Positions 1 through 40,400 of a stretch of DNA of 40,400 bases are shown one piece after another. The DNA is from an uncultured Blautia sp. (lineage in GTDB: Bacteria; Bacillota; Clostridia; Lachnospirales; Lachnospiraceae). The first letter of the stretch is position 1; every line of letters begins with the position of its first letter. Location of the stretch: positions 1 to 40,400 of the forward strand of contig CAMOQF010000007.1 of assembly GCA_946622645.1 (NCBI GenBank), given 5' to 3'. The position numbers were made by a program, and so were the translations under genes. The notes below the pieces were generated by a model. The model made no database searches, had not been told where the DNA came from, and worked only from the letters and a program-made list of their open reading frames with translations.

Positions 1-2868
<2,868 letters not shown>

Positions 2869-2887
2869 GCTGTCTCCTTATTCCGAA

Positions 2888-2908
2888 GTATGAAAGAAAC
2901 TTTCATAC
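2888..2908. repeat. Perfect 9-bp inverted repeat in the yabB-rsmI gap
   Basis: GTATGAAAG (2888-2896) and its exact complement (2900-2908) are separated by three A residues. There is no T-run on either side, so it is not a standard terminator. It lies between the yabB-like stop and the rsmI Shine-Dalgarno sequence. It could be an mRNA processing or stabilising hairpin. Confidence 0.5.
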
Positions 2909-2938
2909 CCTTTTATGAAAATACCCTTGCAGGCATTC

Positions 2939-3757
2939 TCATGGCACTAAATGATAGATCTCCAGAATATCCCGGGTGTAGACGCCGGGGGCTTCGTAGA
3001 CGATCAGGGGACGTTCCACCGTGATACGGGGATTTCCTCCTTTGCAGGCTTCGATCAGCACCATGTTCGGCTCCCGGTCGACGTAAGGGTATACCAGCTG
3101 CATACGCTTGGGCTCCAGGCGTGCTTTTTGCAGCTGCAGAAAGATCTCTGCCAGGCGGAAGGGTCTGTGTACCAGATAGAATCTTCCCCGGTCCTTTAAG
3201 ACCCTGGAGGCCTGCGAAACGACGTCCTCCAGCGTACAGCAGATCTCGTGCCGGGCGATGGCCTTGGTGAGGGAAGGATTTTTAAGCCCATGGGTTCCGA
3301 TCATGTAGGGAGGGTTGCTGGTCACCACGTCAAAAACGCCTTTTCCGAAAATCGTGTCCGCCTTTTTCAGATCCCCGCAGACGATATCGATCCTGTCCTC
3401 CAGGCCGTTATATTGTACGCTGCGGCGCGCCATGTAGGAGAGCTCCTCCTGGATCTCCAGTCCGGTAAAATGAGATCCCTCCGTCCTGACAGAAAGAAGA
3501 ACGGGAATGATTCCCGTTCCTGTTCCCAGATCCAGCGCCGTCTCTCCTGCCTTGACTTTTGCAAAGTCCGAAAGGAGCACGGCGTCCATCCCAAAGCAGA
3601 ATCTGTCCGGGTCCTGAATGATAAAGGCTCCGTTCTGCAGATCGTCAATCCTCTCGTTTTTCCTGAGGAGCGTCTTTGTCCTGCTTTTTACCGGCGTTTT
3701 TCTTTTTGTCTCCTCTTCGGCGGTCCCGTTTTTTTCCATTCGGTTTTTTGGATCCAT
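2939..3757 (-). CDS. tRNA1(Val) adenine-N6 methyltransferase family protein (YabB/TrmN6-like)
   Basis: Class I SAM-dependent methyltransferase predicted to modify tRNA. Motif I is LDLGTGTGIIPVLL (about residues 75-88), and the N6-adenine catalytic motif is NPPY (in VTSNPPYMIG). The family core begins at NERIDDLQNGAFIIQ, near residue 34. The first 33 residues are a basic, low-complexity extension that lies inside the 3' end of ricT in another frame. No ATG, GTG or TTG occurs between codon 7 and the conserved core, so the start must be codon 1 (3757) or codon 7 (3739). Both give a long gene overlap, and neither has a well-placed Shine-Dalgarno sequence. The position between ricT and rsmI matches Bacillus yabB, but yabA is absent here. 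Confidence 0.85.
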   Translation of the reverse strand: MDPKNRMEKNGTAEEETKRKTPVKSRTKTLLRKNERIDDLQNGAFIIQDPDRFCFGMDAVLLSDFAKVKAGETALDLGTGTGIIPVLLSVRTEGSHFTGLEIQEELSYMARRSVQYNGLEDRIDIVCGDLKKADTIFGKGVFDVVTSNPPYMIGTHGLKNPSLTKAIARHEICCTLEDVVSQASRVLKDRGRFYLVHRPFRLAEIFLQLQKARLEPKRMQLVYPYVDREPNMVLIEACKGGNPRITVERPLIVYEAPGVYTRDILEIYHLVP

Positions 3758-4715
3758 CCTTCTTGTCTTCCTGCGGAGTCTCTTCCGTCTCTTTGTCTTC
3801 CTGCGGCTGGTCCGCCGGCTTTTTCTCAGTCTGCTTTTTGTTTTCTTCTTTCCTGCCGGAAGGCTCCTTCTCGTCGTTCTCCTGGTTTTTGCCTTTTTTG
3901 CGCCTCTGGCGGAACTTCAGCTCCTCCACGGGGTATTCCTGGATCTCTTTTTCGTCGTTTTCTTCTATCACCACGCGCACGGTCTGCCGAAGAACGTTCA
4001 CGCTCTGTACCGAGCCGTTCTTGCCGTCCGGCGTCGTGACGGTGTCTCCGAGGCCGGGCAGCTTTTTGTTCAGTTCTTCGTACGTTTCCTGCTCGTTTTT
4101 AAGGCAGCACATCAGTCTGCCGCAGACGCCCGAGATCTTGGTCTGATTCAGGGAAAGGTTCTGTTCCTTGGCCATCTTGATCGAGACGGGCACAAACTCC
4201 GACAGATAACTGTGACAGCAAAGGCTCCTGCCGCAGATCCCGATGCCGCCCAGGATCTTGGTCTCGTCCCGGACGCCGATCTGGCGGAGCTCGATGCGGG
4301 TCTTGAAGATCGACGCAAGGTCCTTCACCAGCTGGCGGAAGTCGATGCGGCTGTCCGCCGTAAAGTAAAACAGCACTTTGTTGTTGTCAAAGGTGTATTC
4401 CGCGTCGATCAGCTTCATTTCGAGGTTGTGTTCACGGATCTTCTGCTGGCATACCTTGAAGGCTTCTCTTTCCTTCAGACGGTTTGCTTTTTCCCGTTCC
4501 GTATCCTCCGGCGTGGCCATCCGCAGTACTTCCTTCAGGGGATGGACCACCTCCTGCTCGGGGACTTCCTTGGGAGGCATGACCACCTTGCCGTATTCCA
4601 CCCCGCGGGCTGTTTCCACGATCACGTGGTCGTACAGACGCATCTCTATATCCTTGGGGTCAAAATAATAGATCTTTCCGACGTTCCGAAAACGGACTCC
4701 AACTACTTTTGCCAT
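3645..4715 (-). CDS. ricT: PSP1-domain protein RicT (YaaT)
   Basis: In Bacillus, RicT (YaaT) forms the Fe-S-containing RicAFT complex with YlbF and YmcA, which promotes RNase Y-dependent mRNA maturation. The PSP1 core covers residues 1 to about 270. It has the conserved cysteine pairs of the family in GGIGICGRSLCC and SGVCGRLMCC, and the start MAKVVGVRFRNVGKIYYF is typical. From about residue 275 a roughly 80-residue Lys/Glu-rich tail follows that looks disordered and is longer than in Bacillus. The 3' end overlaps the next gene by 95-113 bp. holB ends 12 bp upstream, so the two are probably cotranscribed. Confidence 0.93.
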   Translation of the reverse strand: MAKVVGVRFRNVGKIYYFDPKDIEMRLYDHVIVETARGVEYGKVVMPPKEVPEQEVVHPLKEVLRMATPEDTEREKANRLKEREAFKVCQQKIREHNLEMKLIDAEYTFDNNKVLFYFTADSRIDFRQLVKDLASIFKTRIELRQIGVRDETKILGGIGICGRSLCCHSYLSEFVPVSIKMAKEQNLSLNQTKISGVCGRLMCCLKNEQETYEELNKKLPGLGDTVTTPDGKNGSVQSVNVLRQTVRVVIEENDEKEIQEYPVEELKFRQRRKKGKNQENDEKEPSGRKEENKKQTEKKPADQPQEDKETEETPQEDKKDGSKKPNGKKRDRRRGDKKKNAGKKQDKDAPQEKRED

Positions 4716-4727
4716 TCATGCCTCCTG

Positions 4728-5720
4728 TTATGTTCGCTCCCGGATGGTCAGGAACAGCAGCTCCAGCGCCAGTTCCGGATTTACATTTGCTTTCAGACGG
4801 ACTTTTGTCTTTTCAATGCCTTCCAGGATCTTTTCCAGATTTTCGTAGGAACGTTCACCCGCCTGTTCCCGGATAAACGTGATCTCCGTCTTGAAGACCA
4901 GATGATCGATCTCCTGGGTGGCTTTGAACATCAGGACGTCCCTGAACCAGAACTGGAAGATATCCAGGTGTTCTTCTATCTTTGTCCGGTCCGCACAGAG
5001 AGAGCGGATGTATTCCGTCATCTCGGCGACTTCCATATTGCCGGAATATTTGAGAATACGGAGCGCGTGCTGCGTAAGGTCGGTAAACTCCTGACTGGTG
5101 GCGGCCGCCTTGGCCCTTCCGACGCTCCCGTGGGCAAACGACACATCGATGTCGGCCCTGTAATCCGGCACATGCAGATGTTCCATGAGATACTGTTTGA
5201 TCAGACGGTCGTCCACGACCTTCAGATCCAGCCGTATGCAGCGCGACCGGATGGTCGGAAGAAGGCTTTCGATGCTGTTGGTCAGAAGAAGGATCACCGC
5301 ATATTCCGGCGGCTCTTCGATGGTCTTTAACAGCGCGTTCTGAGCCTGTGCGTTCAACATCTCCGCGTCCGGGATGATATAGATCTTATACGGACTTTCG
5401 TAAGGCCGGATCGCCACATCGTGAATGACCTGTTCCCTGATCTCGGAGATGGAGATCAGGCCGGGTTTTTCATGGATCACGGTCCGGATGTCGGGATGAT
5501 TGTTTCCGATGGCTTTTTTGCACGATTCGCACACCATGCAGGGACGATCCCCGGTGCTCCTGCACTGCAGTCCTGCCGCAAAAGCGGAAGCGATCGTTTT
5601 CTTGCCTGCGCCTGCCGCGCCGGTGATGATGTAGGAATGCGAAACATTGCCGTTTTGTATGGTGTTTTTCAGATGACGAATGATCTCGTCATGGCCTATC
5701 ATCTGCTGAAAACTGATCAC
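4728..5720 (-). CDS. holB: DNA polymerase III subunit delta'
   Basis: Clamp-loader AAA+ subunit that helps load the DnaN sliding clamp. The 330-residue protein has Walker A GAAGAGKKT (34-42), a zinc-module cysteine set (C53, C61, C64, C67), a Walker B-like strand before DAEML, the sensor segment NALLKTIEEPP and the SRC motif (SRCIRLD). Translation is read from a GTG at 5720 with a GGGGTG Shine-Dalgarno sequence about 9 nt upstream; an in-frame ATG lies six codons later. In the Bacillus order this gene is preceded by tmk; here a guanylate-kinase-like gene takes that place. Confidence 0.94.
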   Translation of the reverse strand: MISFQQMIGHDEIIRHLKNTIQNGNVSHSYIITGAAGAGKKTIASAFAAGLQCRSTGDRPCMVCESCKKAIGNNHPDIRTVIHEKPGLISISEIREQVIHDVAIRPYESPYKIYIIPDAEMLNAQAQNALLKTIEEPPEYAVILLLTNSIESLLPTIRSRCIRLDLKVVDDRLIKQYLMEHLHVPDYRADIDVSFAHGSVGRAKAAATSQEFTDLTQHALRILKYSGNMEVAEMTEYIRSLCADRTKIEEHLDIFQFWFRDVLMFKATQEIDHLVFKTEITFIREQAGERSYENLEKILEGIEKTKVRLKANVNPELALELLFLTIRERT

Positions 5721-5770
5721 GTAAAATCACCCCTTTCTTGTCTTATGGTATCATATTTACACTCTTTTGT

Positions 5771-6361
5771 CTATTGAAGGGAACTCATGTACAGCAGGAT
5801 CTCCTCGATACAGTCCTGCAGAGTTCCTTCATTCTTAAAGCGGCGCCAGATGCCGGCTTTCAGGATATTCTCTTCGGAAAAGTCCTTCTGGTCCGCCAGA
5901 AAACGCCGGCAGAGTTCTTCATATTTCGGATCCTCCTGGTCCAGTTCACGCTTGAGGGCGTACCCCAGCCTTTTACCGTCTTCCACTTCCAGGTAGAGGG
6001 GACAGATCTTTTCCCTGCCGTAATATTCCGACAGTTTTACGAAGGATTCCAGGGTCCCGATACCGATATAATCGTATTTTTCAAGATCCATCTGACCGTC
6101 GTCCACGGTAAAATACGTCCAGGGTCCGTGGACCGTCTGATATTCCCGGTATTCGATCACTTTTCCTTCCTGTCTGTATTTATCCAGGGCTTCCTGATCT
6201 ACAAAAAAGTATTCTCTGCCGTTCTCTTCGCCGGAGCGCTGCGGGCGGGTCGTATACAGGACCAGCCTTTTCAGAGGAATATTCTTGTTCTCCAGAAGAG
6301 CTGCGTATACATGATCTTTGCCTGTCGCGCTCTTGCCCATCAGATAAAATAATCTTCCCAT
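5771..6361 (-). CDS. Guanylate kinase-like nucleotide kinase
   Basis: P-loop nucleotide monophosphate kinase homologue of 196 residues. The P-loop is GKSATGKD (residues 9-16). TTRPQRSGEENGREYFF, near residue 37, matches the guanylate-kinase GMP-binding segment, and an R-rich lid region lies near residue 130. The expected Ser/Thr after the P-loop lysine is Asp (D16), and the next residue is His, which departs from canonical Gmk. It lies between a yaaO-like decarboxylase gene and holB, the slot of tmk in Bacillus. It could be a true GMP kinase, a second Gmk-like paralogue or a kinase with altered substrate. The substrate cannot be decided from sequence. Confidence 0.75.
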   Translation of the reverse strand: MGRLFYLMGKSATGKDHVYAALLENKNIPLKRLVLYTTRPQRSGEENGREYFFVDQEALDKYRQEGKVIEYREYQTVHGPWTYFTVDDGQMDLEKYDYIGIGTLESFVKLSEYYGREKICPLYLEVEDGKRLGYALKRELDQEDPKYEELCRRFLADQKDFSEENILKAGIWRRFKNEGTLQDCIEEILLYMSSLQ

Positions 6362-6398
6362 AGTAATTTGTTCCTTTCAGCGGACACGGATCCTTCCA

Positions 6399-7823
6399 TC
6401 AGTCGATCACATCTATGGATCTGCAGTCCATATCCTTTAATCCGACAAGTTTGATGTCTTTTTGGATGTATCTTCTCATATTTTGGAGGAATTGTCCAGT
6501 AATGCGTTCTCCGGGGACCAGGAGGGGAGTCCCGGGCGGATAAGGCACGACAAATTCGGCGGAGACCCGGCCCTCGCTCTCAAGAACGGGAACGCTTCCT
6601 GCAGGAGAATCCATAGCCTCTGCGATGGACAGGACCTGCTCCGGGAGCTCAAAGGAGATCCAGGCTGTCCGGTCCTCCTCCGCGGCCTTATGCGGAACGG
6701 TTTTGTCCAGCTCCTGTATCGCGTTCACCAGGCGGTCCATGCCTTCGGGCGTATCGCCTATGGATGTGAGGGCCACGACGTAGGAAGGAACCGCCATTTC
6801 AAGGTGCAGACGGTAATCCCTGCACAGACGGTCAAACAGAACCGGACCGGACATTTCCGTCTGTCCGCAGGAGATCAGAAGCTTTGACCGGTCAAAGGCA
6901 TAGACCTGTTCCGGCCATCTCTCGTGCGGGTCGACCAGGACAAGCGAGTCCGTTTCCGACAGCCTCTTCCTCGTCTGTTCCAGAAGAGAAACAAATTCCG
7001 GGAATATCCCGGCTCCTTTCTGTGAGAGAAGATCCATACACCAATCCAGGCTTGCCATCAGTATGTACGAAGGGCTGCTGGTCTGAAAAACCGACAGCTG
7101 CCGCTGTATGCCATCCGGATCCACGCGGTCCGTGCACACATGAAGAAGAGCGGTCTGGGTAAGGCTCGCCAGGGTCTTATGAATGCTGTGGATCACGATA
7201 TCCGCGCCGCACCGGACGGCCGACGTCGGAAAATACTCCGAAAATACAAAATGGGCTCCGTGGGCTTCGTCCACGATCAGGACCGCGCCGGCCCGGTGGA
7301 CGATCTCCGCGATCCGCCTGATATCGCTCACTACGCCGTCGTATGTGGGAGACGTGATCAGGACGGTTTTGATATCCGGATCCCGCGCGAGGGCCTTTTC
7401 CACATCCGCAGGATCTATGGAGCCGTTCACTTCCATCCCGGGAATTCCGGCCGGAACCAGATAGACCGGGCGAAGATCCTTGAGATAAAGGGCGTGATAC
7501 ACGCTTCTGTGGCTGTTGCGGGCGATCAGGATCTTATCTCCCCGCCCGGTACACGACAGGATCGCTGAGAGGATCATTCCCGTGCTGCCGTTGATGCCCA
7601 GAAATGATTTCCGGACGCCAAACAGAGCAGCCGCTCTGTCGGCCGCTGCCTGAATGATTCCTTCGGGATGATGCAGGTCGTCAAAGCCCGTGATCTCCGT
7701 GATGTCCTGCCGATACGGCAGAAATCCTGCCATCAGAGCCGGATTTCTTTTATGTCCCGGCATATGAAAGGGATAGATGTCCTCCTCGTCATAGACCGAA
7801 AGCTTCTGGTACAGATGTTCCAT
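6399..7823 (-). CDS. Orn/Lys/Arg decarboxylase family PLP enzyme (YaaO/SpeA-like)
   Basis: Fold-type I PLP enzyme, probably an arginine, lysine or ornithine decarboxylase. The 474-residue length fits the short YaaO/SpeA class without the N-terminal wing domain. Motifs are FHMPGHKRNP (19-28), NGSTGMI near 78, the cofactor-contacting DEAHGAH (185-191) and the PLP-lysine motif HSIHKTL (212-218, K216). A C-terminal domain follows. The stop is 37 bp from the guanylate-kinase-like start, and the response-regulator stop is 13 bp upstream, suggesting one transcription unit with the two-component genes. The substrate cannot be assigned. Confidence 0.88.
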   Translation of the reverse strand: MEHLYQKLSVYDEEDIYPFHMPGHKRNPALMAGFLPYRQDITEITGFDDLHHPEGIIQAAADRAAALFGVRKSFLGINGSTGMILSAILSCTGRGDKILIARNSHRSVYHALYLKDLRPVYLVPAGIPGMEVNGSIDPADVEKALARDPDIKTVLITSPTYDGVVSDIRRIAEIVHRAGAVLIVDEAHGAHFVFSEYFPTSAVRCGADIVIHSIHKTLASLTQTALLHVCTDRVDPDGIQRQLSVFQTSSPSYILMASLDWCMDLLSQKGAGIFPEFVSLLEQTRKRLSETDSLVLVDPHERWPEQVYAFDRSKLLISCGQTEMSGPVLFDRLCRDYRLHLEMAVPSYVVALTSIGDTPEGMDRLVNAIQELDKTVPHKAAEEDRTAWISFELPEQVLSIAEAMDSPAGSVPVLESEGRVSAEFVVPYPPGTPLLVPGERITGQFLQNMRRYIQKDIKLVGLKDMDCRSIDVID

Positions 7824-7836
7824 AAAGGCCGGCTCC

Positions 7837-8526
7837 TTACATCTTAAAACGGTAGCCGACGCCCCAGATCGTCTCGATATACTGCGGTTTGGCTGTGTTG
7901 AATTCGATCTTCTCCCGGATCTTTTTGATATGGACGGTCACCGTGGCGATGTCCCCGACCGATTCCATATCCCAGATCTCCCGGAAAAGTTCCTCCTTGG
8001 TATATACATGGTTCGGGTTCTCCGCCAGGAACGTCAGAAGATCAAACTCCTTGGTGGTGAAGGAAACCTCTTCCCCGTTCACCCAGACCCTTCGGTCCGT
8101 CTTGTCGATCCGGATCCCTCGGATCTCCACGATGTCTCTTTTCTGCACCGAAGAACCCACCAGACGGTTATACCGGTCCAGATGGGCCTTGACCCTGGCC
8201 ACCAGCTCGCTGGGGCTGAATGGTTTTGTCATGTAATCGTCCGCTCCAAGGCCCAGTCCGCGGATCTTGTCGATATCGTCCTTCTTGGCGGAAACCATGA
8301 TGATGGGAATGTTCTTTTCCTCCCGCACCATCCGGCAGATCTCAAAGCCGTCCACCTCCGGAAGCATCAGATCCAGAATGATCAGGTCAAATTCCTCCTT
8401 GATAGCCTTCAAAAGGCCCTGATCTCCCCGGTTTGCGATCTCCACCTCATAGCCGGAAAGCTCCAGATAGTCTTTCTCAAGCTCCGCGATGGCCTCTTCA
8501 TCTTCTATGATCAGTATTTTGCTCAT
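7837..8526 (-). CDS. OmpR/PhoB-family response regulator
   Basis: Two-component transcription factor of 229 residues. The receiver domain (1-115) has the acidic pair E8/D9, phosphoacceptor D52 in LILDLMLPE, a Ser/Thr switch in MVSAKKDD and K101 in TKPFSP. The C-terminal winged-helix DNA-binding domain (about 130-229) ends in the family signature ETIWGVGYRFKM. The start overlaps the 3' end of the partner kinase gene by 29 bp, implying translational coupling. The target genes are unknown; the close downstream decarboxylase is a natural candidate but unproven. Confidence 0.95.
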   Translation of the reverse strand: MSKILIIEDEEAIAELEKDYLELSGYEVEIANRGDQGLLKAIKEEFDLIILDLMLPEVDGFEICRMVREEKNIPIIMVSAKKDDIDKIRGLGLGADDYMTKPFSPSELVARVKAHLDRYNRLVGSSVQKRDIVEIRGIRIDKTDRRVWVNGEEVSFTTKEFDLLTFLAENPNHVYTKEELFREIWDMESVGDIATVTVHIKKIREKIEFNTAKPQYIETIWGVGYRFKM

Positions 8527-9577
8527 TGACAGGAACCTCCTGATACTTTCTTAACACAAAACAGACGACCGTTCCTTCTCCCAGATGGCTGGTCGCCCAG
8601 ACCTTGCCGCCGTGGTCTTCGATGATCTTCCGGACGATGGAAAGACCGATCCCGCTCCCGCCCTTCGCGGAATTGCGCGAGATGTCCGTCCGGTAAAAAC
8701 GGTCAAAGATATTCGCGATATCCTTGTTTCCGATCCCTTTTCCGTTGTCCTCGATCTCGATCTGGATAAAATCGCCCACATCCTTCACCCGCATCCGGAT
8801 GATGCCGTGGGGCTTGTCCATATATTTGATACAGTTGCTGATCAGGTTGTTGATGACCCTCTTGATCTGTTCGGCGTCGGCTATGACGATCACATCCGGC
8901 TCTACCGTGTTGGAGTACAGAAATTCAAACCCCTTTGTCTCCAGTTCCAGGCCCACCTCCGAGGCGCAGTCGGAAAAATAGTCCTCCACGCGGATCTTGC
9001 TGAAGGTGTAGGGGATCCGGTTAGTGTCGATCTTGGAATAAAAGGTCAGCTCATTGATCAGATGATCCATCTCTGTGGTCTTGTTGTAGATGGTCTTGAT
9101 ATAGCGGTCCATCTTTTCCGGCGTGTCCGCCACGCCGTCCATGATCCCTTCGACATACCCCTTGACGGCGGTGATCGGGGTCTTCAGATCGTGGGAAATA
9201 TTGCTGATCAGCTCTTTGTTTTCCTTGTCGAGCAGCAGTTTTTCCTCCGCGGATTCCTTCAGGCGCACGCGCATCTCGTCAAAGTCCCGGGTAAGCTCCG
9301 AAAATTCGTCCTCCCCGGAAGTATTCAGCTGAAAATCCAGGTTTCCTTCCTTGATCTCCTGCGTCGCCCTCCGAAGCCGGTTTACAGGCCCGTGGATGCT
9401 GCGGTACAGCCAGACGCCCACACAGGCCGCCGTGACCATCAGCGTGATGGTGGTCAGCAGGAACATCTCTCTTCCGCCCATTTTTTCGGGAAATGCAAAC
9501 AACGCAGCTGCCAGAAGCAGCTGCGGTATTACAATGATCATTGCAAAGCCCGTTATGATCTTTTCTCTGATCTTCAT
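8498..9577 (-). CDS. Sensor histidine kinase (HAMP, no large external domain)
   Basis: Membrane sensor kinase of 359 residues paired with the response regulator it overlaps. Two hydrophobic segments (about 8-29 and 38-58) are separated by only about 10 residues, so there is no real extracellular sensor domain. A HAMP domain follows, then a HisKA domain with H129 in SNISHDLKTP, an N-box (NNLISNCIKY) and ATP-lid motifs (DNGKGIG and SGIGLSIVRKI). Such small-loop kinases often sense membrane state or a partner protein, which is inference here. It starts 81 bp after metK ends, with no clear terminator between. Confidence 0.93.
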   Translation of the reverse strand: MKIREKIITGFAMIIVIPQLLLAAALFAFPEKMGGREMFLLTTITLMVTAACVGVWLYRSIHGPVNRLRRATQEIKEGNLDFQLNTSGEDEFSELTRDFDEMRVRLKESAEEKLLLDKENKELISNISHDLKTPITAVKGYVEGIMDGVADTPEKMDRYIKTIYNKTTEMDHLINELTFYSKIDTNRIPYTFSKIRVEDYFSDCASEVGLELETKGFEFLYSNTVEPDVIVIADAEQIKRVINNLISNCIKYMDKPHGIIRMRVKDVGDFIQIEIEDNGKGIGNKDIANIFDRFYRTDISRNSAKGGSGIGLSIVRKIIEDHGGKVWATSHLGEGTVVCFVLRKYQEVPVNEQNTDHRR

Positions 9578-9658
9578 GTCAGGTGATCCTCATATGAGAA
9601 CTGTTTCTAAAAGCAGAATCACGGATCGTTCCGGTTTTTGCGTCCCTGACCCTGCACG

Positions 9659-10849
9659 TCATGCAAGATAGGTCTTCAGAATATCCGCCTTGTCGGTCTT
9701 CTCCCAGGGAAGATCCGCGTCCGTCCTGCCGAAATGGCCGTAAGCCGCCGTCTGTTTATAGATGGGCTTTCTCAGATCCAGCATCTTGATGATGCCGGCG
9801 GGACGCAGGTCAAAGTTCTCCCGGATAATCTCCACAAGCCTGGTCTCCGGCAGACGTCCTGTCCCGAAAGTATCCACATGGACCGATGTAGGACGGGCAA
9901 CGCCGATCGCGTAAGAAAGCTGGATCTCGCACTTGTCCGCCAGACCTGCGGCAACAAGGTTCTTTGCCACATATCTGGCAGCGTAGGCTGCTGAACGGTC
10001 CACCTTGGTGCAGTCTTTTCCGGAAAAAGCGCCGCCGCCGTGCCGTCCGGTTCCGCCGTAGGTATCCACGATGATCTTTCTGCCGGTCAGGCCGCTGTCG
10101 CCGTGAGGCCCGCCGATCACGAATCTGCCGGTCGGGTTGATCAGATAGCGGGTCTCTTCATCCACCATGTCTGCCGGGACGATCGCGTCGATCACGTATT
10201 TGCGGACATCCTGGTGGATCTGCTCCTGGGTGATATCCGGATCATGCTGCGTAGAGCAGACGATCGTATCGATACGGATGGGCTTTCCATCCTCGGAATA
10301 TTCCACGGATACCTGCGTTTTTCCATCCGGCCGCAGATAGGGCAGGATCTTTTCCTTCCGGACCTTTGCAAGCTGCTGCGCAAGCTTGTTGGCCATGTTG
10401 ATGGCGTAAGGCATGTACTCTTCGGTTTCGTTGGTGGCATAGCCGAACTGAATGCCCTGATCACCGGCGCCGATCGCTTCCAGTTCATCCTCGGCCATGG
10501 TGTTTTCCTTGGCTTCCAGGGCTTTGTCCACGCCCAGGGCGATGTCCGCGGACTGCTTGTCCAGGATCGTCATGACGGCGCAGGTATCGGCGTCGAAACC
10601 GTACGCTGCATTGTCGTACCCGATCTCGCGGATGGTGTTTCGCACCACTTTCTGATAATCGATGCTGGCGAGAGAGGAGATTTCTCCCATGATCAGCACC
10701 AGTCCTGTCGTGACAGCCGTCTCACAGGCCACACGGCACATGGGATCCTTTTCGATCAAAGCGTCCAGGATGGCGTCGGAGATGGCGTCGCACATTTTGT
10801 CAGGATGCCCTTCTGTTACAGATTCTGAAGTAAAGATGTTTTTTTCCAT
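9659..10849 (-). CDS. metK: S-adenosylmethionine synthase
   Basis: Makes SAM from methionine and ATP. SAM feeds the many methyltransferases and radical-SAM enzymes encoded nearby. The 396-residue reading starts at the ATG at 10849, giving [16 protein letters not shown] with the catalytic His and ATP-binding segment. A GAAAGGA Shine-Dalgarno sequence lies 6 nt upstream, so an in-frame extension of 20 codons to 10909 is rejected. The motifs [12 protein letters not shown] and [16 protein letters not shown] are typical. Control is visible: an S-box riboswitch and terminator lie in the leader. Confidence 0.97.
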
Positions 10850-10892
10850 TTGATTCCTTTCTGTCCTTTTCCTCAGAATTTGCAGATACAGG

Positions 10893-10923
10893 AAAAGCAG
10901 TCCCGACAATAAGGACTGCTTTT
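10893..10923 (-). terminator. Expression-platform terminator of the metK riboswitch
   Basis: An 11-bp perfect stem (10893-10903 with 10913-10923) ends in four T on the minus strand. Flanking bases can extend the hairpin further (TTGCAGA with TCTGCAA). It lies directly after the SAM-I aptamer and about 45 bp before the metK start, as expected for premature termination when SAM is bound. Confidence 0.8.
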
Positions 10924-10936
10924 ACATCTCTGCAAT

Positions 10937-11040
10937 CCTTTTATTGTTCGATCTCTCGCTCAGGTTTAGCACCTTCCTGCACAACAGGGGTTGCCGTGGT
11001 TTCATCGATCCTATGTATCTCCGCCACTCTGAATAAAAGG
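10937..11040 (-). promoter_or_regulatory. SAM-I (S-box) riboswitch aptamer
   Basis: The minus strand upstream of metK has the S-box core: CGATGAAACCACGGCAACC in the P2/P3 region, AAGGTGCTAAACCTG in the J3/4-P4 region and GAGAGATCGAAC before the closing helix. P1 is formed by CCTTTTATT (5' side, 11040-11032) with AATAAAAGG (3' side, 10945-10937). A terminator hairpin follows. The known S-box role is to shut off transcription when SAM is abundant, so metK is under product feedback control. Confidence 0.93.
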
Positions 11041-11062
11041 CATTTTGTTTATGAAATTGTTG

Positions 11063-12355
11063 TTATCCTACCTGCAGACAGAATTTCTGGATCTCTCTTT
11101 CGGAAGAGACCTTCTCGATCTCGGCGCCGAGAAGCTTCAGCTTTCCTTCGAAATCCTCGTATCCTCTCTGAATGTATACGATGTCATCCACGATGGTGAT
11201 CCCTTCGGCCGCCAGTCCGGCGATCACAAGGGCCGCGCCTGCCCGGAGGTCCGGAGCAGACACTCTGGCGCCTGTCAGCTTTTCCACCCCATCGATGATG
11301 GCGGAATTGCCTTTGACCTTGATGGAAGCGCCCATGCGGGACAGTTCATCCGCATATTTGAAACGGTTCTCGAAAATGCTCTCTGTCACGATGCTGGTGC
11401 CTTCGGCAATGGCAAGCGTGACGGTGATCTGCGGCTGCATATCCGTGGGATAGCCCGGATAAGGAAGGGTCTTCACATTGGTCCTGCGGAGCCTTCTTGC
11501 ACAACGGACACGTACGGCGTCGTCAAACTCTTCTACCTCGCATCCGATCTCGATCAGCTTGGCTGTGGTGGCCTCCAGGTGCTTGGGGATCACGTTTTTC
11601 ACCGTGACGTCCCCGCCCGTTGCCGCAGCGGCAAACATAAAGGTACCTGCCTCGATCTGGTCCGGAATGATGGAATATTCTGTCTTGTGCAGTTTTTCCA
11701 CCCCTTTGATGCGGATCACGTCCGTGCCGGCTCCCTTGATGTTGGCGCCCATACTGTTCAGAAAGTTTGCGACGTCTACCACATGAGGCTCTTTGGCCGC
11801 GTTTTCGATGATGGTACGTCCAGGCGCCATGGCGGCCGCCATCATGATATTGATGGTCGCGCCTACGCTCACGACGTCCAGATAGATGTGGCTGCCATGC
11901 AGATTTTCCGCTTTGGCTACGATGGCGCCGTGCAGGATATCCACGTCCGCGCCCAGGGCACGGAAGCCTTTCAGATGCTGGTCGATGGGCCTGCTGCCGA
12001 TATTGCAGCCGCCGGGAAGCGGTACCTCCGCGTGCTTGTATTTGCCGAGAAGAGCTCCCAGCAGATAATACGAAGCGCGGATCTTTTTGATATATTCATA
12101 ATCGACGCTGACGCCGCCTATGGTAGAACCGTTGATCCGTACCGTGGAGCGGGAGGTCCGTTCCACCATGGCACCGATACCTGCAATGGCTTCCAGAAGG
12201 ACGTTGATGTCTCTTACGTCCGGAAGGTTTTCTATCTTGATGGTCTCATCCGACATGATCGCTGCAGCCAGGATTGCAAGCGCAGCGTTCTTCGCGCCGG
12301 CTATCTCCACTTCCCCTACCAGTGGAATACCGCCTTTTATCACATATTGTTCCAT
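11063..12355 (-). CDS. murA: UDP-N-acetylglucosamine 1-carboxyvinyltransferase
   Basis: First committed step of peptidoglycan synthesis: transfer of enolpyruvate from PEP to UDP-GlcNAc. The 430-residue protein has the EPSP-synthase-type double fold, with K22/N23 in AGAKNAAL, the catalytic-loop cysteine C117 in GGCNIGSRP (the fosfomycin target position) and the conserved ALGADV and YPTDMQ segments. A consensus promoter lies about 80 bp upstream. The stop is 22 bp before the metK riboswitch. Firmicutes often carry two paralogues (murA and murZ); which one this is cannot be settled here. Confidence 0.96.
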
Positions 12356-12434
12356 AAAACACCTCTGTTAGCGTTCCCCTTTTCCGGCCATACTCCCAAA
12401 AGACCGGTCGACAGTCAGTCAAAACAGCTTTGAC

Positions 12435-12463
12435 ATTGTAGCACATACAAATGTCCGGGTCAA
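12435..12463 (-). promoter_or_regulatory. Candidate murA promoter
   Basis: The minus strand shows TTGACC (12463-12458), a 17-bp spacer and TACAAT (12440-12435), close to sigma-A consensus. It lies about 80 bp upstream of the murA ATG. Confidence 0.7.
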
Positions 12464-12591
12464 AGGTTTTTTTCAGTTTTTTTCGCTGCAGGCGCTGATC
12501 TTTCCGATGTTATGTCTACCTGCTCAGCACATTTTAGCATATTCCGGGCGCTTCTGCAATCCCTTTATAACGACTTATAAATGAAAATGCC

Positions 12592-12634
12592 AAAAGGCCT
12601 TAAGAGGCCGGACGGTCCGGATCACCGGCCGTCC
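12592..12634 (-). terminator. Terminator region of the C11 protease gene
   Basis: Two stacked hairpins follow or overlap the protease stop. One is a GC-rich stem of 10 bp with one bulge (12610-12620 with 12625-12634). The other is a 5-bp stem (12596-12600 with 12605-12609) followed by TTTT on the minus strand. The T-run is short, so efficiency is uncertain. Confidence 0.55.
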
Positions 12635-14793
12635 TGTCTGGTATAGGTTTCGCCGTCCCAGTGAAGATAAGCCATCTCCTGCGGAATCTCTCTGCCGTAA
12701 ATATCCGTCATGATGTAACGGACAGCATAATCCCCCTCCGGAAGCGGAACCTCTTCTACCTCAATGAACTTGTGCATCGACAGATCACCGCTGTATTGAT
12801 AATATGCTTCTTCCGTCTTCTGCTCTCTGTACGTTTCTCTGTCTACATATTTCGGGTCTTTTGTCACTTCATCGCTATCCTGATAAGGTTCTTCCTCTTC
12901 CTCCTCTCTGTAGACAGGATAGCACAGATGGTACTCCCTTCCCAGATAATCACCCATACAGGATACGTTCCGGTTCGGTACGCCTGTATCATTATCATAT
13001 CCGCTCCAGATCCCATAGACGATATAAGCGTCATTATCTGCCTGATATTCACTGGTCATTTCCGGTCTGAAATAGCTGCAGCGGAGATTATACGTATCCT
13101 GCTGCATCCGGAAGGGAATATTGTACAGGATCTCTTCCTGATTGGCCCGAACCAGTTCTATGTCACAGAGCTCACCATCGATCGACGGCCAGAGCGACGG
13201 CCAGTCTGCCAGATAAATGATCTTTCCGGCGTCTTCGTTTCTTTCCTCGCGGCACTCATCCTTTCCCAGACGGACGTATGCTTCGCTTCTTTCGTCATAT
13301 CTGTACCATTCATAATACTGCGTGGTACCCAGCGAGATCTCATTGTCCATGTCGATCGCGGCTCCGGGAAAGCCATCGCTCTCCACAAGCTCCACATCCA
13401 TATTATAAAAATCGTTCTGCAACATATTTTCCATGTGCGGAGCTGTTTCATAAACATAATCCGGCGCCGTCCAGTCACTGATCGCATCCAGAAAAGCAAG
13501 ATAGTACGGGCTTTTACAGTTCCGGGCATAAATGTCCAGATCCTCCGAGTCCATGATGGCAGCATAGCAGAAGGACAGACCGGTGGATTCTGCCCTGTCC
13601 TTTCCCCGGACACAGTATTTCACGCAGTTGCTGAGAGCATTCTGCGCCTGGGCTCTGACGTTCAGAGGGATCAGAGTGGTAATTTCATCAACATACATGA
13701 TACTGCCGATATCGAGCATTCTTGCCTGCTCTGTTCCGTATACTTCCGCGTTCTGCATGATCCTTCCCATATAAGACAGGATCTCCGGAAAATTCAGGAA
13801 TCCGTTATCCACATGGTTATACATCAGGTCAAAGATCTCTGTAATATCCTTGACATAAGAAAGATCAAGGACGGAATAAGTCAGCAGATCAAAGGCTTCC
13901 GTGTTCTCCATCTCGGCGTATTTGCGCATCGTCAGATCGCAGAAACAGGTGCCGAACTGCAGCCCGTTCCGCAGCGGATTCAGATACAGTTCCTTGAGCC
14001 AGCTTCCGAAAGCGCTGCCATAGCCCGAGGTAACCTCCTCGGAAGCTACCATATAAGAAGCGTAAGGCGCGACGGCCTGGGCTGCCTCCAGACAGGACAT
14101 CATGCAGGCGTCCATGATCACGGTCTCAAAATGGACCCCTCCACCGGCCAGCGCCTGATCCAGCTCGTCAAGATACATCATGTCCTTGTCGAACAGTTCG
14201 TCGATAAAAATGCCTTTGGCTCCGCCGCCGCCGTGATCCCAGAGGACCAAAGCGTATTTCTGGGCAGGGCAGGTCCTGGCTGACCACTGTATAAAGTCAG
14301 CCAGGGTTTCCGGTTCTGACATACTCGCAAGAGGCACTTCTTCCATAAGAGTAAACGGACTTTCATCCGAATCCTTGGCGACAGGCTGAAAACTCCAGCG
14401 CTGAAGCGCATCCGAAGAGATGTCAATACCCAGATCTTTTTTTGCATGCCATTCTTTACATCCGCCGGTCTGGAACACGACATTCACATGGTTATGATAA
14501 GGATCCTGTACAGGATAATTCGTACCATGTTTCTGATTAAGGAATTCCTCGATCGTGATTTCCGGATGGATCCCCGCCATCTCCTTCAGATTATAGGTTG
14601 CCATCCCGTGGAGAGATTCCAGGTCCGATCCGCAGAAATAGATCATAACTGTCCAGTCGGCCATCTCTTCGGACGCGGTCTCTTCCGCCGAAACCGGAAG
14701 AGACTGCATCCAGATCAGTGCAAACAGCAAAAATCCGAATATTATTCTGTGAAATCCTTGCTTTTTTTTCATATCAGAAAGTTTCCTTTTCAT
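12622..14793 (-). CDS. Secreted C11-family (clostripain-like) cysteine peptidase
   Basis: Extracellular or cell-surface cysteine protease homologue of 723 residues. A signal peptide is clear: a basic N-terminus, a hydrophobic core at about 16-30 and a likely cleavage after VSA near residue 36. The C11 catalytic region follows, with DWTVMIYFCGSDLES (46-60), His187 in LWDHGGGGAKG and Cys230 in MDACMMSCLEA. The 450 residues after that are not recognised, contain a Glu-rich stretch near 640 and probably form substrate-binding or surface domains. The start at 14793 has GGAG 10 nt upstream; a second ATG seven codons in is less well placed. It has its own promoter and terminator. Substrates are unknown. 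Confidence 0.88.
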   Translation of the reverse strand: MKRKLSDMKKKQGFHRIIFGFLLFALIWMQSLPVSAEETASEEMADWTVMIYFCGSDLESLHGMATYNLKEMAGIHPEITIEEFLNQKHGTNYPVQDPYHNHVNVVFQTGGCKEWHAKKDLGIDISSDALQRWSFQPVAKDSDESPFTLMEEVPLASMSEPETLADFIQWSARTCPAQKYALVLWDHGGGGAKGIFIDELFDKDMMYLDELDQALAGGGVHFETVIMDACMMSCLEAAQAVAPYASYMVASEEVTSGYGSAFGSWLKELYLNPLRNGLQFGTCFCDLTMRKYAEMENTEAFDLLTYSVLDLSYVKDITEIFDLMYNHVDNGFLNFPEILSYMGRIMQNAEVYGTEQARMLDIGSIMYVDEITTLIPLNVRAQAQNALSNCVKYCVRGKDRAESTGLSFCYAAIMDSEDLDIYARNCKSPYYLAFLDAISDWTAPDYVYETAPHMENMLQNDFYNMDVELVESDGFPGAAIDMDNEISLGTTQYYEWYRYDERSEAYVRLGKDECREERNEDAGKIIYLADWPSLWPSIDGELCDIELVRANQEEILYNIPFRMQQDTYNLRCSYFRPEMTSEYQADNDAYIVYGIWSGYDNDTGVPNRNVSCMGDYLGREYHLCYPVYREEEEEEPYQDSDEVTKDPKYVDRETYREQKTEEAYYQYSGDLSMHKFIEVEEVPLPEGDYAVRYIMTDIYGREIPQEMAYLHWDGETYTRQDGR

Positions 14794-14884
14794 TTTTCAA
14801 TTTCTCCGTCTTATCTATAAATGCTGAAAAAGAACGATCTTTCCAGAGATAGTACTTTTTTTCAGATGGGTATAGTTATGTTCT

Positions 14885-14913
14885 ATTATAACATTTTCCG
14901 GAATCTATCACAA
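14885..14913 (-). promoter_or_regulatory. Candidate promoter of the C11 protease gene
   Basis: The minus strand shows TTGTGA (14913-14908), a 17-bp spacer ending in TGT and a perfect TATAAT (14890-14885). It lies about 90 bp upstream of the protease ATG, downstream of the S1-gene terminator. Confidence 0.72.
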
Positions 14914-14927
14914 TATTTTTATATAAG

Positions 14928-14982
14928 ACAAAAAAAGAAGGATGTGAAGAAACAGGGCTTAAAACCTGCATTCTTCACATCC
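14928..14982 (-). terminator. Rho-independent terminator of the S1-domain gene
   Basis: A 12-bp stem (14940-14951 with 14971-14982), extended inside by CAGG/CCTG, is followed on the minus strand by CTTCTTTTTTT. It lies 18 bp after the S1-gene stop. Confidence 0.82.
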
Positions 14983-14999
14983 CCCTTCAGGGATATTCT

Positions 15000-15902
15000 T
15001 TACAGTTTTATATTGGCAAAAAGTGAAGCGAGAGAAGTGGTCGCCTGCTCTTTGGATTCCGGAAGGGTAAAGGTCTCTTCCCGGATCTCTTCAGCAGGAG
15101 CATCCTCCAGAGCCTTCATGCTGAGGCTGATCTTTCCGTCTTTGATCGCCGTGATCTTGACCTTGACTTTGTCGCCTACAGAAAGAACTTCCGAAGGCTT
15201 GGCGATCCTTTTCTGGCTGATCTGAGAGATATGGACCAGTCCGGAAAGTCCGTTGCCGAGATTTACAAACGCTCCGTAGGGCTGCAGGGTCTCCACGGTT
15301 CCTTCCGTCACGAGTCCGATCTGCAGGTTGGAGATCCGGTTCTTTCTCTCTTCTTCTTCTTTTTGTCTCAGAACCTCCCTTGCGGAAAGGATCAGGCGGT
15401 TCTTTTCTTTATCCACGTCAAAGACCTGGACCTGAATATGCTTGTTCAGATAATCGTTGGTGTCCTCTACATAGGACAGTGAAAGCTTGGAAGCCGGAAT
15501 GAATCCTCTGACATCCTCGACATAAGCGACCACACCGCCCTTCACGGCTCCTTTCACGACGACATCCAGGATTTCTTTGGATTCCTTCAGCGCGGCAAGC
15601 TTCTGCCAGCTCAGGACATCGTTGGCTTCCACCTTGGAGAGAAGAATGTTGCCGTGTCCGTCATCCGTCTTGACGACGGTTGCGGATACTTCATCGCCGA
15701 TCTGTACGGATTCCTTCAGGTTAAAGCCGGGTTCTCTGCTGTAATCTGCAGCAGGAATAACGCCTTCCGCGTAGTACTTGAGATCCAGGATCACTCCGTT
15801 TTCATCCACACTGATGACGGTTCCTGTCAGGATATCGCCTTCCTCGATTTTCTTGAACGAAGCGTCCAGTTCCTTTTCATAATCTTTCATTGTCTCTGAC
15901 AT
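15000..15902 (-). CDS. S1-domain RNA-binding protein (RpsA-like)
   Basis: RNA-binding protein of 300 residues with three S1/OB repeats at about 20-90, 105-178 and 193-265. The last is the most canonical (EGTVETLQPYGAFVNLGNG, then GLVHISQIS). It resembles the ribosomal protein S1-like proteins of Clostridia, which in some species are fused to IspH; here it stands alone. It may act in translation initiation or mRNA binding, but the exact role is not evident. The C-terminal 35 residues are acidic. The ATG at 15902 has AAGGAG 7 nt upstream. It has its own consensus promoter and terminator. Confidence 0.88.
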   Translation of the reverse strand: MSETMKDYEKELDASFKKIEEGDILTGTVISVDENGVILDLKYYAEGVIPAADYSREPGFNLKESVQIGDEVSATVVKTDDGHGNILLSKVEANDVLSWQKLAALKESKEILDVVVKGAVKGGVVAYVEDVRGFIPASKLSLSYVEDTNDYLNKHIQVQVFDVDKEKNRLILSAREVLRQKEEEERKNRISNLQIGLVTEGTVETLQPYGAFVNLGNGLSGLVHISQISQKRIAKPSEVLSVGDKVKVKITAIKDGKISLSMKALEDAPAEEIREETFTLPESKEQATTSLASLFANIKL

Positions 15903-15975
15903 GTGTTTTCTCCTTCCCTGTACATGCTGTTTTGGATGATCCGTTCGCCGGGACCGATCCTGTTCTGCTGCGTCT

Positions 15976-16004
15976 ATTGTATCATCATCTTTTGATTCTG
16001 TAAA
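15976..16004 (-). promoter_or_regulatory. Candidate promoter of the S1-domain gene
   Basis: The minus strand shows TTTACA (16004-15999), a 17-bp spacer and TACAAT (15981-15976). It lies about 75 bp upstream of the S1 gene ATG, inside the 485-bp intergenic region. Confidence 0.7.
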
Positions 16005-16368
16005 CGAGGAGTGCCCCGGCAGTGGTTTGCCGGGGCATTATTATGAAAAAAATGGTCTTGGAATGAAACCATTAAAAAGTCTGTTCTCTTTTGATAGACT
16101 CTAAGATACCATACTATTATGAACAAAAAATGAACGTCAAGTAAACAATTCGTATATTTTTGGATTTTTTGTATAGTTTTTATTGACAGAACCGGTCATT
16201 ATTATAAATTATCATGAAAATGAAATATTCATAATTTATTTACATTGTCCTCATTATTTACTCATATTTACCGGTTACACTGATAGTGTATAGAAATAAT
16301 TCGCCAACATTATTTTTATACTTCTTTTTCATAAGTTGGCTGTCAGACAGCCAACTCTCCTTCCTTTT
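16005..16368. other. AT-rich intergenic region between rsmA and the S1 gene
   Basis: No convincing gene is visible. The region contains a 10-bp perfect GC-rich inverted repeat (16012-16021 with 16028-16037), a weaker hairpin AGTCT...AGACT near 16079-16102, a plus-strand TTGACA at 16183-16188 followed by poorly spaced TATAAA or TAAATT, and a 10-bp perfect inverted repeat with a 3-nt loop (16334-16343 with 16347-16356). The middle 250 bp is strongly AT-rich compared with flanking coding DNA. A short untranslated RNA on the plus strand is possible but weakly supported. Confidence 0.5.
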
Positions 16369-16406
16369 AAAAAGACCGGACAGAGATTTACTCTGCCCGG
16401 TCTTTT
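16369..16406. terminator. Terminator overlapping the rsmA stop codon
   Basis: AAAAGACCGG plus CAGAG (16369-16385) pairs with CTCTG plus CCGGTCTTTT (16391-16406) around a 5-nt loop. The loop holds the rsmA stop codon. T-runs follow on both strands, so it could terminate in either direction; its evident job is to end the rsmA transcript. Confidence 0.82.
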
Positions 16407-17281
16407 ATACTATATTGTCTACTCAAAGCATCGGAAAGCTCTGCAAATTGATTCAGAGACAACGCTTCTCCCCTGACTGTGAGGGGCAGACCGCATTCAA
16501 CGATCGCTTTTTCAACCTCTTCCCTCCCAAACGGAAGAAAAGCTGCGTTTTTGATTCCGTTTACCAGCGTCTTTCTTCTTTGATTAAAAGACGCTTTGAT
16601 GATGGAAAATAAAAGTCCTTCATCACGGACATCAACTGACGGTCTTTCGTTTCTTGTGAGCGTGATCACCGTGCTGTCTACATTCGGTCTCGGCATAAAA
16701 CAGTTTTTCGGCACATTTGCTTTGATCTCGGCAGATGCATAATATCGGACTGCCAGCGAGAGCGCTCCGTATTCCGGCGTTCCCGGTTCTGCCAGGATCC
16801 TCTCTGCTACTTCCTTCTGGATCATCACCGTGATACTGTGTATGGGAAGCTTTTTTTCCAGAAGCTCCATGATGATCGGAGTTGTAATATAATAAGGAAG
16901 ATTTGCAACGATCCTGACCAGTTTTCCTTCTCCTTTTTCCCGGAGGACGGATTCCAGATCCATCTTCAGGATATCTTCATTGATCACCGTCACATTATCC
17001 CAGGGAGCCAGAGTCTCCTGCAGGATGGGGATCAGCTTTTTATCGATCTCCACCGCCAGGACCTCGCAGGCGTCCCTGGCCAGATACTGGGTCAGTGTCC
17101 CTATTCCGGGACCTATTTCGATCACCAGATCTTCTTTTGTCACCGCTGCGGCACGGACGATCTTTTCCAGCACATGAGGATCGATCAGAAAATTCTGGCC
17201 GAACCTTTTCTGGAAAACAAAATCGTACTTTCTCAGAATCTCCGCAGTACTCTTCGCATTTCCAAGATAAGGCTCGGCCAT
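16388..17281 (-). CDS. rsmA: 16S rRNA (adenine1518/1519-N6)-dimethyltransferase
   Basis: KsgA-family enzyme that dimethylates two adjacent adenines in the 3' hairpin of 16S rRNA late in 30S assembly. The 297-residue length is normal. Landmarks are KRFGQNFLIDP (25-35), SAM motif I EIGPGIG (55-61), the acidic VEIDKKL and the catalytic NLPYYITTP. A C-terminal helical domain contains FNQRRKTLVNGI. It follows the 841-residue ATPase gene by 25 bp and is probably cotranscribed with it. The last codon lies within a terminator hairpin. Confidence 0.96.
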   Translation of the reverse strand: MAEPYLGNAKSTAEILRKYDFVFQKRFGQNFLIDPHVLEKIVRAAAVTKEDLVIEIGPGIGTLTQYLARDACEVLAVEIDKKLIPILQETLAPWDNVTVINEDILKMDLESVLREKGEGKLVRIVANLPYYITTPIIMELLEKKLPIHSITVMIQKEVAERILAEPGTPEYGALSLAVRYYASAEIKANVPKNCFMPRPNVDSTVITLTRNERPSVDVRDEGLLFSIIKASFNQRRKTLVNGIKNAAFLPFGREEVEKAIVECGLPLTVRGEALSLNQFAELSDALSRQYSIKDRAE

Positions 17282-17306
17282 GACAGGTTCCTTTCAGTTT
17301 TATCTT

Positions 17307-19832
17307 TTATCTGATCGCAAAATCTTTTTCAAACAACATGATATATCCGTCCGCATCCATTCTCTTTTTGGAGGTCTTTTTGCGGAACAGCTTCAATCCG
17401 CCCTGGGAGCGGAGGATGGCGTCGTCGATGATATTCTTCACCGCGCCGATGTTCATTGGCATATCTTCCTTCTGATTGAGACCGATCAGATTGTAGAGAG
17501 CCAGCATGCCCATATTATCGATCTTATATCCGTTTTCCATCGCATAGACCTTGGCAAAATACGCAAGCTCGTCATTTGTGAAAACAGGGATATTGATGAT
17601 CGAGGTAAACTTCTTTGCGAGCTTAGGATACCGGGCGATCATCTTTCTCATGCCGATCTTGTCATCCTCCAGGATGAAGATCATGCCGTCGGTATCTCTT
17701 TCCATCGCTCTGTTCAACGCATCCGCCGTTTTCTGATCCAGCTGATTGGCTTTCTCGATCACCAGAAAACCTCCGGCAAGCTTTTCGACGATCCTGTCGA
17801 TATTTTTCCCGTTGATCTGTTCCGCAAACACATATGCCACTTTGGATGCTTCCAGATGCAGCTCCTTGCAGATCGCAGGGATCAGCCCGGATATCAGCCT
17901 GGTCTTTCCGGTCTCCACGCCGCCCATCACGATCACATTTCCCGTGCGGGAGGTCTGGTCCGAGGCGCCTTCCTGAACGTCTATCAGCGTATTCAGGATC
18001 TGTTCCTTCATTCCGGGAACCTTCACAAAATAGGAGAAAAGCTTTGTCTCCTCATCGCGAAGTTTGTTTTCCCTCGGAATGATGTCCACGACGTTTTTCT
18101 GCGGCGGATTCTTGGAATCGATGAATTTTTCCAGTCTTTCTTCTTCCGAAAGATCATCATCATCTTCTTCTTCGTATTCTTCTTCCGGTTCCTCTTCTTT
18201 GTATTCTTCTTCCATCAGGATATCTTCATCCTGATAGGATTCTTCTGTAAAGAGATCCTTCTTTTCAAGCGGCTTGGGAAGAATGCTCTTGTCTTCCACT
18301 TCCTCCAGGTTGATCTCATCCGTTTTCAGATCCGGGAACTCCAGATCAGGAACCGATTCTTCAAAGTCTTCTTCATCCGTTTCTTCGGCTATGGCTTCTT
18401 CTACGGAGATTTCTTCTCCCTCTCCGGATTCTTCGGAGAGATCTTCTCCCTCCTCCGGTTCTTCTTCGGATTCAGGTTCCGGTTCAGGTTCATCCGGAAT
18501 ATCGATTCCCTGCGCGCTCGCGGCCGCCAGGATCGTATCTTCCAGATTAAACTTCTCTTCCGGTTCTTCAAAAGCGGTTTCTTCATCCGCAAATACGGTC
18601 TTCTCTTCTTTTTCTTCCGGAACCGGTTCGCTTTCCGGCTCTTCAGGTTCTTCGAACTCTTCCTCCGGTTCTTCTTCCTCTTCCAGCTGTGTTTCTTCTA
18701 TGTGAGGGAAGTCTTCGTCTTCTTTTTCAGCAGCTTTTTTGCTGGAAGACCAGAAGGAAAAACCTTTTCTCTTTCTTGCGAGGGTGCTTGACACCTCTCC
18801 TTCCGTTTCGAGTTCCGGAACCTGGGAGATATCGATGTCTGCGTCTTCCCCTTCCAGAGCGTTTTCTTCGCTTTCTTCTCCTTCTTCGGTCTTATATTCC
18901 GCATCTTCGGAGGAAGGCCCGATCTCTTTCCGGATGCCGCCGAACAGATCGCGGATCCCTTTGCTGATCTTTTCCTGGAGCGTCTCTGCATCCTGCAGAT
19001 CGCGCTCGTTCTTGATCAGGATACTGTCGATCTGCGGATTGTCGCGGTCTTCTTCCAGATCAGGAGATTCTTCAGCAGACGGAACTGCCTCCTCCTCTGT
19101 ATCGGCCGTCTCTTCTCCGGTTTCTGCTTCTTTCTCTTCGGAAGAAGAACCCTCTGCTGTTTCTTCTGCAGGTTTCTTCTCTTCCTTTTCTTCTTTTTTA
19201 CTGACGACAGGAAGGATCTGTTCCTCGTATTTTTCCTTTTCCTTCTCAGTAAGCGTGCCCATTTTGGATTTCAGATCGAGGGCTTTGACGATATAATTGC
19301 CCTCGCTGAACCAGAGGATCATTTCATCGCAGATTTCCTGGCACTTATCCTTCTGACCGGATTTATAATAAAGATTCGCAAGCTCATAAGACCATTTTTC
19401 GGTGAATTCTTTTTCTTTATAATCTTCCAGGACCCGGATCTGCTCTTCCACGGGAGCGTTCTTCGCCTTCAGGATCTTGTATTTCAGAATGTAGGAATTG
19501 CTGTCATGAGGAGCGACCACGCAGAATTCGTCATAATAATCCTCCGCGTCTTCGATATCTCCTGTTTTCAGACAGATTTCGACCAGCCGGTACAGAATAT
19601 TCTTTCCGATCGGGGATCTGTGATAGGCAAGCCTGAATATCTCCTTACTGTCTTCATATTTTTTGTTGGCAGCATAGATCTCACCCACAACGCAGAGAGT
19701 CCGGACGTTTTTGACCCGGCGCCAGTCGATGGAATCGACTACGTCCATGGCTCCTTTATAATCCTTGGTCTCCACCAGGCGGTTGATCTCTTCCAGTTTG
19801 ATTCTGAATTCTTCCTTATCCAAAACATTCAC
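17307..19832 (-). CDS. Large protein: TPR-like N-terminus, acidic linker, C-terminal P-loop ATPase
   Basis: The protein (841 residues) is not assigned to a named family. Residues 1 to about 205 look like alpha-helical (TPR-like) repeats, with segments such as EIYAANKKYEDSKEIFRLAY and YELANLYYKSGQKDKCQEIC. Residues about 210-575 are extremely Glu/Asp/Ser/Pro-rich and probably disordered. The C-terminal 260 residues form a P-loop NTPase with Walker A GGVETGKT (637-644), a Walker B-like GGFLVIEKA (687-695) and a later sensor-like FILEDDKIGM segment, reminiscent of AAA+ domains. It has no signal peptide or membrane segment. It lies between recF and rsmA, has its own promoter and is probably cotranscribed with rsmA. 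A scaffold or cell-cycle role would be guesswork. Confidence 0.8.
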   Translation of the reverse strand: MNVLDKEEFRIKLEEINRLVETKDYKGAMDVVDSIDWRRVKNVRTLCVVGEIYAANKKYEDSKEIFRLAYHRSPIGKNILYRLVEICLKTGDIEDAEDYYDEFCVVAPHDSNSYILKYKILKAKNAPVEEQIRVLEDYKEKEFTEKWSYELANLYYKSGQKDKCQEICDEMILWFSEGNYIVKALDLKSKMGTLTEKEKEKYEEQILPVVSKKEEKEEKKPAEETAEGSSSEEKEAETGEETADTEEEAVPSAEESPDLEEDRDNPQIDSILIKNERDLQDAETLQEKISKGIRDLFGGIRKEIGPSSEDAEYKTEEGEESEENALEGEDADIDISQVPELETEGEVSSTLARKRKGFSFWSSSKKAAEKEDEDFPHIEETQLEEEEEPEEEFEEPEEPESEPVPEEKEEKTVFADEETAFEEPEEKFNLEDTILAAASAQGIDIPDEPEPEPESEEEPEEGEDLSEESGEGEEISVEEAIAEETDEEDFEESVPDLEFPDLKTDEINLEEVEDKSILPKPLEKKDLFTEESYQDEDILMEEEYKEEEPEEEYEEEDDDDLSEEERLEKFIDSKNPPQKNVVDIIPRENKLRDEETKLFSYFVKVPGMKEQILNTLIDVQEGASDQTSRTGNVIVMGGVETGKTRLISGLIPAICKELHLEASKVAYVFAEQINGKNIDRIVEKLAGGFLVIEKANQLDQKTADALNRAMERDTDGMIFILEDDKIGMRKMIARYPKLAKKFTSIINIPVFTNDELAYFAKVYAMENGYKIDNMGMLALYNLIGLNQKEDMPMNIGAVKNIIDDAILRSQGGLKLFRKKTSKKRMDADGYIMLFEKDFAIR

Positions 19833-19870
19833 CAGCTTTCTGTGTCTTATAAGCTATTACACCACATTTA

Positions 19871-19899
19871 AGTCTATCATACGAATAAAGCATTGTCAA
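19871..19899 (-). promoter_or_regulatory. Candidate promoter of the 841-residue ATPase-rsmA unit
   Basis: The minus strand shows a perfect TTGACA (19899-19894) overlapping the recF stop codon, a 17-bp spacer and TAGACT (19876-19871). It lies 39 bp upstream of the ATPase-gene start, so this gene can be expressed independently of the dnaA-recF group. Confidence 0.68.
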
Positions 19900-20978
19900 A
19901 GACCTCTGACGGTTCCTTTTACAACATGAAACACTTTGTTGATCTTGAATTGATGGTCGATAAAATCATCCAGTCCTGTACATGTGATAATGGTTTGAAT
20001 ATCATGTATGCTGTTCAGCAGATAATTCTGACGTCCGCTGTCAAGCTCCGACAGAACATCGTCCAGCAGAAGGACAGGTTCATCATGGATCCTCTGTCTG
20101 ACCAGGTAGATTTCTGACAGCTTAAGAGACAGCGCTGCGGTCCGCTGCTGTCCTTGAGAACCATATTTTCGGATATCGATTCCGTCCACCATCACGCAGA
20201 TATCATCCCGGTGCGGTCCTGTGGAGGAAGTCTTCAGCCGCAGGTCCCTGTCGCGGTTTTCGAACAGAGCGCTTTTCAACATCTCCTCCGTGACGTCGGG
20301 TTCATAAAACAGCCGCAGTTCTTCCAGACCGCCCGTCAGATTTTTGTGGATATCGCAGGCGATCTCCTGAAGCTCCTCTATAAACTCTCTTCTTTTACGG
20401 ATGATCCTTTCTCCGTATGCGCTCATCTGTTCATCCCATACGTCTAACGTAGAATAGAGCGTATCATTGAAGCGGATCTCCCTTAAGAGAGCATTCCTCT
20501 GATTCACGATATGATTGTATGCTGAAAGGTCGGAGACATACAGCTGATCCAACTGGCAGAGTTCCATGTCCGTAAATCTTCTTCTCTCGGCAGGACCGTT
20601 TTTGATAATGCTCAGGTCTTCCGGAGAAAAAAGGACCACATGGACGATCCCGATCAGCTCCTTGGCCTTTTTGATCGGCATCCCGTTGATGGCCACCCCT
20701 TTGGGCTTGTTCTTTTTGAGATGCATGTCGATCTTGTAAGGGACATCCTTTTTTTCTATGAGCAGGCGGATGTGCGATTCCTCTTCGTGGAACCGGATCA
20801 TGTCTTTATCCTTTGAACCTCTGTGCGACTTGCTGGTAGAAGCAAGGCAGACCGCTTCCAGGATATTGGTTTTTCCCTGCGCGTTGTCTCCATACAGTAT
20901 ATTGGTGCCCTGATCAAAATTCAGTTCCAGAAACTCATAGTTTCTGTAATTTTTCAGCTGAATGGAATCAATATACAT
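19896..20978 (-). CDS. recF: DNA replication and repair protein RecF
   Basis: SMC-like ATPase that helps load RecA at gaps and stalled forks. The 360-residue protein starts with the canonical MYIDSIQLKNYRNYE and has Walker A GDNAQGKTN (30-38), the signature motif region SSTGPHRDDI/GSQGQQRTAALSLK and the Walker B/D-loop LLLDDVLSELD. It starts 4 bp after yaaA ends, so it belongs to the dnaN-yaaA-recF operon. gyrB, the usual downstream neighbour, is not adjacent here. Confidence 0.97.
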   Translation of the reverse strand: MYIDSIQLKNYRNYEFLELNFDQGTNILYGDNAQGKTNILEAVCLASTSKSHRGSKDKDMIRFHEEESHIRLLIEKKDVPYKIDMHLKKNKPKGVAINGMPIKKAKELIGIVHVVLFSPEDLSIIKNGPAERRRFTDMELCQLDQLYVSDLSAYNHIVNQRNALLREIRFNDTLYSTLDVWDEQMSAYGERIIRKRREFIEELQEIACDIHKNLTGGLEELRLFYEPDVTEEMLKSALFENRDRDLRLKTSSTGPHRDDICVMVDGIDIRKYGSQGQQRTAALSLKLSEIYLVRQRIHDEPVLLLDDVLSELDSGRQNYLLNSIHDIQTIITCTGLDDFIDHQFKINKVFHVVKGTVRGL

Positions 20979-20982
20979 AGAG

Positions 20983-21189
20983 TCACCTGGTCACGGTGAT
21001 CTCTTGCCCGTTGTAAGAGATCACGTCTCCCGGATAGACCTTTCTTCCCCTTCGAAGATCGGTCTCCTGGTTTACCTGCACCTGACCGTCCTGGATCACC
21101 AGCTTGGCTTCTACGCCGTCCTGCACCACGCCGGCCAGCTTAAGCGCCTGGCCGAGCTTTATAAAATCATCTCTCAGTTTAATTTCCAT
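20983..21189 (-). CDS. yaaA: S4-domain RNA-binding protein YaaA
   Basis: A 68-residue protein made of a single S4 RNA-binding domain (IKLGQALKLAGVVQDG, then VNQETDLRRGRKVYPGD). In Firmicutes this small gene sits between dnaN and recF and is linked to ribosome assembly. Here it lies 30 bp after dnaN and 4 bp before recF, in the same direction. Confidence 0.92.
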   Translation of the reverse strand: MEIKLRDDFIKLGQALKLAGVVQDGVEAKLVIQDGQVQVNQETDLRRGRKVYPGDVISYNGQEITVTR

Positions 21190-21219
21190 CGAGAAGGAAC
21201 ACCTCTTCTTTCCGTCTGA

Positions 21220-22335
21220 TCATCTGTATTGGTTCTGGTTTATATTGACAGGAAGGACCAGATAAGTATAAGTCTCTTCTTCATCCTTGATAAAACAAGG
21301 AGCCTTGGTATTCATCATGTAGAGACTCACTTTTTCATCGTCGATGACTCTGAGCGCGTCCAGCATAAACTTCGGATTAAAGCCGATCAGGATATCTTTT
21401 CCTTCTTTTTCGACAAAAAGCTCTTCTTTCATGGAACCGAGGGAGGAATCGATCTTCATCTCCATCTGATTGTCCTTCAGGTCGACGACGATCGGTTTTT
21501 TATCCCCTTCTTTTACCAGAAGGGTTCCTCTGTCGATACATTCCATCAACTCTCTCTTGTTGACGGTCACTTTTACTTCATAGTCCTTGGAAAGCATGTG
21601 ATCCACTCTGAAATAGTCACCCTCGATCAGGCGGGATACGACCATAGTCTGGTCAAATTCAAACATGATGTGATTTTTGGTAAAATAAATGCTCACCTGG
21701 TCGTCCATCTCTCCGGAAAGGATCTTGCTGATCTCGCTCAAGGTCTTTCCGGGAACCACTACCTTGACGTCCTCGTATTCTTTTTTAAGAGCGCATCTGC
21801 GGATGGATATACGATGACCGTCCAGGGAGACCATCCTGAGAGAATTTTCCTTGATCTCGATCAACTCGCCCGTCATCATGGGATTGTTTTCGTTGACGGC
21901 GATGGAAAAGATCGTCTGCCGGATCATCTCTTTCAAGGTATACTGCGAGATCGTGAGAGACTGGTCTCTTTCGATCATCGGAAGATAGGAAAAATCTTCT
22001 CCCGATTTGCCCGGGATCTTGAAATTGGCTTTTTCACAGGAGATGGTGAGCGTATAATTCTGGTCGCTTTCTATGGTGACGTCATTGTCCGGAAGCCGGC
22101 GGATGATTTCGTAGAATATCTTCGCATCGATCGCAACGATGCCCTTTTCCAGGATCATACCCTCCACGATCGTTTCGATCCCCAGCTCTGTATCGTTGGA
22201 GATGAACTTGATCTGGCTGGCGGAAGCGTCCACCAGAATGCATTCCAGGATAGGCATGGTCGTTTTGGACGGAACGGCCTTCAGAGAGATGTTTATGCTT
22301 TTTAACAGACTGTTTTTAGAACATACAAGCTTCAT
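21220..22335 (-). CDS. dnaN: DNA polymerase III beta sliding clamp
   Basis: Processivity clamp of the replicative polymerase. The 371-residue length and three-fold repeated clamp fold are typical: the start MKLVCSKNSLLKSINISLKAV, the middle-domain SLDGHRISIRR and the C-terminal segment AVNENNPM...LVLPVNI, which ends with a few extra residues. It is separated from dnaA by a 223-bp region with DnaA boxes and AT-rich DNA. The start has AAAAGGAG 11 nt upstream. Confidence 0.97.
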   Translation of the reverse strand: MKLVCSKNSLLKSINISLKAVPSKTTMPILECILVDASASQIKFISNDTELGIETIVEGMILEKGIVAIDAKIFYEIIRRLPDNDVTIESDQNYTLTISCEKANFKIPGKSGEDFSYLPMIERDQSLTISQYTLKEMIRQTIFSIAVNENNPMMTGELIEIKENSLRMVSLDGHRISIRRCALKKEYEDVKVVVPGKTLSEISKILSGEMDDQVSIYFTKNHIMFEFDQTMVVSRLIEGDYFRVDHMLSKDYEVKVTVNKRELMECIDRGTLLVKEGDKKPIVVDLKDNQMEMKIDSSLGSMKEELFVEKEGKDILIGFNPKFMLDALRVIDDEKVSLYMMNTKAPCFIKDEEETYTYLVLPVNINQNQYR

Positions 22336-22558
22336 GCTGCTAAGACTCCTTTTTTGAACAAAAGATGAAAGAACATTCTGCTCTCTTATAAAGATATTTA
22401 TAAAACAAATCAGTATTCTTCTTAATAGGGGGTGTGAAATTGTGGAAAACCTCTTTTTCCTGCGGAAATCAGCGGGATTTTCCTGTGGATAACCGGTGTA
22501 AGAAAAGGTTTATGAAACTGTGATAAATGTCGAAAACTGTCGATAACTTTTCCGCGTG
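22336..22558. other. dnaA-dnaN spacer with DnaA boxes (second origin element)
   Basis: This gap holds one perfect DnaA box (22484-22492, TGTGGATAA) and near-matches at 22441-22449 (TGTGGAAAA) and 22538-22546 (TGTCGATAA). An AT-rich stretch at about 22383-22428 lies next to the 22441 box. In Bacillus the unwinding element lies in this same spacer, so 22383-22440 is a reasonable unwinding candidate. The dnaN promoter must also lie here: TATAAA/TATAAG hexamers occur, but no strong -35 is evident. Confidence 0.7.
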
Positions 22559-23920
22559 TTATCCGGTGATGTTGTTTATAATGATGTGGACGGTATTTTT
22601 CATGCTCTCGTCCGTATTGATATCGTTGGCAATTTTTCTGCACGCGTACAGGACGGTGCTGTGGTCTTTGCCGAAATGACTTCCGATCGTTCCGTATACT
22701 TCTCCCGTGATCTCTCTGCACACATACATGGCGACCTGCCTGGGAACAGCTATATTGGAAGTTTTTCTGGTTCCTTTGATGTCTGTCACGGATATCCCGT
22801 AGTACTGGGCGATATAGGCGATGATGTCTTCGATGGTCGGGATCTTCTTTTCGTTTGGATGGGTGAAATCCTTCACTACTTCTTCAGCGAGTTCCATGGA
22901 GATATCTTTTTTCTCCAGCCTTGATTTGGCAAGGATCTTGTTGAAGGCGCCTTCCAGTTCCCGGATATTCGATTTGATGTTGTTGGCGATGTACTGCAGG
23001 ATCTCGTCTCCGATCTCGCAGCCTTCCAGTTCTTCCTTTTTATGAAGGATCGCCATCCGGGTCTCATAGTCCGGTGAGGAAATATCCGCGATCAGGCCCA
23101 TCTCAAAACGGGAGCGGAACCGCTCGTCCAGTGTCTCCATGTCCTTCGGACGTTTATCGGATGAAATGATGATCTGTTTTTTGGCCTGGTGAAGCGTGTT
23201 GAAGGTGTGGAAGAATTCTTCCTGCGTGGATTCTTTTCCTATTATAAATTGTATGTCGTCTATGAGAAGGACATCGATGTTGCGGTATTTGTTTCTGAAA
23301 TTGTTCCATTCAGAAGGATTGTTTCCGCTGCGGATGATCTGGATCAGTTCATTGGTGAAGTCTTCGCTGGTTACATAGAGAACCTTTTTGTTGTCGTTAT
23401 GTTCCAGAATATAATGCGCGATGGAATGCATCAGATGCGTTTTTCCAAGACCGGCGCCTCCCCAGATGAAAAGAGGATTGAAGTTTTCGCCGGGCGCTTC
23501 CGCTACCGCAAAGGCCGCTGCCTGTGCAAGACGGTTGTTGCTTCCGATGACGAAGGTGTCGAAGGTATATTTTGGATTCAGATTGGCTTCTTTGAATCTG
23601 GCGTGCAGAAGAGGGTTTTCTACAGGAATCTCTTTTTCCTTCTTCCGTGCGGAAGCATCTTCCAGTGAAAACTTTACTTCACAGCTGTCCATACCCGTCA
23701 GGATACAGATCGTCACCTGCAGGGGCAGGGAATAATTCTTTTCTATATAATTGACGCCCATGGATCCAAGCTCGGAAGGAACCGTCACCTGAACGGTATT
23801 TCCTTCTACAGAGCCAATCTTCAGAGGCTGCAGGAATGTCCTGAAAGGTACATCCCTCACGGCATATTCTTCTCTTACTGATTCTATGATCAGATCCCAG
23901 TTTTCAGTTACTTTATCCAT
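22559..23920 (-). CDS. dnaA: Chromosomal replication initiator DnaA
   Basis: AAA+ initiator that binds DnaA boxes and opens the origin. The 453-residue protein has domain I (about 1-85), a short linker (about 86-112), the AAA+ domain with Walker A GGAGLGKTH (154-162), Walker B LLIDDIQFI and sensor SSDKRPKDM, and the domain IV DNA-binding signature (GTRKTSNIAVPRQVAMY and HFGKDHSTV). The ATG at 23920 has GGAG 7 nt upstream. DnaA boxes occur on both sides of the gene, which suggests autoregulation as in other bacteria. Confidence 0.98.
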   Translation of the reverse strand: MDKVTENWDLIIESVREEYAVRDVPFRTFLQPLKIGSVEGNTVQVTVPSELGSMGVNYIEKNYSLPLQVTICILTGMDSCEVKFSLEDASARKKEKEIPVENPLLHARFKEANLNPKYTFDTFVIGSNNRLAQAAAFAVAEAPGENFNPLFIWGGAGLGKTHLMHSIAHYILEHNDNKKVLYVTSEDFTNELIQIIRSGNNPSEWNNFRNKYRNIDVLLIDDIQFIIGKESTQEEFFHTFNTLHQAKKQIIISSDKRPKDMETLDERFRSRFEMGLIADISSPDYETRMAILHKKEELEGCEIGDEILQYIANNIKSNIRELEGAFNKILAKSRLEKKDISMELAEEVVKDFTHPNEKKIPTIEDIIAYIAQYYGISVTDIKGTRKTSNIAVPRQVAMYVCREITGEVYGTIGSHFGKDHSTVLYACRKIANDINTDESMKNTVHIIINNITG

Positions 23921-23963
23921 TTTTATCTCCGTTTATCTGTTTGCGTTTTGTCCCACATACAAT

Positions 23964-23990
23964 ATTATAATAAATCTGTCGATTTATCAA
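23964..23990 (-). promoter_or_regulatory. Candidate dnaA promoter
   Basis: The minus strand shows TTGATA (23990-23985), which overlaps the DnaA-box-like site at 23984-23992, and TATAAT (23969-23964). The spacer is only 15 bp, shorter than ideal. The site is 44 bp upstream of the dnaA ATG. The overlap with a box would allow DnaA to repress its own gene. Confidence 0.5.
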
Positions 23991-24064
23991 CGCTAACAAC
24001 AGGAAATCTTATGCACTTCGGGTGGATAAAAGGGTGTGAAAAGAGGTGGATCGAGGTGAAAAAT

Positions 24065-24093
24065 AACGTTTTGTTAACATAAAACAAAACGTT
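24065..24093. repeat. 11-bp perfect inverted repeat inside oriC
   Basis: AACGTTTTGTT (24065-24075) and its exact complement (24083-24093) are separated by 7 bp. The right arm ends on the first base of a perfect DnaA box. There is no gene or T-run, so it is not a terminator. Confidence 0.8.
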
Positions 24094-24264
24094 TATCCAC
24101 ACAATGTCTGCAGGAAGTGAAAAAAGAATTCACATGGCCTGATCAGGATAAACCGTGCAGATTGTGGATAACTGTGGTAAAAAAGGGGAGTTTTTGACAG
24201 GTTATCCACAAGTTATGCACAAATTGTGGAATAGTTACGTAAACGAAAACTTATTAAAAAGGGC

Positions 24265-24293
24265 TTGTGAAAAAATTTTTTTTCTGCTATGAT
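24265..24293 (+). promoter_or_regulatory. Candidate promoter of the hydrogenase-maturation genes
   Basis: TTGTGA (24265-24270), a 17-bp spacer made largely of A5 and T8 tracts, and TATGAT (24288-24293). It is the first plus-strand promoter right of the DnaA boxes. The predicted transcript start near 24300 leaves a leader of about 158 nt before the TM1266-like gene. Confidence 0.65.
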
Positions 24294-24299
24294 GGCAGA

Positions 24300-24409
24300 T
24301 ACAAACAGATACAGAAAGCATCTGACAGAAAGAGGAGAAGATCGAACCTGACTGAAAGAGGGCTGACAGACCGTACAAGATCAGTGCGCCCTTTTTGGGC
24401 GCATTTTTT
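24300..24409 (+). promoter_or_regulatory. Leader with attenuator-like terminator before the TM1266-hydEGF genes
   Basis: The leader has a 7-bp GC-rich stem (TGCGCCC 24385-24391 with GGGCGCA 24397-24403) followed by six T, a good intrinsic terminator placed 49 bp before the first start codon. AAAGAGGGC (24355-24363) can pair with GCCCTTTTT (24388-24396), which would break the terminator. Two imperfect 15-nt direct repeats (24322-24336 and 24348-24362, 13 of 15 identical) lie upstream. This layout suggests transcription attenuation. No known riboswitch class was recognised. Confidence 0.55.
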
Positions 24410-24457
24410 ATGGATCCGGACTTTTTCTGTCTGATCAGAAGATCGGAGGAAACCGCT

Positions 24458-24709
24458 ATGTGCACTGCATCAAGGGTGGCTGTCATCGGGATCATCGTCG
24501 AAAAAAAGGATCACGTACAACTGCTGAACGAACTGTTGTCGGAATACGGCGAATATGTGATTGGAAGAATGGGCATTCCTTACAAAGAGAAAAACATCAA
24601 CATCATCTCTGTCGCGGTGGACGCTCCCCAGGATGTCATCAATTCCCTTGGAGGAAAAATAGGAAAGCTGGACGGTGTTTCCGCTAAGATTTCCTATGGA
24701 AATGTGTGA
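24458..24709 (+). CDS. TM1266-type iron-only hydrogenase system regulator
   Basis: An 83-residue ferredoxin-fold (ACT/NikR C-terminal-like) protein of the family found beside [FeFe]-hydrogenase maturation genes. The segment VAVIGIIVEKKDHVQLLNELL, then GRMGIPYKEKNINIISVAVDAP, matches that family. The start is the ATG at 24458, which has GGAGG 8 nt upstream; longer readings would begin inside the terminator. It has no DNA-binding domain, so it may bind a ligand or partner rather than DNA. The stop overlaps the hydE start (GTGTGA), indicating coupling. Confidence 0.85.
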   Translation: MCTASRVAVIGIIVEKKDHVQLLNELLSEYGEYVIGRMGIPYKEKNINIISVAVDAPQDVINSLGGKIGKLDGVSAKISYGNV

Positions 24710-25782
24710 AAAAAATGAATACAAAAGACAAGTGTATAACACTTCTGGAACAGCTGGAAAAACAGACGGTCCTTTCCAAAGAGGAGTATCTTTTCCTGAT
24801 CAGACACAAAGAAGACTGTATGGAAGAGCTGTCCCGCATGGCTTCAGACGTCCGGGACAGGGTCTATGGGAAAAAGATATATATCCGCGGACTGATCGAG
24901 TTTTCTAATTACTGTAAAAACGACTGTCTTTACTGCGGGATCCGGAAGAGCAATCATAAAGCCGAAAGATACAGGCTTACAAAAGAACAGATCCTCGACT
25001 GTGCGGATCAGGGACATGCGCTCGGCTTCAGGACTTTTGTCCTGCAGGGAGGCGAGGATCCCTGGTTTACCGATGAGCGGATGGCGGACATCGTACGGGA
25101 GCTCAAAAAAAGATATCCGGACTGCGCCGTCACGCTCTCTCTCGGAGAAAGATCGGAGGAAAGCTACCGGATCCTGAAGGAAGCCGGTGCGGACCGGTAC
25201 CTTCTGCGGCATGAAACGGCAGATCCGGATCATTACCGGAAGCTGCATCCGCAGACGATGGACTGGAAGCATCGCGTCAACTGTCTGTATTCACTGAAAA
25301 GACTGGGATATCAGGTAGGTGCCGGCTTCATGACCGGATCTCCGTTTCAGACGGAGGAGGATCTGGCGGAAGAGCTTCTGTTTCTGAAAGAGCTCTCTCC
25401 TCAGATGTGCGGGATCGGTCCTTTTATACCACATCAGGATACGCCCTTTCGGGAGAATCCGGCAGGAAGCGTGGAGACGACCCTCTTCATGCTGGGGCTG
25501 ATCAGGCTCACGCTTCCGGATGTGCTTCTTCCGGCTACTACAGCCCTTGGAACGCTGGATCCGCAAGGCCGTGAAAAAGGAATCTCCTTTGGGGCCAACG
25601 TCCTGATGCCGAATCTGTCCCCTTCGGATGTAAAAAAGAAATATCTGCTGTACGACAACAAGATCTGCACGGGGGACGAAGCCGCCCGCTGCATCGAATG
25701 TTTAAAAGCAAGAATCAAAAAGACCGGCTGCGAGATCGTGACAGACCGGGGTGATCATAAAGGAGGATATCACAATGTATAA
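24706..25782 (+). CDS. hydE: [FeFe]-hydrogenase H-cluster radical SAM maturase HydE
   Basis: Radical SAM enzyme needed to make the dithiomethylamine-bridged diiron part of the H-cluster. The CX3CX2C motif that binds the [4Fe-4S]-SAM cluster is C70, C74, C77 in NYCKNDCLYCGIRKSN. LQGGEDPWF and LSLGERSEESY are typical of HydE and related biotin-synthase-like proteins. The GTG start at 24706 overlaps the previous stop; an in-frame ATG at 24715 is an alternative with a weaker Shine-Dalgarno position. It overlaps hydG by 8 bp. Confidence 0.95.
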   Translation: MKKMNTKDKCITLLEQLEKQTVLSKEEYLFLIRHKEDCMEELSRMASDVRDRVYGKKIYIRGLIEFSNYCKNDCLYCGIRKSNHKAERYRLTKEQILDCADQGHALGFRTFVLQGGEDPWFTDERMADIVRELKKRYPDCAVTLSLGERSEESYRILKEAGADRYLLRHETADPDHYRKLHPQTMDWKHRVNCLYSLKRLGYQVGAGFMTGSPFQTEEDLAEELLFLKELSPQMCGIGPFIPHQDTPFRENPAGSVETTLFMLGLIRLTLPDVLLPATTALGTLDPQGREKGISFGANVLMPNLSPSDVKKKYLLYDNKICTGDEAARCIECLKARIKKTGCEIVTDRGDHKGGYHNV

Positions 25783-27196
25783 ATATGATCCAAAATCGCT
25801 GAAGGCAGAAGAGTTCATAAATGATGAAGAGATCCAGGCGACTCTGGCCTACGCGGATGAAAACAAAGACAATCTGGAGCTGGTCGACCAGATCCTGGAA
25901 AAAGCAAAACTCCGGAAAGGCCTCTCCCACCGGGAAGCGAGCGTCCTTCTTGCCTGTGAAGACGAAAAGAAGAATGCGGAGATCTATGATCTGGCTGAAC
26001 AGATCAAAAAAGACTTTTACGGGACCAGGATCGTCATGTTTGCGCCTCTGTATCTGTCCAACTACTGCGTAAACGGATGTCTTTACTGTCCTTACCACGC
26101 CATCAACAAGACCATCCCGCGCAAAAAGCTCACCCAGGAGGAAGTCCGTCAGGAAGTGATCGCGCTGCAGGATATGGGACACAAGAGACTGGCAATCGAA
26201 TCCGGCGAGGATCCCATAAACAATCCGATCGAATACATTCTGGAATGCATCAAGACGATCTATTCCGTCAAACATAAAAACGGCGCGATCCGCCGTGTCA
26301 ACGTAAACATCGCGGCGACGACCGTGGAAAACTACCGCAAGCTGAAGGAAGCCGGCATCGGGACTTACATCCTGTTCCAGGAAACCTATCACAAAGACAG
26401 CTATGAAGTGCTTCATCCCACAGGACCCAAGCATAATTACGCCTATCACACCGAGGCCATGGACCGCGCGATGGAAGGCGGGATCGACGACGTCGGGATC
26501 GGCGTTTTGTTCGGACTGGACAAATACCGCTACGAATTTGCAGGTCTTCTGATGCATGCCGAGCATCTGGAAGCCGTTCACGGCGTCGGTCCGCACACCA
26601 TCAGCGTGCCCAGAGTCAAAAAAGCGGATGATATCGATCCCACCGCCTTTGACAATTCGCTGAGCGACGAGATGTTCTGCAAGATCGCGGCCTGCATCCG
26701 TATCGCCGTTCCCTACACCGGCATGATCATCTCCACCCGTGAAACGCCGGAAGTCAGAGAAAAGATCATCCGCCTGGGCGTGAGCCAGATCAGCGGCGGC
26801 TCCAGGACAAGCGTGGGCGGCTATACCGAAGAAGAAAGACCGCATGATACCGAGCAGTTTGACGTTTCCGACCATCGTACCCTCGATGAAGTAGTTAACT
26901 GGCTGATGAGAGCCGGCTATATTCCTTCCTTCTGCACCGCCTGCTACCGGGAAGGACGTGTGGGAGACCGCTTCATGTCTCTTTGCAAATCCGGCCAGAT
27001 CCAGAACTGCTGCCATCCCAACGCTCTGATGACCCTCAAAGAATATCTGGTGGACTATGCTTCGGAAGATACCAGAAAGATCGGAGAAGCGCTGATCGAA
27101 AAAGAGATCGAAAATATCGGCAAGGATTCCATCAAAGAAGTGGTCCGGAAGGAACTGAAAAAGATCGAAGGCGGAAAGAGAGATATCTATTTCTGA
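25775..27196 (+). CDS. hydG: [FeFe]-hydrogenase H-cluster radical SAM maturase HydG
   Basis: Radical SAM tyrosine lyase that supplies the CO and CN ligands of the H-cluster. The SAM-cluster motif is C98, C102, C105 (SNYCVNGCLYCPYH). The C-terminal auxiliary cluster motif CX2CX22C is present as C387, C390 and C413, in a conserved segment ending NCCHPNALMTL. The 473-residue length is normal. The ATG at 25775 is chosen because AGGAGG lies 8 nt upstream; an in-frame extension to 25751 lacks this. It sits between hydE and hydF in one transcription unit. Confidence 0.97.
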   Translation: MYKYDPKSLKAEEFINDEEIQATLAYADENKDNLELVDQILEKAKLRKGLSHREASVLLACEDEKKNAEIYDLAEQIKKDFYGTRIVMFAPLYLSNYCVNGCLYCPYHAINKTIPRKKLTQEEVRQEVIALQDMGHKRLAIESGEDPINNPIEYILECIKTIYSVKHKNGAIRRVNVNIAATTVENYRKLKEAGIGTYILFQETYHKDSYEVLHPTGPKHNYAYHTEAMDRAMEGGIDDVGIGVLFGLDKYRYEFAGLLMHAEHLEAVHGVGPHTISVPRVKKADDIDPTAFDNSLSDEMFCKIAACIRIAVPYTGMIISTRETPEVREKIIRLGVSQISGGSRTSVGGYTEEERPHDTEQFDVSDHRTLDEVVNWLMRAGYIPSFCTACYREGRVGDRFMSLCKSGQIQNCCHPNALMTLKEYLVDYASEDTRKIGEALIEKEIENIGKDSIKEVVRKELKKIEGGKRDIYF

Positions 27197-27211
27197 TTCT
27201 AAGGAGAAAAC

Positions 27212-28417
27212 ATGAGCCTTAATGAAACAGCCTCCGGCGACCGGATCCATATCGGATTTTTCGGTCTTCGAAACGCAGGAAAAAGCAGCCTTGTAAACGC
27301 CGTCACTTCCCAGCAGCTGTCCGTCGTAAGCTCTGTCAAAGGGACCACCACCGACGCCGTGAGAAAATCCATGGAGCTTCTCCCTCTCGGACCGGTCGTG
27401 ATCATCGACACGCCGGGACTGGATGACAGCGGGGAGCTGGGGGAAAAAAGAGTCAAAGCCGCCGCGCAGATCCTGCAGAGCTGCGATATCGCCGTGCTGG
27501 TGACCGTGTGCGGTGAAAAAAGAGATCCAAAGGAAGAAGAACTGATCTCTCTCTTTCAAAAAAGAAACATTCCCTGGCTGCTTGTCAAAAATAAAAAGGA
27601 CCTTTGTTCTGACGAACCGGACAGCGAGGATGACAACTCGATCCGTGTATCCGCGCTGACCGGCGAAGGGATCAGGGAATTGAAAGAAAAACTGTCCCGT
27701 CTGTCTCCTGCTAAAAAAGAAGGACTTCTGCTTTCTGATCTGATGAAGGCGGGAGACACGGTGGTGCTGGTGACGCCTATCGATGCGAGCGCCCCCAAAA
27801 GCCGTATGATCCTTCCCCAGCAGATGCTGATCCGGGAGGTTCTGGACAATAACGGGATCGCAATGGTGACGAAAGAGACACAGCTTAAACAGACACTGGA
27901 GAATCTTCAGCATTCCGGCGTAAAGCCGGCCATCGTCGTCACCGACTCTCAGGTATTCGGCCTTGTAAAAGAGATCGTTCCGCGGGAGATTCCCCTGACG
28001 TCCTTCTCTATTCTGATGGCCAGATACAAAGGCTTTCTGACAGAAGCGGTCAAAGGCGCCCGCGCCATCGACGATCTGCCGGAAAACGCCGGGATCCTGA
28101 TCAGCGAAGGATGCACCCATCACCGCCAGTGCGAAGATATCGGGACCGTCAAGCTTCCGGCGCTGCTCTCCCGCTATACCGGCCGGAAGTTCAGTCTTTC
28201 CTGGTCAAGCGGCCGTGAATTCCCGGAGGATCCGGGAAAGTACGGTCTCGTGATCCACTGCGGAGGCTGTATGCTGAACGCTGCCGAGATGCAGCATCGC
28301 ATGCAGCTTGCTATAGAAAACGGTATTCCGTTTACCAATTACGGCATAGCCATCGCGCATATGAATGGCATCCTGGACCGCAGCACGGAGATGATTCCGG
28401 AGATTCAAATAAGTTAG
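27212..28417 (+). CDS. hydF: [FeFe]-hydrogenase H-cluster maturation GTPase HydF
   Basis: GTPase and scaffold that carries the diiron precursor to apo-hydrogenase. The 401-residue protein has G1 GLRNAGKS (18-25), G3 DTPGLDD, G4 KNKKD and a dimerisation middle domain. It also has the HydF Fe-S ligand set, Cys301-x-His303 and H349-C350-x2-C353 (CTH ... HCGGC). The start has AAGGAG 6 nt upstream, 15 bp after hydG. It is the last gene of the maturation unit and a strong terminator follows. Confidence 0.97.
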   Translation: MSLNETASGDRIHIGFFGLRNAGKSSLVNAVTSQQLSVVSSVKGTTTDAVRKSMELLPLGPVVIIDTPGLDDSGELGEKRVKAAAQILQSCDIAVLVTVCGEKRDPKEEELISLFQKRNIPWLLVKNKKDLCSDEPDSEDDNSIRVSALTGEGIRELKEKLSRLSPAKKEGLLLSDLMKAGDTVVLVTPIDASAPKSRMILPQQMLIREVLDNNGIAMVTKETQLKQTLENLQHSGVKPAIVVTDSQVFGLVKEIVPREIPLTSFSILMARYKGFLTEAVKGARAIDDLPENAGILISEGCTHHRQCEDIGTVKLPALLSRYTGRKFSLSWSSGREFPEDPGKYGLVIHCGGCMLNAAEMQHRMQLAIENGIPFTNYGIAIAHMNGILDRSTEMIPEIQIS

Positions 28418-28432
28418 TTGTGAATAACTACA

Positions 28433-28462
28433 AAAAAACGCCTGAATTCTCAGGCGTTTTTT
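28433..28462 (+). terminator. Terminator after hydF
   Basis: A 13-bp perfect stem (28433-28445 with 28450-28462) and a 4-nt loop, with T6 at the 3' side. It separates the maturation genes from the hydrogenase structural operon. Its symmetric A/T flanks could allow function in both directions. Confidence 0.92.
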
Positions 28463-28484
28463 GTTGATATTGGATCTGTATCCG

Positions 28485-28513
28485 TTGACAGCAAAAGGTC
28501 TCTTGTGTATAAT
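28485..28513 (+). promoter_or_regulatory. Promoter of the hydrogenase structural operon
   Basis: Perfect TTGACA (28485-28490), a 17-bp spacer and perfect TATAAT (28508-28513). This is the strongest promoter match in the window and lies 110 bp upstream of hydC. Confidence 0.88.
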
Positions 28514-28523
28514 TATTGAGGCG

Positions 28524-28573
28524 AAACTTCCCGTATGAGGGGGTAGTCTGCCCTTATGCGGACAGAAGTTTTT
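28524..28573 (+). promoter_or_regulatory. Long hairpin in the hydC leader
   Basis: AAACTTC (28524-28530) pairs with GAAGTTT (28565-28571). CCGTATGAGGG (28531-28541) pairs with CCCTTATGCGG (28551-28561), allowing G-U pairs. Only ACA (28562-28564) is unpaired on the 3' side, and the apical loop is 9 nt. The stem ends in TTTTT, so it may act as an attenuator or an mRNA 5' stabiliser. It begins about 5 nt from the predicted transcript start. No known riboswitch was recognised. Confidence 0.6.
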
Positions 28574-28622
28574 GAACTGTTGACCAAAGCAGAAAAAAAA
28601 AGAAACACCTGGAGGTTATTGA

Positions 28623-29120
28623 ATGAAGAAAGTAGCCAGCAAAGTTCCCTTTAAAGGAACTGAGGAACAGGCACTCGCACTTCAGAAGGTCATCGATGAG
28701 AACAAGCATGACAAGAGCAACCTGATGGTCGTCATGCAGAAGGCTCAGGACATCTATGGATACCTTCCCTACGAAGTACAGATTGCCATCGCTGAGGGAA
28801 TGGACGTTCCCTTCGAGAAGGTTTACGGCGTATCGACCTTCTATGCACAGTTTGCCCTTTCACCGAAAGGGGAATACAATATTTCGGTATGTCTTGGCAC
28901 AGCATGCTATGTCAAGGGATCAGGAGATATTTTCCAGAGACTCCAGGAAAAACTGGGGATCGGCCCGGATGAGTGCACCGCGGACGGAAAATTCTCTCTC
29001 ACTGCAGCAAGATGCGTAGGCGCCTGCGGTCTTGCACCGGTTATGATGGTAAACGACGATGTTTACGGCAGGATCACAGTAGACGATGTAGACAACATTC
29101 TCGGCAAATACGCTGAATAA
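28623..29120 (+). CDS. hydC: NuoE-like [2Fe-2S] subunit of electron-bifurcating [FeFe]-hydrogenase
   Basis: Thioredoxin-fold ferredoxin subunit (HydC/HndA/NuoE type) of the multimeric hydrogenase, which passes electrons between the HydB flavin site and HydA. The 165-residue protein has the helical N-terminal domain (VMQKAQDIYGYLPYEVQ) and four cluster cysteines, C90 and C95 (CLGTAC) with C131 and C135 (CVGAC). GGAGG lies 8 nt before the ATG. It is first in the structural operon and is separated from hydB and hydA by seven genes, six of which form the signalling-like module. Confidence 0.94.
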   Translation: MKKVASKVPFKGTEEQALALQKVIDENKHDKSNLMVVMQKAQDIYGYLPYEVQIAIAEGMDVPFEKVYGVSTFYAQFALSPKGEYNISVCLGTACYVKGSGDIFQRLQEKLGIGPDECTADGKFSLTAARCVGACGLAPVMMVNDDVYGRITVDDVDNILGKYAE

Positions 29121-29137
29121 CGAAAGGGCCTGAACGG

Positions 29138-29494
29138 ATGAAGATCAGCACTGTAAAAGAGCTTTTAAACGCCCGGGTGCTCTGTGGTGAAGAAGAGCTG
29201 AACAGGCACGTGTATTCCGCCTGCGGCTGCGACATGATGAGCGATGTCCTTGCCTATGTAAAGGATCAGGCGGTACTGCTTACCGGTCTGGTCAATCCTC
29301 AGGTGGTAAGAACGGCAGAGATGATGGATATGGTATGCATCGTCTTTGTCAGGTCCAAACAGCCGACGGAGGCCATACTGACGCTGGCCAGGAATTCGGG
29401 AATAGTCGTGATGGCTACCGATATGCGGCTCTACGAGGCCTGTGGAAGGCTCTATTCCAACGGGCTTCAAAAGGAAGAAGTCCAGAATGTCTGA
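29138..29494 (+). CDS. DRTGG-domain protein (first copy)
   Basis: A 118-residue protein consisting of a single DRTGG-type domain, a small alpha/beta module known as a putative ligand-binding part of phosphotransacetylase-associated and CBS-containing proteins. Visible features are VKELLNARVLCGEEELNRHVYSA and the Ile/Val-rich strand ending VMATDMRLYEA. It is a paralogue of the protein at 31247, and the function of both is unknown. It overlaps the next gene by 8 bp. Five cysteines in 118 residues are noticeable but do not form a recognised cluster motif. Confidence 0.78.
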   Translation: MKISTVKELLNARVLCGEEELNRHVYSACGCDMMSDVLAYVKDQAVLLTGLVNPQVVRTAEMMDMVCIVFVRSKQPTEAILTLARNSGIVVMATDMRLYEACGRLYSNGLQKEEVQNV

Positions 29495-29912
29495 ACCTCT
29501 GGTTTTCCACTACGAGGTGGACGGGTCTGATTTTACTTCAGCCGGGACCGCGTCAGTTGCTGTCAAAAAAAGTCTGCGACAGCTGGGTCTTCCTTCTGAG
29601 GTGATCAGAAAGCTTTCCATCGCCATGTATGAAGGCGAGATCAATATGGTGATCCATGCCAACGGGGGCACCGCCGACGTGATCGTGACCGAAGATCATG
29701 TCGACATTGTCTTAAAGGACAACGGCCCTGGTATACCGGATGTCGAAAAAGCCATGCAGGAGGGTTACTCCACCGCGACGGCAGAGATCCATTCTCTGGG
29801 CTTCGGTGCCGGTATGGGCCTTCCCAACATGAAGCGCTATTCGGACGAAATGTCCATAGAGACAGAGCTCGGCGTCGGGACCACCATAAGAATGAGAATC
29901 AACATGGCATGA
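29487..29912 (+). CDS. RsbW-like ATPase (anti-sigma/serine kinase fold)
   Basis: A 141-residue GHKL-fold ATPase of the short type, as in anti-sigma factors and serine kinases, with no histidine phosphoacceptor domain. The N-box is in MYEGEINMVIHANGG, the G1 box is DNGPGIP and the G2-like loop is GFGAGMGLPNMKRYSD. The ATG at 29487 is chosen because it has AAGGA upstream and overlaps the DRTGG stop by 8 bp; a longer reading would overlap much more. It could phosphorylate or sequester a partner protein; no partner with a STAS domain is encoded in this window. Confidence 0.83.
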   Translation: MSEPLVFHYEVDGSDFTSAGTASVAVKKSLRQLGLPSEVIRKLSIAMYEGEINMVIHANGGTADVIVTEDHVDIVLKDNGPGIPDVEKAMQEGYSTATAEIHSLGFGAGMGLPNMKRYSDEMSIETELGVGTTIRMRINMA

Positions 29913-29990
29913 TTCAAAAAAGGATCGTAAAAGTGCCGGGCACTGCAGCGGTCCGTGAATCGACAGACAAAGACAAGAAAAGGAGGAGAC

Positions 29991-31250
29991 ATGGATTCAT
30001 ACGAACATTCCGTGCTGCTGGATCATCAGAAATGTACAGGATGTACGACCTGCCTCCATCATTGCCCTACAGAAGCCATCAGGATCAAAAACAGCAGCGC
30101 CGTCATCAACCAGGACCGCTGCATAGACTGCGGGGAATGCATCCGCATCTGTCCCAATCACGCCAAGCGCGCCGAGACGGACAGCATCGATGTCATGAAG
30201 CGTTTCCGCTACAGGATCGCGCTTCCGGCTCCCAGCCTCTACGGTCAGTTCAACAACATGGACGACGTAGACTATATCCTGAACGGACTCAAAAAGATCG
30301 GTTTTCATGACGTATATGAAGTGGCCAAAGCCGCTGAGCTGGTTTCGGCCTACACCAGAAAGTACATGAAAGCCGACGGGATCGCCCGTCCGCTCATCAG
30401 CTCCGCCTGTCCCGCGGTGCTCCGGCTTATTTCTCTGGTCTACCCCTCTCTGGAGGATCATGTGCTTCACATGCTCCCGCCCATGGAGGTGGCTGCGGAC
30501 CTTGCAAGAAAAAAAGCCAAAGAAGAACACCCGGAACTGGAAGACTCGGATATCGGCGTCTGCTTTATCTCGCCCTGTCCTTCCAAGATGAGCTACGTGC
30601 ACAACAATTTCGGGGAATACAAAAGCAAAGTGGATGCTGTGGTAGCCATCAGCGATGTGTACTTCCGCCTCCTGGACGTCATGAAACGTGACGAAATCAT
30701 GGAAAACCTGTCGGAGACAGGAATGAACGGTATCATCTGGGCCGAAAGCGGCGGCGAATCCACCGCCATCCTCAACGAGGATTATCTGGCCGCGGATGGG
30801 ATCGACAATGTCCGGATGGTGCTGGAGGAGATCGAAAACGGCAATATCCAGCATGTCAAATTTGTAGAACTGAATGCCTGTCCCGGCGGTTGTGTGGGAG
30901 GAGTCCTTACGGTACAGAATCCCTTCATTGCAAAGAGCAGACTGCGGGCCATCAGCCGATGTCTGCCGATGGCAGTTAACTTTCCGGATAAGGATGAACA
31001 GTATATCCCGGATAATTTCCTGTTTGGCGAAATGCCGGCGTACGTACCCATGTCGAGGCTCAGCAGCAATATCGGCGAATCCATGCGGATGATGGCCGAT
31101 ATTCAGCGGATCAGGGGTATGCTTCCCGGGATCGACTGCGGCGCCTGCGGTGCTCCGAACTGCAGAGCTCATGCGGAGGATATCGTGCGGCAGGGCATCA
31201 AAGAGGTCTCCTGCCCCATCCTGATTGCAAGAGGAGAAACAGGGAAATGA
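29991..31250 (+). CDS. HydS-like [FeFe]-hydrogenase homologue with ferredoxin and FeS domains
   Basis: A 419-residue protein. It has an N-terminal 2[4Fe-4S] ferredoxin (C15, C18, C21, C25 and C44, C47, C50, C54), a shortened hydrogenase H-cluster domain and a C-terminal FeS domain of the RnfB type (C383, C386, C391, C408). All three H-cluster loops are recognisable but altered: L1 ISSACPAV (C140), L2 ISPCPSKM (C196) and L3 NACPGGCVGG (C297, C301). The four cluster-ligand cysteines are kept, but the proton-relay cysteine of catalytic enzymes is Ala139, as described for sensory hydrogenases. A role as an H2 or redox sensor is inferred. AGGAGG precedes the ATG by 6 nt. Confidence 0.82.
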   Translation: MDSYEHSVLLDHQKCTGCTTCLHHCPTEAIRIKNSSAVINQDRCIDCGECIRICPNHAKRAETDSIDVMKRFRYRIALPAPSLYGQFNNMDDVDYILNGLKKIGFHDVYEVAKAAELVSAYTRKYMKADGIARPLISSACPAVLRLISLVYPSLEDHVLHMLPPMEVAADLARKKAKEEHPELEDSDIGVCFISPCPSKMSYVHNNFGEYKSKVDAVVAISDVYFRLLDVMKRDEIMENLSETGMNGIIWAESGGESTAILNEDYLAADGIDNVRMVLEEIENGNIQHVKFVELNACPGGCVGGVLTVQNPFIAKSRLRAISRCLPMAVNFPDKDEQYIPDNFLFGEMPAYVPMSRLSSNIGESMRMMADIQRIRGMLPGIDCGACGAPNCRAHAEDIVRQGIKEVSCPILIARGETGK

Positions 31251-31573
31251 AAGTTTCCGATCTTTTAAACAATGGCTTTTTGGAGATCACCCTTCCCGAC
31301 GGAGATCGGGAGATAGACGGTGTTTATATCGGGGATCTGCTGAGCTGGGTCATGGGAAGGGCTTCCCAGGACAATGCCTGGATCACCATCATGTCAAACA
31401 TCAATGTGATCGCGGTGGCGACTCTGGCGGACACAGCCTGCGTGATCCTTGCGGAAGACGTGGATCTTCCCGAGGATGTAAAAGCCCAGGCCGAAATAAA
31501 GGACATCAACGTTCTCAAAAGTCCGCTCCCCATCTACGAAACAGCCGTAAGGCTTCATGAGCTTCTGTCATGA
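31247..31573 (+). CDS. DRTGG-domain protein (second copy)
   Basis: A 108-residue single-domain protein related to that at 29138. It has MKVSDLLNNGFLEITLPDGDREI, a central GDLLSWVMGRAS and a hydrophobic strand VIAVATLADTACVILAED. It joins both neighbours by ATGA overlaps (31247-31250 and 31570-31573), so it is translationally coupled to the HydS-like protein before it and the PHP protein after it. The specific ligand is unknown. Confidence 0.75.
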   Translation: MKVSDLLNNGFLEITLPDGDREIDGVYIGDLLSWVMGRASQDNAWITIMSNINVIAVATLADTACVILAEDVDLPEDVKAQAEIKDINVLKSPLPIYETAVRLHELLS

Positions 31574-32307
31574 GCCGTTACACATATGACCTGCACGTAC
31601 ATTCCTGTCTTTCGCCCTGCGCGGACAACGACAATACGCCAAACAACCTGGCCGGAATGGCCGTGCTGAACAATATTCAGATCCTGGCCCTGACAGATCA
31701 CAACAGCTGCAGGAACTGTCCCGCGTTTTTCACCGCGTGCAAACGGTACGGCATCATCCCCATACCGGGCATGGAGCTCACCACGTCGGAGGATATCCAC
31801 GTCGTCTGCCTCTTCCCGGAGCTGGAGGATGCGCTGCGGTTCAATGACGAGGTGGATACATACCGGATCCGGTTTCCCAACAACAAAGAGATCTTCGGGG
31901 ATCAGCTGATCCTGGACGGCGAGGATGAAGTGATCGGCGAAGAGCCCGACTTTCTCACCAACGCCACCAACATCTCTTATGAAGATGTTCCCGGGATCGT
32001 TGAAAAATACGGAGGCGTCTGCTACCCGGCGCATATCGACCGCCAGGCAAACGGCGTCATCGCCGTGCTCGGCACTCTTCCGCCGGAACCGGACTATCCG
32101 GCCGTGGAGCTGCACTTTCAAAAAAACATCGAGGAATATACAAAGGAATACCATCTGGAAGACAAACTGGTCCTGGTGAGCTCGGACGCCCACTATCTGC
32201 AGGACCTGCGGGAAGACAACGAGTCTCTTGAAATTCCGGATGAGCCTTATTCCGGAGCGCTGGTCAGACACAATCTGATCCGGATCATCAAGGGAGAAAA
32301 GCTGTGA
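31570..32307 (+). CDS. PHP-domain metal-dependent phosphoesterase
   Basis: A 245-residue PHP-superfamily hydrolase. Metal-ligand motifs are DLHVHSCLSPC (H9, H11), LTDHN (D43, H44), PGMELTT (E69), H77, YPAHIDR (H155) and SSDAHYL (D206, H208). This set is like YciV/TrpH-type nucleoside 3',5'-bisphosphate or short-RNA phosphatases, but an insert of about 70 residues lies between E69 and H155. The substrate is unknown. Coupled in the operon with signalling-like ATPases, it might hydrolyse a nucleotide messenger, which is inference only. Confidence 0.84.
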   Translation: MSRYTYDLHVHSCLSPCADNDNTPNNLAGMAVLNNIQILALTDHNSCRNCPAFFTACKRYGIIPIPGMELTTSEDIHVVCLFPELEDALRFNDEVDTYRIRFPNNKEIFGDQLILDGEDEVIGEEPDFLTNATNISYEDVPGIVEKYGGVCYPAHIDRQANGVIAVLGTLPPEPDYPAVELHFQKNIEEYTKEYHLEDKLVLVSSDAHYLQDLREDNESLEIPDEPYSGALVRHNLIRIIKGEKL

Positions 32308-32876
32308 AGGAACTGTCGCTTAATATTCTGGATATCACCGAAAATTCCGTGAAAGCCGGCGCGGCCCTCACCTCCATCCTCGTCGATGAGGAGGGCAATA
32401 CACTGAAGCTTACCATAGAGGACAACGGATCGGGCATGTCCGAAGAAGTTTTGAAAGGCGTCACGGATCCGTTTTATACCACCCGGACCACCCGCAAGGT
32501 GGGCATGGGCCTTCCGCTCTTAAAGCTGGCGGCCGAACAGACGGGGGGTTATATGACGGTGCAGTCCAAAACCCGCGAAGCCGATCCGGAGGATCACGGA
32601 ACCAAAGTGGAAGCCCTGTTTTATCAGGACAGTATTGATTTTACCCCCCTGGGAGATGTGGTATCAACCATCTGCACATTGATCCAGGGGCATCCGGATA
32701 CGGATTTTTACTTTCGACACAAAATCCGGAAGCCGGATAAAGACGTTCTTGTGGAAATGGACACACGACAGATACGGGAAGTTTTGGACGGTGTTCCACT
32801 GAACGAATATGAAGTCATCAAGTGGATCGAGGAATACTTGAATGAACAGTATACCGGTCCTCATGATACAGAATAA
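32304..32876 (+). CDS. Histidine-kinase-like ATPase lacking a phosphoacceptor domain
   Basis: A 190-residue GHKL ATPase. The N-box is DITENSVKAGA, the G1 box is DNGSGMSEEVL, an ATP-lid follows (TTRTTRKVGMGLPLLKL), and G3 is seen as HGTKVEALF. The C-terminal 80 residues have no recognised domain. There is no HisKA or transmembrane segment, so it is not a complete sensor kinase; it may act with the other module proteins. It starts from a GTG overlapping the PHP stop (GTGA). Confidence 0.8.
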   Translation: MKELSLNILDITENSVKAGAALTSILVDEEGNTLKLTIEDNGSGMSEEVLKGVTDPFYTTRTTRKVGMGLPLLKLAAEQTGGYMTVQSKTREADPEDHGTKVEALFYQDSIDFTPLGDVVSTICTLIQGHPDTDFYFRHKIRKPDKDVLVEMDTRQIREVLDGVPLNEYEVIKWIEEYLNEQYTGPHDTE

Positions 32877-32893
32877 AATTAGGAGGTTGACTT

Positions 32894-33265
32894 ATGAAAT
32901 CTTTGGCGGAACTTCAGAAAATCAAAGCCAGGATGCAGGACAAGGTTGTTCTTCGCGAGGGCTCGGGCGATGTCCGTGTAGTCGTGGGTATGGCCACATG
33001 CGGGATCGCTGCAGGCGCGAGACCCGTGCTGAACGAGTTTGTAAAAGATGTCAATGAGGAGAATCTTTCCGACAAGGTGACAGTCTCTCAGACCGGATGC
33101 ATCGGTATCTGTCAGTATGAGCCTGTCGTTGAGATCTTCGAGGCAGGAAAAGAAAAAGTTACCTATGTAAAGATGACGGCGGATAAGGCTAAAGAAGTCG
33201 TCGAGAAGCACCTGAAGGGCGGCCAGGTCGTGGAACAGTACACGATCGGCGCATATCAGTCTTAA
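32894..33265 (+). CDS. Thioredoxin-fold [2Fe-2S]-type protein (HndB/HydD-like)
   Basis: A 123-residue protein like the HndB subunit of NADP-reducing hydrogenase clusters. The fold resembles the N-terminal domain of HydB and the C-terminal domain of HydC: VVVGMATCGIAAGARP, then QTGCIGICQYEPVVE. Only three cluster cysteines are visible (C36, C69, C73). The first Cys of the usual Cx4C pair is Val31, so a complete [2Fe-2S] cluster is uncertain. AGGAGG precedes the ATG by 8 nt. It is probably a subunit or assembly partner of the HydABC complex encoded around it. Confidence 0.82.
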   Translation: MKSLAELQKIKARMQDKVVLREGSGDVRVVVGMATCGIAAGARPVLNEFVKDVNEENLSDKVTVSQTGCIGICQYEPVVEIFEAGKEKVTYVKMTADKAKEVVEKHLKGGQVVEQYTIGAYQS

Positions 33266-33282
33266 CGGAGGTACACTGAGCT

Positions 33283-35103
33283 ATGATAAGATCACAGGTA
33301 CTTATCTGCGGCGGTACCGGCTGTACGTCATCCGGCAGCCCCAAGATCCGCGCGGAATTCGAAAAACAGATTCAGAATTATGACCTGCAGGATGAGATCA
33401 AGCTGGTCCAGACCGGATGTTTCGGACTTTGCTCCTTAGGCCCGGTCGTGATCGTCTATCCGGACGGCACTTTCTACAGCCGCGTCACCGAAGCGGATGT
33501 TCCCGAGATCGTCGAAGAGCATCTGTTAAAAGGACGTCCGGTTGATCGTCTGGTGTACAACGACACCGATGCAGCTCCGACAGACACACATACCGAGACC
33601 GCTCTTTCCGAGACCCGCTTCTACAAAGCGCAGAAGAGAGTCGCTCTTAGGAACTGCGGTGTGATCGATCCTGAAAACATCGAAGAATACATTGCCATGG
33701 ACGGCTATGCCGCTCTGGGCAAAGCCCTTACGGAAATGACTCCGGAAGACGTTATCAAATGCGTTACGGATTCCGGATTAAGAGGCAGAGGCGGCGGCGG
33801 ATTCCCCACCGGACGTAAGTGGGCTCTCTGCGCTCCCAACAAAGCGCCTCAGAAATATGTAGTCTGCAACGCCGACGAAGGTGACCCGGGCGCATTCATG
33901 GATCGTTCCGTTTTGGAAGGCGATCCCCACGCCATCATCGAGGCCATGGCCATTGCCGGTTACGCCATCGGCGCTACCAAAGGCTATGTCTATGTACGTG
34001 CAGAATATCCCATCGCCGTCAAACGTCTTGCCATCGCCATCGGCCAGGCCAGAGAGTACGGCCTTCTGGGTGAAAACATTTTTGACTCCGGCTTCAGCTT
34101 TGATCTGCAGATCCGCCTCGGCGCAGGCGCATTCGTCTGCGGTGAAGAGACAGCTCTGATGACCTCCATCGAGGGCAACAGAGGCGAGCCTCGTCCCCGT
34201 CCGCCTTATCCGGCAGTCAAGGGTCTGTACGGCTCTCCCACCGTTGAAAACAACGTTGAGACCTTCGCGAACATCCCGCAGATCATCCTGAAAGGTGCGG
34301 AATGGTTTGCATCCATGGGTACCGAAAAGTCCAAAGGAACCAAGGTCTTCGCGCTCGGCGGCAAGATCAACAACACCGGTCTTGTGGAAATTCCCATGGG
34401 CACCACGCTCCGCGAGATCATCGAGGACATCGGCGGCGGTATCCCGAACGGCAAGAAGTTCAAAGCTGCTCAGACCGGCGGTCCTTCCGGCGGATGTATT
34501 CCGGAGTCCCTGATCGATACGCCTGTCGATTATGATAACCTGACAGCCATCGGCTGCATGATGGGTTCCGGCGGTCTTATCATCATGGATGAAGACACCT
34601 GTATGGTCGATATGGCCAAGTTCTTCCTTGACTTCACGGTAGACGAGTCCTGCGGTAAATGTACGCCCTGCCGTGTCGGCATGAAGAGACTGATGGAGAT
34701 GCTCGAAAAGATCACCAAGGGTCAGGGTACCCTGGAAGATCTGGACAAGATCGAACAGCTCTGCTATTACATCAAAGAGAACTCTCTCTGCGGTCTGGGA
34801 CAGACAGCTCCCAACCCGGTGCTTGCAACGCTGAAATTCTTCCGTGACGAATATGTCGCTCACGTGGTCGACAAGAAGTGTCCGGCCGGCGTATGTAAGG
34901 ATCTGCTGTCCTTCAGCATTGACAAAGAAAAATGTATCGGCTGCGGTCTCTGCGCAAGAAACTGCCCGGTCAACACCATTACCCGCACAGATTATATCGC
35001 ACCCGGACATAAACTGGCCTCCTTCGAGATCCACCAGGATAAGTGTGTCAAGTGCGGAGCCTGCATGGCCAACTGTAAGTTCAAGGCCATCAGTAAACAG
35101 TAA
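33283..35103 (+). CDS. hydB: NuoF-like flavin subunit of electron-bifurcating [FeFe]-hydrogenase
   Basis: NAD(P)H- and FMN-binding subunit (HydB/HndC type), 606 residues. An N-terminal thioredoxin-like [2Fe-2S] domain (C9, C14, C46, C50) is followed by the FMN/NADH core: GRGGGGFPTGRKW near 168, GAGAFVCGEETALM near 279 and the N3-type cluster SCGKCTPCRVG (C457, C460, C463 plus a later C). A C-terminal 2[4Fe-4S] ferredoxin has C552, C555, C558, C562 and C588, C591, C594, C598. This architecture matches bifurcating enzymes that couple NADH plus reduced ferredoxin to H2. It lies between the HndB-like gene and hydA. Confidence 0.95.
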   Translation: MIRSQVLICGGTGCTSSGSPKIRAEFEKQIQNYDLQDEIKLVQTGCFGLCSLGPVVIVYPDGTFYSRVTEADVPEIVEEHLLKGRPVDRLVYNDTDAAPTDTHTETALSETRFYKAQKRVALRNCGVIDPENIEEYIAMDGYAALGKALTEMTPEDVIKCVTDSGLRGRGGGGFPTGRKWALCAPNKAPQKYVVCNADEGDPGAFMDRSVLEGDPHAIIEAMAIAGYAIGATKGYVYVRAEYPIAVKRLAIAIGQAREYGLLGENIFDSGFSFDLQIRLGAGAFVCGEETALMTSIEGNRGEPRPRPPYPAVKGLYGSPTVENNVETFANIPQIILKGAEWFASMGTEKSKGTKVFALGGKINNTGLVEIPMGTTLREIIEDIGGGIPNGKKFKAAQTGGPSGGCIPESLIDTPVDYDNLTAIGCMMGSGGLIIMDEDTCMVDMAKFFLDFTVDESCGKCTPCRVGMKRLMEMLEKITKGQGTLEDLDKIEQLCYYIKENSLCGLGQTAPNPVLATLKFFRDEYVAHVVDKKCPAGVCKDLLSFSIDKEKCIGCGLCARNCPVNTITRTDYIAPGHKLASFEIHQDKCVKCGACMANCKFKAISKQ

Positions 35104-35121
35104 GAAGGGAGCCGGATAAGA

Positions 35122-36867
35122 ATGGAAAAAATGATTAATTTAACGATTAACGGTATTCCTGTCAGCGTTCCGGAGAATACTACCATCCTTGAAGCGGCCC
35201 GTCAGTCGGGAGTGGAGATCCCCACCCTGTGCTTCATGAAAGACAAGAACGAGATCGGTGCCTGCCGTATCTGTGTAGTAGAGGCAAACGGCCGTATAGT
35301 TACATCCTGCGTATTCCCGGTAGCGGAAGGAATGGATGTCCGCACCAATACCGCAAGGGTTCAGAAAGCAAGAAAGACCACTCTGGAACTTATGCTTTCC
35401 GTACATCAGAAAGAGTGCCTGTCCTGCGTACGTTCCACCAACTGCGAACTGCAGAAACTCTGCAGAGAGTACGGCGTGGACGAGCATGCGTTTGAAGGCT
35501 TCCGCCCGATCTACGAGCTGGATACCTCCATGCCGCATCTGGTCAGAGACAACAACAAATGTATCCTTTGCCGCCGCTGCGTGGCAGCCTGCAACGAACA
35601 GTTTGTATCCGTCCTGGGTGCCAATGACCGTGGTATCGATACCTACATCGGCCAGGCCTTCGGCATGTCCCTGGTAAATACGCCCTGTATCGCCTGCGGT
35701 CAGTGTACGGTTGTATGTCCCACAGGCGCTCTGATGGAAAAGGACGACACCGATAAGGTATGGGCTGCTCTGGCAGATCCCTCCAAGAAGGTCATCGTGC
35801 AGACCGCTCCCGCAGTCCGCGCCACCCTGGGCGAATGCTTCGGCATGGCTCCCGGAACCAACGTGGAAGGCAAAATGGCCGCTGCTCTTCGTCGTCTGGG
35901 CTTCTACAAAGTCTTTGATACCGACGCAGGTGCCGACCTGACTATCGTAGAAGAAGCAAACGAGCTGGTAGAGCGCATGAACAACGGCGGTGTTCTTCCC
36001 ATGATCACCTCCTGCTCACCCGGCTGGGTCAAATTCTGCGAGACCTATTACGGCGATCTGACCCCGCATCTGTCCACCTGCAAGTCTCCGCACACCATGA
36101 TGGGTGCCGTGATCAAGACCTACTGGGCAGAAAAAGAAGGCATCGATCCCAAGGATATCGTAGTGGTTTCCGTGATGCCCTGTACCGCCAAGAAGTTCGA
36201 GATCGGACGCGATGACGAAGATGCTTCCGGATATCCGGATGTCGACGTTGTGATCACCACCAGAGAACTTGGCCGCATGATCGATCGTGCAGGTATCCAG
36301 TTCACTGCCCTTCCGGATGAAGAATTTGACAGCCCGCTCTCCGAGGACACCGGCGCAGCCGTTATCTTCGGCGCTACCGGCGGCGTTATGGAGGCAGCTC
36401 TCCGTACCGCAAACGACTGGCTCACCGGCAAGGATAACACAGATGTAGACTTCCATGCAGTCCGTGGTACCGCAGGCCTCAAGCAGGCAGAAGTCGACAT
36501 CGCAGGCACAAAGATCAAGGTAGCCGTAGGAAGCGGCGCTGCAGCAGCAAAAGTCATCATGGACAAGCTTGCAGCCGGCAATCCTGAAGGCTGGGCCTTC
36601 ATCGAGATCATGGGATGCCCCGGCGGCTGCGTAAACGGCGGCGGACAGCCCTATCAGCCGCAGTATGTGCGTGACACCGTAGACCTGAAGGCGGTTCGTG
36701 CAAAAGCCCTGTATGATCAGGACCAGGCCATGACCCTCCGCAAGTCTCACGAGTCACCCTTCATCAAGACTCTGTATTCCGAGTGGTATACCGAAGGCTT
36801 CGGAAAAGGCAAAGCACATCACGATCTGCACACCTCCTATGTCAAACGTGATAAATTTGTCAAATAA
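35122..36867 (+). CDS. hydA: [FeFe]-hydrogenase catalytic subunit (bifurcating type)
   Basis: Catalytic subunit of 581 residues that reversibly forms H2. Domains in order: an N-terminal [2Fe-2S] ferredoxin (1 to about 78), a His/Cys [4Fe-4S] site (HQKECLSCVRSTNCELQKLC), a 2[4Fe-4S] ferredoxin (CILCRRCVAAC, CIACGQCTVVCPTG), the H-domain and a short small-subunit-type C-terminus. L1 is TSCSPGW (C298), L2 MPCTAKK (C354), L3 MGCPGGCVNGGG (C499, C503). L1 has Ser after C298 where the monomeric Clostridium enzyme has a second Cys. It is the last gene of the operon; GGAG lies 11 nt before the ATG. Confidence 0.96.
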   Translation: MEKMINLTINGIPVSVPENTTILEAARQSGVEIPTLCFMKDKNEIGACRICVVEANGRIVTSCVFPVAEGMDVRTNTARVQKARKTTLELMLSVHQKECLSCVRSTNCELQKLCREYGVDEHAFEGFRPIYELDTSMPHLVRDNNKCILCRRCVAACNEQFVSVLGANDRGIDTYIGQAFGMSLVNTPCIACGQCTVVCPTGALMEKDDTDKVWAALADPSKKVIVQTAPAVRATLGECFGMAPGTNVEGKMAAALRRLGFYKVFDTDAGADLTIVEEANELVERMNNGGVLPMITSCSPGWVKFCETYYGDLTPHLSTCKSPHTMMGAVIKTYWAEKEGIDPKDIVVVSVMPCTAKKFEIGRDDEDASGYPDVDVVITTRELGRMIDRAGIQFTALPDEEFDSPLSEDTGAAVIFGATGGVMEAALRTANDWLTGKDNTDVDFHAVRGTAGLKQAEVDIAGTKIKVAVGSGAAAAKVIMDKLAAGNPEGWAFIEIMGCPGGCVNGGGQPYQPQYVRDTVDLKAVRAKALYDQDQAMTLRKSHESPFIKTLYSEWYTEGFGKGKAHHDLHTSYVKRDKFVK

Positions 36868-36887
36868 TAAAGACATATAAATCATGG

Positions 36888-36920
36888 AAAGCTGCCGCCG
36901 TAAAAAGCGGCAGCTTTTTT
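36888..36920 (+). terminator. Terminator of the hydrogenase operon
   Basis: An 11-bp stem (36888-36898 with 36907-36917), an 8-nt loop and T6 (36915-36920). It lies 20 bp after hydA and before the rpmH promoter. Confidence 0.92.
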
Positions 36921-36997
36921 GCTGCTGTTCAATGAAGGATGCAAGACCCAAACGCCTGCGGTTATGGCGTGAACAGCAATTATTTGTATGATTTTCC

Positions 36998-37026
36998 TTG
37001 ACTAATGGAAGGAAAATGCATATAAT
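36998..37026 (+). promoter_or_regulatory. Promoter of rpmH-rnpA-yidD-yidC-jag
   Basis: TTGACT (36998-37003), a 17-bp spacer and perfect TATAAT (37021-37026). It lies 60 bp upstream of the rpmH ATG. Confidence 0.85.
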
Positions 37027-37086
37027 TGATATGATGTTCTTTTGAGATAGGGAGATACAAGAATATAAATAAGGAGGTGTTTTGCT

Positions 37087-37221
37087 ATGAAAATGACATT
37101 TCAGCCGAAAAAAAGATCCAGAGCAAAAGTACACGGATTCAGAGCCCGCATGAGCACCAAGGGCGGACGCAAGGTTCTGGCGGCAAGAAGATTAAAAGGA
37201 AGAAAGCAGCTTTCAGCTTAA
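37087..37221 (+). CDS. rpmH: 50S ribosomal protein L34
   Basis: A 44-residue, highly basic ribosomal protein of the large subunit. The translation starts [20 protein letters not shown] and ends GRKQLSA; the family pattern FQPKKR...HGFRARM...GRKVLAARR...KGRK is complete. AGGAGG lies 9 nt upstream. In most Firmicutes this gene is next to dnaA; here the hydrogenase block lies between. Confidence 0.97.
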
Positions 37222-37226
37222 ACCAT

Positions 37227-37254
37227 AAAGACCGCATATCCATGTGGTCTTTTC
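37227..37254 (+). terminator. Partial terminator between rpmH and rnpA
   Basis: An 11-bp stem with one G-U pair (37227-37237 with 37242-37252), a 4-nt loop and a broken T-run (TTTTCTTC). It may attenuate read-through so that L34 is made in excess over RnpA. Confidence 0.65.
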
Positions 37255-37281
37255 TTCTATACAGTTTTAGGACAGGTTCCT

Positions 37282-37626
37282 ATGATTTTTTCAGAATCAC
37301 TTAAAAAAAACAAAGATTTTCAAACAGTCTATCAAGATGGAACATCGCAGGCTAATCGGTATCTGGTGATGTATGTACTGTCAAATCAGTACAATAAGAA
37401 TCGTCTGGGAATACAGGTAAGCAAAAAAGTAGGAAACAGTGTGGTACGCCACAGAATCACCAGATTGATCAGAGAAGCATACCGGCTGCACGAGGAGGAC
37501 TATCAGAAAGGTCTGGATATCGTAGTGATCGCAAGACCTTCCGCAAAAGACAGAAGTTATTTCGAGATCGAAAGCGCTCTCCTCCACCTTTCTAACAAAC
37601 ATAAGATCTGCCGGCAGAAAGGATAG
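37282..37626 (+). CDS. rnpA: Ribonuclease P protein component
   Basis: Protein subunit of RNase P, which matures tRNA 5' ends. The 114-residue length is normal and the RNR signature is KKVGNSVVRHRITRLIREA (about residues 49-67). The N-terminal SLKKNKDFQTVYQDG is typical. The stop is directly followed by the yidD ATG. Confidence 0.95.
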   Translation: MIFSESLKKNKDFQTVYQDGTSQANRYLVMYVLSNQYNKNRLGIQVSKKVGNSVVRHRITRLIREAYRLHEEDYQKGLDIVVIARPSAKDRSYFEIESALLHLSNKHKICRQKG

Positions 37627-37848
37627 ATGAGTTTCGTGGCAAAAAAAGCTTTGATAAAACTGATCCTTCTCTATCAGAAATATATTTCACCGATGAAAAG
37701 GACAAAATGTCCCTATATTCCCACTTGTTCTCAATATGGATTGGAAGCAGTTCAAAAATACGGCGCAGTAAAAGGCGGTCTTCTGGCTGTCTGGAGGATC
37801 CTGCGGTGCAATCCCTTCTCCCACGGAGGGTATGACCCGGTGCCGTAA
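37627..37848 (+). CDS. yidD: Membrane protein insertion efficiency factor YidD
   Basis: A small (73-residue) protein that aids YidC-dependent membrane insertion. It carries the family motif [20 protein letters not shown] and the end [13 protein letters not shown], including the conserved cysteines (C29, C35, C61). It abuts rnpA and lies 39 bp before yidC. Confidence 0.95.
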
Positions 37849-37887
37849 AGACTGAATCAGAGTATTCCATTTCAGGAGGAATCAAAC

Positions 37888-39168
37888 TTGGATATTTTAT
37901 TAGCAACAAAGAGCAGCACGCCGATCATCGGACAGATCGCTTCCCTCATGGGCTTTATCATGGATGGGATCTACAGATTCTTAAATCTCTTCGGGATTCA
38001 TAATCTGGGTCTGTGCATCATCATCTTCAGTATTATTATCTATCTTCTGATGACGCCGCTGCAGATCAAACAGCAGAAATTCTCAAAACTGAGTGCCATC
38101 ATGCAGCCGGAGATCCAGGCTGTACAGAAAAAATATAAAGGCAAACGCGATCAGGAATCCATGCAGAAGATGAACGAGGAGACGCAGGCCATCTACCAGA
38201 AATATGGCACCTCTCCCACCGGCAGCTGTCTGCAGCTTGCCATCCAGTTTCCTATTCTGATGGCTTTGTGGCAGGTTATCTACCGTATCCCGGCCTATGT
38301 CGGCAGCGTAAAGGATATCTTTACCGATCTGGTCACCGGGATCACCAATATCAGCGGCTATACGGAGATCGTACAGCAGTTCATGACGGATAATAAGATA
38401 AACCGTGTGAGCCTGATCCTGGAGGACGGTGTCGCCACCAAAAACTCCATCATCGATTTCCTGTACGCGCTGACCACAGAACAGTGGGAAAGCCTGAAAA
38501 ACGTGAGTGAATTTTCGGGACTCACTTCTACCATCACAAAAACGGCCGGCGAGATCTCTCCGATGCAGAGCTTCTTAAAGCTGAACATCGCCAACCAGCC
38601 TCTCGCGTACATTATGGACTTTATCCAGGGGAACGGACCGCTCTTACTTGCGATCATCGCTCTTTTGATTCCGCTCCTTTCCTGGGCGACACAGGTAGCC
38701 AACATCAAGCTTATGCCGCAGCCCAGCGCCAACAACGATGACGCCAGCGCCATGGGCAATTCCATGAAGACCATGAACACCATCATGCCCATCATGTCGG
38801 CAGTCTTCTGTTTCACATTCCCCGTTGGTATGGGTATCTACTGGATTGCCAGCGCCGTGGTGCGAAGTGTGCAGCAGGTGGTGATCAACCGTCGTCTGGA
38901 CAAGATCGATATGGACGATCTGATCAACGAAAACCTGAAAAAGATGGAAGCCAAAAGAGCCAAAAAAGGCCTTCCCTCACAGAAGATCACTACTCAGGCG
39001 CATCAGAGCGTACGGAATATAGACAAAGGCAGCAGCAAAGCCAATGAAAGCACCAAAGCCAAACAGGTGAATGACGCGTACGAAAAAGCCAGATCGGCCA
39101 AACCGGGCAGCATCACAGCCAGAGCCAACATGGTGCGTGATTTTGAAGAGAGAAATAAAAAGAAGTGA
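37888..39168 (+). CDS. yidC: Membrane protein insertase YidC/SpoIIIJ
   Basis: YidC/Oxa1/Alb3 insertase, 426 residues. Translation is read from a TTG at 37888 with AGGAGG 8 nt upstream. No lipobox cysteine is visible at the N-terminus. Transmembrane segments are evident at about 42-60 (LGLCIIIFSIIIYLLMTPL), 112-130 (QLAIQFPILMALWQVIY), 249-268 and 293-325. The cytosolic helical hairpin PEIQAVQKKYKGKRDQ is characteristic. A periplasmic-side insert of about 110 residues lies between TM segments. The C-terminal 90 residues are Lys/Ala-rich, suiting ribosome contact. Confidence 0.95.
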   Translation: MDILLATKSSTPIIGQIASLMGFIMDGIYRFLNLFGIHNLGLCIIIFSIIIYLLMTPLQIKQQKFSKLSAIMQPEIQAVQKKYKGKRDQESMQKMNEETQAIYQKYGTSPTGSCLQLAIQFPILMALWQVIYRIPAYVGSVKDIFTDLVTGITNISGYTEIVQQFMTDNKINRVSLILEDGVATKNSIIDFLYALTTEQWESLKNVSEFSGLTSTITKTAGEISPMQSFLKLNIANQPLAYIMDFIQGNGPLLLAIIALLIPLLSWATQVANIKLMPQPSANNDDASAMGNSMKTMNTIMPIMSAVFCFTFPVGMGIYWIASAVVRSVQQVVINRRLDKIDMDDLINENLKKMEAKRAKKGLPSQKITTQAHQSVRNIDKGSSKANESTKAKQVNDAYEKARSAKPGSITARANMVRDFEERNKKK

Positions 39169-39177
39169 GGAAACACC

Positions 39178-40176
39178 ATGGACGAATACAGACAGTTTTC
39201 TGCCAAAAATAAAAATGAGGCCATCACCAAGGCCGTCATCGAGCTGGGAGCCGCAAGCTCCGAGCTGGATATTGTCGTGATCTCCGAAGGCAGCGCCGGC
39301 TTCTTCGGCTTTGGAGCAAAGCCTGCTGTCATCAAAGCGCGCAGAAAGACCGAGAGCGCCGAAGAACAGGAGATCAAAGACATTGTCGGCAGCGTAAGCC
39401 TTGATTCCATAAAGAGCGCCGGCAAAAAGGATTCCGGCAAAAACAAAAAGCCTGCAAAAGACAACAAGCCAAAAGAAAAGAAAGCTCCGGAACCGGCCCC
39501 TGTAAAAGAAGAAGCAGCTGAAGAAGCCGCCGAAAAGCCTGCAGAGGAAAAACCGGCCCAGGAAAAAGCACCCAAGGAAAAACGTCCCAAAGAAAAGGCC
39601 AAAGCCGAAAAGAAGGAAAAGGCCACCAAAGAAGAAAAGGCGGAAGAGCCTGCGGAAGAGAAGCCTGTTCATCAGAGCAAGCCGATCGAGATCATCAAGG
39701 ATGAAGCCGTGATCCAGGAAGTGGAACAGAAAGCGGCCGCCTTCTTAAAGGAGATCTTCGACGCCATGGATCTCGGCGAAGTCGAGATCAAATCAGTCTA
39801 CAACCGTGAAGACGGAAGCCTGGAAGTGGATTTTGAAGGCGACGACATGGGCGTTCTGATCGGCAAAAGAGGCCAGACGCTCGACAGTCTTCAGTATCTG
39901 ACCAGCCTTGTGGTCAATCAGGGCAAGGAAAACTATATCCGTGTCAAGCTTGACACAGAAGACTATCGCAGACGCAGAAAAGACACGCTGGAAAACCTGG
40001 CAAAGGGCATCGCTTACAAAGTGAAAAAGACCCGCCGTCCGGTAGTTCTCGAGCCCATGAATCCTTATGAAAGAAGGATCATCCATTCTGCCCTGCAGAG
40101 CAACAAGTTTGTAGAGACCATCAGCGAAGGGGAAGAGCCCTACCGCCACATCGTCGTCAGACTGAAGAGAAATTAA
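39178..40176 (+). CDS. jag: RNA-binding protein KhpB/Jag
   Basis: RNA-binding protein of 332 residues, known in Firmicutes to pair with KhpA and influence cell elongation and division. The Jag-N domain (1 to about 55) has GFFGFGAKPAVIKARR. A Lys/Glu/Ala/Pro-rich linker follows (about 60-165). The KH domain has IGKRGQTLDSLQYL, and the R3H domain has ERRIIHSALQ near 300. It follows yidC by 9 bp. A 61-bp tandem repeat array begins just after its stop. Confidence 0.95.
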   Translation: MDEYRQFSAKNKNEAITKAVIELGAASSELDIVVISEGSAGFFGFGAKPAVIKARRKTESAEEQEIKDIVGSVSLDSIKSAGKKDSGKNKKPAKDNKPKEKKAPEPAPVKEEAAEEAAEKPAEEKPAQEKAPKEKRPKEKAKAEKKEKATKEEKAEEPAEEKPVHQSKPIEIIKDEAVIQEVEQKAAAFLKEIFDAMDLGEVEIKSVYNREDGSLEVDFEGDDMGVLIGKRGQTLDSLQYLTSLVVNQGKENYIRVKLDTEDYRRRRKDTLENLAKGIAYKVKKTRRPVVLEPMNPYERRIIHSALQSNKFVETISEGEEPYRHIVVRLKRN

Positions 40177-40186
40177 GGGGCGCTTT

Positions 40187-40400
40187 CAGCGGACGAAAGT
40201 ATACAGTATACGACGGACGGGAAGCTGCCTTCGGAATGCAGGCTTGCAGCGGACGGAAATAAATTAGTATACGACGGACGGGATGCTGCCTTCGGAATGC
40301 AGGCTTGCAGCGGACGGAAATAAATTAGTATACGACGGACGGGAAGCTGCCTTCGGAATGCAGGCTTGCAGCGGACGGAAATAAATTAGTATACGACGGA
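40187..40400. repeat. 61-bp tandem repeat array downstream of jag
   Basis: GTATAC anchors recur at 40206, 40267, 40328 and 40389, exactly 61 bp apart. There are three full units and the start of a fourth at the window edge, with a degenerate part unit before 40206. Units are almost identical; one visible change is A to T at 40284 in the second. Each unit holds GCTGC/GCAGC arms that can form a hairpin, and CGGACGG is repeated within the unit. The period is not a multiple of 3, and no gene is apparent. The array probably continues beyond the window. Confidence 0.93.

Follow-up and report, generated by a model that had tools for sequence, protein, structure and literature searches.

A recurrent gene block around a putative sensory [FeFe]-hydrogenase beside hydrogenase and Rnf genes

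To which partners would a sensory hydrogenase pass its signal? Group D (M2e) [FeFe]-hydrogenases have so far been studied as purified enzymes (PMC8163306, PMC13104023); in the passages of these papers that touch on the point, Land 2020 poses their route of signal transduction as a question (PMC8163306) and the 2026 paper on TamHydS calls knowledge of the native complex limited (PMC13104023). The question arises anew from six genes inside a hydrogenase operon on the 40,400-nucleotide stretch of DNA analysed here (the window), from an uncultured Blautia sp.

Layout of the block in the window

The initial annotation placed between hydC and hydB/hydA, in order, a DRTGG protein, an RsbW-like ATPase, a HydS-like hydrogenase homologue, a second DRTGG protein, a PHP phosphoesterase and a histidine-kinase-like ATPase, and read them as a signalling unit. 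We found open reading frames for all six on the forward strand at 29138–32876 in that order (Table 1). They do lie between hydC and hydB/hydA, except that a gene for a 2Fe-2S protein also intervenes. The overlaps described for this tightly packed block were likewise confirmed: DRTGG-1 and the kinase share 8 bp, taking ATG 29487 as the kinase start, and the other overlaps are ATGA at 31247 and at 31570 and GTGA at 32304. Gaps of 17 nt separate hydC from DRTGG-1 and of 78 nt the kinase from HydS.

Table 1 Features of the hydrogenase operon in the window
Feature	Position	Strand	Evidence or remark
Sigma-70-type promoter, TTGACA-17-TATAAT, 12/12	28485..28513	+	upstream of hydC
hydC, NuoE-type 2Fe-2S subunit	28623..29120	+	PF01257 4e-50
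DRTGG protein 1 (DRT1), 118 aa	29138..29494	+	PF07085 28.7 bits
RsbW/SpoIIAB-like GHKL kinase homologue, 141 aa	29487..29912	+	PF13581 3e-12, PF02518
HydS, predicted group D (M2e) [FeFe]-hydrogenase homologue, 419 aa	29991..31250	+	PF02906 + PF04060
DRTGG protein 2 (DRT2), 108 aa	31247..31573	+	PF07085 25.7 bits, marginal
PHP-domain phosphoesterase homologue, 245 aa	31570..32307	+	PF02811 6e-11
GHKL ATPase without HisKA ('HydE'-like), 190 aa	32304..32876	+	PF02518 4e-13
Trx-like 2Fe-2S protein, HydD/HndB position	32894..33265	+	PF01257 1e-6
hydB, NuoF-type	33283..35103	+	TIGR01959 503.6 bits, under cut-off 558.65
hydA, group A NADH-dependent [FeFe]-hydrogenase	35122..36867	+	NF040763 843.6 bits, cut-off 765

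The 12/12 promoter match recurs in 6 of 74 upstream regions, those of the window, L034–L037 and L041. A leader attenuator upstream of hydC was considered and rejected. Its GGG-GTA-TATGCCC-like element occurs in 7 of 74 upstream regions against 0.15 expected from shuffles; because five of these seven served to define the pattern, only L081 and L091 are independent occurrences, and an Rfam search at the element gave no match.

Conserved features of the block proteins

By all sequence features tested, including the C-terminal Cx2Cx4Cx16C motif given in the part of PMC8163306 that describes the group, the HydS-like protein is a predicted group D (M2e) [FeFe]-hydrogenase. An N-terminal 2x[4Fe-4S] region precedes the H domain and the Cx2Cx4Cx16C tail, and both N-terminal [4Fe-4S] motifs and the four H-cluster cysteines are present. 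None of the 16 cluster cysteines is replaced by another residue in any readable row (213–217 of 217), and C383, C386, C391 and C408 of the tail are cysteine in every such row (216, 216, 216 and 213 of 217). With CpI numbering placed by eye from the motifs, the proton-transfer cysteine C299 corresponds to A139 of the window's HydS and M353 to S194; none of the 216 readable rows has the cysteine (A 159, S 50, T 5, N 1, H 1), and the M353 column reads S 134, T 81 and A 2 of 217. The domain scan returned no match in the window's HydS to a PAS domain, the criterion for group C. Since the cluster cysteines are all kept and the usual proton-transfer cysteine is gone, the reading of HydS as a hydrogenase-like sensor stands. 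TamHydS, as characterized in the relevant sections of PMC8163306 and PMC13104023, has the same cluster motifs, C299/M353 replacements, lack of PAS and trimeric bifurcating hydrogenase nearby; the difference here is a fixed kinase/DRTGG/PHP/ATPase gene set, with fusions and HydS-less versions.

The GHKL kinase box (E-x3-N, DxGxG, G2 box) is present in the RsbW-like protein, with N53, D78, G80 and G82 in 207 of 207 rows and E49 in 206; positions in the box follow the presumed SpoIIAB numbering. The best solved homologue is SpoIIAB (1til, E 3e-9), and all curated SpoIIAB/RsbW-type equivalog cut-offs exceed its scores (TIGR01925, 58.5 against 135 bits; further models, 25.5 against 145 and 21.5 against 155.05). 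It thus shares homology and kinase box with the SpoIIAB/RsbW anti-sigma kinases but belongs to a distinct family, whose partners are DRTGG proteins and HydS or CBS domains and not sigma or STAS genes; among the six block genes, neither a STAS antagonist nor a sigma gene adjoins it. The window's genome holds two STAS matches, on contigs C114 and C33, and the ORF adjoining one of them (L271) is RsbW-like by eye.

For the DRTGG proteins the PF07085 cut-off is 25.2 bits. The match of DRT2 is marginal, falling to 24.9 bits in a six-frame search; 19 of 22 DRT1 proteins match at E ≤ 0.001, and the DRTGG fold is supported for DRT1, the one of the two that was checked. DRT1 has S35 and T49 in 193 of 193 rows and D32 in 192, and DRT2 has D30, S33, T47 and N53 without exception in 193–195 readable rows (S33, 193 of 193). 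A role of the DRTGG serine as the kinase's phospho-acceptor was weakened, as the serine persists in the aligned copy of a kinase-less locus (L204) and is therefore not simply the kinase's substrate. In PHP, residues H9, H11, D43, H44, E69, H77, H155, D206 and H208 are conserved at 1.00 (rounded, gaps omitted) over 190 rows, and we take these His, Asp and Glu residues to be candidate metal ligands; no solved relative of PHP was found by sequence at E ≤ 0.01.

The structure model of the HydE-like ATPase (pLDDT 91) placed MutL 1bkn at the top of its Foldseek matches (E 3.6e-7, TMq 0.52). MutL/PMS2 and Hsp90-type N-domains lead the best 50, among which histidine kinases are absent; by sequence, the nearest solved chains are histidine kinases. 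HydE of the Acetobacterium woodii hydA1–hydE operon is a GHKL ATPase outside the active enzyme and, compared by its description in that part of PMC3315566, is likewise a histidine-kinase-like ATPase encoded beside hydC; the ATPase here is in addition linked to the sensor block, in some loci by fusion to PHP. On that description, the block ATPase corresponds to the A. woodii 'HydE', distinct from the maturase HydE.

Recurrence of the block across the phylum

We surveyed 299 genomes of the window's phylum, excluding from each count loci too near a contig end, so that denominators are the evaluable remainder. HydS occurs in 117 genomes. That all six genes co-occur beyond close relatives, as the signalling proposal implied, was borne out: 80 of 106 evaluable places and 31 of 39 families have the complete set together, a grouping far beyond chance. 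The closest tie of HydS is to the RsbW/SpoIIAB-like kinase; both are found in 116 genomes, HydS alone in 1 and the kinase alone in 10, and of 119 evaluable places 112 have the kinase immediately upstream of HydS. Downstream of HydS lie a DRTGG gene in 110 of 116 and PHP in 97 of 113, and the HydE-like ATPase is in view in 103 of 116. Distance correlations over the 42 loci that hold all nine proteins (HydS–kinase 0.84, HydS–HydA 0.91) are consistent with joint inheritance and do not discriminate further; the HydB alignments in this comparison were disturbed by long fused forms.

Only the window and its near relatives have the block between hydC and hydB. Among the 80 named relative loci, the best of 154, all 57 that could be evaluated have hydC in front; in the survey this holds for 1 of 106 places, the window alone, and hydC lies downstream of HydS in 84. 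The ATPase directly follows hydC in 74 of 123 survey loci (95 have both in view), with the order hydC–ATPase–FDX–hydB–hydA complete in 60, and directly follows PHP in 28 of the 123. In the window, the block separates the ATPase from hydC.

Fusions were found of DRT1 to the kinase (9 loci, 3 families), the kinase to HydS (1 locus), HydS to DRT2 (2 loci), PHP to the ATPase (6 loci, all one family) and the ATPase to the 2Fe2S protein (1 locus). In all six PHP–ATPase loci the opposite strand carries hydC, fdx and hydB, which ties the ATPase to the block there. Neighbouring genes can fuse without a functional reason.

The unit, DRTGG–kinase–HydS–DRTGG–PHP plus the 'HydE' ATPase, recurs, except that HydS may be missing. 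Seven HydS-less loci in six genomes all keep DRT1 and the kinase; DRT2 and the ATPase remain in five and PHP in three, and the six genes are therefore not inseparable. The kinase of four of the seven has a long N-terminal extension, and Pfam identified tandem CBS domains in all three extended kinases scanned. Two loci combine a CBS-kinase with HydS (L166 by Pfam, L129 by eye), hence CBS is not a strict substitute for HydS. Conversely, HydS copies of one family (f48) stand without kinase, PHP and ATPase (L204, L210, L217, L223, L225, L230), and those of another (f104) form kinase–HydS pairs without DRTGG or PHP (L132, L188, L191, L208). We also examined 14 further loci from the order to which the window belongs, picked out of 46 group D places so as to span families; all six genes are together in 1 of the 13 that could be evaluated, with PHP in 8 and the ATPase in 6.

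The block also adjoins Rnf genes, which extends the earlier view of it as part of hydrogenase operons. As a raw count, 22 of 123 survey loci, from 9 families, have RnfC in view, as do five of the seven HydS-less loci; three loci (L154, L159, L166) have the block beside Rnf with no hydABC in view.

Similar sets near hydrogenases in Clostridia, to which the initial annotation had pointed, are in print in parts of PMC4237134, PMC3561251 and PMC3608648. The hydrogenase operon Halsa_1862–1871 of Halanaerobium hydrogeniformans is a ten-gene list (HydA, NADH dehydrogenase, ferredoxin-like, histidine kinase, NuoE, PHP, two FeS/hydrogenase ORFs, anti-sigma factor, ORF; PMC4237134) that matches the gene set of the block. 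By position, and not by sequence, we equate its pair of FeS/hydrogenase ORFs with DRT2 and HydS and its final ORF with DRT1. The operon's genes appear there as a list, and the passage concerned gives no function and no link to Rnf or CBS. Among the open-access matches listed, in the text available for them, we found no function for the whole set. The gene list is thus already in print without function, and the Rnf neighbourhood and HydS-less versions go beyond the first reading.

Possible roles of the block

Our preferred explanation, for which we see about an even chance, is that a serine kinase forms the core of a soluble sensory complex. This complex would take an exchangeable sensor and would regulate ferredoxin/NAD-linked complexes. 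HydS would read H2, or ferredoxin potential through a 4Fe-4S relay, and its C-terminal [4Fe-4S] domain would hand that state to the bound RsbW/SpoIIAB-like kinase, with DRTGG-1 and DRTGG-2 as putative adaptors docked on the kinase and HydS, respectively. Control would run through an active kinase, most simply by phosphorylation of a partner protein, to the activity or amount of the neighbouring bifurcating hydrogenase or, in other species, of Rnf. PHP and the HydE-like ATPase may act as a second branch, reversing or gating the signal, and at some HydS-less loci the fused tandem CBS domains would be the kinase's other input. Three parts of the initial proposal gain no support from these data: signal reception by both ATPases, ligand binding by the DRTGG proteins and removal of a messenger by PHP. 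Several observations count against this explanation: the scarcity of the full set in the window's order, the reduced sets of f48 and f104, the separability of the six genes at HydS-less loci, the lack of any sigma factor, STAS protein or DNA-binding regulator among the six genes, and the plain sigma-70 consensus of the hyd promoter in the window and five near relatives. More tentatively, the core may be a widespread plug-in RsbW-type kinase with DRTGG partners and an [FeFe]-hydrogenase or CBS input, which directly phosphorylates or gates both the bifurcating hydrogenase and Rnf. DRTGG proteins would then replace STAS proteins as constant partners, the hydrogenase reporting H2/ferredoxin redox and the CBS pair adenylate state; if so, the targets would be the two main ferredoxin:NAD complexes of anaerobes.

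Another hydrogenase in the window's genome, group C-like (a label that we presume from similarity), adjoins a SpoIIE-type phosphatase. A SpoIIE phosphatase gene lies beside a group C-like hydrogenase in L177 and L258. Group C-like proteins share with HydS a hydrogenase and C-terminal FeS domain as signalling input (L132, L138, L258) and are linked to a histidine kinase, a chemoreceptor domain or a SpoIIE phosphatase, whereas HydS is predicted to be group D, has no PAS and would signal through a separate RsbW-like kinase; among the group C-like proteins scanned, L138 alone has a PAS match. This neighbour matters for partner switching, in which the RsbW-like protein would be an anti-sigma factor, its sigma factor and STAS antagonist encoded elsewhere and the phosphatase its counter-enzyme. 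SpoIIAB as best solved homologue fits that rather unlikely scheme, as do the two STAS matches, one beside an RsbW-like ORF, and the co-occurrence of the phosphatase with HydS (64 genomes with both, 53 HydS only, 30 phosphatase only, 152 neither; p 5e-12, phylogeny not corrected). The missing sigma and STAS genes speak against it too, together with kinase scores far below the equivalog cut-offs (58.5/135, 25.5/145) and the sigma-70 promoter of the clade.

It is also unlikely that the block is an assembly or repair set for Hyd and Rnf, with the ATPase a MutL/Hsp90-like clamp, DRTGG and PHP handling cofactors and HydS a scaffold or electron donor. The Foldseek ranking of MutL/PMS2 and Hsp90-type N-domains favours this, and the A. 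woodii authors propose 'assembly or signalling' in the passage on HydE (PMC3315566), but sequence comparison puts histidine kinases closest to the ATPase among solved chains, the HydS cluster ligands are complete, the kinase's CBS domains suggest a sensing role, and the block also stands with Rnf where no hydABC is in view. A nucleotide-messenger circuit, in which DRTGG (and CBS) sense an adenine nucleotide that PHP hydrolyses while HydS only gates, is improbable given that the six genes include no synthase and that PHP is missing from 16 of 113 evaluable survey places. We regard as most improbable a HydS that is a slow catalyst moving electrons between H2 and ferredoxin/HydABC, with the other genes tuning HydS alone: H2 turnover by TamHydS is reversible but slow in the account consulted (PMC8163306), yet the proton-transfer cysteine is replaced in every readable row and the kinase and DRTGG-1 exist without HydS.

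About six genes thus form a set beside hydrogen-making or ion-pumping enzymes in many fermenting bacteria. The set looks like an H2/redox sensor wired to a protein kinase and could explain the signal output of an orphan 'sensory' hydrogenase; because the partner set recurs and its fusions suggest contacts, the question of the signalling partner becomes directly testable. Loci beside Rnf and loci that lack HydS broaden that question: a single kinase unit may balance H2 production against ion pumping in fermenting anaerobes.

Operon layout and the hydrogenase homologue

Re-reading of the sequence and family searches of the window bore out the six open reading frames, their order and the overlaps described in the initial annotation. 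The operon runs hydC, DRT1 (DRTGG protein 1), RsbW-like kinase, HydS, DRT2 (DRTGG protein 2), PHP phosphoesterase homologue, GHKL ATPase, trx-like 2Fe-2S protein, hydB and hydA, and is preceded by the maturase genes hydE, hydG and hydF. 'HydE-like ATPase' here denotes the sixth gene of the block, following the naming used for the hyd operon of A. woodii (excerpt of PMC3315566), and not the radical-SAM maturase HydE. Elements resembling the leader element were found in 7 of 74 upstream regions versus 0.15 expected on shuffles, five of the seven (the window and loci L034–L037) having defined the pattern.

Coordinates of features in the window and at loci elsewhere
Feature	Location	Coordinates	Strand	Remark
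SAM riboswitch	window	10938-11039	-	RF00162, 67.7 bits
Terminator-like site	window	28433-28462		upstream of operon
Sigma-70 promoter	window	28485-28513		perfect match; operon start
Leader element GGGGGTAGTCTGCCC	window	28539-28553		within imperfect hairpin, promoter–hydC interval
Group C-like hydrogenase locus	L258 (G000:C73), window's genome	6215-11014		
Hydrogenase-domain protein fused to chemoreceptor signalling domain	L132	6534-8447		near group D HydS
Hydrogenase-domain protein fused to PAS and histidine kinase	L138	12469-14772		near group D HydS

The window HydS matches PF02906 and PF04060. Group D (M2e) hydrogenases are defined by two N-terminal clusters, the H-cluster ligands, a C-terminal Cx2Cx4Cx16C motif, loss of the proton-transfer cysteine, replacement of Met353 by Ser or Thr, and absence of PAS (Land et al. 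2020; excerpt of PMC8163306); judged by its sequence, the window HydS has all of these features. Among 217 aligned relatives, the 16 cluster cysteines showed no replacement in readable rows (213–217 each), the residue preceding the first H-cluster ligand was never Cys (Ala 159, Ser 50, Thr 5, Asn 1, His 1), and the Met353 position held Ser (134), Thr (81) or Ala (2).

Conservation and fusions of the block

We searched 299 genomes sampled evenly over the phylum with the window's HydS (E ≤ 1e-60) and obtained matches in 117, at 123 places. All were read with flanks of up to ~9 kb each side, the window included, and genes were labelled with iterated profiles that started from the window's proteins and competed with one another. 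The co-occurrence proposed for the six genes held at 80 of 106 places evaluable (far enough from contig ends), in 31 of 39 families. The kinase lay immediately 5' of HydS at 112/119 evaluable places, with DRTGG proteins upstream at 97/119 and downstream at 110/116, PHP at 97/113 and the ATPase in view at 103/116. The complete block was present in 57/57 evaluable loci among the 80 named relatives (the best 80 of 154 relatives). Eleven contigs carried the label Coriobacteria, Atopobiaceae or actinobacterium, and it was complete in 9/9 of those evaluable. A sample from the window's own order (14 loci out of 46 group D places, chosen to span many families) was less favourable: the complete block occurred in 1/13 evaluable loci, the first five genes in 8/13, PHP in 8/13 and the ATPase in 6/13.

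Fusions join genes in the order in which they stand in the operon, and among the six only the DRT2–PHP junction has none: DRT1–kinase (9 loci; families f66, f117 and f96), PHP–ATPase (6; f41), HydS–DRT2 (2; f62) and kinase–HydS (1; L158); the ATPase was also fused to the 2Fe-2S protein once (L128). The f41 fusions matter because the ATPase stays with the block while hydC-fdx-hydB lies on the opposite strand. In other loci the ATPase belongs to the hyd operon: across the 123 it was directly 3' of hydC in 74 and of PHP in 28; at L124 it shares with hydC the strand opposite to the block.

HydS–kinase association and HydS-less loci

A kinase profile (29 rows, limit 1e-25) matched 126 of the same 299 genomes, the weakest at E 2.2e-49 with nothing between there and the limit. 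HydS and kinase occurred together in 116 genomes, HydS only in 1, kinase only in 10 and neither in 172 (Fisher p 9e-70, kinship ignored). Three kinase-only genomes have a split or contig-cut HydS adjoining the kinase (L259, L263, L269), and one locus runs out at a contig edge (L268). The remaining six (7 loci: L260, L261, L262, L264–L267) are without HydS at the limits used; DRT1 and kinase are present in 7/7, DRT2 and ATPase in 5/7, PHP in 3/7 and RnfC in view in 5/7, and L262, L265 and L266 retain DRT1, DRT2, PHP and ATPase. Their kinase bears a long N-terminal extension in four (L262, L264–L266), with tandem CBS domains by Pfam in all three scanned (L262, L264, L266). HydS-bearing L166 likewise has tandem CBS domains on its kinase (Pfam), and HydS-bearing L129 was judged by eye to encode a CBS-kinase.

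Separately, family f104 (L132, L188, L191, L208) has a kinase–HydS pair without DRTGG or PHP, beside large histidine-kinase-like genes at all four loci and response regulators by Pfam at L132 and L188. Family f48 HydS copies without an adjoining kinase (L204, L210, L217, L223, L225, L230; five with DRTGG-FDX-hydC-hydB-hydA) possibly have a different function.

Neighbouring hydrogenases, Rnf and the probable role of the block

At the 101 evaluable survey places, hydB or hydA was in view at 87, RnfC at 20 (raw count; 18 with hyd, 2 without) and neither at 12. Including loci near contig ends, RnfC was seen at 22/123 (raw count), in 9 families, and the window's-order sample added three Rnf neighbourhoods (L172–L174). 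One RnfC-D-B set and one further RnfC were identified with NCBIfam, and the remaining Rnf genes with profiles built from those; an rnfC of the window's genome sits on a different contig from the window. A bifurcating hydrogenase adjoining Rnf is known in Tepidanaerobacter (PMC4374699, in part); we found no published link between the six-gene block and Rnf in the literature searched. HydB homologues of ~1000 aa, ~400 aa above the usual length, occur in block-bearing L138, L139, L141, L146, L147, L152, L158, L203, L207, L215, L219, L224 and L234.

At L258, the genes for a SpoIIE-type phosphatase and a third hydrogenase come after that for a group C-like hydrogenase, in hfs-like order. Among the 299 genomes, 64 had both this phosphatase and HydS, 53 HydS only, 30 phosphatase only and 152 neither. 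In Ruminococcus albus and Thermoanaerobacterium, a part in controlling other hydrogenases has been ascribed to group C HydS/HfsB (excerpt of PMC11837493). A group D-tied kinase arm and a group C-tied phosphatase arm could act in mutual opposition.

The gene list of the block is already in print (PMC4237134, in part), as are gene positions (excerpts of PMC3561251 and PMC3608648); the association is therefore not new, as the initial annotation had suspected. New here are the survey and the fusions, together with an apparent link to Rnf, the version in which HydS is missing and CBS domains are present, and the finding that the kinase is the closest partner. We infer the signal, the activity and target of the kinase, and which way control would run; the block itself is conserved and is probably a signalling unit built around a group D hydrogenase.
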